DNA from: Methanothrix sp.
GTDB taxonomy: Archaea; Halobacteriota; Methanosarcinia; Methanotrichales; Methanotrichaceae
Direction: 5' to 3'
Assembly (NCBI RefSeq): GCF_030055635.1
Contig: NZ_JASFYM010000018.1
Location: forward strand, 1 to 44,584
Length of the DNA: 44,584 nucleotides
Positions 1-44,584 of this stretch are shown in pieces. How positions within the stretch are numbered: the stretch's first letter is position 1; each line of letters begins with the position of its first letter. Both the position numbers and the translations under genes were made by a program. Below the pieces are notes generated by a model. The model had not been told where the DNA came from, did not search any database, and saw nothing but the letters and a program-made list of their open reading frames with translations.

Positions 1-113
1 ATTGATCGCGTGTCTGTCTCCATCTAAGCTGCTCCTCTCTCCAAACCTGTGAGCCGGCTAAAAATGTTTGTCGCAGGCCATGCAGAGAAAATTGTTCGGA
101 AAATGAATGTTAA

Positions 114-299
114 TGCGAAATGCAGGCGATATCCTCAGACGAGATCTTTTTATGGGTCATGTACTCGTATCTTGTGCCTAAGACACTGAAGGATCGAGTC
201 CACGAGTGCCCGAGATGCGGGCTTAGGATGGATCGAGATCATAATGCAGAGTGGCTACTGAAGGTAGCCACTGCTTCTACGTTAGTAGAAGCACGTTGA
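114..299 (+). pseudogene. TnpB (IS200/IS605 OrfB) C-terminal remnant
   Basis: An open frame running from a stop at 111-113 to TGA at 297-299 encodes a segment typical of the TnpB C-terminus: VPKTLKDRVHECPRCGLRM followed by DRDHNA (about 174-248). CPRC is the second half of the four-cysteine zinc finger, and the D of DRDHNA is the last RuvC catalytic aspartate. The first CxxC pair and all upstream RuvC and helix-turn-helix parts are missing, and no start codon precedes the frame sensibly. TnpB proteins are RNA-guided nucleases of IS200/IS605 transposons. What remains cannot be functional. The hairpin-rich DNA that follows (251-521) is the expected place for the element's right end and omega-RNA region. 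The assignment rests on the motif only. Confidence 0.75.
251..293 (+). repeat. Double-hairpin repeat, copy 1
   Basis: Two adjacent perfect hairpins: an 8-bp stem (251-258 with 264-271, loop TGAAG) and a 9-bp stem (272-280 with 285-293, loop GTTA). Copy 2 lies at 341-382. It overlaps the end of the TnpB remnant frame. Confidence 0.85.
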
Positions 300-340
300 A
301 CATTCTCACCCTCGTACTGAGGGGCAGAGCCTGTGGAGAA

Positions 341-382
341 GCGGCTACTGAAGTAGCCGCTGCTTCTACGTTAGTAGAAGCA
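341..382 (+). repeat. Double-hairpin repeat, copy 2
   Basis: Same two-stem arrangement as 251-293. Stem 1 is 341-348 with 353-360 (loop TGAA). Stem 2 is 361-369 with 374-382 (loop GTTA). Relative to copy 1, the second base pair of stem 1 changes from T-A to C-G, a compensatory change that keeps the pairing. Confidence 0.85.
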
Positions 383-408
383 TACCGGATGACTGGATCT
401 AGGAAACC

Positions 409-521
409 TTCGACTTCGTCGAATGGCTTCGACGGCTCTCGATGCAATCGAGAGGCTTCGACAAAGTCGAAGCGAGTCGAAGCGCAGGAAGCTCCGGCCT
501 TCGGGCCGGAGAGGAAGTCAC
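409..521 (+). mobile_element. IS605-type right end (copy A) with stacked hairpins
   Basis: Four hairpins follow one another: 409-423, 436-454, 455-473 and 492-511. The last has an 8-bp stem, CTCCGGCC/GGCCGGAG, around a TTCG loop, and is followed by GAGGAAGTCAC ending at 521. The same CTCCGG hairpin plus AAGTCAC ending recurs at 26938-26985 (minus) and, degenerate, at 29786-29834. A subterminal hairpin just inside the right cleavage site is known for IS200/IS605-family ends, where it also forms part of the TnpB guide RNA scaffold. With the TnpB remnant upstream, this is most simply a dead element's right end. Confidence 0.65.
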
Positions 522-783
522 TTAGCAACATGGAGGTCATGCAGACCGTTTGCCGGGTGGATTCATTTGCCCGACAGGGTCGCAGGACCAGCACATTCAG
601 GGACAATTTATCAGATGAATTGGAGCGATCATGTAAACTCCCTCTCCCCAAGTTTAAAATACTTTGAGGTTACAGGGAGAAGCGTGCGGTCCTACTCTGT
701 TCCCACCCTGGCTCGAGAGGCCCAGAAGTTCCATTCATCACATGGCGGCTTTTCCGGATATCTGAAGTGTTTCATCACATTGA

Positions 784-793
784 TTTTATTTAT
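784..793 (+). promoter_or_regulatory. TATA-like box ahead of the permease pair
   Basis: AT-rich run TTTTATTTAT, followed about 30 nt later by a purine-rich ribosome-site-like stretch (GGAGGAGGGAGGG, 826-838). Plausible promoter for the permease genes, by position and composition only. Confidence 0.35.
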
Positions 794-840
794 GAATAAT
801 GTGTGTTCTTGATAGCAATGATACAGGAGGAGGGAGGGAC

Positions 841-869
841 AGCCTCTGGAGCCAGCTGCTCCAGAGGCT
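841..869 (+). repeat. Perfect 12-bp inverted repeat
   Basis: AGCCTCTGGAGC (841-852) pairs perfectly with GCTCCAGAGGCT (858-869) across a 5-nt loop. It lies between the ribosome-site-like purine run and the permease coding frame, so it would occlude or separate any start codon. It could be an insertion scar or a regulatory hairpin. Confidence 0.8.
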
Positions 870-980
870 GAAAAAGTTCATCAAGGGCGTGGTTATCTGC
901 TGGAGACATTCATATCGTTCCGGTATATCAGAAGCCGGAGGCGTCAGACTGCTCTTTCTGTCCTTGCAATCGGGCTGGCG

Positions 981-2054
981 GTGGCTGTTAGCGTGACCTC
1001 TGTATCGCTCCAGGCTGGCTTTCAGGAGTATCTCCTCGACATAATCGTAAAGGACCTCGCGCATGTCAGCGTGAGCCCGAAGGAGGGGGAGGAGTACATC
1101 TACCTCTACAGAACGCTAATGGACAGGATATGGCAGCTCGAGGGTGTTACAGCAGTCTCTCCGCGCCTGAGCGCACCCGCATCACTCTCGCACAAGAACA
1201 ACGTCGAGAACGTTATTCTGATCGGAGTGATACCATCGGAGATGGAAAGGATCTACCCGAGCATCTCAGAGCGGATGGTTTACGGAGATCTTGAGTCAAT
1301 CCACCAGGAGAACAGGATGGTGATCTCGAAGAAGCTCGCCGAGAAGCTGGATGTTGAGCTGGATGACACTGTGGATGCGAGGTTTCCTGATGCGAACCCT
1401 CTGAACCTCATGATCACCGGCATATTCGATCCACCGCAGGGCTTTCCTGAGGAGATGACATTCGTCTCGCTCCGCACGGCCAGGAACTTCCTGGGTGAAG
1501 GGGATGTCGTAAACGGCATAGATATCAAGCTCCGGGACATCTACATGGCAGATCGGATCAGCAGGGAGCTGTCTGCAACAGGATACAAGGCAGAGAGCTG
1601 GCAGCAGCTTTACCCGGAGATCCTGAGGACCATTGCGATAGAGAACCTTGAGAACAACATCACCATGCTTCTCATAATGATCATCGCAGCCTTCGGGATA
1701 GCGAGTGTGATGTACATGCTTGTTCTCGAGAAGACATCTGAGATAGGGATGCTCATGGCAGAGGGGGCGACTGGCGCGATGATACGCAACATATTCCTCA
1801 TCCAGAGCACTGTTCTTGGACTCATCGGCGGCGTCGCCGGCGCTGCTGGCGGCGTGGCTCTTTCTCTGTACCTCAAAGGCATGGAGTTCGAGGTCGAGGC
1901 TCCTGGCTGGGAGGAGTTCGTGCTTCCTGTGGTGATAGACCCCCGGAAGATCCTGATCATAGTGGTGGCAGCGGTCCTCCTGAGCCTGGCCGCTGGCGTG
2001 TATCCCGCGCACAAGGCATCGAAGCTCGATCCTGTGATCGCCCTGCGTGGATGA
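981..2054 (+). CDS. FtsX/LolC-like ABC transporter permease (N-terminus uncertain)
   Basis: Membrane permease of the FtsX/MacB type, which with a cytoplasmic ATPase drives export or mechanotransmission. From the GTG at 981 it has 357 residues: an extracytoplasmic MacB-periplasmic-core-like domain (about 15-215), three membrane segments (about 228-250, 271-297, 322-342) and the characteristic ending KLDPVIALRG. The reading frame continues coding-like upstream to about 897, giving LETFISFRYIRSRRRQTALS directly before residue 1. That matches the cytoplasmic lead-in and first half of the missing first membrane helix. No ATG, GTG or TTG is available there (stop at 819-821). The real start is therefore either non-canonical or lost through a frameshift or insertion. 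It overlaps the next permease by 4 nt (ATGA). No ATPase gene is visible. Confidence 0.85.
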   Translation: MAVSVTSVSLQAGFQEYLLDIIVKDLAHVSVSPKEGEEYIYLYRTLMDRIWQLEGVTAVSPRLSAPASLSHKNNVENVILIGVIPSEMERIYPSISERMVYGDLESIHQENRMVISKKLAEKLDVELDDTVDARFPDANPLNLMITGIFDPPQGFPEEMTFVSLRTARNFLGEGDVVNGIDIKLRDIYMADRISRELSATGYKAESWQQLYPEILRTIAIENLENNITMLLIMIIAAFGIASVMYMLVLEKTSEIGMLMAEGATGAMIRNIFLIQSTVLGLIGGVAGAAGGVALSLYLKGMEFEVEAPGWEEFVLPVVIDPRKILIIVVAAVLLSLAAGVYPAHKASKLDPVIALRG

Positions 2055-3220
2055 GCGAGATGTTTGAGCATATCATTGCATCACATCACATCGTCAGAAA
2101 CCCCAGGATGGCTTTCTTCACTGTGCTCTCTGTAGCCCTGGCTGTGGCGATTATCGTCGTCATGATGGGCCTGATGGGCGGCTTCAGGGAGGAGATCATG
2201 AGCACGACCATCGAGAACAATCCCCATGTCGTGATCGAACCAAAGGAGGGGGAGACCGAGATACACCTCTACAGGACGCTCTCCGCCACAGTGTGGGCGT
2301 ATCCAGGGGTGGAGGCTGTCTCCCCCAGGCTGAGGGGGAAGGCGGTCGTCGAGCACAGGGACAGGGCACGGGGCGTGGAGGTTGTGGGTGTCATCCCATC
2401 AGATGAGGATCCTCTCATGAGGGTTGAGAGGGACCTTATCGAGGGGAGCTTCAGGGATCTCGAGCTGAGCAGATACTCAGCTGTTATCGGAAGCAAGCTT
2501 GCCGAGGATATCAGGGCCTCGACCGGCGACAGGATAGAGCTGATCAGGCAGAACAGATCAATCCGACTCAAGGTCGCAGGCATCATAGAAACAGGCACAG
2601 CAAGCGACAAGACTCTTGTGTACATCCCGCTGAAGACCGCACAGGATATCCTCAGCGAGGGCGATGTCGTGTCAGAGGTCTCTGTGAGGCTCTCTGACCT
2701 CTACGATGCCCCGCATCTTTCGGAGGAGATCAACAGGAAAACCAGCTACAACGCCAGGAGCTGGGTTGATATCAACCGTGATATACTCAACCTCCTCGAG
2801 ACGCAGTCGCGCTTTGTGGTAGTATTCTACATTCTAATATTCGCGATAGCGGGATTCGGCATAGCCAATACCATGATAATGATAATAACCCGCAGGACGA
2901 AGGAGATAGGCATTTTGATGGCGATGGGCGCGACCAGGTTCTCGATAATGAAGATATTCGTTCTTGAGAGCCTTATCCTCGCTCCACCATCCGCCCTCAT
3001 CGGGTGTGTCCTGGCTTACATCGCAGCAAGACTCATCATGATGTATCCGGTGGAACTTCCGAGCGAGATATACATGGTATCAAGGATGACCGTGGTGATG
3101 AAGCCTGAGTTCTTCTTATGGGCTGTGATCTACTCCATGGTTGTCAACCTTGTGGCGGGACTCTATCCTGCCTACAGGGCATCCAGGCTCGATCCTGTCG
3201 AGGCCATAGCGGTCGAGTGA
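2051..3220 (+). CDS. FtsX/LolE-like ABC transporter permease
   Basis: Complete 389-residue paralogue of the preceding permease. Membrane segment 1 is about 20-43, followed by a large extracytoplasmic domain containing the same PKEGE...HLYRTL...VEAVSPRL pattern seen in its neighbour. Three further membrane segments lie about 250-280, 300-325 and 355-375, and it ends in RLDPVEAIAVE. The ATG overlaps the upstream stop (ATGA), so the two are translationally coupled and probably form a heterodimer. Families of this kind need an ABC ATPase. None is encoded on either side, where pdxS follows after 156 nt, so the partner must be elsewhere or lost. Substrate unknown. Confidence 0.9.
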   Translation: MSEMFEHIIASHHIVRNPRMAFFTVLSVALAVAIIVVMMGLMGGFREEIMSTTIENNPHVVIEPKEGETEIHLYRTLSATVWAYPGVEAVSPRLRGKAVVEHRDRARGVEVVGVIPSDEDPLMRVERDLIEGSFRDLELSRYSAVIGSKLAEDIRASTGDRIELIRQNRSIRLKVAGIIETGTASDKTLVYIPLKTAQDILSEGDVVSEVSVRLSDLYDAPHLSEEINRKTSYNARSWVDINRDILNLLETQSRFVVVFYILIFAIAGFGIANTMIMIITRRTKEIGILMAMGATRFSIMKIFVLESLILAPPSALIGCVLAYIAARLIMMYPVELPSEIYMVSRMTVVMKPEFFLWAVIYSMVVNLVAGLYPAYRASRLDPVEAIAVE

Positions 3221-3325
3221 TCGCGTCATGTGCTCCGCCCCGTATAGGGAGCAGGTCTCATCAGGCGTGTTCGGGATAGAGCATAACAGACACAATGAAG
3301 ATGCGCGTTCGGTGCGCGGGGCAAA

Positions 3326-3335
3326 GTTTATTTAC
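3326..3335 (+). promoter_or_regulatory. Promoter TATA-like box for pdxS
   Basis: GTTTATTTAC lies 42 nt before the pdxS ATG. A GAGGT ribosome site sits at 3361-3365. Confidence 0.5.
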
Positions 3336-3376
3336 CGTAAATGCAGCTAGTTCACCGTTCGAGGTAAGAATTTATC

Positions 3377-4270
3377 ATGGAGCTGGAGAATCTTCGATTC
3401 GGTACGGAGCTGCTGAAGCGCGGCTTCGCCAAGATGCAGAAGGGTGGAGTCATCATGGACGTCACCACCCCTGAGCAGGCCATGATCGCTGAGGAGGCCG
3501 GAGCTGTCGCTGTCATGGCACTCCACGCGGTTCCTGCTGACATCAGAAAGATGGGCGGCGTGGCCAGGATGGCTGATCCGAAGGTGATCGAGGAGATCAT
3601 CGATGCGGTGACCATACCCGTCATGGCCAAGGTCAGGATCGGCCACTTCGTCGAGGCTCAGATCCTGGAGGCGATAGGGGTGGACATGATCGACGAGTCG
3701 GAGGTTCTCACCCCCGCGGACGAGTTCCATATCGACAAGACAAAATTCAAGGTTCCGTTCGTATGCGGCGCCAGGAACCTCGGCGAGGCCCTCAGGCGTA
3801 TCAGGGAAGGTGCGGCCATGATACGGACCAAGGGGGAGGCGGGCACCGGTGACGTGAGTCAGGCCGTGAGACACATGAAGATGATCATGGGCGATATCCG
3901 GAAGCTCAAGGGCATGAACAGCGAGGAGCTGATGAGGTTCGCGCGCGAGATCGAGGCCGACCCGGAGCTTGTAGCTGAATGCGCCCGTCTCCAGCGGCTG
4001 CCTGTGGTCAACTTCGCTGCCGGTGGCATAGCAACACCAGCAGACGCGGCTCTTATGATGCAGCTCGGTGCCGATGGCGTCTTCGTCGGCTCCGGCATAT
4101 TCAAGTCCGAGAACCCGGAGGCTATGGCTGCAGCGATAGTCGAGGCCGTCCATCACTACGACGAGCCGGAGGTTCTGGCCAGGGTCTCCAGAGGTCTTGG
4201 AAGGCCGATGAAAGGCATAGATGTCGGCACCCTTCAGGAAGGAGAGGCGCTCCAGGCGAGAGGATGGTGA
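3377..4270 (+). CDS. pdxS: Pyridoxal 5'-phosphate synthase lyase subunit PdxS
   Basis: PdxS condenses ribose 5-phosphate, glyceraldehyde 3-phosphate and ammonia to pyridoxal 5'-phosphate in the DXP-independent vitamin B6 pathway. The protein has 297 residues, the usual length. Visible family features are MDVTTPEQA near residue 28, [15 protein letters not shown] with the first Schiff-base lysine K85, [11 protein letters not shown] with the second lysine K152, and the phosphate-binding [13 protein letters not shown] region. GAGGT at 3361-3365 supports the ATG at 3377. The glutaminase partner pdxT follows 43 nt downstream, so the two form the standard synthase operon. Confidence 0.97.
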
Positions 4271-4313
4271 GCCGGCTCTTCTCAGAGGTCTGAGCTTCCG
4301 CTTTGGAGGTAAC

Positions 4314-4877
4314 GTGAGAAGGATTGGGGTCATAGCCCTCCAGGGAGACGTCTCGGAGCATATCAGCGCCGTAGAGGCGGCAGGCGGCCAGGCTGTTCCC
4401 GTACGGCGGGCGGGCGTCATACCCACATGCTCCGGCATAGTTATACCTGGAGGCGAGAGCACAACGATCAGCAGGCAGCTCGAGAGGACAGGTATAGCTG
4501 CTGAGATCAAGCAGGCTGCTGCGAATGATGTGCCTGTGCTCGCGACATGTGCTGGACTGGTGCTTGTTGCAAAGGAGATCGATGCAGGCGACGTCAGACC
4601 CCTCGGGCTGATCGATATCTCGGTGGGAAGAAACGCCTTCGGCCCGCAGCGCGAGTCGTTCGAGGCTGATATAGATGTCGCAGGATTTGACAGGCCCTAC
4701 AGGGCGGTCTTCATCCGCGCGCCCGTTGTTCTGAGATGCGGAGATGGCGTGCAGGAGCTTGCACGCTTCGGCGGCCGCACCGTGGCGGTGAGGCAGAGGA
4801 AGATCATAGGTCTTGCGTTCCATCCTGAGCTCACCGGTGATCTCCGGTTCCACAGGATGTTCTTGGAGATGACCTGA
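4314..4877 (+). CDS. pdxT: Pyridoxal 5'-phosphate synthase glutaminase subunit PdxT
   Basis: Glutaminase that supplies ammonia to PdxS. The frame is open further upstream (to 4221), but GTG at 4314 has a strong GGAGGT site at 4305-4310 and begins with the expected RRIGVIALQGDVSEH. That gives 187 residues, normal for the family. Catalytic features are all present: GGEST at 46-50 (the oxyanion-hole region), the nucleophile C79 in LATCAG, and the H170-x-E172 pair in AFHPELTGD. Confidence 0.96.
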   Translation: MRRIGVIALQGDVSEHISAVEAAGGQAVPVRRAGVIPTCSGIVIPGGESTTISRQLERTGIAAEIKQAAANDVPVLATCAGLVLVAKEIDAGDVRPLGLIDISVGRNAFGPQRESFEADIDVAGFDRPYRAVFIRAPVVLRCGDGVQELARFGGRTVAVRQRKIIGLAFHPELTGDLRFHRMFLEMT

Positions 4878-4907
4878 GGTGGTTCTATCTTCGATGGCAG
4901 GTTCGCA

Positions 4908-5234
4908 GTGAAAAGCTACGATGAGATGCGCAGGGAGATGGAGGATCTCCTGAAGCGTTCCGAGCAGCTGAGAGCAGAGTCAGCATCTGCCATCGAGGAG
5001 TCGGACTCGCTCCGGAAGAGGTCTGTGGATATGCGGCAGCTCGACCCTGAGCAGGCGGAGGCCCTGTGGATAGAGTCCGAGGAGCTCAGGACAAAGGCCA
5101 GGGAGCTCATGCGCGAGTCGGTGGAGCTGCGCATAAAGGCAGCTGACATAAAGCACCGCTTAGATATACACGAGCAGATAGAGTCGATCCCGGATAGGGC
5201 GGAGAAGCTCTGGAGGAAGGCTGTGAGGGGTTAG
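4908..5234 (+). CDS. Small charged coiled-coil protein of unknown function
   Basis: 108 residues from a GTG start 30 nt after pdxT. No membrane segment or signal is visible. The sequence is almost entirely heptad-like, with repeated ExxxLRxxS(A/V) units (for example SEQLRAESAS, ESDSLRKRS, SEELRTKAREL, SVELRIKAADI), so it should be a long helical coiled coil. Codon and base use match neighbouring genes and the frame is clean, which supports a real gene. Its position suggests co-transcription with pdxST, but nothing in the sequence connects it to vitamin B6. I do not recognise the family. Confidence 0.65.
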   Translation: MKSYDEMRREMEDLLKRSEQLRAESASAIEESDSLRKRSVDMRQLDPEQAEALWIESEELRTKARELMRESVELRIKAADIKHRLDIHEQIESIPDRAEKLWRKAVRG

Positions 5235-5502
5235 CGTGTGAGACGCAGGGCAGCAGGTGGAGGTCTTTCGGTCAGGATTGCTCTTATCAGTCTGATTTTG
5301 CGCAGAGATACCGACCTCCCCACTATGCGCTCCTGAGGAACGAATGCGCGCTTCCAACGAACCAGATGCCTGTCCTACAAGTTGGCGAACAGGTAAGAGC
5401 GAGTCTGATTTCACCCGATTTTCGTGCTCTCTGATCGGCTTGGATCGAGAACTCATCACGCTGCAGAGCTAAGAGATCCAGGTCTTCAGCCCATCAGGAG
5501 AG
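5235..5502. other. Gene-free spacer with many complementary segments
   Basis: No credible reading frame. It holds several short complementary segments (5259-5265 with 5313-5319; 5280-5286 with 5394-5400; 5354-5358 with 5381-5385; 5369-5373 with 5389-5393) and two copies of TCTGATTT (5291, 5404). They cannot all pair at once. No known RNA family recognised. Confidence 0.3.
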
Positions 5503-5510
5503 TATATAAT
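5503..5510 (+). promoter_or_regulatory. TATA box of the radical SAM gene
   Basis: TATATAAT lies 23-30 nt before the ATG at 5533 with no ribosome site between, the layout of a leaderless or near-leaderless archaeal transcript. Confidence 0.6.
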
Positions 5511-5532
5511 TTAAGAGGACGTCTCTGTTATC

Positions 5533-6543
5533 ATGGCTGAACTGAAAGAGGCCATGTTTTACGATAGGCTTGAGGGTGGCGATGTAAGATGCAACCTCTG
5601 CAACCACAGCTGCAGGATTCATCCTGGTCGCAGGGGCATCTGCGGTGTCAGGGAGAACATCGACGGGACCCTCTACTCGCTAGTTTACGGCAAAATCGTC
5701 GCTGAGCATGTCGATCCTGTGGAGAAGAAGCCTCTGTTTCACTTCCAGCCGGGCAGCAGGAGCTACTCGATCGCCACGGTCGGCTGCAATTTCAGGTGCA
5801 GGCACTGCCAGAACGCTGATATCTCCCAGATGCCCGTGGACCGGGGCATGATCATCGGCAGTGAGAGGGCTCCTGAGGATATCGTCGCGGAGGCCCTGGA
5901 GTCTGGAGTTCAATCTATATCCTACACGTACACAGAGCCGACGATATTCTTCGAGTTCGCGCTCGATACAGCTGTCGAGGCGAAGAAGTTCGGCCTCAAG
6001 AACAACTTCGTCAGCAACGGCTACATGTCAGAGGAGGCTGCAAGGGCGATCGCGCCGTATCTGGACGCGATCAACATCGATCTGAAGGGCGACGACGAGT
6101 TCTACAGAAAGATATGCAGCGCGAGGGTTGATCCGGTGAAGAGAAACATAGAGCTCTTCCCGAAGCTCGGGGTGTGGACAGAGGTCACGACTCTTGTGAT
6201 TCCCGGCTATAACGACTCCGATGAGCAGCTCAGGGAGATAGCGGAGTTCCTCGCAGGCGTGAGCGTAGATATTCCATGGCATGTCTCCGCCTTCCATCCA
6301 ACATACAGGCTCAGAGATGCTCCGCCAACGAGCGCTGCAACAATCCGCAGAGCCATGGGCATAGGCAGAGAGGCAGGCATCCGGTACATCTACGCGGGGA
6401 ACATCCCTGGCGAGGGGGAGAACACGCACTGCCACAGCTGCGGCGAGCTTCTTGTCGAGCGATTCGCATACCGCGTGACTCTCAACAGCATTGTTGATGG
6501 CAGATGCCCGAGGTGCAGGACGCAGATCCCGGGAGTCTGGTGA
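5533..6543 (+). CDS. amrS: AmmeMemoRadiSam-type radical SAM protein (AmrS-like)
   Basis: 336-residue radical SAM enzyme formerly annotated as pyruvate formate-lyase activating enzyme-like. An N-terminal cysteine cluster (C20, C23, C27, C37) precedes the radical SAM motif CNFRCRHC with C85, C89 and C92, which should bind the SAM-cleaving [4Fe-4S] cluster. The stretch KIVAEHVDPVEKKPLFHF is typical of this COG1180 branch. A C-terminal ribbon (CHSCGEL and CPRCRTQ) follows. In many archaea this family accompanies AMMECR1 and Memo proteins, none of which is in this window. The modification it performs is unknown. It has its own promoter. Confidence 0.85.
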   Translation: MAELKEAMFYDRLEGGDVRCNLCNHSCRIHPGRRGICGVRENIDGTLYSLVYGKIVAEHVDPVEKKPLFHFQPGSRSYSIATVGCNFRCRHCQNADISQMPVDRGMIIGSERAPEDIVAEALESGVQSISYTYTEPTIFFEFALDTAVEAKKFGLKNNFVSNGYMSEEAARAIAPYLDAINIDLKGDDEFYRKICSARVDPVKRNIELFPKLGVWTEVTTLVIPGYNDSDEQLREIAEFLAGVSVDIPWHVSAFHPTYRLRDAPPTSAATIRRAMGIGREAGIRYIYAGNIPGEGENTHCHSCGELLVERFAYRVTLNSIVDGRCPRCRTQIPGVW

Positions 6544-6760
6544 GCTGATGCAGGGCTCCGCGCCCGGCTACTCTCTATCAGTTCACACTGTGCCACGAGC
6601 TCACAGTCCTGCAGGTACTGGATGCGATCAGCTGTGATTCAGGCCGACTGATGATAATGAACAATCAATATCGATCTTCAGTGCCGGCAAAACTATTAAA
6701 GGTAAAGACGTGCATTAATTATTGTGCAGCTTTGCAGAAAGATGTGAAAGCCTGGTGAAA

Positions 6761-7621
6761 ATGATGTTTGAGAAGATATTGATCCCCACGGACTTTTCTA
6801 AGCACGCGAGAAAGGTCGTAGAGTGCGCTGGTCAGATCCCGGGTGTGAAGGATGTTGTTCTCCTTCATGTCATCAGCAGGGACCCGCTTGCCAGGGTCTG
6901 GGACCCTGTTGCAGAGATCAGGGAGGCGGAGAAGAGGCTGGAGGGCGAGGCAGCCCCTCTTCAGGGAATGAACGTCAAGGTGAGGGCGGTCTCCGTCCTG
7001 GAGGGAGAGGTTGCGAGCGCGATACAGAAGGTGGCAGATGAGGAGAACGTCTCTCTGGTGGCGATGGGCGCGAGGGGCAAGAGCCTGATCGAGAGCGTGC
7101 TTCTGGGCAGCGTCTCCAGAAACGTTCTGCGCTACGGCAACACGCACCTCCTTCTGATGAGATACAGGATGATGGAGGGAAAGCCGGTCGGCATATACTG
7201 CGCGAGGCTGCTGCACAAGGTGCTTTATCCGACAGACTTCTCCCAGCCGGCCGAGGCGGCGCTATCGTTCCTGAAGAACATAAGCGGGATCGGCGAGCTG
7301 ATGCTGATGCATGTGGTCTCCAGGGGCGAGACGCAGGAGGAGATCGATTCCGCTGTGAAATACGGAACGGATCGGCTGAATGAGATCGCGACGGAGCTCA
7401 GAAAGGGCGGTCTGAACGTGAGCACAAAGGTCGTGGTCGGCGAGGCCTGCGAGCAGATAAGATCTGTCGCCAATCAGGAGGATGTCTCACTGATCGCGAT
7501 GAGCTCGCAGGGTGCAACCGCGATCAAGAAGGGCAGGATCGGGAGCACAGCGTACGGAGTGGCAAACACGGCAAGCAGGCCTGTTCTCATCCTGAGAAGC
7601 TCGAAGATCGCGATATACTGA
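6761..7621 (+). CDS. Tandem universal stress protein (two Usp domains)
   Basis: Two UspA-type domains in one chain. The first begins at MFEKILIPTDFS and ends with the ATP-binding pattern GARGKS(x7)GSVSRNV. The second starts at KVLYPTDFSQPAE and ends with SSQGATAIKKGRIGSTAYGV. The G-x2-G-x9-G(S/T) nucleotide pattern is intact in domain 1 and nearly so in domain 2. The frame is open from 6722, but GGTGA at 6754-6758 favours ATG at 6761 or 6764, which is also where homology begins. The tandem arrangement suggests an intramolecular pseudo-dimer. Usp proteins are cytosolic stress or metabolic regulators; no specific partner is indicated here. Confidence 0.88.
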   Translation: MMFEKILIPTDFSKHARKVVECAGQIPGVKDVVLLHVISRDPLARVWDPVAEIREAEKRLEGEAAPLQGMNVKVRAVSVLEGEVASAIQKVADEENVSLVAMGARGKSLIESVLLGSVSRNVLRYGNTHLLLMRYRMMEGKPVGIYCARLLHKVLYPTDFSQPAEAALSFLKNISGIGELMLMHVVSRGETQEEIDSAVKYGTDRLNEIATELRKGGLNVSTKVVVGEACEQIRSVANQEDVSLIAMSSQGATAIKKGRIGSTAYGVANTASRPVLILRSSKIAIY

Positions 7622-7646
7622 GCTCTCAGATTTTAATCTTACATTT
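7622..7646. terminator. T-rich convergent terminator region
   Basis: The 25-nt gap between the convergent Usp and DUF2117-like genes contains T-rich runs on the plus strand (TTTTAATCTT, then ATTTTTA into the neighbour's end), as expected for archaeal oligo-T termination. Confidence 0.35.
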
Positions 7647-8768
7647 TTATCGTCTGCCATCGCAGCGGATGACGGAGACAATGCGATCTCCCGCAGCCTC
7701 TCTTACCATATTCAGAGCCTCCTCCAGGCTAGACGGCCTGCGCTTCTCAGATATCGCTTTTATGGCCTTCCCGACGATATCATCGTTCCCCTCCCTCACC
7801 CTGACGATCACGCTCCTCTCAGGCATGACAAGTCCATTGCATATGCCGTCGGGATCGCCGTCGACTATACCCAGAACTGGTATCCCGAGCCTTGAGAGGA
7901 CATCTCCGGCGATGGCCGTTGTATCGTCGCCTATCGTTATCACAAATGATGCATCAGATGCGAGCTCAAATGCGTCCTCTGCGGTATGATCTATGATCGC
8001 GAACCTGCCGTTCCTGCCCGTTCTGAGAGAGCAAAGCCGTGGTTTCAGCATACCTGCGGTTCTACGCACAGACCCGCTTCGGAGTATCGCGGATCTCAGA
8101 TCGACATATGGGAGCTTCTCCAGGCCATGCATTTTGAGCTTGATCCCCCTTGCGCCAACGATCCTCCCGTCCTGCGCCATGATCTCGACATGTGTATCCG
8201 TGGCAGTGCCGATGACCGTGCCGTTGACCGAGATCCTCTCCCCTGGCAGGACCCCCCACACCCTTCTCACCATCACATCGCCCTCCTGGCGCAGATCATC
8301 ATATTGCATGAGGGCATCCAGGATCTCGAAACCGAAGTGTGATGCAAGACCTTCCGCAATGGCGTTGCTTCTCTCAGATGAATTCGCAAGAGCTGCGACG
8401 AAGCGGCCTCCGGAATCAACCTGAATGAGGGGATTCGTGGGCCTAGCTCGGGAGGCCACGATTGATCCAAAAACAAGCCCCGTCTCCCTGCTCTTCGCGT
8501 GATTCATTAGAACTGTGAGGTCGGAGTGCTGGAGGTCCTGCACGGACTGGCTTGGAGATCTTCGCCTGCTGATATCCACCCTTCCCTCAAGACCTGCGTC
8601 GATTATCGCAACCCTGCCCATGGTCCCGCCGAGGACCGCCACCACATCGCCATGCCCTTCAAGCCATTCCAGGGCCTGAAGAGCAAATCCAGTATCCACT
8701 ACCTCTGGGCCGTGGATTACAACGCCTATCGAGAGCCTGCGCTCATCCGCCGCACTCGAGGTTCTCAT
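7647..8768 (-). CDS. DUF2117-like archaeal protein
   Basis: About 373 residues from the ATG at 8768 (an alternative start at 8783 is less likely). It begins RTSSAADERRLSIGVVIHGP, followed by alternating strands and helices and a C-terminal part with VITIGDDTTAIAGDVLSRLG and IPVLGIVDGDPDGICNG, a Rossmann or Toprim-like nucleotide-binding look. I recall this as a methanogen-restricted uncharacterised family (DUF2117), not verified. It overlaps the end of the upstream DUF2098-like gene by about 26 nt, so the two are translationally coupled. No membrane segment. Function unknown. Confidence 0.75.
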   Translation of the reverse strand: MRTSSAADERRLSIGVVIHGPEVVDTGFALQALEWLEGHGDVVAVLGGTMGRVAIIDAGLEGRVDISRRRSPSQSVQDLQHSDLTVLMNHAKSRETGLVFGSIVASRARPTNPLIQVDSGGRFVAALANSSERSNAIAEGLASHFGFEILDALMQYDDLRQEGDVMVRRVWGVLPGERISVNGTVIGTATDTHVEIMAQDGRIVGARGIKLKMHGLEKLPYVDLRSAILRSGSVRRTAGMLKPRLCSLRTGRNGRFAIIDHTAEDAFELASDASFVITIGDDTTAIAGDVLSRLGIPVLGIVDGDPDGICNGLVMPERSVIVRVREGNDDIVGKAIKAISEKRRPSSLEEALNMVREAAGDRIVSVIRCDGRR

Positions 8769-9018
8769 CGTGGAGCCTGGCACGTTCCATCAGCTCTTTC
8801 TGCTCCTTCATCCTCTCCGCGAGATCCTCAAGAGACATGCCACTGAGCTCCTTGCGCTCAGGGACCTTCTCTATGGGCTCCAGGTAGGATGTCAGGTAGT
8901 AGAGCTCTGTGGAATCCAGAAGCGCCCAGGTCTCCCCGTCCTCCTCTTTTATGAGCTTGACGACCCCAACAGTCCCGGTACCGTTGTACCTGACCAGGGA
9001 TCCTTCCTTTATCTCCAT
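8743..9018 (-). CDS. DUF2098-like small protein
   Basis: 91 residues from ATG 9018, chosen because GGTGA lies 8 nt before it; the frame is open to 9054. It has a short beta-rich N-terminal domain (EIKEGSLVRYNGTGTVGVV, ETWALLDSTELYYLT), resembling small SH3-like barrels such as those of methanogen DUF2098 proteins. A charged helical tail (LEDLAERMKEQKELMERARLH) follows. Its end overlaps the DUF2117-like gene. This pairing suggests a shared process, but neither protein has a known role. The family name is from recall. Confidence 0.7.
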   Translation of the reverse strand: MEIKEGSLVRYNGTGTVGVVKLIKEEDGETWALLDSTELYYLTSYLEPIEKVPERKELSGMSLEDLAERMKEQKELMERARLHDENLECGG

Positions 9019-9238
9019 CACAATCACCATACGAGCCGTGAGGTGCACTGACACAGGTATTTTCGCGTCTCTCCGGTTTAAGCCTTGCGATTTTGCTGAA
9101 GCGCCCTCTGCGAGTCAGAACTTATGATGGCATCTGAAGATCTTTGAGATGTGTGCCATGCAGACAGCATGGCGCTCTGTATCTCGAGCTCAATGCGCAA
9201 TTTGCAGCCTGGTCCTCTGTCTTTAAGAGATTGGTTGG

Positions 9239-9246
9239 TTATATAT
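9239..9246 (+). promoter_or_regulatory. TATA-like box of the ferredoxin-AOR operon
   Basis: TTATATAT lies about 60 nt before the ferredoxin start. A GGAGAGGT ribosome site is at 9291-9298. Confidence 0.45.
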
Positions 9247-9305
9247 CTATTGAGGATCTTCTTAATATCTGCACAGCAGTGTGTAGCTTTGGAGAGGTAT
9301 GAGAG

Positions 9306-9764
9306 ATGGCAGGAGCTGTTGCTGGTAAACCCAACGTGGAGGTCGCGAAGAAGCCCAGGAAGCGGAGGAGGTTGAAGGTCGCCCATCCGGAGAGGTGCAT
9401 CGGATGTCTGAGCTGCATGTTCGCATGCAGCAGGATAAACACGGGACACGCATCGCTTGAGCGCTCGGCGATAAGGATCAAGACGCAGGGAGGGATCGAG
9501 GGAGATCCCATAATAGTGGTCTGCCACGCGTGCGAGGACCCTGCATGTGTCAGAGCCTGCCCAAAAGGAGCTCTCTCGAGGAGAGAGGACGGGAGTGTTG
9601 TCTTTGATAAAGATCTATGCGACGGCTGCGGTAAATGCGTGGATGCATGCCTCATAGGAGCGATATCCCTTGACAGCGAGGGCAAGGCCGTGAAGTGCAA
9701 GCACTGCGGGGCATGTGTTGCATTCTGCCCGCATGATGTGCTTAAGCTGATCGAGGTGGATTAG
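9306..9764 (+). CDS. Polyferredoxin-type 4Fe-4S protein paired with AOR
   Basis: 152 residues with sixteen cysteines in four motifs: CIGCLSCMFAC, CHACEDPACVRAC, CDGCGKCVDAC and CKHCGACVAFC. Four [4Fe-4S] clusters are expected, as in HycB/DmsB-type electron-transfer subunits. The N-terminus is basic (KKPRKRRR) and there is no twin-arginine signal, so it is cytosolic. GGAGAGGT at 9291-9298 supports the start. The aldehyde ferredoxin oxidoreductase starts 1 nt after its stop, so it is most likely the dedicated electron acceptor for that enzyme. Confidence 0.92.
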   Translation: MAGAVAGKPNVEVAKKPRKRRRLKVAHPERCIGCLSCMFACSRINTGHASLERSAIRIKTQGGIEGDPIIVVCHACEDPACVRACPKGALSRREDGSVVFDKDLCDGCGKCVDACLIGAISLDSEGKAVKCKHCGACVAFCPHDVLKLIEVD

Positions 9765-9765
9765 C

Positions 9766-11502
9766 ATGCTGAGAAGGGTTCTTTACATAGATCTCACCAG
9801 CGGCGAGAGCTGGGTCGAGGAGATGCACGACCTCTTCGAGGAGTGGCTCGGCGGTACGGGGGTCGCAACACAGCTTCTGCTCAGGGAGGCTCCTCCAGGC
9901 GTTGATCCCCTCTCGCCGGATGCGCCGATAATCTTCAGCATAGGGCCCCTCTCGACGATGTTTCCGGCGATGACAAAGACAGTGGCACAGTTCAAGTCCC
10001 CGCTGACAGGGGAGCTCGGGGAGTGCTACGCGGGCGGAAGGCTCGCGATGGCGATGAGGTTCGCGGGCCACGAGTCGATCGTGATAAAGGGCAGAGCTGA
10101 GCGCCCCTGCTACATATCCATCGAGAACGACAAGGTGAAGATGCGCGATGCCACATCGATATGGGGGATCGGCGCTGCCCGCGTTGGAATCATCCTGAGG
10201 GATGTCGAGAAGGGTGTGGGGAGGAGGAGCATCATCAGGATCGGGCCTGCCGGCGAGAGGATGGTCAGGTACGCCTCTGTGATCGTCGACACCTACAGGC
10301 ACTTCGGCAGGCTCGGCCTGGGCGCGGTCTTCGGATCCAAGAACCTGAAGGCCATTGTTATATCCGGAACAGAGGACGTCTCGATTCCAGACTCGAAGCG
10401 GTATCGAGAGGTCTACAACCGGATTTACAGAATGGTTGTCCAGACAGATGCGATGGAGAAGTACCACGACCTCGGGACCCCCATAAACGTGAACGTGCTG
10501 AACCAGCTCAAGGGGCTGCCGACGCGCAACTTCCAGTCGACCTCGTTTGCAGAGGCAGAGAACATAAGCGGCGAGAGGCTCGCGGAGGAGTACCTCTTCA
10601 GAAGGGTCTCGTGTGCGCACTGCCCAATAGGATGCATACACATAGCGATGCTAAAGACCGCGTTCACCCAGCATCACGAGTTTGAAGTGAGAAGGATCAG
10701 CTACGATTACGAGCCCATATACTCTTTAGGCAGCAATCTGGGGGTGACGACCGCTGAGGGTGTGCTGGAGCTGATAGACACATGCGAGCGTCTGGGGCTG
10801 GATGCGATGAGCACGGGCGTGGTGCTCTCGTGGGCGACAGAGGCCTACGAGAAGGATCTGATCACACCCCAGGAGACGCTCGGCGTGCCGCTCCAGTGGA
10901 ACAACGTGAAGGGCTACATAAAGGCGATGGAGAACATCGTGGCTGCGCCGAACGAGTTCTACGCTGCGCTTGCGAGGGGTGTTGAGTTCGCCGCTTCCAG
11001 ATACGGCGGAATGGATTTCGCGATGGCCCTCGGGGGCAATGAGGTCTCCGGATACCACACAGGCCCTGCATCGATAGTCGGCCAGCTCGTGGGCGTGAGG
11101 CACTCGCATCTGGATAACGCCGGATACAGTATAGACCAGACAGCTGCCAAGAAGCAGCTCGATCCGAGCTCCATGGTCGATCAGATAATCAGAGAGGACG
11201 ACTCCAGAAGCGTGTTCAACTCGCTCGTCGGATGCCTCTTCGCAAGAGGGGTTTACACAGATGAGAACATTATCGATGCACTGGGATCGATTGGAATAAC
11301 AAAGAGCAGGGAGGAGCTGACAGAGCTCGGGAGAAGGATCTTCCTGGAAAAGTACAGGTTCAAGACCAGGGAGGGCTTCGATCTCTCGAAGGCGAGGATA
11401 CCCAGGAGGTTCTTCGAGACCGTGAGCACGCTCGGGCGCATCGATCCAGAGACTGTGGAGAGGATGATAGCTCTCTACAAGGAGAGACGCGGATGGGCAT
11501 AA
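9766..11502 (+). CDS. aor: Aldehyde ferredoxin oxidoreductase (tungstopterin enzyme)
   Basis: 578 residues, slightly shorter than the roughly 600 typical of this family. It oxidises aldehydes to carboxylic acids and passes electrons to ferredoxin through a tungsten bis-pterin and one [4Fe-4S] cluster. The cluster ligands are visible as C283, C286 and C290 in CAHCPIGC, with C490 in SLVGCLFARG as the fourth. The pterin-binding N-terminal domain has GGTGVATQLLLRE and PLTGELGECYAGGRLA. The substrate cannot be deduced. Co-transcription with the four-cluster ferredoxin just upstream is clear from the 1-nt spacing. Confidence 0.93.
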   Translation: MLRRVLYIDLTSGESWVEEMHDLFEEWLGGTGVATQLLLREAPPGVDPLSPDAPIIFSIGPLSTMFPAMTKTVAQFKSPLTGELGECYAGGRLAMAMRFAGHESIVIKGRAERPCYISIENDKVKMRDATSIWGIGAARVGIILRDVEKGVGRRSIIRIGPAGERMVRYASVIVDTYRHFGRLGLGAVFGSKNLKAIVISGTEDVSIPDSKRYREVYNRIYRMVVQTDAMEKYHDLGTPINVNVLNQLKGLPTRNFQSTSFAEAENISGERLAEEYLFRRVSCAHCPIGCIHIAMLKTAFTQHHEFEVRRISYDYEPIYSLGSNLGVTTAEGVLELIDTCERLGLDAMSTGVVLSWATEAYEKDLITPQETLGVPLQWNNVKGYIKAMENIVAAPNEFYAALARGVEFAASRYGGMDFAMALGGNEVSGYHTGPASIVGQLVGVRHSHLDNAGYSIDQTAAKKQLDPSSMVDQIIREDDSRSVFNSLVGCLFARGVYTDENIIDALGSIGITKSREELTELGRRIFLEKYRFKTREGFDLSKARIPRRFFETVSTLGRIDPETVERMIALYKERRGWA

Positions 11503-11608
11503 AGGGATTACCCTGCCATCTGATGACCCCATCTAGGCGCAACAAAATGCATACGTCAGGAGAGGTAATGGATCCGTCAGGGGTACATCAATGCGCGGGA
11601 GAGGTGTC

Positions 11609-12838
11609 ATGAACAGCATGCAGGCAATAGTACTGGCTGCAGGCGAGGGCTCCAGGATGAGGCCCCTCACCGCGAGCAGGCCGAAGGTCATGCTTCCAGT
11701 GGGTGGAGCCCCGCTGCTCGAGGAGCTCATACTGAGATGCAGAGATGCAGGGATAAACAGGTTTGTGTTCGTGGTGGGCTATCGCAGAGATGTGATAACA
11801 TCTTACTTCAAGAACGGCAGCGATTTCGATGTTGAGATCAGCTATGCGGTGCAGGAGAAACAGCTGGGCACAGGCCATGCGCTTATGGCTGCTAGTGACC
11901 TCTCGGATGAGAGGTTCTTCGTCATAAACGGAGATGTGCTTCCAGACGTCGAGGCGCTCAGGCACATGATGTCGCTGGAGGATCTCAGCGTCGCCACACA
12001 CAGGGTCGTGGAGGCGAGCCGGTATGGCGTGTTTCTGCTAAGAGATGGGCTGGTGCAGGGGGTCGTAGAGAAGAGCCCGTCGCCGCCATCTGACATGGCG
12101 AACGCCGGTATATACCTCCTCGACAGGGAGATCTTCGAGCTCATGGAGGAGGTCCCCGTCTCGATCAGGGGCGAGTACGAGCTCACAGATGGAATAAACG
12201 CTCTTGCAGCCGCGGGTAGAAAAATCTGGGCAGTCGAGCTGAGCGAGTGGGTTGAGGTCGGCGTTCCCTGGGACATACTCACAGCCTCGAACGCTGTGCT
12301 CTCGAGAAAGAGCCCGGTCATTGAGGGGGATGTGGAGAGCGGCGCCACGCTCAAGGGAAATGTCTCGATCGGCAGCGGCACCCTGGTGAGAAATGGCGCA
12401 TACATCGAGGGCCCTGTGTGGATCGGCAGGAACTGCGATATAGGGCCGAACTGCTACATCCGCGCAGGATCTTGCATAGGGAACAGCGTGAGGGTGGGAA
12501 ATGCGGTTGAGATCAAGAACTCTACCATCATGGACGGCACCAAGATAGGCCATCTGTCCTACGTGGGGGACAGCGTCATCGGGTACGGCTGCAACCTCGG
12601 CGCCGGCACCATCGTATCGAACCTCAGGCATGACAACAGAAACATCCGCTCCTATGTCAAGGGCGTGCTTGTGGATACAGGAAGGAGAAAGCTTGGCGTG
12701 ATAATGGGGGATAACGTCAAGACTGGAGTGCATACATGCATCTACCCCGGAACCGTGATAGAGCCCGGCTACCTCTCGAGGCCAGGCGAGGCCCTCAGGG
12801 GATACGTGAAAGCCATGCAGAGCGTGTCCATGGGCTGA
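11609..12838 (+). CDS. GlmU-like sugar-phosphate nucleotidyltransferase/acetyltransferase
   Basis: 409 residues from ATG 11609, chosen for the GGGAGAGGTG site at 11597-11606; the frame is open to 11591. The N-terminal nucleotidyltransferase domain starts QAIVLAAGEGSRMRPLT and contains RPKVMLPVGG and NGDVLPD. The C-terminal half (about 240-400) is a left-handed beta helix of hexapeptide repeats (IGSGTLVRNGAYI, IGRNCDIGPNCYI, and so on) ending in LGVIMGDNVKTGVHTCIYPG. Archaeal enzymes of this architecture make UDP-GlcNAc or dTDP/UDP-glucose with both activities in one chain. UDP-GlcNAc synthesis is the likeliest role, feeding the N-glycosylation gene at 14950 and surface glycans. Confidence 0.85.
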   Translation: MNSMQAIVLAAGEGSRMRPLTASRPKVMLPVGGAPLLEELILRCRDAGINRFVFVVGYRRDVITSYFKNGSDFDVEISYAVQEKQLGTGHALMAASDLSDERFFVINGDVLPDVEALRHMMSLEDLSVATHRVVEASRYGVFLLRDGLVQGVVEKSPSPPSDMANAGIYLLDREIFELMEEVPVSIRGEYELTDGINALAAAGRKIWAVELSEWVEVGVPWDILTASNAVLSRKSPVIEGDVESGATLKGNVSIGSGTLVRNGAYIEGPVWIGRNCDIGPNCYIRAGSCIGNSVRVGNAVEIKNSTIMDGTKIGHLSYVGDSVIGYGCNLGAGTIVSNLRHDNRNIRSYVKGVLVDTGRRKLGVIMGDNVKTGVHTCIYPGTVIEPGYLSRPGEALRGYVKAMQSVSMG

Positions 12839-12867
12839 ATCCCGTTGCGGTCGTGTACTAGGATCAA

Positions 12868-13086
12868 TCAGACCGGCAGCCTCCAGCGCTGCGGTACCTG
12901 GGAGGGGTTCTGCTTGTCCGCATGGAGACAGAGGTCCTCCCTCGCCGCTTTCACCAGCTCCATTAGCATCCCGACGGCCATCAAATAATAGTCGATCGCT
13001 CCGTTCTCCCCGCTCCCGCAAGAGATGCGGGATGCGCTCACGGACAATCGCGCAACTCCATGGTCTTCTGGTACGGAAATGGTCAT
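12868..13086 (-). CDS. Possible small protein or gene remnant
   Basis: A minus-strand frame whose last part (DYYLMAVGMLMELVKAARED, ending QVPQRWRLPV) looks protein-like, with an amphipathic helix and a basic proline-rich tail. ATG 13086 gives 72 residues but lies inside a large inverted repeat and has no ribosome site. The frame is open further upstream without coding character. I do not recognise it; it may be a degraded gene beside a mobile-element end. Confidence 0.3.
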   Translation of the reverse strand: MTISVPEDHGVARLSVSASRISCGSGENGAIDYYLMAVGMLMELVKAAREDLCLHADKQNPSQVPQRWRLPV

Positions 13087-13111
13087 TGAATGCAGACCAT
13101 TTCCGCACCAG
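13068..13111 (+). repeat. Long inverted repeat
   Basis: CTGGTACGGAAATGGTC (13068-13084) pairs with GACCATTTCCGCACCAG (13095-13111), a 17-bp stem with one mismatch and a 10-nt loop. It precedes a further hairpin (13121-13138) and GGAAGTCAC (13140-13148), the same terminal sequence seen at the IS605-type right ends in this window. Confidence 0.75.
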
Positions 13112-13164
13112 GCAGAATACCCCCTTCCATTCAGGGGAAGGAAGTCACGGGCATATCCAGAAAT

Positions 13165-13174
13165 GCTTTTAAAT
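13165..13174 (+). promoter_or_regulatory. TATA-like box of the secreted protein gene
   Basis: GCTTTTAAAT lies about 50 nt before the ATG at 13223. A GGGGTGA ribosome site sits at 13209-13215. Confidence 0.5.
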
Positions 13175-13222
13175 CCTCCCGCCATTCTCACTAAACCTGG
13201 GGAACCATGGGGTGAATCCTGA

Positions 13223-13918
13223 ATGAGAATTGGTTTTGGTTTTGCGATCGCGCTGCTGGCGTTTGTAGCTGCAGCCAGCGGTGCTGAGGAGAACAAGTCA
13301 TGGCTTGCGGATGATATGCTCGAGACGTACCATGAGGGTACCCTGAACTTCCTCGAGGATCCAACAGGTGCAGGCCTCTCAGTCTACGATAACTACGTAT
13401 TCTACGTCAAGGGCTCCACGTACTTCAGATCGAAGTGGAAGACCCCACCGAACCTTCCGCCAGACAAGAGCTGGGCATGGGGCTCGGGAAATGTCGGTGG
13501 TTGGGCGTACACTCCGGAGGGGACGTTCATAAGGTTCGAGATGGTCTCGCCGCCCTCCTACGTATACATAGGCGGGACGCCGGTGCCATACACGACATAT
13601 GTATCAGCGCCCCTCTACACTGAGAGCAACCATCTCTACATCCACGGCGCGGACAGCCTGACCAGATACGTGAAGGCTCCTGCCGGCTCGAGCGTGTGGC
13701 TTCTTGCATACACAAAGACAGCGGGCATGGCTGATGTGTACAAGATATCTCCTGATTCGACTGTCTCTGTGAACAGAGTCGTCATGCCAGCCGGATACAG
13801 CCATATGTCACTGAACATAACCGATCCCGGAAGGTATCTGATCAGCTTTGTGAAGGACAGCATACCCAGCGAGACGGTCGTCATAGACGCGATCCCCGCC
13901 GGGGTGACCCTGAGCTGA
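13223..13918 (+). CDS. Secreted protein of unknown function
   Basis: 231 residues. An N-terminal signal peptide (RIGFGFAIALLAFVAAASGA, cleavage near residue 21) is followed by a beta-rich, aromatic-rich extracellular domain with many Y, W and T residues (VYDNYVFYVKGSTYF, SYVYIGGTPVPYTTYV). One N-glycosylation sequon is visible in SLNITD. There is no C-terminal anchor, so it should be secreted or surface associated. GGGGTGA lies 7 nt before the ATG. Its stop is 4 nt from the convergent membrane protein's stop. I do not recognise the family. Confidence 0.75.
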   Translation: MRIGFGFAIALLAFVAAASGAEENKSWLADDMLETYHEGTLNFLEDPTGAGLSVYDNYVFYVKGSTYFRSKWKTPPNLPPDKSWAWGSGNVGGWAYTPEGTFIRFEMVSPPSYVYIGGTPVPYTTYVSAPLYTESNHLYIHGADSLTRYVKAPAGSSVWLLAYTKTAGMADVYKISPDSTVSVNRVVMPAGYSHMSLNITDPGRYLISFVKDSIPSETVVIDAIPAGVTLS

Positions 13919-13922
13919 TCGC

Positions 13923-14345
13923 CTATCTTTCCCTTTTTCTGTCCATTCTGTACATTATGTCCCTGGCATCCTCGTCCCTGCTCACCCACGCCTTCAGAGC
14001 TGCGGCGTCTCCCTTCTTGCTCTCCTTCGCGTAGCCCAGGAACTTCATCACAGAGTTGATGCCCTCTGTGCCGGCGCTTATTATGAACGCTGTGATCAGG
14101 GCATCGAGCAGATCAAAGTAAGATCCCTCCTGGATATCGCTGTAGATGCATAGCGGCGCCAGCACGCGGAGGCCTGTGCCGAAGGCTATCAGAAGACCCG
14201 CGATCAGCGATATTATCCCGAGGATCAGCTTCTTGTCCCTCTCCCCTATCAGCCTCACAACTATCGGATCCAGTATCTCAAGAAACTGCTGTATCGCGAA
14301 ACCGGCCGCAAATATCGGCACAATCGTGGCAACCAGCTGATCCAT
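13923..14345 (-). CDS. Small integral membrane protein, unknown
   Basis: 140 residues. An N-terminal hydrophobic stretch (VATIVPIFAAGFAIQQFLEIL) and a second membrane region (LILGIISLIAGLLIAFGTGL) precede a possible third (LLDALITAFIISAGTEGINSV) and a charged, basic tail (GYAKESKKGDAAALKAWVSR...MDRKRER) likely in the cytoplasm. The size and layout recall small holin-like or scaffold membrane proteins, but no family is recognised. It converges with the secreted-protein gene at 13223. Confidence 0.65.
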   Translation of the reverse strand: MDQLVATIVPIFAAGFAIQQFLEILDPIVVRLIGERDKKLILGIISLIAGLLIAFGTGLRVLAPLCIYSDIQEGSYFDLLDALITAFIISAGTEGINSVMKFLGYAKESKKGDAAALKAWVSRDEDARDIMYRMDRKRER

Positions 14346-14474
14346 TCCGAACCTCCAGCGTAGAGTTGTTTATAACTGAATAAGTATTTTACGGTCAATT
14401 ATGTTTGAATCTGGAAGCAGCAGCAAGATATTATACATGCTGCGCATACAGGCGTGATGCCTGGAGATGAGTTT

Positions 14475-14903
14475 ATGGGCGGAGCTAAGCTCGGGGACAG
14501 GGTCCGTGTGCATTACACTGCAAGGCTTGAGAGAGGTGTCGTTGTGGATACCTCCGAGGGCGAGGAGCCATTCGAGTTTGTGCTGGGAGATGGCAGGGTG
14601 CTGCCAGGGTTCGAGGAGGCGGTCATCGGAATGAGACCGGGGGAGGTGAAGACCGTCAGGATACCGCCGGAGAAGGGATACGGCCCGTACAGGCAGGATC
14701 TCGAGGTCGAGGTCGATAGGTCCAAACTTCCAATGGATCTCGAGCTTAATATAGGCGACACGCTGGAGATTGTCGAGGATGATGGAAGGGTGATCAAGGT
14801 GGAGATAATGGATATCATAGGAGAGAAGGTGGTGCTGAACGCCAACCATCCGCTTGCAGGCGTGGATCTGATATACGAGATCAGGCTGGTGGAGATACTG
14901 TGA
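14475..14903 (+). CDS. FKBP-type peptidyl-prolyl isomerase (SlyD-like)
   Basis: 142 residues from ATG 14475, selected because GGAGATGA lies at 14463-14470; GTG 14454 and ATG 14457 are in frame upstream but poorly placed. The FKBP core is split: KLGDRVRVHYTARLERG...GRVLPGFEEAVIGMRPGE and the C-terminal VVLNANHPLAGVDLIYEIRLVEI flank an inserted flap of about 55 residues starting at PEKGYG. This is the SlyD/archaeal short FKBP layout, a cytosolic folding chaperone that isomerises X-Pro bonds. There is no histidine-rich tail. Confidence 0.92.
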   Translation: MGGAKLGDRVRVHYTARLERGVVVDTSEGEEPFEFVLGDGRVLPGFEEAVIGMRPGEVKTVRIPPEKGYGPYRQDLEVEVDRSKLPMDLELNIGDTLEIVEDDGRVIKVEIMDIIGEKVVLNANHPLAGVDLIYEIRLVEIL

Positions 14904-14949
14904 TATCGAACCTCGCAAAATAGATAGTTCAGCGTCGGGCGGTTCTGTC

Positions 14950-17061
14950 ATGAGATCTCAGCGCAGGCTCTGGGCTGTTGTAATCATCATCTCAGCATTT
15001 CTTTTGAGGCTGTATGCCGGGAGGCTCGCTCTGTCAGATGGATCTGTGCTCTTCTACGGTCCGGATTCCTACTACCACATGCGCAGGATTATTTATACAG
15101 TGAACCACTTTCCTGCCACGCTCTGGTTCGATTCATACGTGGATTATCCAAAAGGGCTTGAGATAACCTGGCCGCCGCTCTTCGATATACTCGGGGCTGC
15201 TTTGGCATCGCTCGGTGGGGGCACACACAGCGCAGAGATTATAACGTCGCTGCTCCCGCCTCTTCTCGGCGCACTCACGGTCGGGGTCATCTACCTCGCT
15301 GCGAAGGAGATGTTTGATGCGCGGACCGGCCTGGCATCCGCCTTCTTTCTCGCAATATCCTCATACGCGGTGGCAGTGAACTCCTTTGGATACGTTGATC
15401 ACCATGCTCTCGAGATGCTGCTGCTCTCACTCATCGTGCTAGCGCTTCTGAGATCCACCAGCGACATTAGGTGGTCTGCAGCTTCCGGAATCTTAATGGC
15501 GCTTCTGGCCTACACATGGATGGGCTCAGCCGCTTATATTCTCATAGTTCTGCTCTACACCATCGCCAGGATGTCCCTGGATCTCAGGGATGGCAGAGAG
15601 CCGCCGAAAGATCTCGTGATCGCGCCTGCGATAGCCTCGCTTCTCGTGCTCCCGCTCTGGAGCAGTCACTGGATGCTCCCATCGGCCATCGCCATATCCG
15701 CCCTTCTCGGCGCATCTCTTTTTGGATATGCGATCTACATTCTCTCGCAGAAACGCCTGCCGTGGTACTCGCTTCCGGGTATCATGATATCCGCTGGCTT
15801 GATCGTTCTACTTTTAGTATACACACTCAGAGACGGCATAACATCTGTGGTTTACACAACACTGGTGAGCAGGCTCCCCTACATCATGGGGGGAGAGATG
15901 GCTGGGCTCATAGAGGAGGCAAGCCCGCTCCTGACCATGGATCTCATGTCGGTCCTCGGGCTCAACATAATCGTAACAGTGGCAGTTCTGGCGCTGGTCG
16001 CGAGACGTCACATCTACGATCGGAAGAAGGTTCTACTGATCGTATGGACCTTAATCGCCCTGCTTCTCACATTCGGGCAGAAGAGGTTTCTCTACATCCT
16101 CGCGATGAACATGTCCATCCTCTTCGCTGTTCTCTTCTCAGAGCTCTGCACCCTCGCTGAGAAGAGGTCTCTGGAGAGGAGACAGATGATGGCCTTCACG
16201 CTTATCATTCTCGTTGTGATGTCAATTCCATCCTTCTGGAGGCTCAGCAGGATCTCCGATGATACGCCTGATATAGAGGGCGACTGGGTGGATGCGCTGA
16301 AGTGGCTTAAGGAGAACACTCCAGCGACCAGCTTCTTCGATGATCCCTCCGGAAGGCCGGAGTACGGCATAATGAGCAGCTGGAGCTATGGCAACTGGAT
16401 ACTCTACCTCGCAGAACGACCGGTGGTTGCGAACAACTTCCAGGCAGGAGTGGATGATTCCACGAGGTTCTTTCTGTCTGAGAGCGAGAGCGATGGGGAG
16501 AGAATACTGGAGAGAAGGAACGCGAGGTATGTAATAACATCATGGGAGATGCTGTATCTCACCCTTCCATCGACAGCACGATGGATCGGGGAGGACCCGG
16601 CGAGCTACATGAGATATACCGCCTCAGGAAAGTATCTCAGCATAGAGCTGACGGACCGTCTCAGGAGGACGATGCTCGCCCGCCTCCAGCTGTACGATGG
16701 ACTGAACATGAGCCATCTGAGACTTGTGTACGAATCCAGAACATTCAAAGGAAACAACCCGAGCAGCGCGAGCGTGAAGATCTTCGAGCATGTCCCCGGA
16801 GCGGTTGTGACCGGCAGAAGCAGCGGGCCTGTTGTTGCGCTCCTCAACCTGACAACCAACCAGGGCCGGAGGTTCACGTACGCGATTGAAACCGCGCCTG
16901 TGAGCGGCGTTTACACGCTCCGCCTGCCGTACTCGACCGGAGACAACGGAGCCGTGAGAGCAGAAGGCGCCTATATCATCATGAACCCGGAGATCGCAAA
17001 AGAGCTGAGCATCGAGGAGAAGGACGTGCTCGGTGGCAGCACGATCCAGCTGGATCTCTGA
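14950..17061 (+). CDS. STT3/AglB-type oligosaccharyltransferase
   Basis: 703-residue membrane enzyme that transfers lipid-linked glycan to asparagine on the outer face of the membrane. The first acidic motif is GPDSYYHMRR (D39), after one membrane helix. The second is in GYVDHHALEM. About a dozen helices follow to around residue 430, then a soluble C-terminal domain. The family WWDYG motif appears as WSYGN starting at W478, so the second W and the D are replaced. The length is short for a euryarchaeal AglB, consistent with a compact or paralogous member. The surface proteins at 13223 and 30758 carry sequons it could use. Confidence 0.88.
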   Translation: MRSQRRLWAVVIIISAFLLRLYAGRLALSDGSVLFYGPDSYYHMRRIIYTVNHFPATLWFDSYVDYPKGLEITWPPLFDILGAALASLGGGTHSAEIITSLLPPLLGALTVGVIYLAAKEMFDARTGLASAFFLAISSYAVAVNSFGYVDHHALEMLLLSLIVLALLRSTSDIRWSAASGILMALLAYTWMGSAAYILIVLLYTIARMSLDLRDGREPPKDLVIAPAIASLLVLPLWSSHWMLPSAIAISALLGASLFGYAIYILSQKRLPWYSLPGIMISAGLIVLLLVYTLRDGITSVVYTTLVSRLPYIMGGEMAGLIEEASPLLTMDLMSVLGLNIIVTVAVLALVARRHIYDRKKVLLIVWTLIALLLTFGQKRFLYILAMNMSILFAVLFSELCTLAEKRSLERRQMMAFTLIILVVMSIPSFWRLSRISDDTPDIEGDWVDALKWLKENTPATSFFDDPSGRPEYGIMSSWSYGNWILYLAERPVVANNFQAGVDDSTRFFLSESESDGERILERRNARYVITSWEMLYLTLPSTARWIGEDPASYMRYTASGKYLSIELTDRLRRTMLARLQLYDGLNMSHLRLVYESRTFKGNNPSSASVKIFEHVPGAVVTGRSSGPVVALLNLTTNQGRRFTYAIETAPVSGVYTLRLPYSTGDNGAVRAEGAYIIMNPEIAKELSIEEKDVLGGSTIQLDL

Positions 17062-17098
17062 TCGAAACTTAGAGGCCCATGTGATCGAACCGTCGGAG

Positions 17099-17167
17099 TG
17101 GCGAACGTGGTAACTCCAATCAGGTACAGCTTACTCTACCTCTTTCTGCGGGGTTACCGATTCGCCA
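17099..17167. repeat. Inverted repeat between convergent genes
   Basis: TGGCGAACGTGGTAACTCC (17099-17117) is complementary, with a one-base bulge and a few mismatches, to GGGGTTACCGATTCGCCA (17150-17167) across a 32-nt loop. It sits between the convergent STT3 and GT4 genes, so a bidirectional terminator or a small mobile remnant are both possible. Confidence 0.55.
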
Positions 17168-17235
17168 GATCACCATGATGAGCAAATGTAGAAATCTGCA
17201 AAACAGACCGGCCTGAAGATACCGCACCATGAACC

Positions 17236-18399
17236 TCAGCCCTGACCCAGCACATCCTCATAGACCCTCACGGTCATCTCTGCGATCTTGTCCCAGCTGA
17301 AGTCATGCTCGAGCCTCGCCCGGCCCATTGCAGACAGCCTCTTCATCTCCTCAGGGTTGCTGAGCAGACGCCTGATGCACCACGCAAGGGACTCAGGCTG
17401 TATGTAGGCGAGCAGCCCGTCCTCGAAGTTTTTTATTATCGTGACAGCCTCCGTGGCGACCACAGGCTTTCCGGCATCCCACGCCTCCAGGACCACCACG
17501 CCGAACGGCTCGTTCCTGCTAGGCAGGCATATTATGTCGCATGCGTTCATCAGATCCTCTTTTGTTGAGCTCGGAACGTATCCGAGAAACCTGCACGCGT
17601 GCTCGACGCCGAGCTCTCTCGCCAGACGCTCGCACTCCCACTTCATATCACCCTCGCCGACGAAAACAAACTTCGCGTCCCACCTCTCCCTGAGCACATC
17701 GGGTATCGCTCTGACCAGAAGATCCGGACCCTTCTGGTAGCACATCCTTCCGCAGAAGAGGATCACAGGTGCAAGCGGATGTATGCCGTACCTCTCCTTG
17801 ACCCTGCCGGCATCTAGAACCCTTCTGAGCTTTCCGATCACTATCCCGTTGGGGATCACCTCGATCTTCTGCTCCGGTATGGAGTAGAGCATCATCAGCT
17901 CGTTCTTCATGCACTCTGTCGTCACTATCACCCTTGCAGACTCGTAGCCTCCGAGCCATTCGCGATGGGATATCTCTCGCGATACAGGATTCTGGGGATG
18001 GCTGTTCCCGTTCCTGCCCCACTCGGTGCTGTGGACTGTGAATATCAGCGGTATTGAATGGCTCTTTTTTATCCGCACGATCGCATTCACAGGATGCCAG
18101 TCGTGGCCGTGAATCAGATCGAACCTCCCGAAGATATTCTGCACGGACTCGAACCGATCGACCATCGCATCGCACATAGTGTCCATCTGATGAACTATAT
18201 CCCCTGTGGGGTCGTGGTCCACACGCTGATAATGCACTTCATTGATCTTATCGTAGTAATCGAAATCGCCACGCCTTGTGAAGACATGCACCTCGTGGCC
18301 CATCCTGGCGAGAGCCTCGGACAGCTCAGAGACATGCGGGGCCACGCCGCCGACCTTCACCGAGTAAAGGCTCTCCCAGGAGAACATACCTATACGCAT
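17236..18399 (-). CDS. GT4-family glycosyltransferase (glycogen synthase-like)
   Basis: 387 residues, GT-B fold. The N-terminal domain begins RIGMFSWESLYSVKVGGVAPHVSELSEAL with the glycine-rich acceptor and donor loop. The C-terminal domain has LFCGRMCYQKGPDLLVRAIP and the E-x7-E donor-binding motif EPFGVVVLEA. The ATG is preceded by GGTGAG. Cytosolic retaining transferase using an NDP-sugar. The resemblance to archaeal glycogen/starch synthase-type GT4 proteins and its position downstream of a glycogen synthase operon suggest a role in glycogen or a related glucan, though surface glycan synthesis cannot be excluded. A 265-nt gap separates it from galT, and it has its own TATA-like sequence near 18433-18441. 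Confidence 0.85.
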   Translation of the reverse strand: MRIGMFSWESLYSVKVGGVAPHVSELSEALARMGHEVHVFTRRGDFDYYDKINEVHYQRVDHDPTGDIVHQMDTMCDAMVDRFESVQNIFGRFDLIHGHDWHPVNAIVRIKKSHSIPLIFTVHSTEWGRNGNSHPQNPVSREISHREWLGGYESARVIVTTECMKNELMMLYSIPEQKIEVIPNGIVIGKLRRVLDAGRVKERYGIHPLAPVILFCGRMCYQKGPDLLVRAIPDVLRERWDAKFVFVGEGDMKWECERLARELGVEHACRFLGYVPSSTKEDLMNACDIICLPSRNEPFGVVVLEAWDAGKPVVATEAVTIIKNFEDGLLAYIQPESLAWCIRRLLSNPEEMKRLSAMGRARLEHDFSWDKIAEMTVRVYEDVLGQG

Positions 18400-18664
18400 C
18401 AGCTCACCTTTAACATCCTAATTGGTTGGTGTGATTTAACTCTTTCACATCTCTCGAAATTCTGTTCTGATTCCGCCTGTCTTGCCAGATCTGTTTTGAG
18501 ATCCTTCGACATGCATCGCCTGGTAATGCGAAATGATACTCGCACGACCAGCAATTCGCTCTTTGGAGCATGCCGCACTTCAGGCAGTCTTCAATTCATC
18601 AATTTTTTACAACTATCGAGGTCATGGATGGTGTTTGTGATATGCAGCACTCCGGAGATTCAAA

Positions 18665-19627
18665 TCATGAGACCGACCTGAGCTCTGAGGCTGCCTGCTC
18701 AGGCGGAACCGGGTTTATGTAGATTCCCGTGTTCTTCTCGAAGCCCGCGATCCTGGTTATGGCAGGCTGAATCCTGATGTTCAAATGGTAGTTTGAGCCC
18801 ATCTGAAAGAGCATGTAGTTGTACGGCGGATCGTTCAGAAGCGCAGAAAGCCGGCGGAGAGCCTCCTTCAGAGCTCTGCCAAGGCCTACAAGCATCGAAT
18901 CGTTGAGCTCAAGAAGGTTGCTGATGTGCTTGAACGGCAGTATCCACATCTCATAGGGTGTCTGTGAGTAAAAGGGCGCTATGCAAACCCATTCTCCCTC
19001 TCTGAATATGAGCCTCTCAGAGCTCGACTCCCTCTCAGCGATCGTGCAGTAGGGACATGCAGGCATGGACGATATCGAGGATATCTCACGCATCACAAGC
19101 GGCGGGACCAGAGGAAGCGCTATCAGCTGTGTGTGCGTGTGGCTCAGGGACGCACCGGCCTCACGTCCCCAGTTCTTGAATATGGATACATATGATGATC
19201 CATGCTCGACGTGATACCGGTATCTGTCAGCGTAGACGCTGATCATTCTGATCGCTGTCTCATAATCAAAGGTGGCCGGGCTGCTCTCATGATCCGGCGA
19301 TTCGATTATGACCTCGTGCCCTCCCCTCGCAGGCACAGCCACCCACTCCGGAGTTGGCGCAGCCGGGCTCTGAACAACAGCAGGGTACATGTTCGGAATG
19401 CATCTGGCCCACCATCCCCTGATCCGCGTCTCGCCGTCTGCAAACACGCCATCCTCCCTGTACACAGCCAGGGCTCTGGGCGTCATCTCCTCGTTCCCTG
19501 GGCAGAACGGGCACTCCTTCGATGCGCGCATCTCCCTCGCCCGGATGAAATCTGTGGGCCTCCTGGCCCGCTCCCTCGCTATGACGCAGTACTCCTCCAG
19601 AAAGTAGTGACGCCTCAGCTCCGGTAT
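18665..19627 (-). CDS. galT: Galactose-1-phosphate uridylyltransferase-like protein (AUA start proposed)
   Basis: HIT-superfamily nucleotidyltransferase, about 320 residues. The zinc-binding CPFCPGNE, a second CxxC in ACPYCTIAE and the active-site region GASLSHTHTQLIALP (H-x-H-x-Q, where bacterial GalT has HPHxQ) are clear. The first canonical start is ATG at 19531, but the frame upstream encodes ELRRHYFLEEYCVIARERAR and then RPTDF, matching the conserved GalT N-terminus. No ATG, GTG or TTG exists there. An AUA codon at 19627 sits 6 nt after GAGGAGGT (19634-19641). The gene overlaps the end of the upstream glycosyltransferase. In context it probably interconverts hexose-1-phosphate and NDP-sugar for glucan synthesis. 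Confidence 0.85.
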   Translation of the reverse strand: MPELRRHYFLEEYCVIARERARRPTDFIRAREMRASKECPFCPGNEEMTPRALAVYREDGVFADGETRIRGWWARCIPNMYPAVVQSPAAPTPEWVAVPARGGHEVIIESPDHESSPATFDYETAIRMISVYADRYRYHVEHGSSYVSIFKNWGREAGASLSHTHTQLIALPLVPPLVMREISSISSMPACPYCTIAERESSSERLIFREGEWVCIAPFYSQTPYEMWILPFKHISNLLELNDSMLVGLGRALKEALRRLSALLNDPPYNYMLFQMGSNYHLNIRIQPAITRIAGFEKNTGIYINPVPPEQAASELRSVS

Positions 19628-20832
19628 GCGATAACCTCCTCGTAGATACTCAATGTCCTCTCAGCTGCTTTACGCCAGGTGAACATCTCCAGGACCCTCT
19701 CCCTGGCGTTCCTCCCCCACTCCCTGAGTCGATCCGGATCTTCGAGAGCTAGATTGACGCCCCACGCGATATCATTCGGGTCGCGGGCGTTCACATGCAC
19801 GCCTGTAGGCTTCTCAGTCTCCGGCTTCATGACTATCTCCCTGAGACCGCTGACGCCGCTGGCCCCGACGACACAGGCGCGTTCCATCGATGCGGCCTCG
19901 AGCGCAACTATCCCGAACGGCTCGTAGATGCTGGGGAATATGCAGAGGTCAGCGAGCGCGTAATGGTATGCCTTCTCCTGAGGGGAGAGGTAGCGATCAA
20001 TTAGCAGAACACCGCCAAGCCGCTCAGCCTCAGATCTGAGATGATCCACAAGGGAGCCGCTTCCCACCAGGAGGAGCCTGACATCCGGATGGCTCCTGCG
20101 GATGAGAGGGAGAGCGCTGAGAAGCTGGGAAACGCCCTTTACAGGCTCGAGCCTCCCCAGGAATAACAGGACTTTATCGGATTCCTTCAGGCCGTAGCTT
20201 TCTCTCAGCATCTCAAGACGCTCTGGCTTCACCGCAGATGGATCGAAGAGCTTCGTATCCACGCCGTGATAGCACACTCTTATCTTATCCGCCGGCACCC
20301 CGAGCCCCTCGAGCTCCACCTTCATCGCCTCTGAGACTGTGAGCACCAGATCAGCCAGCCTGGCGCCTTTCTTCTCCAGCGATACAAGCTGCTGGTTGGG
20401 GTGCTCGGAGCGCCCGATCTCGGTGCAGTGGACGTGGTATATAAATGGAGTGCTCTGACGCAGCGCCATCCCTGCGGGCAGCGCGAGCCAGTCGTGTGCA
20501 ACACAGAGATCAAAAGGACCCGAGTCCCTCAAACGGGCTGCAGCCAGCTGGTTGTAGCTCAGGAGATCGTTCAGGAAATCCAGGCCAGAGCCCCAGGAGA
20601 GGGTCTCCCTCGAATAGAATATCTCAAGCGCATCGCCCATCGGAAGCGGGATCTCCCTGAACGCCGTAACACCCTTCTTCGTCTCCTTTCTCTTCAGATC
20701 TGGCCTGCCCATGGTGAACACAGAGACCCTATGCCCCATCGAGGCGATCTCTCTGGATATCGAATCCACATAAACACCAAGACCGCCGTAGACCATTGGA
20801 GGGTACTCTGTGCTCAGGTATGCTATATTCAT
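19615..20832 (-). CDS. Glycosyltransferase, glycogen/starch synthase type
   Basis: 405 residues from the ATG at 20832, which shares its A with the TGA of the upstream GT3 gene (TGATG). The frame is open to 20913, but the family N-terminus MNIAYLSTEYPPMVYGGLGVY starts here. The GT-B fold features are the N-terminal GGLG loop, LLFLGRLEPVKGVSQLL, and the E-x7-E motif EPFGIVALEA. Related archaeal proteins are NDP-glucose-dependent glycogen synthases. Translational coupling to the GT3 enzyme on one side and galT on the other places it firmly in a glucan-synthesis operon. Confidence 0.88.
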   Translation of the reverse strand: MNIAYLSTEYPPMVYGGLGVYVDSISREIASMGHRVSVFTMGRPDLKRKETKKGVTAFREIPLPMGDALEIFYSRETLSWGSGLDFLNDLLSYNQLAAARLRDSGPFDLCVAHDWLALPAGMALRQSTPFIYHVHCTEIGRSEHPNQQLVSLEKKGARLADLVLTVSEAMKVELEGLGVPADKIRVCYHGVDTKLFDPSAVKPERLEMLRESYGLKESDKVLLFLGRLEPVKGVSQLLSALPLIRRSHPDVRLLLVGSGSLVDHLRSEAERLGGVLLIDRYLSPQEKAYHYALADLCIFPSIYEPFGIVALEAASMERACVVGASGVSGLREIVMKPETEKPTGVHVNARDPNDIAWGVNLALEDPDRLREWGRNARERVLEMFTWRKAAERTLSIYEEVIAYRS

Positions 20833-22616
20833 CACACCACCAGGTTTCTGTAATACTCCATGACAGGCTCCTTCCAGTCCATGTACTTCGCAAGCGCAAA
20901 CGACTCCTCGCACAGGAGCCTGTACTCGATCTGATCTGCCACATGGCTCCAGGTGAAGTAATCGAGGGCTAGGGCGTAGTCGAGCACGGTCTCATTGTAC
21001 GTCTGCTCTATGTTGTCGACCACAACAACCCCGCCCATGCCTGTTGTGAGTCTCTTTATCTTCTTCAGAGCATCGCTGAAGCCACAGGCTCTGCTGACTA
21101 TGCTCGGCGTCCCCTCCCTTCCGGCCTCAAGTCCCGTGAGAAGGAAGGGCTCGTACTGTGATGGGAAGATGCCTGCAACGCAGCCTGCCATGATCTCGTC
21201 CGCCCTCATGTTCAGCCCGCCGTCCTCTGGCCCGACCCATTGCGGATACAGGATCGCGGATACTATGCGGTTTCCCGATACGAGCCTCCAAGGCTCCAGC
21301 CCCTTCTCCTGTATCATCTTGTAGAGCCTGTTCTCCTCCCATACGAGAATCTCAGGCGTCAGGTTTATCGGGAAGCCCTGCGGGAGCCTGTCCTTCTGCT
21401 TCGGGCCATGCGCCGCTATGAGGAAGCATGCCACCCTGATCTTCTCGGCAAACCTCTGCTTCATAGCTCTGTGTTTGAGCAGGTGATCCTGAAGGACCAG
21501 TGCATCCAGGAGCTGTGGATAGCCCTTGTTCTCTATCTCTATCCTAGATATTGTGAATACAGGAATTATGTTCTCAGGATCGATCTTCTCCCCGCCGTAG
21601 AGGTTGTAGAGTGTATCCGAGAGGAACTTCTGTATCCTGGCTCTGCAGCGGTTCTTCTTCTCCCAGTCTATGTGATCCTGCTCCACCTCTATCCCGTTTC
21701 TTATGACGATTCCCTTGAGATCGTGGAAGAGCATGGCCTCCTTCATCGTGGAGTCGCCGACGAAGGTCACGATATCCGCGTATCTCGCCAGGCCTTCCAG
21801 TGCAGCCATCGATACAGGGGTGTTCGGAGGCCAAATCTTCTCATTCCTGGCTATCATCTCCAAAGATCTGTGTCCCGCTGCCCTTCCCGGAACCGTGGCG
21901 TGGAGCGTCGCCATCGTGCGAACGGGCTGGCCGAGAGCCTTCAGACGCGCAAGCGCGTAGAAGACACCGAACTCATGGCAGTGGAGCGATATTCTTATCT
22001 TCGGAAGCACAGAGCGTGCGAACTCCGACACAGCCCTGTCAGCGTATTTCTCTGCAGGCTCCTCAGCCATCGACTTCAGCACACGCACAAGCTCTGATAT
22101 CGCATAGGAGAGGCAGAGGTAGTGGTTGTACTCGGGAGCGTTGCTGAGACGCTCGTACTTCAGCGAGTCCAGCCCCACAAGCTTCCATGCCTCCTCCTTT
22201 ATCGCGTTCGTGAGCGTCATCTCCCTGGCGTCCCTGCGAACTATGCAGCTGTCATAGTAATGCGTATCGAACAGTATGTAGCCGACCGGAACATCATGAT
22301 ACACCGCCTGTCCTGTTACTGATTTGATCCCGAGGGATTCGAGCCGCTCCAGGGCTGTTGTGATCTCGCCGCCCATGCTGAGCGGCTCGAGGCCGGATAT
22401 GTCTGTAACACGCATCTTCCCCCTGTTCCAGTCTGCTCCCGCTGTGGGGAAGTAGGGGCCGGCGACCAGGATTCGTATGTCGTTCTCGATCTCGCCGCTG
22501 CTGATCAGCTTTGCGAGAGTCCTGGCCTCTGCATCTATCACATTCCATATGCCGCCCATCTTGTTCGAGACCGGTCCGGCCTCCTCTCCCGCGATCACTA
22601 TCCATCTCTGTATCAT
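20832..22616 (-). CDS. GT3-type (eukaryote-like) glycogen synthase
   Basis: 594 residues from ATG 22616, preceded by GAGGGG; an in-frame start at 22661 would overlap the KaiC-like gene and lacks a site. It contains the GT3 signature VSNKMGGIWNVIDAEA near the N-terminus, SLHCHEFG and TLHATVPGRA around the acceptor site, and the C-terminal donor motif SQYEPFLLTGLEAGREGTPS. GT3 is the animal/fungal glycogen synthase family, normally UDP-glucose dependent. Eukaryotic regulatory phosphorylation tails are absent here. It starts 7 nt after the KaiC-like gene and overlaps the next transferase by 1 nt, so the four genes form one operon. Confidence 0.88.
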   Translation of the reverse strand: MIQRWIVIAGEEAGPVSNKMGGIWNVIDAEARTLAKLISSGEIENDIRILVAGPYFPTAGADWNRGKMRVTDISGLEPLSMGGEITTALERLESLGIKSVTGQAVYHDVPVGYILFDTHYYDSCIVRRDAREMTLTNAIKEEAWKLVGLDSLKYERLSNAPEYNHYLCLSYAISELVRVLKSMAEEPAEKYADRAVSEFARSVLPKIRISLHCHEFGVFYALARLKALGQPVRTMATLHATVPGRAAGHRSLEMIARNEKIWPPNTPVSMAALEGLARYADIVTFVGDSTMKEAMLFHDLKGIVIRNGIEVEQDHIDWEKKNRCRARIQKFLSDTLYNLYGGEKIDPENIIPVFTISRIEIENKGYPQLLDALVLQDHLLKHRAMKQRFAEKIRVACFLIAAHGPKQKDRLPQGFPINLTPEILVWEENRLYKMIQEKGLEPWRLVSGNRIVSAILYPQWVGPEDGGLNMRADEIMAGCVAGIFPSQYEPFLLTGLEAGREGTPSIVSRACGFSDALKKIKRLTTGMGGVVVVDNIEQTYNETVLDYALALDYFTWSHVADQIEYRLLCEESFALAKYMDWKEPVMEYYRNLVV

Positions 22617-22623
22617 GATCCCC

Positions 22624-23376
22624 TCACGGATAGGGTGACAGGCCCGAGACCGCCATCCCATCGTCCGAGATGTCCAGGACCCGTATGCTGTTGGATATCT
22701 TCGAGCCCCGCATCTTCATAACATAAATGGAGCGCACGAGGGCGTTTCCGATTCTGTCCCTCCTGAGCATTGTGCACGAATCAGCGCCGTACTCCAGTAT
22801 CTGGTTCATGCCGAATGCGGTGCCTATCGTTATGACTGACGTGGCCTTTGTTGCTCTCAGGCTCGAGAAGAGATCATCTGCCAGCGACCTTATCTTGAAC
22901 GGCGCCTGAACCGCGTAGAAGAAGGCCATCAGATCATCTATGAACACCCTCTGAGGGTTCTCCTCCCTCACCTTCCGCTCGACCAGCTTTCTGAAGTTGA
23001 CGAGAAAATCCACTGGGTCGAGATCTATGCTCTTCTGAAGCCTGAGCACGGGATCTGTGACGTCGACTATGACAAGCTTTTTCTCCTCCTCCAGCTTCCA
23101 CAGATCCCAGTTGAATGAGGAGTACATCTCCCTCTTGAGGGACTCAGCGCTCTCAGAGGGCGTTATTATCATCCCCTTGTCGCCCATCCTGATGCCCTCA
23201 TATATGAACTGGGTGGCGAATACCGTCTTTCCCGTACCGGAGCCACCGGTGACCGTATTGACTGTCCCCCTGTTGAATCCGCCATTGACAAGCTCGTCGA
23301 AGCCTGGTATGCCGGACCTGACTTTTGTATATTTCTTGGCGCCAATCGCCTCAACATCACGCGTATCCACAGACAC
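22624..23376 (-). CDS. KaiC/RadA-like ATPase (single domain)
   Basis: 250-residue RecA-fold ATPase of the KaiC-like type. IPGFDELVNGGFNRGTV leads into Walker A GGSGTGKT (44-51), and Walker B is RVFIDDL with D147/D148. The ITPSESAE segment lies where KaiC has its catalytic glutamates. GTG starts at 23376 and 23370 are both possible; AGGAGG at about 23378-23383 gives better spacing to 23370. Single-domain KaiC-like proteins in archaea are often signalling ATPases of unknown target. Here it is the first gene of a glycogen synthase operon (7-nt gap to GT3), suggesting a regulatory or scaffolding link to carbohydrate storage. Confidence 0.87.
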   Translation of the reverse strand: MSVDTRDVEAIGAKKYTKVRSGIPGFDELVNGGFNRGTVNTVTGGSGTGKTVFATQFIYEGIRMGDKGMIITPSESAESLKREMYSSFNWDLWKLEEEKKLVIVDVTDPVLRLQKSIDLDPVDFLVNFRKLVERKVREENPQRVFIDDLMAFFYAVQAPFKIRSLADDLFSSLRATKATSVITIGTAFGMNQILEYGADSCTMLRRDRIGNALVRSIYVMKMRGSKISNSIRVLDISDDGMAVSGLSPYP

Positions 23377-23914
23377 TCCTCCTGTACATCTTCAGAGTCT
23401 AGAGTACTTAGTTTTTCCGGTATGCGATAAAAATGATAGCAGTCTTTAGAGCTGTGAAGCTGGGGCATCACTGCGCCACTTTTCGGGTTAGATGTCGACG
23501 TATTCCTGGTTGAGAAGGTACGTGTTCGCATACCATACCCCATTCGGTCGTGCACTCACATCATTGAAAATCCACCGCACTCAGTCCAGCCGGATTCATG
23601 GGATATCTTGCCCATGGCTCTCGAATACAGCAGAATCATTCAGCTATTCGAGTACACAACCCCATTCTCTCCGTTTAGCATTTCCCCTTCCGGATCAGCA
23701 GCCTGCTGCGACATTCTCAGTTTGGTTCCTGCAGGGCAGTGCAGCTTAGGCATACTCCCTTGTAGAGAAGACCGATGATGAAGCACGATGATGAAGCTCA
23801 TCGCATTGCACTCAAAATGAGAGACCCTGTAGTGAGCGATAGACCCAAGAGGGCTGCAGTAGATGAGCTGGAGCATCTCCTTCCGTAGCACCACGATACC
23901 ATCGCATCGACCCA
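23377..23914. other. 538-bp spacer without a credible gene
   Basis: Lies between the KaiC-like gene and csa3, both on the minus strand. Short frames here have no start signals or recognisable motifs. A T-rich stretch near 23412-23436 could be the KaiC promoter on the minus strand. Otherwise it looks like degraded sequence; no CRISPR repeats are present. Confidence 0.4.
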
Positions 23915-24544
23915 TCACAGAAAGAGCCTGCCGGTGATTGTTATCCGGACCTCCTTCATCTTGCCCTTCTGTATCACATCCACCGCTTTGAGATCTGCAA
24001 GGGCTGCGACCTGTCTCGATACAGAGCTTTCAGATATGTTGAGTCGTTTTGCTATATCCATTATGCTCGTTGGCTGGTGTTCCTCCACATCCCTCAGAAT
24101 CCTGAGAAACCTCTCATCAAGAGATGCCTTGATATTTGGAAGCTCGATCTCCTTGAGCGATCTGTCGATGTCGCTGAAGTTCGTCGCCTTGTAGATCCTG
24201 TCGCAGACGCAGAGGCAGGCGATTGTGAATGCCAGAAAGATCTCCCTCGGCCCGCCTGAGAGGTTCACTATGATCCTGCCCTCCGAGTTACGGAGAAGAT
24301 CTCTGAGGGAGAGCACCATGCCCTCAAAATCACGGTGATCTACCCTGTGAATCTGAAGATCGATGGAGCTGTCGATCTGCAGAGATAGATCCCTGATCGC
24401 CTGAACCGCAAGCTCGCCGCGCTTGTCCCTTTCGTCCTCAGGACGCAACAGGACGATTTTGTCGCCTCCCTCTATGCCATACTTCACTATCAGGGAGATC
24501 AACTGGGAGGAATCGAAGCCTATGGGGGAGATGTATGTCTTCAT
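23915..24544 (-). CDS. csa3: Csa3-family CRISPR regulator (CARF plus winged helix)
   Basis: 209 residues. The N-terminal CARF-like Rossmann domain (1-130) carries the ligand-loop motif NLSGGPREI (94-102). A linker and a C-terminal winged helix-turn-helix (about 145-205) follow, with TSIMDIAKRLNISESSVSRQ as the recognition region and VRITITGRLFL at the end. Csa3 proteins bind cyclic oligoadenylate-type ligands and regulate adaptation genes or arrays in archaeal CRISPR systems. It is transcribed divergently from cas6 with a 135-nt shared spacer, so it may control cas6. No other cas gene is visible. Confidence 0.87.
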   Translation of the reverse strand: MKTYISPIGFDSSQLISLIVKYGIEGGDKIVLLRPEDERDKRGELAVQAIRDLSLQIDSSIDLQIHRVDHRDFEGMVLSLRDLLRNSEGRIIVNLSGGPREIFLAFTIACLCVCDRIYKATNFSDIDRSLKEIELPNIKASLDERFLRILRDVEEHQPTSIMDIAKRLNISESSVSRQVAALADLKAVDVIQKGKMKEVRITITGRLFL

Positions 24545-24560
24545 CGAATCCAGCTGGAAT

Positions 24561-24572
24561 TTTATGCATAAA
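24561..24572. promoter_or_regulatory. Perfect 12-bp palindrome at the csa3 promoter
   Basis: TTTATGCATAAA is fully self-complementary and lies 17-28 nt before the csa3 ATG, overlapping where its TATA box should be. It may be simply a TATA element or an operator for a dimeric regulator such as Csa3 itself. Confidence 0.45.
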
Positions 24573-24648
24573 TGCTTTTTTGTTGCAATTTTTGGATTTT
24601 GATGAGTTACGTTTTCAAATTAAAGATACCAATGCAAATATCGACAAG

Positions 24649-24655
24649 TTTAAAT
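24649..24655 (+). promoter_or_regulatory. TATA box of cas6
   Basis: TTTAAAT lies 25-31 nt before the cas6 ATG with no ribosome site, so the transcript is probably leaderless. Confidence 0.55.
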
Positions 24656-24679
24656 CCTTGAACAGCTAATCCTCCATCA

Positions 24680-25540
24680 ATGCCTCATAAGATAACACTG
24701 ATAGCAAGACCTGTGGACTCATTTGAGGTGCCATCAAGCGAGGGATATCAGCTCTATTCAGCGCTACTCAACATAATAAGAGAATCAGAGGAAGATCTCG
24801 CAGCGTACGCGCACGACTTCCCTCCGAGCAGCCTATCGCTCAGCCCACTGCGAGGCGTCTTCATGCCTGGAGATCGCCCGAGGCACAAGAAGCTCGATCC
24901 AGCGCACAGCTACTGGATGAAGATCGGCATAGCTGATTCCAGGGAGGGCGAGCTATTCTCCTCCATAGCGAGACAGCTGGTTCTCCGTGAGAGGAGCATC
25001 ATGCTGGAGAGGGGCGAGCTGCAGGTCGAGAGTGTCAGCACATCTGCTTCAAGCTTCGAGGAGCTTCTGTGCTCTTCTGATCATGAGGATCTGTGCATAG
25101 ATATCAGGTTCATCTCGCCCACATGCATAAAGTACAGGAACAGCAGCATCTACGAGATGTTCCCGCACCGTGAGGCCGTCTTCTCATCCCTTCTGTCCAA
25201 ATGGAACGCATCGTGTCCGGATGGCTTCAGGATGGATATTGAGAGGGATGAGATGGCCAGGTTCATCATCGAGCGGCCGGTATCATATGAGACGCACAGC
25301 GCATTGGTTAACACGGTATTCGATCAGAGGAAGGGCCATCACAGGCCGATCCTTAGGCCGGGGTTCACGGGCAGATGCGTCTACACATTCACCGATGATG
25401 CGCCCAGAGATGTGAGAAATGGAATAGTTGCTCTCTCGAGATTCGCTGAGTTCAGCGGCATTGGAAGCGCTGTTGCAAGGGGATGCGGAGCCGTCGAGGT
25501 GCGCATCTGCAGATCTGATGAAATCCACAGAGGCGGATAG
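24680..25540 (+). CDS. cas6: Cas6 CRISPR RNA endoribonuclease
   Basis: 286 residues. Cas6 cuts CRISPR precursor RNA within the repeat. Two RAMP-type ferredoxin folds are suggested: an N-terminal half with a candidate general-base histidine H45 in YAHDFPP, and a C-terminal half ending in the glycine-rich RNA-binding loop GIGSAVARGCGAVEV (about 260-275). LRPGFTGRCVYTF precedes that loop, as in archaeal type I/III Cas6. No array, effector genes or cas1/cas2 lie in the window, so its substrate must be elsewhere on the genome. It is divergent from csa3. Confidence 0.85.
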   Translation: MPHKITLIARPVDSFEVPSSEGYQLYSALLNIIRESEEDLAAYAHDFPPSSLSLSPLRGVFMPGDRPRHKKLDPAHSYWMKIGIADSREGELFSSIARQLVLRERSIMLERGELQVESVSTSASSFEELLCSSDHEDLCIDIRFISPTCIKYRNSSIYEMFPHREAVFSSLLSKWNASCPDGFRMDIERDEMARFIIERPVSYETHSALVNTVFDQRKGHHRPILRPGFTGRCVYTFTDDAPRDVRNGIVALSRFAEFSGIGSAVARGCGAVEVRICRSDEIHRGG

Positions 25541-25718
25541 ATAGCTCTTTTGGAAAACCCGAACGGGATCGCATCACTCGACCGCCTGCAGGATATCGCT
25601 CTCTTTCGCCGAGCTGTGATCTGCGTTGGCGGTTTTTGAAGCACCTGCTGTTCAGGTTCTGCACCTTTTTAGAAAGCCCTGACCGGATAGATCAGGGCCT
25701 AAATGAGGTGGTGGATAC

Positions 25719-26078
25719 ATGAGCAGAAATGCTGAGCTTGCTTTGGGTATTGTGGGAGGGCTGTTCGGAATACTGACCGGAATAATCGTCATGTTCATAG
25801 GAGGTATCGGCGGCGCGGTCGGCGCAGAGGGCGCTGAGACCGTGACCGTGCTGGGATTCGGCGCCATACTCTTCGGCATAACGGGCATCGTGGGTGGCGC
25901 GCTAGTGACGCACAACCACAGAGCAGGAGGGGCGCTGATGCTTCTCAGCGGCATACTCGGCTTCGTGACAACATCCGCTTTCTGGATAATAGCGGGCCTC
26001 ATACTGATCGCCGGTGGAATACTGGCGCTGAGATCTCATCCCACCTCGGACCAGAGCAGCATGAGGGCGGCCGGCTGA
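25719..26078 (+). CDS. Small membrane protein (DUF4064-like)
   Basis: 119 residues with four predicted membrane segments and a glycine-rich first half (LALGIVGGLFGILTGIIVMF, TVLGFGAILFGITGIVGGAL, AGGALMLLSGILGFVTTSAF, WIIAGLILIAGGILAL). A short polar tail follows. The pattern resembles the DUF4064 family of small tetraspan proteins. GAGGTGGTGG at about 25705-25714 supports the ATG. It stands alone, and no function can be inferred. Confidence 0.75.
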   Translation: MSRNAELALGIVGGLFGILTGIIVMFIGGIGGAVGAEGAETVTVLGFGAILFGITGIVGGALVTHNHRAGGALMLLSGILGFVTTSAFWIIAGLILIAGGILALRSHPTSDQSSMRAAG

Positions 26079-26344
26079 GTGCCGCCGCAGATCTTCTACT
26101 GTTCTCTGGAAGATTGCGGATCGATTCATCCGGGTGAATTGGAGGGTTGCCAGAGGATGGTGGGAAAGAGACTTCACCGATCCCGAGGACTCGGGCTCGA
26201 TCCAGATCTCCGCCAGCACGGAGATGAGCCAAGTGCATTTGTTTCAGAGGACATCTCCAGCTGTACCGGCGATCAACTGCAATAGTTCATCCGCCGGCAC
26301 TCTCATGCGACTCATCTGTGGGCGGTGGCTACTGACACGTTCTT

Positions 26345-26908
26345 TCAAATCACTCCCTTCGTGCTCAGAACCCCGGGCGATCCCGGCTCCACGGCGTTGC
26401 GGATCGCGAGCCCGAGCGCCTTGAATATGCTCTCCGCGATGTGGTGGTCGTTCTCCCCCTCGAACCTGAGGTGCAGCGTCAGCCTTCCGCGGTCGGTGAT
26501 GCCCTTCAGCACCGCATTTATATCGAATGTGTTCAGGTCCCCGATCCTCTCCCCGTGAAATGATCCTTTCACCACCAGGTACGCCCTCCCGCCTAGATCC
26601 ACGAACACCTCTGCAAGCGCATCATCCATCGGGATGGCTGCGAACCCGTATCTTCTTATCCCGCTCCTCTCGCCCAGAGCCTGGTCAAGAGATGCTCCAA
26701 CAGCCGCTCCCAGGAGCGAATACCTGTAAAGGGTGTTTCCGCCAGCGGATGCTCTGATGTCGATCGACCCCAGCTTGGCCATCGAATGAAGCATGTGGTC
26801 CATGAATCCCGAGCATGTGGATGCGTTCGCGGCTCCGCTGCCATCCAGGTTCACCTCGGCGGTCGCAAACGCACCCATCTCGCTGATCTCAGATCTGCCT
26901 GTGCGCAT
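26345..26908 (-). CDS. hisB: HisB-like protein (imidazoleglycerol-phosphate dehydratase fold) missing a metal motif
   Basis: 187 residues, the right length for IGP dehydratase of histidine biosynthesis. DHML (37-40), SGIRRYGFAAIPMDDALAEV and GENDHHIAE (151-159, the second metal-binding HHxxE) are present, and the C-terminus STKGVI is typical. The first DDHHxxED motif that should follow GxLHV around residues 56-68 is replaced by GGNTLYRYSLLGA, KHG after DHML reads KLG, and the TELVxHF segment reads TFDINAVLKG. The frame is intact, so this is divergence, not a frameshift. It may be an inactive paralogue or an enzyme with altered metal use. The gene_symbol denotes the family only. Confidence 0.75.
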   Translation of the reverse strand: MRTGRSEISEMGAFATAEVNLDGSGAANASTCSGFMDHMLHSMAKLGSIDIRASAGGNTLYRYSLLGAAVGASLDQALGERSGIRRYGFAAIPMDDALAEVFVDLGGRAYLVVKGSFHGERIGDLNTFDINAVLKGITDRGRLTLHLRFEGENDHHIAESIFKALGLAIRNAVEPGSPGVLSTKGVI

Positions 26909-26937
26909 GATAGCTCCTTTGGGTCTGGTATCTGTGC

Positions 26938-26985
26938 AATGTGACTTCCTCTCCGGCCTGAAGACCGGAATCTGCGCCCTGTTAA
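26938..26985 (-). mobile_element. IS605-type right end (copy C)
   Basis: On the minus strand, AACAGGGCGCAGA is followed by the hairpin CCGGTCTTCAGGCCGG (26952-26969) and GAGAGGAAGTCAC. Read in one frame it encodes QGADSGLQAGEEV, which resembles the extreme C-termini of IS605 TnpB proteins. Closely related to the copy at 42838-42885, sharing GATAGAGA and AACAGGGCGCA upstream of the same hairpin. No transposase remains. Confidence 0.65.
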
Positions 26986-26992
26986 ATCTCTA

Positions 26993-27655
26993 TCACAGCC
27001 AGCCCTTGCTCTTCCAGTACTCGTACTCGTGCGTCCAGACGTCCCTGTTCATGCTCACGAGAGCTTTAAACCTGGATTTCATCTCATCGTGAACCCTATC
27101 CTGCTCAGGGTAGCGTCTCCCCTCTCTGATAGCACGCACCAGGTCCACTCCGAGATCGCGCGCCCTCTTCTCAGCATCCTCCATCGATCCCGGGATGGCC
27201 GGTGCCCCTCCTGCACCACCAACATAGGACGCCCCGAATCCCACGATTATCCTGCTCAGGTAATCCAGGACCTCATCGTATGCCTGGCCGCCGGCAGTGG
27301 CCACAGCGCATCCGTACTTGCCCAGGAGAAGCTGGCAGTGGACCGCGTCTGCCATCCTGTCTATGAGCGTCTTGAGCTGGGCTGTCACGCTCCTGAAGTA
27401 ATTCGGGGAGCCTATGACAAAGCCATCGCATTCGAGGAGTTTCTTGTACACCTGATTGAAGTCATCCCTGTGCGTGCACTCGCCCTTTGCATAGCAGACT
27501 CCGCACGCGTTGCAGTACTCTATTCTCAGCCTGCACACATCCACCAGCTCGACCTCAGCTCCTTCTGATCTGGCGCCATCAAGCGCCGACCTGACGAGCC
27601 TCAGGGTCTGGCTCCTCTCCCCTCTGGGGCTGGAGTTTATGCCGAGTACCTTCAT
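26993..27655 (-). CDS. NADPH-dependent FMN reductase / iron-sulfur flavoprotein-like
   Basis: 220-residue flavodoxin-fold protein. INSSPRGERSQT is the FMN phosphate loop. Cysteines in YCNACGVCYAKGEC recall the compact cluster motif of archaeal iron-sulfur flavoproteins (Isf), which carry one [4Fe-4S] cluster and reduce O2, H2O2 or other acceptors. GSPNYFRSVTAQLKTLIDR is the usual FMN-side helix. A C-terminal extension ends HEYEYWKSKGWL. Cytosolic. A decayed IS end separates it from the HisB-like gene on the same strand. Confidence 0.82.
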   Translation of the reverse strand: MKVLGINSSPRGERSQTLRLVRSALDGARSEGAEVELVDVCRLRIEYCNACGVCYAKGECTHRDDFNQVYKKLLECDGFVIGSPNYFRSVTAQLKTLIDRMADAVHCQLLLGKYGCAVATAGGQAYDEVLDYLSRIIVGFGASYVGGAGGAPAIPGSMEDAEKRARDLGVDLVRAIREGRRYPEQDRVHDEMKSRFKALVSMNRDVWTHEYEYWKSKGWL

Positions 27656-27877
27656 TCACATCACCCGGAGATACAGGCAGAACTCTGTATCGCAGACGAA
27701 TGTAACCGACAGGCATATCAACTTTTGGCACGATCTGCAATAGCTGAGAGAACTGCGCACGCATTTCTGGCGCAGCTTACCGCATGGTGCAGAGGCCGTC
27801 TAGGAAATTCGCATCTCAGCTGATGCGGCTCAGAATTACCAAAACACGCTGCACACTCCAGCTCCGGATGGTGGGAC

Positions 27878-28573
27878 ATGTTCGCACTGCTGCTGCTCTG
27901 GATCGCGCTTGTGAGCTCATTCACGATCATGGGGTCGTGGTATGCCCGCAGGTTCGGTCGCTCTGACATGCTCATGGGCATCTATGTGGCGTTCGGCATC
28001 TTCTCGAACATAGCTGCAGCCAAGACCGCTGCTTTCGATCTCGTTGTGGGAACGTTCTACGCACCTGCTGTTGTGATAGTATTCAGCGTGACGTTTCTCC
28101 TCACGGATGTGGTGAACGAGAGGTTCGGTCTCCAGGAGACCAGAAGGATGATCGGCATAGCGTTTCTATCCCAGATAATGATCTCCCTCTTCTCATGGCT
28201 GGTGGTGGAGCTTCCACCAGCGCCGTTCTTTCACCAGCAGGATGCGATCGAGATGCTTCTGGGGCAGGTGCCCAGGATTGTCCTGGCCTCCTGGGTCGCC
28301 TTCATGGTGAGCGAGAACCTCGACGCAGTGGTTTTTGCATGGTTCAAGTCCAAGACGAGGGGTCGTCATCTCTGGGCGAGGAATGCGTTTAGCTCCATCC
28401 CGGCAATGCTGATCGACTCAACGCTCTTCATAACAATCGCATTCTACGGGGTAATGCCTGTGGTTCCCCTCATAATAGGAATCACGATAACCAAATGGCT
28501 AGTGGCCCTGATCGATGTACCATTCATGTACCTGAACAGATGGATTCTCTACAGAGGCCAGCCCACAAAATAA
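27878..28573 (+). CDS. YhhQ-family queuosine/archaeosine precursor transporter
   Basis: 231 residues with about six membrane helices. Family features are GIFSNIAAAKTAAFDL near the N-terminus, LTDVVNERFGLQETRR between helices 3 and 4, and SENLDAVVFAWFK later. Bacterial YhhQ imports preQ0 or preQ1. In archaea the same family is presumed to take up preQ0 or a related base for archaeosine in tRNA. It converges on trm5, with 28 nt between stops. No ribosome site is obvious before the ATG. Confidence 0.85.
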   Translation: MFALLLLWIALVSSFTIMGSWYARRFGRSDMLMGIYVAFGIFSNIAAAKTAAFDLVVGTFYAPAVVIVFSVTFLLTDVVNERFGLQETRRMIGIAFLSQIMISLFSWLVVELPPAPFFHQQDAIEMLLGQVPRIVLASWVAFMVSENLDAVVFAWFKSKTRGRHLWARNAFSSIPAMLIDSTLFITIAFYGVMPVVPLIIGITITKWLVALIDVPFMYLNRWILYRGQPTK

Positions 28574-28601
28574 TTCCTTACGTCCTCATGAAAAATCATT
28601 G

Positions 28602-29609
28602 TTACTGAACACTACCAGTTTTTTTCTTCACCACGAAATCGATGACGACGTTGTAGATCCTGGGTGCATAGCTTCTTACGATGCCTCTGTAAAGGTGAGC
28701 TGCCTCGCACCCGAGCTCCCTTGCTTTATCCTCTATGATCCTGACATCCCTGTACAGGTCATCCTCCGGGGCGAATGTGTAGTAGTGCACCACGCCCCCA
28801 CTCTTCGCGGTGCGTATTGCCTCTTTGAGGAAGATCGACGCAGAGTGCGGCAGGTTCATCACGACATGATCTGCCTGACCCGCGAGGTCCTCCGTGAGAG
28901 CGGCAGCGTCACCCTCGCGTATCTCAACATCCAGACGGTTCATCCTCGCGTTCTCCCTGAGAAGCTTTACTGCGTAGGGATTCTTGTCGATCGCGATCAC
29001 CCTGGCACCCCGCTTTGCAATGAGAAGCGAGAAGGGGCCCACTCCTGCGAACATATCCACCACAAGATCGCCGGGGCGGACCTGCTCTGCAACCCTGAGC
29101 CGCTCGGTGCTGAGCCTCGGCGAGAAGTATGCGCGCTCTAGATCGATCTTGTATCGGATGCCGTGCTCTCTGTGGACTGTGATGGTCTTCATCTCTCCTG
29201 CAACGTATCTGTACCTGCGGAGCCTGAACTCGCCCTCAACATCTGATATGGGAGTGAGAACAGTCCGGATTCCCCTGTGCACAGCCATGATCGCATCCGC
29301 GACCCTCTCAGGCTCATCGTCCTCGACCACTGCTATATCTCCGATGGTCTCGAAGCTCGCTTTTCTGCCCAGTATCTCCTGGACGGTGATCCTTCTCCGG
29401 TCCTCCTCGAACTCCATGCGGACGATCTCAGCATCTGCGATATCCCTCAGCGCATCAGGGTCGATGCTCTCAAGAACTGGAATGTATATGTGAGACCCGT
29501 CTGATCGGATGCGCTTTCTCCTGTCTAGGACGCCCCTCTCTATGAGAATCCTCCGTATCCGCTCCCCCATCGAGCGCGGCGCCTTCAGTCCAGGTGTGAG
29601 CTCAGACAT
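28602..29609 (-). CDS. trm5: tRNA (guanine-37 N1) methyltransferase Trm5
   Basis: 335 residues, class I SAM-dependent enzyme that makes m1G37 in tRNA. The N-terminal D1 region (to about 75) is followed by D2 and the catalytic D3 with SAM-binding DMFAGVGPFSLLIAKRG, AIDKNPYAVKLLRENARMN and the motif IV equivalent VMNLPHSA. The C-terminus RGIVRSYAPRIYNVVIDFVV is characteristic. The gene stands alone and converges on the YhhQ gene. Confidence 0.92.
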   Translation of the reverse strand: MSELTPGLKAPRSMGERIRRILIERGVLDRRKRIRSDGSHIYIPVLESIDPDALRDIADAEIVRMEFEEDRRRITVQEILGRKASFETIGDIAVVEDDEPERVADAIMAVHRGIRTVLTPISDVEGEFRLRRYRYVAGEMKTITVHREHGIRYKIDLERAYFSPRLSTERLRVAEQVRPGDLVVDMFAGVGPFSLLIAKRGARVIAIDKNPYAVKLLRENARMNRLDVEIREGDAAALTEDLAGQADHVVMNLPHSASIFLKEAIRTAKSGGVVHYYTFAPEDDLYRDVRIIEDKARELGCEAAHLYRGIVRSYAPRIYNVVIDFVVKKKTGSVQ

Positions 29610-29724
29610 CTTAACACGCTGCCCTTGGAGTTTCGTGACTTACCACTGGCTGAACTTGCAGTACTCAGATATTCGAGTTGCTTCAAAGACCTGTGTTAAT
29701 GGGATCTCCTGAACATCTGAGCGT

Positions 29725-29834
29725 GAAGCCCTCGACGTCATTCGACATGGTCGAAGCCTCTCTACGTGGCCGGGAGTATTTGAAGCGCAGAAAGCTCCGG
29801 TATTCAGGCCGAAGAGTAAGTCACAGCTTTGCCA
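29725..29834 (+). mobile_element. Degenerate IS605-type right end (copy B)
   Basis: Carries TTCGAC and GTCGAAGCCTC segments, then GAAGCGCAGAAAGCTCCGG, an imperfect hairpin (29795-29814) and GAGTAAGTCAC. The order and spacing match copy A at 409-521 (GAAGCGCAGGAAGCTCCGG, hairpin, GAGGAAGTCAC). It lies immediately upstream of nadC and may border its promoter. Confidence 0.55.
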
Positions 29835-29883
29835 AAAGGCTAATATCTTCTCGAATAATAGACTTTTCCGCCCAGAAGATGAA

Positions 29884-30741
29884 GTGGAGATTCGGAGACC
29901 GGTAAAATTGAGAATCGGCAGGCTTGTTGCTATCGATTTATTGAGATTTCTTGAGGAAGACCTAGGCGAGTGGGACGACTCAACCGGCATGGTTCCAGAT
30001 CTGGATGTGGATGCTGCGATAATCTCAAAGGAAGATTGCATACTCGCCGGCCTCGAGGAGGTTTCAGTGCTCTTCGAGTACCTTGATGTGAATGCGGATC
30101 CTCTCTTCGATGACGGGGAGTACGCGACCGCTGGAGCTGAGGTCATGGCTCTCCACGGCAGCGCCCGGAACATCCTGAGGGGGGAGAGGGTGGCTCTGAA
30201 CATCCTGGGCAGGATGAGCGGCATAGCGACTCTGACAAGAGAGTGCGTGCTCCGGGCGCAGAAGGTGAGGGTGGCCTGCACGCGAAAGACCACGCCAGGA
30301 TTCAGGTACTTCGAGAAGAAGGCTGTCCTGATTGGAGGAGGTGATACGCACAGGTTCAACCTCTCAGGAGCTCTCATGATAAAGGACAACCACATAGCGG
30401 TAATGGGCCTCGAGAATGCGATAAAGGAGGCGAGGAGGCACGCCAGCTTCACCAAGAAGATCGAGGTTGAGGTGGAGGATCTGGATACGATGGTGAGAGC
30501 TGCAGAGCTCGGAGCTGACATCATAATGTTTGACAACATGGATCCTGAGGATATAAAGAGGGGCGTTGCGATGCTCAATGAGATGGGTGTGAGATCGAGA
30601 GTAGTGCTCGAGGCATCAGGAGGAATTAACCCGGGCAACCTCGAGGCATATGCGTCAACAGGCGTGGATGTGATATCGATGGGGGCCCTCACACGCAGTG
30701 CAAGGTGGATAGACTTCAGCATGGAGGTCCGTAAGGGATGA
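29884..30741 (+). CDS. nadC: Nicotinate-nucleotide pyrophosphorylase (carboxylating)
   Basis: 285 residues. Converts quinolinate and PRPP to nicotinate mononucleotide in NAD biosynthesis. Visible signatures are GERVALNILGRMSGIAT, the catalytic ACTRKTTPGFRYFEKKAVLIGGG and HRFNLSGALMIKDNH, and the phosphate loop EASGGINPGN. The start is uncertain between GTG 29884 and TTG 29908; both are in frame and neither has a strong ribosome site. The CARDB surface-protein gene follows 16 nt downstream, so they are probably co-transcribed. Confidence 0.93.
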   Translation: MEIRRPVKLRIGRLVAIDLLRFLEEDLGEWDDSTGMVPDLDVDAAIISKEDCILAGLEEVSVLFEYLDVNADPLFDDGEYATAGAEVMALHGSARNILRGERVALNILGRMSGIATLTRECVLRAQKVRVACTRKTTPGFRYFEKKAVLIGGGDTHRFNLSGALMIKDNHIAVMGLENAIKEARRHASFTKKIEVEVEDLDTMVRAAELGADIIMFDNMDPEDIKRGVAMLNEMGVRSRVVLEASGGINPGNLEAYASTGVDVISMGALTRSARWIDFSMEVRKG

Positions 30742-30757
30742 AGAGCGGTGAGCGCAT

Positions 30758-31906
30758 ATGCGATACATCTTTCTGCTTCTCCTTCTCATAGCGCATACGT
30801 CTCTGGCGGCAGGGGCTAACGAGGACCAGAGCGTGAGCTTCCAGGAGTTCACCCTGAGCATCGGAGACCGCGTGGAGATCGGCGATTACAGGGCCGAGCT
30901 TGTCGATATACAGTCACTTAAGGATGGGCTTGTTGTTCTGCGTGTCACCCAGGGCAGCAAGTTCGAAGAGCAGAGGGTCGTGATAGAGGGCAGCCGGAAC
31001 AGCTTCAACGGCGGCGCGGAGGAAGGGGGACTGACTCTCACAATAACAGACATATTCGATGAGGAATCGGCCAAGCTCAGGGTCGAGTACAGGGAGAGCC
31101 TGGGTACGCCGAGGAAGAGAGCTGCTGAAAAGCGGGAGCCGAGGGCAGCTCCGAATCTGGTCATAGAGAAGAGCTTCGATAAGAGCACCGTGAACTACGG
31201 GGAGGAGGTCAAGGTAACGGTAACGGTGAGAAACGTCGGGACCGAGGCTGCCAGGAGTGTGGAGGTTTACGATATACCGCCGCTGGCGGAGTTCGCATAC
31301 ATAGCAGGGTATCCGCCGAAGATAAAGAGCGAGCTCGGGCCGGGGGAGACCGATTCCGCGGTATATGTCATGCGCGCAGTGAAGGAGGGTCTCGTCAAGG
31401 TTCCCCAGATAGAGGTCAGGTACAAGGACGCAAAGGACAGGATCAAGACGAACACCACGGAGCCTTTTGAGCTAATAGTGGCGCCCCCAAAGAGGCCAAA
31501 TCTAGTTGCGAGGATAAACGTCACGAATGTCACATCCGGAGAGACAGCTCCGATCGAGATAAGCATAGAGAACGCCGGCCAGGCGACCGCAACGATGGTG
31601 GAGGTCAGGTCTGAGGTGAAGCCGCCGGAGGGGCTTACATGCACCGGTCTGGATCAGCTGATCCCGGAGATACCCCCTGGAAGCGCGAAGAGCTACAGAG
31701 CGGAGATGAGGGGGGAGAGAAGCGGCAACTACACCATCGCCCTGACCGTGAGCTACCGCAGCGGTGAGACCATGTCGCTCACCAGGACCTCTGCAAGCGT
31801 GAGTGTCCTCGAACGAGAGTATAAATATCTGTATTACCTACTCGTTCTACCATTGATGATAGTGGGGTTATGGGTGTACAAAAGATACAAGGAATATAAA
31901 TACTAA
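30758..31906 (+). CDS. Membrane-anchored surface protein with CARDB/S-layer-like domains
   Basis: 382 residues. A signal peptide (RYIFLLLLLIAHTSLAAGA) leads into an N-terminal beta domain. Two CARDB/COG1361-like Ig-fold repeats follow: APNLVIEKSFDKSTVNYGEEVKV onwards and RPNLVARINVTNVTSGETAP onwards. A C-terminal membrane helix (YLYYLLVLPLMIVGLWV) ends in a basic tail KRYKEYKY, so the chain is anchored facing out. Several N-glycosylation sequons (NTT, NVT, NVT, NYT) are present. GGTGAG precedes the ATG. It follows nadC closely. The role is probably adhesion or envelope organisation; the next gene downstream encodes the tubulin-like protein. Confidence 0.8.
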   Translation: MRYIFLLLLLIAHTSLAAGANEDQSVSFQEFTLSIGDRVEIGDYRAELVDIQSLKDGLVVLRVTQGSKFEEQRVVIEGSRNSFNGGAEEGGLTLTITDIFDEESAKLRVEYRESLGTPRKRAAEKREPRAAPNLVIEKSFDKSTVNYGEEVKVTVTVRNVGTEAARSVEVYDIPPLAEFAYIAGYPPKIKSELGPGETDSAVYVMRAVKEGLVKVPQIEVRYKDAKDRIKTNTTEPFELIVAPPKRPNLVARINVTNVTSGETAPIEISIENAGQATATMVEVRSEVKPPEGLTCTGLDQLIPEIPPGSAKSYRAEMRGERSGNYTIALTVSYRSGETMSLTRTSASVSVLEREYKYLYYLLVLPLMIVGLWVYKRYKEYKY

Positions 31907-31953
31907 CAGTTATAGTAATCATATGAATGGTGCTGCTGGAATGAAAATAAGTG

Positions 31954-31963
31954 CATTTAAAAG
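31954..31963 (+). promoter_or_regulatory. TATA box of the tubulin-like gene
   Basis: CATTTAAAAG lies 22-31 nt before the ATG at 31985 and no ribosome site intervenes, indicating a leaderless transcript. Confidence 0.55.
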
Positions 31964-31984
31964 CCCAGGAACGGGTTCGAGATC

Positions 31985-33088
31985 ATGTTGAACGTACTCA
32001 TGTTGGGTGTCGGCCAGTGCGGCAACCGGATACTGGATGCTGTGAACAGGCAGGCCTTCGGTGGCTCCAGGCTGGCGAAGTACTACTCCAAGCAGAGGTT
32101 TCCGAGCCGGGTTGAGACGATAGCCATCAACACCGCCATAAACGATCTCAAGGAGCTCAAGTTCACCGCCGCAAAGGACAGGCTCCATGTGCCAAACCTG
32201 CATGGTGTTGGCGCGAACAGGAACAAGGGCAAGCAGGGCTTCTGGGAGAACCAGGAGATGATCCTGGAGGAGATCGAGAAGCGGGGCGATTTTGATCTGA
32301 TATTCGTGATGACCTCGGTCTCCGGTGGCACAGGATCGTCATTCTCCCCCCTCATGATTCACGAGCTCAAGAAGAGGTACAAGAACGCCACGATAGTGCC
32401 GATCGCTGTTCTTCCCTTCCGGGAGGAGGGCACTATTTACCTGCAGAACGCAGCCTTCTGCCTTAGAGAGATGATAGAGGTCGAGGCAGACGGCATGATA
32501 CTCGTGGACAACCAGTACCTCAAGAGGTTCAGCGGCGATATCGCATCCGCTTACGATAAGATCAACACAATGGTGGCCCAGAGGCTTCTCTTCCTGATAG
32601 AAGCTCTGGACAGCGAGATGCTGTCAGTCACAGACCTCGGCGACTTCAAGACCGTGATGAGCGGTGGCCTGCGGATGGGCACACTCGGATACTACCAGGC
32701 GGACAAGAAGAGCCCATCGGTGAGGGCGGCGATAAAGAACAGCCTGCGCGAGGTCGGTCTTCTCTATCCTGCCAACGTCGACGCTGGAGAGGCTGGCAGG
32801 GCCATGATAGTGATACAGGGCTCCAGAGAGTATCTGGATGTTGATGAGATAACAAAAGAGATCGAGTCGCTGACAGAGACCATAGGCCATGTCTTCAAGG
32901 GCATAGTGATAAAGAAGGGCGAGCCGAGGGTGCTCTCTGTTCTCTCACTTGAGAGGGCGCCCGGCCTGGTGGAGCTGTACGAAAAGGCGAAGTGGGCCAT
33001 TCAGGAGGAGCGCGAGCGGAAGGACAGGGCGAGAAGCGAGCTGTACGAGGCGTTCGAGCAGATAAACGATCTCGAGGAGATCTACTGA
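31985..33088 (+). CDS. Non-canonical tubulin/FtsZ-like GTPase
   Basis: 367 residues of the tubulin/FtsZ superfamily but outside canonical FtsZ. The N-terminal loop reads GVGQCGNRILDAV (8-20), closer to eukaryotic tubulin's GQCGNQ than to FtsZ. The phosphate-binding T4 signature is SGGTGSS (113-119), with S where FtsZ has the first G. The T7 region VTDLGDFKTVMS (216-227) keeps two acidic residues, D218 and D221, where FtsZ has NxDxxD, so assembly-dependent GTP hydrolysis is plausible. The C-terminal domain ends in a charged helix and acidic tip (EQINDLEEIY). Likely cytoskeletal, perhaps envelope- or shape-related. Its stop overlaps the convergent photolyase by 7 nt. Confidence 0.87.
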   Translation: MLNVLMLGVGQCGNRILDAVNRQAFGGSRLAKYYSKQRFPSRVETIAINTAINDLKELKFTAAKDRLHVPNLHGVGANRNKGKQGFWENQEMILEEIEKRGDFDLIFVMTSVSGGTGSSFSPLMIHELKKRYKNATIVPIAVLPFREEGTIYLQNAAFCLREMIEVEADGMILVDNQYLKRFSGDIASAYDKINTMVAQRLLFLIEALDSEMLSVTDLGDFKTVMSGGLRMGTLGYYQADKKSPSVRAAIKNSLREVGLLYPANVDAGEAGRAMIVIQGSREYLDVDEITKEIESLTETIGHVFKGIVIKKGEPRVLSVLSLERAPGLVELYEKAKWAIQEERERKDRARSELYEAFEQINDLEEIY

Positions 33089-34413
33089 TCTGCCATCCGG
33101 GAGATGCGATTTATATACTCCCGGGCATCAAACTTTCTTCTCATCCCCTCATAGCTCATGTATCTTATCTTCCCGAATACAGGCCTCTCCTTGAACGGCC
33201 TGTCATGGAGACCCCCAATGCTCCATCCGCAGCCGGCATAGCCGTTCGGGTCGCGGCCGTCGAGCTCGTATCTGTCGTTGAGGCGTATCGCAGTAATGAG
33301 CGCATCCTCTGGAGACTCCGACCACTCCAGAATCTTCTTCGCCCAGTACATTCTGAGGTACCCGTGCATCTTCCCTTTTATAAGCATCTCAAGCTGGGCT
33401 GCGTTCCAGAGATCATCATGCGTCTTCGCGCCCTCCAGCTCATCATAAGAGTATATGTAATCTCGCCTGTCGTTTCTGTGGTCCTCTAGAGTCCTGCGCG
33501 CCCATTCAGGCATTCCCTCCATGGAGTCGTAATGCTCGTTGTGGTAACAGAAGTTGTCCGAGAGCTCCCTGCGCACGATCAGCTCATCGAGAAACTCCGT
33601 GTAATCCCCCAGGGCCATGATGTTCAGGGCAACCCTCTGAGCTGACAGCTGGCCGAGGTGGAGATACGGGGAGAGGCCGGACTGGGCATCTCTTGCCGGA
33701 TCGTTGCGATGCGATGCGTACCACTCCAGGCCCTCTGTGATGAAGCGCTCAAGCTGCTCGGCTGCGGCCCGCTCGCCGGAGCGGATCCTGCAGCCCGAAG
33801 CCTTCTGGGTGCCCGGATCGGGCCATCTGTTCTCCACGCTCTCCCTCCAGGGCCTCAGTGGTGGACTGGGACCCGGGAACTCCTCCATGAACTCTGAGAG
33901 ATGCTTTTTTAGCTTCAACCTGAACGTGTGTGCGGACCACTCCTGCTTCTGCGACGCAATCCAGCACGGGACTATGTTGTGCGCGTCCACCTCGTGGAAC
34001 GGTATTTCTACGCGATCTGCAACCATCGACTTCCAGGTTCGCGAGATCCTGAGCGGGCTGAAGTCAGCAACCAGCATCCCTGCTCCGGAATCGTCGATGA
34101 GATCCGGCATCACATCTCCAGGATCTCCGTATGCGAGCATGAACGCGATACCAAGGCTCGAAAGACGCTGCTCAAGCTCTCTCAATCCATCAAGCATGAA
34201 TCTGTAGGAGCGATCTCCTGTTCCTGCCTCCAGAAACCTCGGCGTCAGGCAGAAGACGACAGCCAGGGACTCGTTCAGCTTTCTGGCGATCTCAAGAGCG
34301 TACAGCAGAGCCCAGTTGTCGTTGACGCGCTGGTCGCGGCTCATCCAGTAGATCACAGGCCCGCGAGCCTCGCCGCTGCGAATCGCTCTGATCCTCCCAG
34401 GATTTACGTGCAT
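33082..34413 (-). CDS. phr: Class II deoxyribodipyrimidine photolyase
   Basis: 443 residues. It repairs cyclobutane pyrimidine dimers using blue light and FAD. The class II hallmarks are the start region PVIYWMSRDQRVNDNWALLYA, the FAD-binding C-terminal half with SGLSPYLHLGQLSAQR, RRELSDNFCYHNEHYDS and MLIKGKMHGYLRMYWAKKILEW, and the late segment NDRYELDGRDPNGYAGCGWSIGG. Length matches the methanosarcinal enzymes of known structure. It converges on and slightly overlaps the tubulin-like gene. Confidence 0.95.
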   Translation of the reverse strand: MHVNPGRIRAIRSGEARGPVIYWMSRDQRVNDNWALLYALEIARKLNESLAVVFCLTPRFLEAGTGDRSYRFMLDGLRELEQRLSSLGIAFMLAYGDPGDVMPDLIDDSGAGMLVADFSPLRISRTWKSMVADRVEIPFHEVDAHNIVPCWIASQKQEWSAHTFRLKLKKHLSEFMEEFPGPSPPLRPWRESVENRWPDPGTQKASGCRIRSGERAAAEQLERFITEGLEWYASHRNDPARDAQSGLSPYLHLGQLSAQRVALNIMALGDYTEFLDELIVRRELSDNFCYHNEHYDSMEGMPEWARRTLEDHRNDRRDYIYSYDELEGAKTHDDLWNAAQLEMLIKGKMHGYLRMYWAKKILEWSESPEDALITAIRLNDRYELDGRDPNGYAGCGWSIGGLHDRPFKERPVFGKIRYMSYEGMRRKFDAREYINRISRMADQ

Positions 34414-34553
34414 GGCCGATAACTGTTAAATATTATGATTCGTTACTGATTATTTTGTCTTACGGTTGCTTGTAAGACGACTGCTGGGAGGGAAGAGATC
34501 GCGCACTCATTGAGCTGATGCATCTCCGTTTACGATGCGTCTCGGGCGGTGAT

Positions 34554-35549
34554 ATGTCATGTGAATCTCTCCGCCATGGCAGTCCAGCTATCAAAAGCCC
34601 CGAGGTGTTGGGTTTGGCAGATAATATCTATGTGGTCGGGCATAAGAGTCCGGATACAGATTCCGTGACCTCCGCGATAACATACGCGAATCTGAAGAAC
34701 CAGCTTGGAATGAAGGATGTCGTCCCCGCAGCCGCAGGGGAGATCAACAACGAGACAAAGTATGTGCTTGAGCACTTCAAGATAGCTCCGCCTGTTGTGC
34801 TGAAGGACGCGACCGATAAGAAGGTGATCCTGGTCGATCACAACGAGGTGGGCCAGGCTGTGGACAACATCATGAAGGCTGACATACAGGAGATCATCGA
34901 TCACCACAAGATAGGGGACATACAGACCGGCAAGCCGATATTCTTCCACAACGAGCCTGTGGGCGCGACCGGAACGATCATCGCCAGCATGTACGAGCTG
35001 AACGGGGTCAAGATATCAAAGGAGATGGCAGGCCTCATGATGGCCGCGATTCTGAGCGATACGGTTCTCTTCAAGTCACCGACATGCACCGACAAGGACA
35101 AGGCGACAGTGGAGAAGCTCTCTAAGATCTGTGGAGAGGATCCGCAGAAGTTCGGCATGGAGATGCTCAAGGCGAAGAGCGATATAAAGTCGAAGACAGC
35201 GAAGGACATAGTCTTCGGCGACTTCAAGAAGTTCGACTTCAGCGGTGTCAAGGCTGGCGTCGGCCAGATCGAGGTCATGGATCTCGCGGATCTCGCCCCG
35301 AAGCGGGAGGAGATCCTTGCGGAGATGAGAAAGACCCTGGAGTCTGAGAAGCTCGATATGGTTGTTCTGATGCTCACAGACGTCATCAAGGAGGCATCAG
35401 ATCTCCTCTTCGTCGGCACAGATGCCGCAAAAGCGGGATTCGAGAAGGCGTTCGGCGGAAAGGTCGTCAACAACTCCATCTACAAGGAGAAGGTGCTCTC
35501 GAGAAAGAAGCAGGTCATCCCGCCGCTCGAGTCAGCATTCAAGAAGTGA
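34554..35549 (+). CDS. ppaC: Manganese-dependent inorganic pyrophosphatase (family II)
   Basis: 331 residues from ATG 34554, chosen for GGTGAT just upstream; the conserved family start is near IYVVGHKSPDTDS, so a later start is possible. DHH-superfamily metal ligands are visible: H30, D34 and D36 in GHKSPDTDS, VDHNE, and the DHH signature in IIDHHKIGD. The C-terminal DHHA2 domain carries the substrate-binding KKQVIPPLE. It hydrolyses pyrophosphate in the cytosol. No CBS regulatory insert is present. Confidence 0.94.
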   Translation: MSCESLRHGSPAIKSPEVLGLADNIYVVGHKSPDTDSVTSAITYANLKNQLGMKDVVPAAAGEINNETKYVLEHFKIAPPVVLKDATDKKVILVDHNEVGQAVDNIMKADIQEIIDHHKIGDIQTGKPIFFHNEPVGATGTIIASMYELNGVKISKEMAGLMMAAILSDTVLFKSPTCTDKDKATVEKLSKICGEDPQKFGMEMLKAKSDIKSKTAKDIVFGDFKKFDFSGVKAGVGQIEVMDLADLAPKREEILAEMRKTLESEKLDMVVLMLTDVIKEASDLLFVGTDAAKAGFEKAFGGKVVNNSIYKEKVLSRKKQVIPPLESAFKK

Positions 35550-35556
35550 GAGCCCC

Positions 35557-35573
35557 TTTTATCTTTTTACTTT
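35557..35573 (+). terminator. T-rich terminator after the pyrophosphatase gene
   Basis: CCCCTTTTATCTTTTTACTTTC begins 8 nt after the stop, an oligo-T pattern typical of archaeal termination. Confidence 0.45.
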
Positions 35574-35807
35574 CAGGATGTGTGCCTGTCTCATCGGGCG
35601 TCGCATCATCGGGCTTTGTGAGATCACCATTGAGGCATGTTCCAGTTGTTCCATCCAGCTGGGCGTCTTTCAGCGCTACGGCCTAGCCCTGTGATCCAGG
35701 ACACGAAGACCCGCATCCCAATGAAGGCCAGACCTGATCGAGATCTCCAACGAGTCAGGCCCTCAGCGATCTGAGCCTGCGGACGCTGCTGAGATCTGCA
35801 AAATCCC

Positions 35808-36194
35808 TCACAGATCCCCTCTGGTCCTGCTGAGCTTCTCCATGAGCTTTCTTATCGATCCCGGGACCCTGGAGTCTGTCTTGCCGATCTCAGCAGCGGT
35901 GTTTATGGTCGCCTTCACAGCTCTGCCCATGCCCCTCATCATGGTCAGCGCGATCTCAGGATCTATGCCATACTGCTCTATGTACTGCCCTCTGGTCAGC
36001 CGCATACCTCCACCGGTGATGTATATCGGGTCTCCTATGACAGGGGTGATCTTTCCTGCAGGCAGCCTCCACTGAAAATCATCCGGCTCCGAGCACTCGA
36101 GCCAGTCCTCATTATCATTGACGCCCTGCTCAAGCTGCTGTGTATCGAGAAGGTTTACAGAACCGCAGTGATGACATATGAGCTTCTTTATCAT
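35808..36194 (-). CDS. Small CxxC protein, tandem paralogue 1
   Basis: 128 residues from ATG 36194 with GGTGAT upstream; TTG 36200 is in frame but too close to the site. It starts IKKLICHHCGS (one CxxC) and has WLEC and FQWRLPAGK, then YITGGGMRLTRGQYIEQYGIDPEIALTMMRGMG, then a basic helical tail unique to this copy. It shares the ordered pattern CxxC, W-x-EC, WR-x-P, R-x2-(Y/F)IE-x-(Y/F)G-(I/V)DPE-x-A with the neighbour at 36315. A zinc site made from the three cysteines plus another ligand is possible. I recognise no family. Confidence 0.7.
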   Translation of the reverse strand: MIKKLICHHCGSVNLLDTQQLEQGVNDNEDWLECSEPDDFQWRLPAGKITPVIGDPIYITGGGMRLTRGQYIEQYGIDPEIALTMMRGMGRAVKATINTAAEIGKTDSRVPGSIRKLMEKLSRTRGDL

Positions 36195-36314
36195 TATCAA
36201 ATCACCTACACTATATTATTTCTGTATTGAAAGCATGTATATATAACTTATGTTTTATATCTATAGTATTTCTCTCCACTATCCTGTATCCAATATATAC
36301 TTTTTTTCCTCACA

Positions 36315-36614
36315 TCACTTATTCCCATCACTCCTCCGGCTGCTCAGGATTATGTGCTCGCGCATGTACTTTATCGCCTTCTCAGGATCCACTCCGAACA
36401 GCTCTATGAACTCCTCCCTCTTATGGAGGTTGTTCAGCATATCGATATAATACACATTTCCATCTGAAAGCTCCTTCTTCGCTGTAGGTGCTCTCCACTC
36501 CCTTCCGGCAGGCGGGAGGCACTCCACCCAGCCCTTCCCGAGATCGACCTTCTTCGTCCTCTTCACATCGATCTCAGCACCACAGCAACCGCAGATATAT
36601 CTTTTCCCGAACAT
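36315..36614 (-). CDS. Small CxxC protein, tandem paralogue 2
   Basis: 99 residues from ATG 36614, with AGGTG at 36621-36625. FGKRYICGCCGAEIDVKR opens with CxxC, followed by GWVECLPPAGREWRAPTAKK, YYIDMLNNLHKREEFIELFGVDPEKAIKYMREHI and a short polar end. It is clearly paralogous to the gene at 35808 but lacks that gene's C-terminal basic extension. The two are in the same direction, 120 nt apart, with an AT-rich promoter-like spacer between, so each may have its own promoter. Function unknown. Confidence 0.68.
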   Translation of the reverse strand: MFGKRYICGCCGAEIDVKRTKKVDLGKGWVECLPPAGREWRAPTAKKELSDGNVYYIDMLNNLHKREEFIELFGVDPEKAIKYMREHIILSSRRSDGNK

Positions 36615-36623
36615 ATCTAACAC

Positions 36624-36934
36624 CTATTTTTTATATTGCTGATACTGGCTTATAGACTTTTTGGATGAAGTTTATCTATTATAATTATGTTATTTTGTTT
36701 CTGAGGTGCAGAGCTGAACAGCCGCTCTGGCTGTTTGATGCAAGGTGGTGTGGCAATCAGGCACTGACAGCGCGACCTGGAAGGCGATCATATGATAACC
36801 TGCCTGTAGCGACACTGGTCATGCTACACGCGCCTGAAAAATGAACATGTGCTTCCAGCAGCCTGCCTCAATGACATCCAAGCTGCTGAACACATAAGAG
36901 CGATTGCAGCTTTTGGTACTACAGCCCCTGCATC
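36624..36934. other. AT-rich spacer without a gene
   Basis: The first 80 nt are strongly AT-rich and likely hold the promoter of the minus-strand small CxxC gene. A 7-bp hairpin AACAGCC/GGCTGTT lies at 36717-36735. Nothing coding is evident in the rest. Confidence 0.4.
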
Positions 36935-37414
36935 TCAGCAGATGCTCTTCCATATTTTGTCGCCGACGTGATGGATCGACTCAACAGCCTTCCCCTCACC
37001 CTTCATATCCGGACCGGCCCGGAGCGCCCTCCCCACAGCAAGCGGCTTCCTGTGCCGCTCTTCCACGACAACGACGAGATCTCCGGCTTCGATCTCGGGA
37101 TCTGCATGCACTATCCCAGGGCCCATCACATCAGCGCCGTTTGCTATGAATCTCACAGCACCCGAATCCACCACCACTGTTCTTCCCTTTGGGGACAGCT
37201 CGATTGCTCCCAGGACTGTGAAGAACGGCTCTCCGTTTATTATCATCAAAAGAGGTTTACCGTTAACGATTATGATCTCGAAACCCTCGTCGGTCTCGGC
37301 GAGCTCCATCGAGGCTCTTCTCAGAAGATCGGGATCCTCGATCTGATCCCCGATTGCGCTCAGTATTCTTTTGACCTCGCTGCCCTTCAGGTGGTGCCTG
37401 GATTTGATCCTCAT
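36935..37414 (-). CDS. PUA-domain RNA-binding protein
   Basis: 159 residues from ATG 37414, with GGTGA just before; GTG 37423 is in frame. The N-terminal alpha/beta domain ([21 protein letters not shown] to about 75) matches the pre-PUA/DUF1947 type. The C-terminal PUA domain (about 80-155) has [27 protein letters not shown] and [21 protein letters not shown]. Relatives of the MCT-1/Tma20 kind interact with ribosomes or tRNA. It is divergent from the LSm-L37e-purF operon across a shared AT-rich promoter, consistent with a translation-related role. Confidence 0.85.
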
Positions 37415-37434
37415 GGTCACCACTTTTTCCCGAC

Positions 37435-37446
37435 AAATTTAAATAT
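37435..37446. promoter_or_regulatory. Shared divergent promoter between PUA and LSm genes
   Basis: AAATTTAAATAT contains the palindrome ATTTAAAT and lies about 22-32 nt before the PUA start and about 65 nt before the LSm start, so it can serve as a TATA box on either strand. Confidence 0.45.
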
Positions 37447-37507
37447 GCAACGAGACAGTCACGTGCAGATAAGCATTTTGCTGGTACATCAGCGTGGAGA
37501 GGAGTTG

Positions 37508-37723
37508 ATGGCTCAGAGGCCGCTTGATATTTTGAATGAATCGCTAAATTCGCCCGTGATAGTGAAGCTCAAGGATGGAAGGGCGTTTCGCGGAGAGCTC
37601 CAGGGCTATGACATACACATGAACCTTGTCCTGGAGAACACAGAGGAGATCGCGGAGGGCACAGCACGCAAGATCGGCGCTGTGATAGTTCGTGGGGACA
37701 ATGTCGTCTACATATCGCCATGA
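37508..37723 (+). CDS. Sm-like archaeal protein (LSm)
   Basis: 71 residues. The Sm1 motif is [32 protein letters not shown] and the Sm2 motif is IRGD-like, here [13 protein letters not shown]. Archaeal Sm proteins form heptameric rings that bind U-rich RNA. GGAG at 37501-37504 precedes the ATG. The ribosomal protein L37e gene starts 10 nt after its stop, the conserved archaeal pairing. Confidence 0.95.
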
Positions 37724-37733
37724 GGTGGACTAG

Positions 37734-37904
37734 ATGAGCAAAGGCACGCCCTCTATGGGCAAATGTCACAAAAGGACGCATGTAAGGTGCAGGAGATGCG
37801 GCAAGCTCTCATACAACTTCAACAGAAAGACATGCGTCGCGTGCGGTTTCGGCAGATCGAAGAGGCTCAGAAGTTACAAGTGGATGCGTAAGGCTGGATA
37901 CTGA
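37734..37904 (+). CDS. rpl37e: Large-subunit ribosomal protein L37e
   Basis: 56 residues: [20 protein letters not shown], then [19 protein letters not shown], then a basic tail ending KWMRKAGY. Two CxxC pairs (CRRC and CVAC) form the zinc finger that packs against 23S rRNA. GAGGTG at 37722-37727 serves as ribosome site. It lies between LSm and purF, 10 and 3 nt away, so all three are one operon. Confidence 0.96.
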
Positions 37905-37907
37905 GAT

Positions 37908-39380
37908 ATGCGAGATGCATGCGGGGTCGTCGGGATCTCGTTGGGGGACACGAACAAAAGCGTGGCTAAGAGGATCTACTATGCCCTGCATGCATTGCAG
38001 CACCGCGGCCAGGAGGCTGCCGGCATCTGCGTGCATGATGGAAAATCCATCCACTCCTACCGTGGGCTGGGGCTGGTCACAGAAGTCTTCACCACTGCCC
38101 AGATCGAACTTCTTCGGGGGCCCGTTGGGATCGGTCATGTCCGCTATCCCACATCAGGCGCGCACACGCTGGAGAACAGCCAGCCGATACTTGTTAAATA
38201 CAGGGACACGACCATCGCAATAGCACACAACGGCAACCTTGTGAACTCAGGGGAGCTGAGATCTGAGCTCGAGGGCGCTGGTGATATCTTTTCCACAACA
38301 TCAGACACAGAGGTAATAGCCCATCTTCTTGTGAAGGAGATTCAGCGATACGATCTCGCGGATGCAATGAGAGCTGTCATGCGCAGGCTCGTCGGCTCCT
38401 ATTCTCTGGCGATCATGTGCAACGACACCGTTATCGGACTCAGGGATCCGCTCGGGATAAAGCCGCTCTGCATCGGGGCGCTTGATGATGGATTCATGGT
38501 GGCATCTGAGAGCGTTGCCATAGACGCGCTGAACGGCAGGCTCATTAGAGACGTCGCGCCCGGAGAGATGGTCGTTCTGAAAGATGGCGGGATGAAGTGC
38601 ATAAGGCTCGTGAACTCTCCAAAACCTGCGCACTGCATATTCGAGTACATCTACTTCGCGAGGCCCGACAGCATCATGGATACGAAGCTCATCTACGATG
38701 TCAGGGTGAACATAGGCTGTATTCTCGCGGATGAGCATCCGGCAGATGCGGATATCGTCTCCCCGATTCCCGACTCCGGGATCACCATGGCTGTGGGATA
38801 CCACCAGCGCTCCGGTATACGGTACAAGGAGTGCCTCATGAAGAACCGCTACGTGGGGAGGACGTTCATCATGCCGGATCAATCCATGAGGGAGGCAGCG
38901 GTGCGCATGAAGATGAACACCATCAGGCCGAACATCGAGGGGCAGCGCATCGTTCTTGTGGACGACAGCATAGTCAGAGGCACCACGAGCCGCAGGATCG
39001 TGAAGATGGTGAAGGATGCTGGAGCGCGGAAGGTCCACGTGAGAATAGGAAGCCCGCCGATAATAGCGCCCTGCTATCTCGGAATCGATATGGCGACAAG
39101 GGATGAGCTCATAGCAGCGCACAAGACCGTGGCAGGAGTCGAGACCGTCATAGATGCTGACTCTCTGGGATATGTGAGCCTGGAAGGGCTGATAAAGGCT
39201 ATCGGCCTCCCGGAGGACCACTTCTGCACCGGCTGCCTAACGGGGATATACCCTTTAGAAATACCCGGTGAGAAGTGTGTGATCTCACAGAGGCGGCTGA
39301 CCGACTTTCCACCCAGAGATGAAGAACAGGATGATGCGGAGGAGGGGGATGACGAAGCTGAGGCGAATGAGGAGGCATGA
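37908..39380 (+). CDS. purF: Amidophosphoribosyltransferase PurF
   Basis: 490 residues. First committed step of purine synthesis: PRPP and glutamine to 5-phosphoribosylamine. The start MRDACGVVGI places the N-terminal nucleophile at C5 after removal of a four-residue propeptide. The glutaminase domain includes IGHVRYPTSG and AIAHNGNLVN. The PRPP-binding loop is IVLVDDSIVRGTTS. Cysteines in FCTGCLTG and earlier positions fit an [Fe-S] type PurF. The last 25 residues are highly acidic (RDEEQDDAEEGDDEAEANEE), an unusual tail. It starts 3 nt after L37e. Confidence 0.96.
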   Translation: MRDACGVVGISLGDTNKSVAKRIYYALHALQHRGQEAAGICVHDGKSIHSYRGLGLVTEVFTTAQIELLRGPVGIGHVRYPTSGAHTLENSQPILVKYRDTTIAIAHNGNLVNSGELRSELEGAGDIFSTTSDTEVIAHLLVKEIQRYDLADAMRAVMRRLVGSYSLAIMCNDTVIGLRDPLGIKPLCIGALDDGFMVASESVAIDALNGRLIRDVAPGEMVVLKDGGMKCIRLVNSPKPAHCIFEYIYFARPDSIMDTKLIYDVRVNIGCILADEHPADADIVSPIPDSGITMAVGYHQRSGIRYKECLMKNRYVGRTFIMPDQSMREAAVRMKMNTIRPNIEGQRIVLVDDSIVRGTTSRRIVKMVKDAGARKVHVRIGSPPIIAPCYLGIDMATRDELIAAHKTVAGVETVIDADSLGYVSLEGLIKAIGLPEDHFCTGCLTGIYPLEIPGEKCVISQRRLTDFPPRDEEQDDAEEGDDEAEANEEA

Positions 39381-39680
39381 TCCGGGTATTCGCCTGCGTG
39401 CTTTTGGAGCGCCCTCGCAGAAAAACGCTCATGACACAACGCCACCCATGTGGGTGAAAATGGTCCAAGGGCTATTTTAATACCAATAATCAGACGTGAG
39501 TGTTTTCCAGCCCTGAAGCGGTCTCAGAGCTGCAATCCATTAAGTGGTCCCATACCGCCTCTGCGAGCACAAATGCGATCTACGAGCCTGTGGCCGTTTT
39601 GAGAATGTTACATGATTCTGGACCGAGTATGGCAGCTCCAGATAGGACAGCATGCCGCATAATTGAGTCTCACTGCATCT
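39381..39680. other. Spacer without a gene
   Basis: Downstream of the convergent purF and hef genes. It holds a small CCACCC-AT-GTGGGTG hairpin near 39443-39457 and a T-rich, terminator-like run near 39471-39479. No coding region is seen. Confidence 0.4.
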
Positions 39681-41921
39681 CTAACCCCTGTACTCGCCTC
39701 CCACGATCTCCCTGATCCTGGCAGCCGTCTTCGGGCCGACTTTCTCCACGGCCATCAGCTCCTCCTCGGTGGCTGTCATGATCCTCTCCACAGATCCGAA
39801 GTGGCGCAGGAGACTGCGCGCCACCGACGGCCCGACGCCGGGAAGCGCTGATACGAGATACTCCTGCTGCTCCTTCAGCGTTCTGGATGTCTTCCTGCCG
39901 TGCGGCTTCACATCCCTGTAGCCGGCCTCATGCTCCCTTCTCGCCATCAGCGAGATCAGAGCTGCGCTCTCCTCAATGCTCGCAGTCGGCACGATCGGTA
40001 CTCCGAAATCCACCGCTATTGTGGCAAGAATTCCCCTGACAGCATTCGGATGAACCTGCCTTGCATAGAGATTCTGGCCCTCTATGATCAGCAGCGGTCG
40101 GTCGTATGTCCTTGCAAGATCTCCTATCTGCCGGAAGAGATCACGCTCAGGATCCACGATCGAATCGATGAGATCGTCCGCTGTTTTGCGCTCTATTCCG
40201 AGCCGCTCGGATAGTACGTAATCTCCGACCTCAAGAGACCTCAGAACTGTTCTCAGCCCGGACCTCTCGAGCAGCCTGGCCATATCCCGCTCGCGTGGAT
40301 CGACGATCACGAGGGGCACATCCTCATCAGGCTCGCAGATCTCGGTGATGCAGATCTGCCTCGATGATTTCGCTACTGAGGATGCAGCGGAGTCAACAGG
40401 CAGGGGCTCTGCCATGCCCTGCAGCTGCCTCCTCATGGTCTTCTCCTTCCGGTCGCTTATCCAGTAGTATGCCTCGTCCCTTGTCCCCTTCGCGATCAGC
40501 ACAACGACCCTGCCGGCCCTCGCGCGCCCTGTCCTGCCCTTCCGCTGTATGCTTCTTATCTCAGATGGCACCGGCTCGTAGAACATGACCATATCCGTGG
40601 ACGGTATGTCTATGCCCTCCTCTCCGACAGAGGTCGCTATGAGAACATTGTACTCTCCTGCTCTGAACTTCTCCAGTATCTCAGACTGCCTTTTCTGGCT
40701 CAGGCCCTCATCGTTCTCCCTGCTCGTCTGGCCGACGAAACGAACGGGTCTCACAGCATCCGAGGCGTTTGACTGAAGGAACCTGAGAAGCGCTGTCGCT
40801 GTGTCGCGGTAGTTTGTGAACACGATTATCCTCGACTCCGGAGCTTCCTCGAGCTGATCCTCTATGATCTCGAGTGCCCTGCTGAGCTTCGGGTGCTCCA
40901 GATCCATATCCTCCAGCATTGAGAGGACATGCTGTATCCTGGGATCCTCCATGAGCCTGCGCGAAGCCTTCGATCCGCCCCTCGATCTCGCCTCCTGCCC
41001 AAGCCGCTCCAGGTACTGCCTCAGAGCGCTCACGCCCTGGGTCTCAGCGAGCTCGACCGCGTGCTTGAGCTTGAGGATCTCAGCGAGCAGGGAGATTCCC
41101 CTGAAGATGTTCTGGTTCGGACCACGTGCGAGCTCGCTGCTGAACCGCTTCTGCAGGTCGAGCAGCTCGCCCTTCGATGTCCTGGGATCTATCCTGCACA
41201 TCCCCAGGCTGTTGATCTCCTCCATCCTCTCGCTCACCAGGCCGTCTATAACACCCCGTATCTTCTGGAGCTGCTCCGGCACCTCCACCTTTATCCACTC
41301 TATCTCCCTGTGATGGACGAATGGGGCGACATCGGGATCGCTCTCGCTCTTCGTCTCGATGCTCTCTATTCCCAGGTTGGAGCAGATCTCGGCTACCCTC
41401 TCCGCCTCGCTCCCAGGGCTAGCTGTCATTCCCAGGACAAGCGGATCCCTGGCCTCTCTCCTGTAGCGGTCTGCTATGTAGACGTAGGCGTAGTTTCCCG
41501 TAGCCCTGTGTGCCTCATCGAATATAACAAGCGACACATCCCTGAGGTCCATCCTGCCTGATAGGAGATCGTTCTCCACAACCTGAGGGGTCGAGACCAC
41601 GATCCTGGTGCTCCTCCATATCTCAGCCCTGCTCTCAGGATCAGTCTCTCCTGTCACAGATGCGACGTAATCCGGAGCGGTGAGAACCCTCCGGAGAAAC
41701 GCTGCATGCTGCTCCACAAGTGGACGCGTTGGCGCCAGGAAGAGCACCCTGCCCCTCTCGAGGCGGGCGAGCAGGACCATCAGCGCAACGATCGTCTTCC
41801 CCAGACCGGTCGGCATAACAACCAGAGTCGATCTGCGCAGCGCCCTGGCGGCCAGATCTATCTGAAAGAGCCGCTTCTCCACGGTCTCTGGCTTGAGGAG
41901 CGGATGGACCAGGTAGGACAT
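39681..41921 (-). CDS. hef: Hef helicase/XPF-family endonuclease
   Basis: 746 residues. The N-terminal SF2 helicase has Walker A PTGLGKT (37-43), DEAH in VIFDEAHRATGNY, TASPG and motif VI QRKGRTGRARAG. An inserted helical domain precedes the second RecA fold. The C-terminal XPF nuclease has VDPRERD and the catalytic ERKTADDLIDSI, followed by tandem helix-hairpin-helix (LPGVGPSVARSLLRHFG and VEKVGPKTAARIREIV). Hef processes stalled replication forks and flap or fork structures in euryarchaea; it is the counterpart of FANCM/XPF. It is full length, with all catalytic motifs intact. Confidence 0.95.
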   Translation of the reverse strand: MSYLVHPLLKPETVEKRLFQIDLAARALRRSTLVVMPTGLGKTIVALMVLLARLERGRVLFLAPTRPLVEQHAAFLRRVLTAPDYVASVTGETDPESRAEIWRSTRIVVSTPQVVENDLLSGRMDLRDVSLVIFDEAHRATGNYAYVYIADRYRREARDPLVLGMTASPGSEAERVAEICSNLGIESIETKSESDPDVAPFVHHREIEWIKVEVPEQLQKIRGVIDGLVSERMEEINSLGMCRIDPRTSKGELLDLQKRFSSELARGPNQNIFRGISLLAEILKLKHAVELAETQGVSALRQYLERLGQEARSRGGSKASRRLMEDPRIQHVLSMLEDMDLEHPKLSRALEIIEDQLEEAPESRIIVFTNYRDTATALLRFLQSNASDAVRPVRFVGQTSRENDEGLSQKRQSEILEKFRAGEYNVLIATSVGEEGIDIPSTDMVMFYEPVPSEIRSIQRKGRTGRARAGRVVVLIAKGTRDEAYYWISDRKEKTMRRQLQGMAEPLPVDSAASSVAKSSRQICITEICEPDEDVPLVIVDPRERDMARLLERSGLRTVLRSLEVGDYVLSERLGIERKTADDLIDSIVDPERDLFRQIGDLARTYDRPLLIIEGQNLYARQVHPNAVRGILATIAVDFGVPIVPTASIEESAALISLMARREHEAGYRDVKPHGRKTSRTLKEQQEYLVSALPGVGPSVARSLLRHFGSVERIMTATEEELMAVEKVGPKTAARIREIVGGEYRG

Positions 41922-42113
41922 AAGCCCTCAGTGGGCATGTGACGATATCTTTTTTTTGGAGCATTCCCTGAGGATCTCCTGAATGGATAGAAAAGCAGCA
42001 GGGCGCAAAACCCGGTCTTAATGCCTTGGAGAGTAGATCACAGCAGCTCGCCTGCGACACTCGAATCGCGCTGACCGGAATCTATATTTGATCTCCGCTG
42101 CATGGAGCGCAGC

Positions 42114-42791
42114 ATGAGAAAACTGACAGTGTTGCTCATGCTTGTCATTCTCCTTGATGCATCTGCGGCTCAGAACACACCCCAGGAGCTTGTTGATAAC
42201 GCAAAGGCGCTTTTTGCTGCGAGGGATTACAATCAGGCCCTGAACCTCACAGAGACTGCACTAAGAATGAACGGCGGCCTCGAGCAGGCTTGGCTTCTCC
42301 GGGGGAAGATACTGCTCACAAGAGGTATGCTGAGAGAGGCATACCAGAGCTTTGACAGGGCCACTCAGCTCGACGTCTCTGATGCAGAGGCATGGAACTT
42401 CAAGGGTATCGTGCTGGTAGCAATGAAGAGGTACAACGATTCGCTTCAGTGCTTTGACGCCGCAATCCAGGCAGATCCCATGAACTACGAGGCCTGGAGC
42501 AACAAGGGCAACACGCTTATCAGCATGGGAAGGCTCGATGATGCCATCTCAGCATTCGATAGATCTATAATCGTAAATCAGACCTACGCCGGCGCCTGGA
42601 TAGGCAAAGGTATTGCCCTCTACTACCAGGAGAGGTACCACGAGGCCCTGGCGATGTATGAGAGGGCTCTCCAGCTGGATCCTGGCAACCCAACCGCCCT
42701 GCGCAACAAGGGTCTTGCACTGAAAAAGCTCGGCATGAATAAAGAGGCTGAGGAGGCATTCAGAGCCGCGGAGCTGAACCAGAGGAGATGA
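42114..42791 (+). CDS. Secreted or anchored TPR-repeat protein
   Basis: 225 residues from ATG 42114, chosen because GGAG at 42104-42107 precedes it and the signal peptide MRKLTVLLMLVILLDASAA starts there; an ATG at 42102 is in frame. About six tetratricopeptide repeats fill the rest, with typical spacing (AWLLRGKILLTRGMLREAYQ, AWNFKGIVLVAMKRYNDSLQ, AWSNKGNTLISMGRLDDAIS, AWIGKGIALYYQERYHEALA, ALRNKGLALKKLGMNKEAEE). TPRs scaffold protein complexes. There is no second membrane helix, so it acts outside the cytoplasm or on the outer face. The partner is unknown. Confidence 0.85.
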   Translation: MRKLTVLLMLVILLDASAAQNTPQELVDNAKALFAARDYNQALNLTETALRMNGGLEQAWLLRGKILLTRGMLREAYQSFDRATQLDVSDAEAWNFKGIVLVAMKRYNDSLQCFDAAIQADPMNYEAWSNKGNTLISMGRLDDAISAFDRSIIVNQTYAGAWIGKGIALYYQERYHEALAMYERALQLDPGNPTALRNKGLALKKLGMNKEAEEAFRAAELNQRR

Positions 42792-43105
42792 TATGACGTG
42801 AACATCAGCGACTGATATTGTTGTATCTGCAACGAGTCGCCAACTGCTCCGGCCTGAAGACCGGAGTTTGCGCCCTGTTTATTCTCTATCACCAGCTCGA
42901 TCTCTCAGCGCCTACGACTGCTCGAGATTCCCATGCTCGCCGAGAGCCGGCCTCGCGTATGAGGCGCGTTCCTGATCAAGTGTTAGGTCATGGCGCATCT
43001 TCATCCTTTCGGCACGCCTATAACGTCGCAGGAATGGTCTCGTGAGATCACTGCCGCTGGCCGCATTCTCATCATCGGGAGGAGTCTGTGAATTTTTAGA
43101 TGACT
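42792..43105. other. Spacer holding a mobile-element end, no gene
   Basis: Apart from the IS605-type right end at 42838-42885, nothing recognisable. Base composition shifts to AT-rich at its right edge, where the acquired two-gene unit starts. Confidence 0.45.
42838..42885 (-). mobile_element. IS605-type right end (copy D)
   Basis: Minus strand: GATAGAGAATAAACAGGGCG, then CAAA and the hairpin CTCCGG/CCGGAG (42847-42852 with 42861-42866, loop TCTTCAGG), then CAGTTGGCGAC. It matches copy C at 26938-26985 over about 45 nt but lacks its AAGTCAC end. One frame reads QGANSGLQAG, the same peptide-like trace of a TnpB C-terminus. Confidence 0.6.
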
Positions 43106-44431
43106 TCACGTTTTAAGATTTAATATCAGCGATTTCATCTTATCGATGTTTTTATCGTCCATATCAAAGGTAATGTAGTCTAATAAAACCTCTTTATTTT
43201 TTTCAAGCTTGTAGATCCAAAAACCTTCTGGTGCTGCAACTACAAAACCGCCCATGCCAAGCAGTAATGCATAGGTTTTAGCTTGGGCCACGGCCCTGTT
43301 GAGCTCCTTTTCATTAGCGATTCTAATTTTATTTTCAATTATAGTAATGTCAGTGTTATCGTTATCTTTCACAAGATAGTCTATGTGGCATGTATGTGGT
43401 TGACTGGTCATGAAATCATACGAAACCTGTCTTTGATGTTTGAATCCCCAACGTTTCAGCAACGGCTCGATGATCTTATCTTCAAATTCTTTTTCATCCT
43501 CAAACTCGACGATATTATTAATTTGAGGTGCACATGAAGTTATCTCTGGCTTTAGATTAAATTTCTCTTTGATATCTTTATCAATTAGATCCAATAACCG
43601 GTTATACGCAAAATATGGTATCTGCGCGGTTGAAACCCCCTGAGACTGGACTCTCACAAAGCTCCACTGTTTTAGGATCGCATCATGCTTCATTTCTCCC
43701 ATCGTAATGTCTCTTATTGGGGTAATTTTCTTCAGTGGAACCCAAAAGCCCTCCCACCCTCCATATGGATCAAACCAGGGATCCTCTTGGACACGATATA
43801 TATCGGTAATCGCTTTGCGTGGTGCCTGTCTGTACATGAAGACAAGATCCCCTTCTTTCATTTCCTTTCGCCCAGACCAGACCGTATCTGGCTCTGCATC
43901 CAAGGCTTCAAAGTACGGCTCGCTGGTTGCCATGATCCAATATCGGTTGTAGTAATTCGTTGTTAGAAATGTCCTCCCCAGCCCATGGTACAGAAAATAG
44001 TGCACCCTTTGCTGAACTGTCTTTGGGTCCTCATCAGGCCAGTTCTTATCTGCGAAGATATGCAGCACTTCATTTAGTTTAATATAATTATCAAAGCTGT
44101 GTTTTCCCTTTCCAATCTTCGAGAACGGTAGGTTAAATTCGTCAACAATATCGGCAAAGAACTTCAGACCTGAAAAGATCTCGTCCTCCAACATGGATAC
44201 TCGATAGAAGAAATATTTCTCAGGAAATACATAATTTAGCACTAAAGAGATACGGGAAACATCATTTTCGAATACCTTTCTTAAGTATAATATCAGATCC
44301 CTTTCTTTGGTTTTTGCGGACTTCCTGACTAATTTTTGTATCGAACTAAAGAAATCACTTGGCAATTCTAAAGGCCGCATGTTGTTCAATGCAAAAAGCA
44401 ATTCTTCTATGCTATAACCCACATTCCGCAT
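43106..44431 (-). CDS. EVE-like domain fused to PD-(D/E)XK nuclease-like domain
   Basis: 441 residues from ATG 44431, which shares its A with the TAA of the upstream gene (TAATG) and follows GGAG; an ATG at 44461 is in frame. Residues 1-150 are helical and unrecognised. Residues about 163-284 look like an EVE/PUA-like fold: NRYWIMATSEPYF, MKEGDLVFMYRQAPRKAITD, then LKQWSFVRVQSQG. EVE domains bind modified bases. Residues about 312-413 resemble a PD-(D/E)XK nuclease: HIDYLV with D351, IIENKI with E366 and K368, then AVAQAKTYALLLG. The gene is clearly AT-richer than its neighbours. Best guess is a modification-dependent restriction protein; a housekeeping RNA role is less likely. Confidence 0.75.
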   Translation of the reverse strand: MRNVGYSIEELLFALNNMRPLELPSDFFSSIQKLVRKSAKTKERDLILYLRKVFENDVSRISLVLNYVFPEKYFFYRVSMLEDEIFSGLKFFADIVDEFNLPFSKIGKGKHSFDNYIKLNEVLHIFADKNWPDEDPKTVQQRVHYFLYHGLGRTFLTTNYYNRYWIMATSEPYFEALDAEPDTVWSGRKEMKEGDLVFMYRQAPRKAITDIYRVQEDPWFDPYGGWEGFWVPLKKITPIRDITMGEMKHDAILKQWSFVRVQSQGVSTAQIPYFAYNRLLDLIDKDIKEKFNLKPEITSCAPQINNIVEFEDEKEFEDKIIEPLLKRWGFKHQRQVSYDFMTSQPHTCHIDYLVKDNDNTDITIIENKIRIANEKELNRAVAQAKTYALLLGMGGFVVAAPEGFWIYKLEKNKEVLLDYITFDMDDKNIDKMKSLILNLKT

Positions 44432-44583
44432 TAACGCTCCAGTCCGTAGTATTTTTCGCATTCTGGTCCGAACAGTTTGATGATCTTTATGGTATTCTCG
44501 TTGAGGTTAGCGATTTTCTGGTGTTTCTCGCCGCAGAGCCATATGTTGACTTCAGTGACTCCGAGGAACATGAACGCGATCCA
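44431..44583 (-). CDS. Partial gene, C-terminus only (truncated by window edge)
   Basis: The last 50 codons of a gene entering from the right edge, ending at TAA 44433-44431. The peptide includes FMFLGVTEVNIWLCGEKHQK, then IANLNENTIKIIKLFGPE and CEKYYGLER. I do not recognise it. The TAATG overlap makes it the upstream partner of the EVE-nuclease gene in one operon, and it is similarly AT-rich. Whether it is a methyltransferase, ATPase or other partner cannot be told from 50 residues. Confidence 0.7.
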   Translation of the reverse strand, partial: WIAFMFLGVTEVNIWLCGEKHQKIANLNENTIKIIKLFGPECEKYYGLER

Positions 44584-44584
44584 T

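Follow-up and report, generated by a model that had tools for sequence, protein, structure and literature searches.

In a genome of Methanothrix sp. (33 contigs, 1.76 Mb), a nuclease gene is cut in two by an insertion sequence (IS) of the IS1634 type, directly after codon 31. The window analysed here, which is the entire contig C18 (44,584 nucleotides), holds the 3' portion of this gene, and its first 31 codons are located on another contig, C31. The explanation that we consider rather probable is that the gene encoded a 467-residue, single-polypeptide, modification-dependent restriction enzyme of the EVE-PD-(D/E)XK class with an additional helical domain, and that it is now truncated at its 5' end. 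The original prediction, made from the window sequence, had proposed a fusion of an EVE reader with a PD-(D/E)XK nuclease, translationally coupled to a partner gene upstream; the fusion is supported, by a Pfam EVE match on one side and by conserved residues and an HSDR_N profile match on the other, and the coupled partner is part of a transposase.

An insertion sequence at the contig edge

The predicted gene at 43106-44431 is present as an open frame on the minus strand, running from the stop at 43106 to an ATG at 44431 (441 aa); an alternative ATG at 44461 would extend the same frame to 451 aa. Also present, as had been claimed, are a TAATG overlap with the upstream frame and a mobile-element end beside the gene. 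The upstream frame (44431..44583, minus strand), the supposed partner that was to be read by extending the contig, encodes 50 residues that form the end of a transposase and are matched at five places in this genome (G000) as well as in relatives. The best relative is an intact 534-aa transposase copy from a congener with the Pfam domains DUF4277 and DDE_Tnp_1, to whose end the frame is 98% identical, and nothing like it is conserved beside the homologues of the nuclease gene. The IS end found at this locus has 9 matches within its own genome. Aligned copies have their sequence in common as far as a shared right end (...GGAATGTGGG / ...GCGTTAATGCGGAATGTGGG) and every copy is different beyond it. 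In the window this boundary is base 44418, and the right end of the element (44418..44584, minus strand) runs off the contig. The ATG at 44431 therefore belongs to the IS and is not the native start codon of the gene. The transposase stop TAA overlaps this ATG at 44431-44429, TAATG is part of the IS right end in every copy seen, and the residues MRNV and part of G5 in the hybrid frame are IS sequence. Elements of the IS1634 type are defined by a DUF4277 and DDE transposase, terminal inverted repeats and target duplications of 5-6 bp, and the present one, about 1.7 kb long, has the transposase domains, imperfect terminal inverted repeats and a 6-bp duplication. Nothing notable sets it apart from other members of this type; its right end bears an outward ATG that overlaps the transposase stop.

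Left ends of the IS are found at several contig ends of the genome, and only on contig C31 is the left end preceded by TTATAG. The same 6 bp (minus-strand reading) follow the right end in the window at 44412..44417, identical at 6/6 positions; comparisons of 5-mers and 7-mers between C31 and C18 do not match, only the 6-mer does. Other copies of the IS pair in the same way, with ATGTC for C30/C26 and ATTTAT for C16/C25. When the flanks on C31 and C18 are joined, with the IS and one TTATAG taken out, the reconstructed empty site has an open 467-codon frame beginning MNRRHMLSLILEDVERNASK, which stays open past the junction with no second lesion. The part on C31 is homologous to the N-terminus of an intact homologue, and the 3' portion in the window (43106..44417, minus strand; native residues 30/31-467 plus stop) is 53-54% identical to intact homologues over its whole length. 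The join of C31 and C18 is thus supported by three independent lines, namely the duplication, the N-terminal homology of the C31 part and the synteny described below. It is worth noting that positions 1-37 and 44418-44584 of the window are copies of one IS (its left end first, its right end last), and this accounts for the break in the assembly here. Another contig of the set, C3, opens with two closely spaced IS fragments in opposite orientation (1-833; L026/L027), which suggests a nested or rearranged insertion.

Since the gene has been parted from its promoter region, its start and its first 31 codons, it is probably inactive or impaired in this genome. A restart from the ATG carried by the IS is possible, and one could imagine that the truncated product is still functional, with read-through from the transposase promoter driving its expression. 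The open frame after the junction has no further lesion, and the IS end gives an ATG that is in frame and overlaps the stop of the transposase, both of which would suit such a product. However, it lacks native residues 1-31, which are conserved and contain the predicted first helix, and the insertion looks recent, the IS end being identical to other copies, which by itself would account for the absence of decay. A working truncated enzyme in this genome is for these reasons rather unlikely.

The interrupted gene is itself a newcomer. The part of the foreign insert that lies in the window (42838..44417) is situated between a TPR gene (42102-42791, plus strand) and comD, the latter on contig C31. 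These two genes are adjacent without the insert in 5/5 congeneric genomes, and in one of these (G177) the homology of the flanks stops at window position 42837 and picks up within 2 bp at the start of comD. The whole stretch is therefore an insert of ~2.2 kb, not counting the IS. The gene has a GC content of 39.4% vs 54.7% for the window and is the lowest stretch of the contig; at third codon positions, the coding part of the insert has 44% GC vs 65-73%. The original prediction had called both of its genes AT-rich and suggested recent transfer. The first point holds for the nuclease gene (the upstream "gene" is a transposase tail), and the second is supported by the absence of the insert from all five congeners and by the low GC. 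The gene is thus one gained by horizontal transfer at the TPR/comD junction. As a separate observation, the window at 36813-36903 belongs to a set of interspersed repeats of about 100-130 bp, with dozens of copies across genomes of the genus at 75-87% identity, and two stretches of such repeats lie within the insert beside comD (L034 289-400 and 618-754).

Three domains in one polypeptide

An EVE/PUA-like domain had been claimed at residues 163-284. In this case Pfam finds EVE (PF01878) above the cut-off, with 29.4 bits vs 23 (E 9e-7), at residues 163-272 in the 441-aa numbering (43616..43945, minus strand). An intact homologue also passes the cut-off (24.4 bits), and the homologue from Deinococcus QL22 falls under it (14.3 bits). 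A profile search also gave a weak match (E 0.014) to PDB 2gbs ("hypothetical protein Rpa0253"), which we take to be an EVE-type protein. A full-length AlphaFold2 model had a pLDDT of 40 and was unusable for both the EVE and the nuclease fold. By analogy with other EVE domains, this one may bind a modified base.

The candidate catalytic residues of the nuclease are in the predicted order: D351 (43379-43381), E366 (43334-43336) and K368 (43328-43330), the last followed by QAK-x-Y, all on the minus strand; in the joined 467-residue frame they correspond to D377, E392 and K394. The series E-D-ExK-QAKxY is invariant in an alignment of five proteins (the archaeal proteins and two Deinococcus plasmid proteins), down to about 21% identity. 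In the window protein the nuclease region gives no Pfam match above cut-off, and a PDB sequence search with it found nothing. Both Deinococcus homologues have sub-threshold HSDR_N matches at the same place (E 0.0045 and 0.022), and the best direct score in the family is 17.3 bits vs the 25.1 required. A profile of the family reaches proteins that do pass the HSDR_N cut-offs, one of them at E 8.7e-7, and tblastn gives a match to an annotated HsdR_N protein at 3e-4. Profile-profile comparison (hhalign) with HSDR_N proteins gives a probability of 98.7 for the core (43193..43498, minus strand), a figure that is optimistic because the targets were preselected by earlier searches. From the conserved residues together with these profile matches, the nuclease is assigned to the HsdR_N type of PD-(D/E)XK domains, an assignment for which the sequences give good support, and the domain would be expected to cleave. 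It resembles the HsdR_N domain (PF04313 / PF13588) of type I restriction enzymes in its catalytic pattern and in the profile-profile match; unlike in those enzymes, the present protein is without a helicase motor and has EVE as the companion domain.

The helical domain predicted for residues 1-150 of the hybrid frame (43982..44431, minus strand) is real and conserved in 5 homologues, although its first four residues and part of the fifth derive from the IS and the predicted native first helix is encoded on C31. An AlphaFold2 model made with four sequences is all-helical, with 7 helices, at low to moderate confidence (pLDDT 59). It had no fold match in PDB or BFVD, and Pfam and PDB sequence searches found no relative of the domain. 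Conservation is highest in the element S-L-x-L-x(4)-P-(E/D)-x-(Y/F)-x(2)-Y. This motif has a weak match (E 0.001) at the end of a 454-aa, haloarchaeal-looking protein from another order of the phylum (G341), in which Pfam finds no domain. The role of the helical domain is most likely dimerisation, DNA grip or gating.

Relatives and their neighbourhoods

Among 393 genomes sampled from the phylum, the full protein is found in this genome only, and within its own family 1 other of 50 genomes has it (G326, also Methanothrix; gene at L041 1173-2534), with 53% identity over 466 residues. In a scan of genome contigs the window protein alone gave no match, and a two-row alignment gave two. A second full-length copy, 95% identical to the G326 copy, is on a contig binned as Micrarchaeota. 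Genes for ParA and for a ParE/Gp49-like toxin are present on this contig, which also has a downstream stretch in common with the G326 contig; either a plasmid or a binning error may lie behind this. Most differences between the two intact copies fall on third positions (13/10/44 differences by codon position; dN 0.024, dS 0.172), a pattern that would be expected under purifying selection. For the two Deinococcus plasmid proteins the alignment covers most of the length, with about 21% identity. Profile scans of viral contigs and tblastn searches of phages found no relative. In other methanogens of the family, EVE occurs in fusion with a NucS/YhcG-type PD-(D/E)XK nuclease (L003 66-980, on which alone Pfam was run, L036 1255-1941 and L038 1411-3192), in L038 followed by what reads as TPR repeats.

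The neighbourhoods bear on the defence role that had been proposed, and on a survey of homologues suggested along with it. In Deinococcus QL22 the homologue is flanked by pglZ and GTPase genes, and the locus also contains BrxL, PglX and the pair DarT1/NADAR. In D. proteolyticus a non-specific endonuclease comes before the homologue and an MmeI-type IIG restriction gene after it. A shorter, HsdR_N-only relative in Deinococcus NW-56 adjoins pglZ and brxL, with McrC-family and AAA ATPase genes alongside; the order on this plasmid (L089 1391-12327) is N-6 methylase, HNH, DarT, NADAR, HsdR_N protein, pglZ, brxL, McrC-family and AAA ATPase. All three Deinococcus loci point to defence, three being too few for statistics, and the proposed role is supported in that two homologues stand beside restriction or BREX genes. 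No gene clearly belonging to defence adjoins the archaeal homologues, which have only a winged-helix gene upstream. Both intact archaeal copies have this MarR-like gene ~55 bp ahead of them (L041 707-1117, L047 7429-7947), and a comparison by eye shows less similarity between the two loci in this gene than in the nuclease gene (95%). PADLOC-DB has no model matching the window protein or either Deinococcus homologue, and NCBIfam has none matching the window protein.

These loci also raise the question of whether the protein serves BREX-like systems as an accessory, working with a methylase/PglZ system and not as a stand-alone enzyme, as the adjacency of both the QL22 homologue and the HsdR_N-only relative to pglZ/brxL could suggest. 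Yet the stretches read around the archaeal and D. proteolyticus homologues contain no BREX genes, and defence genes cluster anyway, which leaves this a minor prospect. Another reading has the EVE domain recognise modified RNA, with the nuclease acting on RNA or bringing about dormancy or death of the infected cell. This is improbable, since the products of the genes around the Deinococcus homologues act on DNA and HsdR_N-type PD-(D/E)XK domains are DNA nucleases. A true two-gene operon, for which the TAATG overlap in the sequence would speak, can in practice be discarded, because the partner is the C-terminus of a transposase that this genome carries in several copies and that also occurs in other members of the family, the insertion itself gave rise to the overlap, which lies within the IS end wherever a copy was seen, and the two intact archaeal homologues have the winged-helix gene upstream instead. 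As an ancestral state the coupled operon is refuted, and chance read-through expression of the truncated frame is possible.

A probable type IV-like enzyme and its interruption

A modification-dependent restriction enzyme, later interrupted, is thus the preferred reading. The product of the intact gene would be a 467-residue, single-polypeptide, type IV-like enzyme in which the EVE domain reads incoming DNA by binding a modified base, probably flipped, the C-terminal HsdR_N-type domain cuts nearby with metal ions held by D377, E392 and K394, and the helical domain serves one of the roles named above. The gene would have arrived in the methanogen by horizontal transfer between the TPR gene and comD; an IS1634-type element would then have landed after codon 31, duplicating 6 bp and taking away the native start, and translation of what remains could begin only at an ATG within the IS end or upstream of it.

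Bell, Wolf and Koonin (2020, PMC7641849) describe EVE-PD(D/E)XK fusions as a predicted class of modification-dependent restriction enzymes. The present protein shares with this class the two domains in one polypeptide, which defines it, and the predicted type IV restriction; going by the description of the class, the conserved N-terminal helical domain and the HsdR_N-type nuclease set it apart. VcaM4I is an EVE-HNH enzyme whose EVE domain flips 5mC/5hmC (PMC7897488). It likewise has an EVE reader and a C-terminal nuclease, but the nuclease is HNH, not PD-(D/E)XK, and there is no helical N-terminal domain. By analogy, the mechanism is likely to be a VcaM4I-like reading step with a different cutting domain.

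For annotation, an IS end at a contig edge can fake both a "coupled operon" and an N-terminus, a trap in short-read genomes. The EVE-PD-(D/E)XK class is already known, and the present protein would be a member of it with an extra conserved helical domain. It is conceivable, and we suggest it tentatively, that helical-EVE-HsdR_N proteins form a distinct, unnamed restriction family of methanogens and Deinococcus plasmids, with the helical domain as a new regulatory or oligomerisation module and with a role as a type IV complement inside BREX loci. The proteins described here add an archaeal case and a BREX-linked Deinococcus case to the EVE-nuclease restriction enzymes, and the intact homologues could be assayed for which modified base is read.
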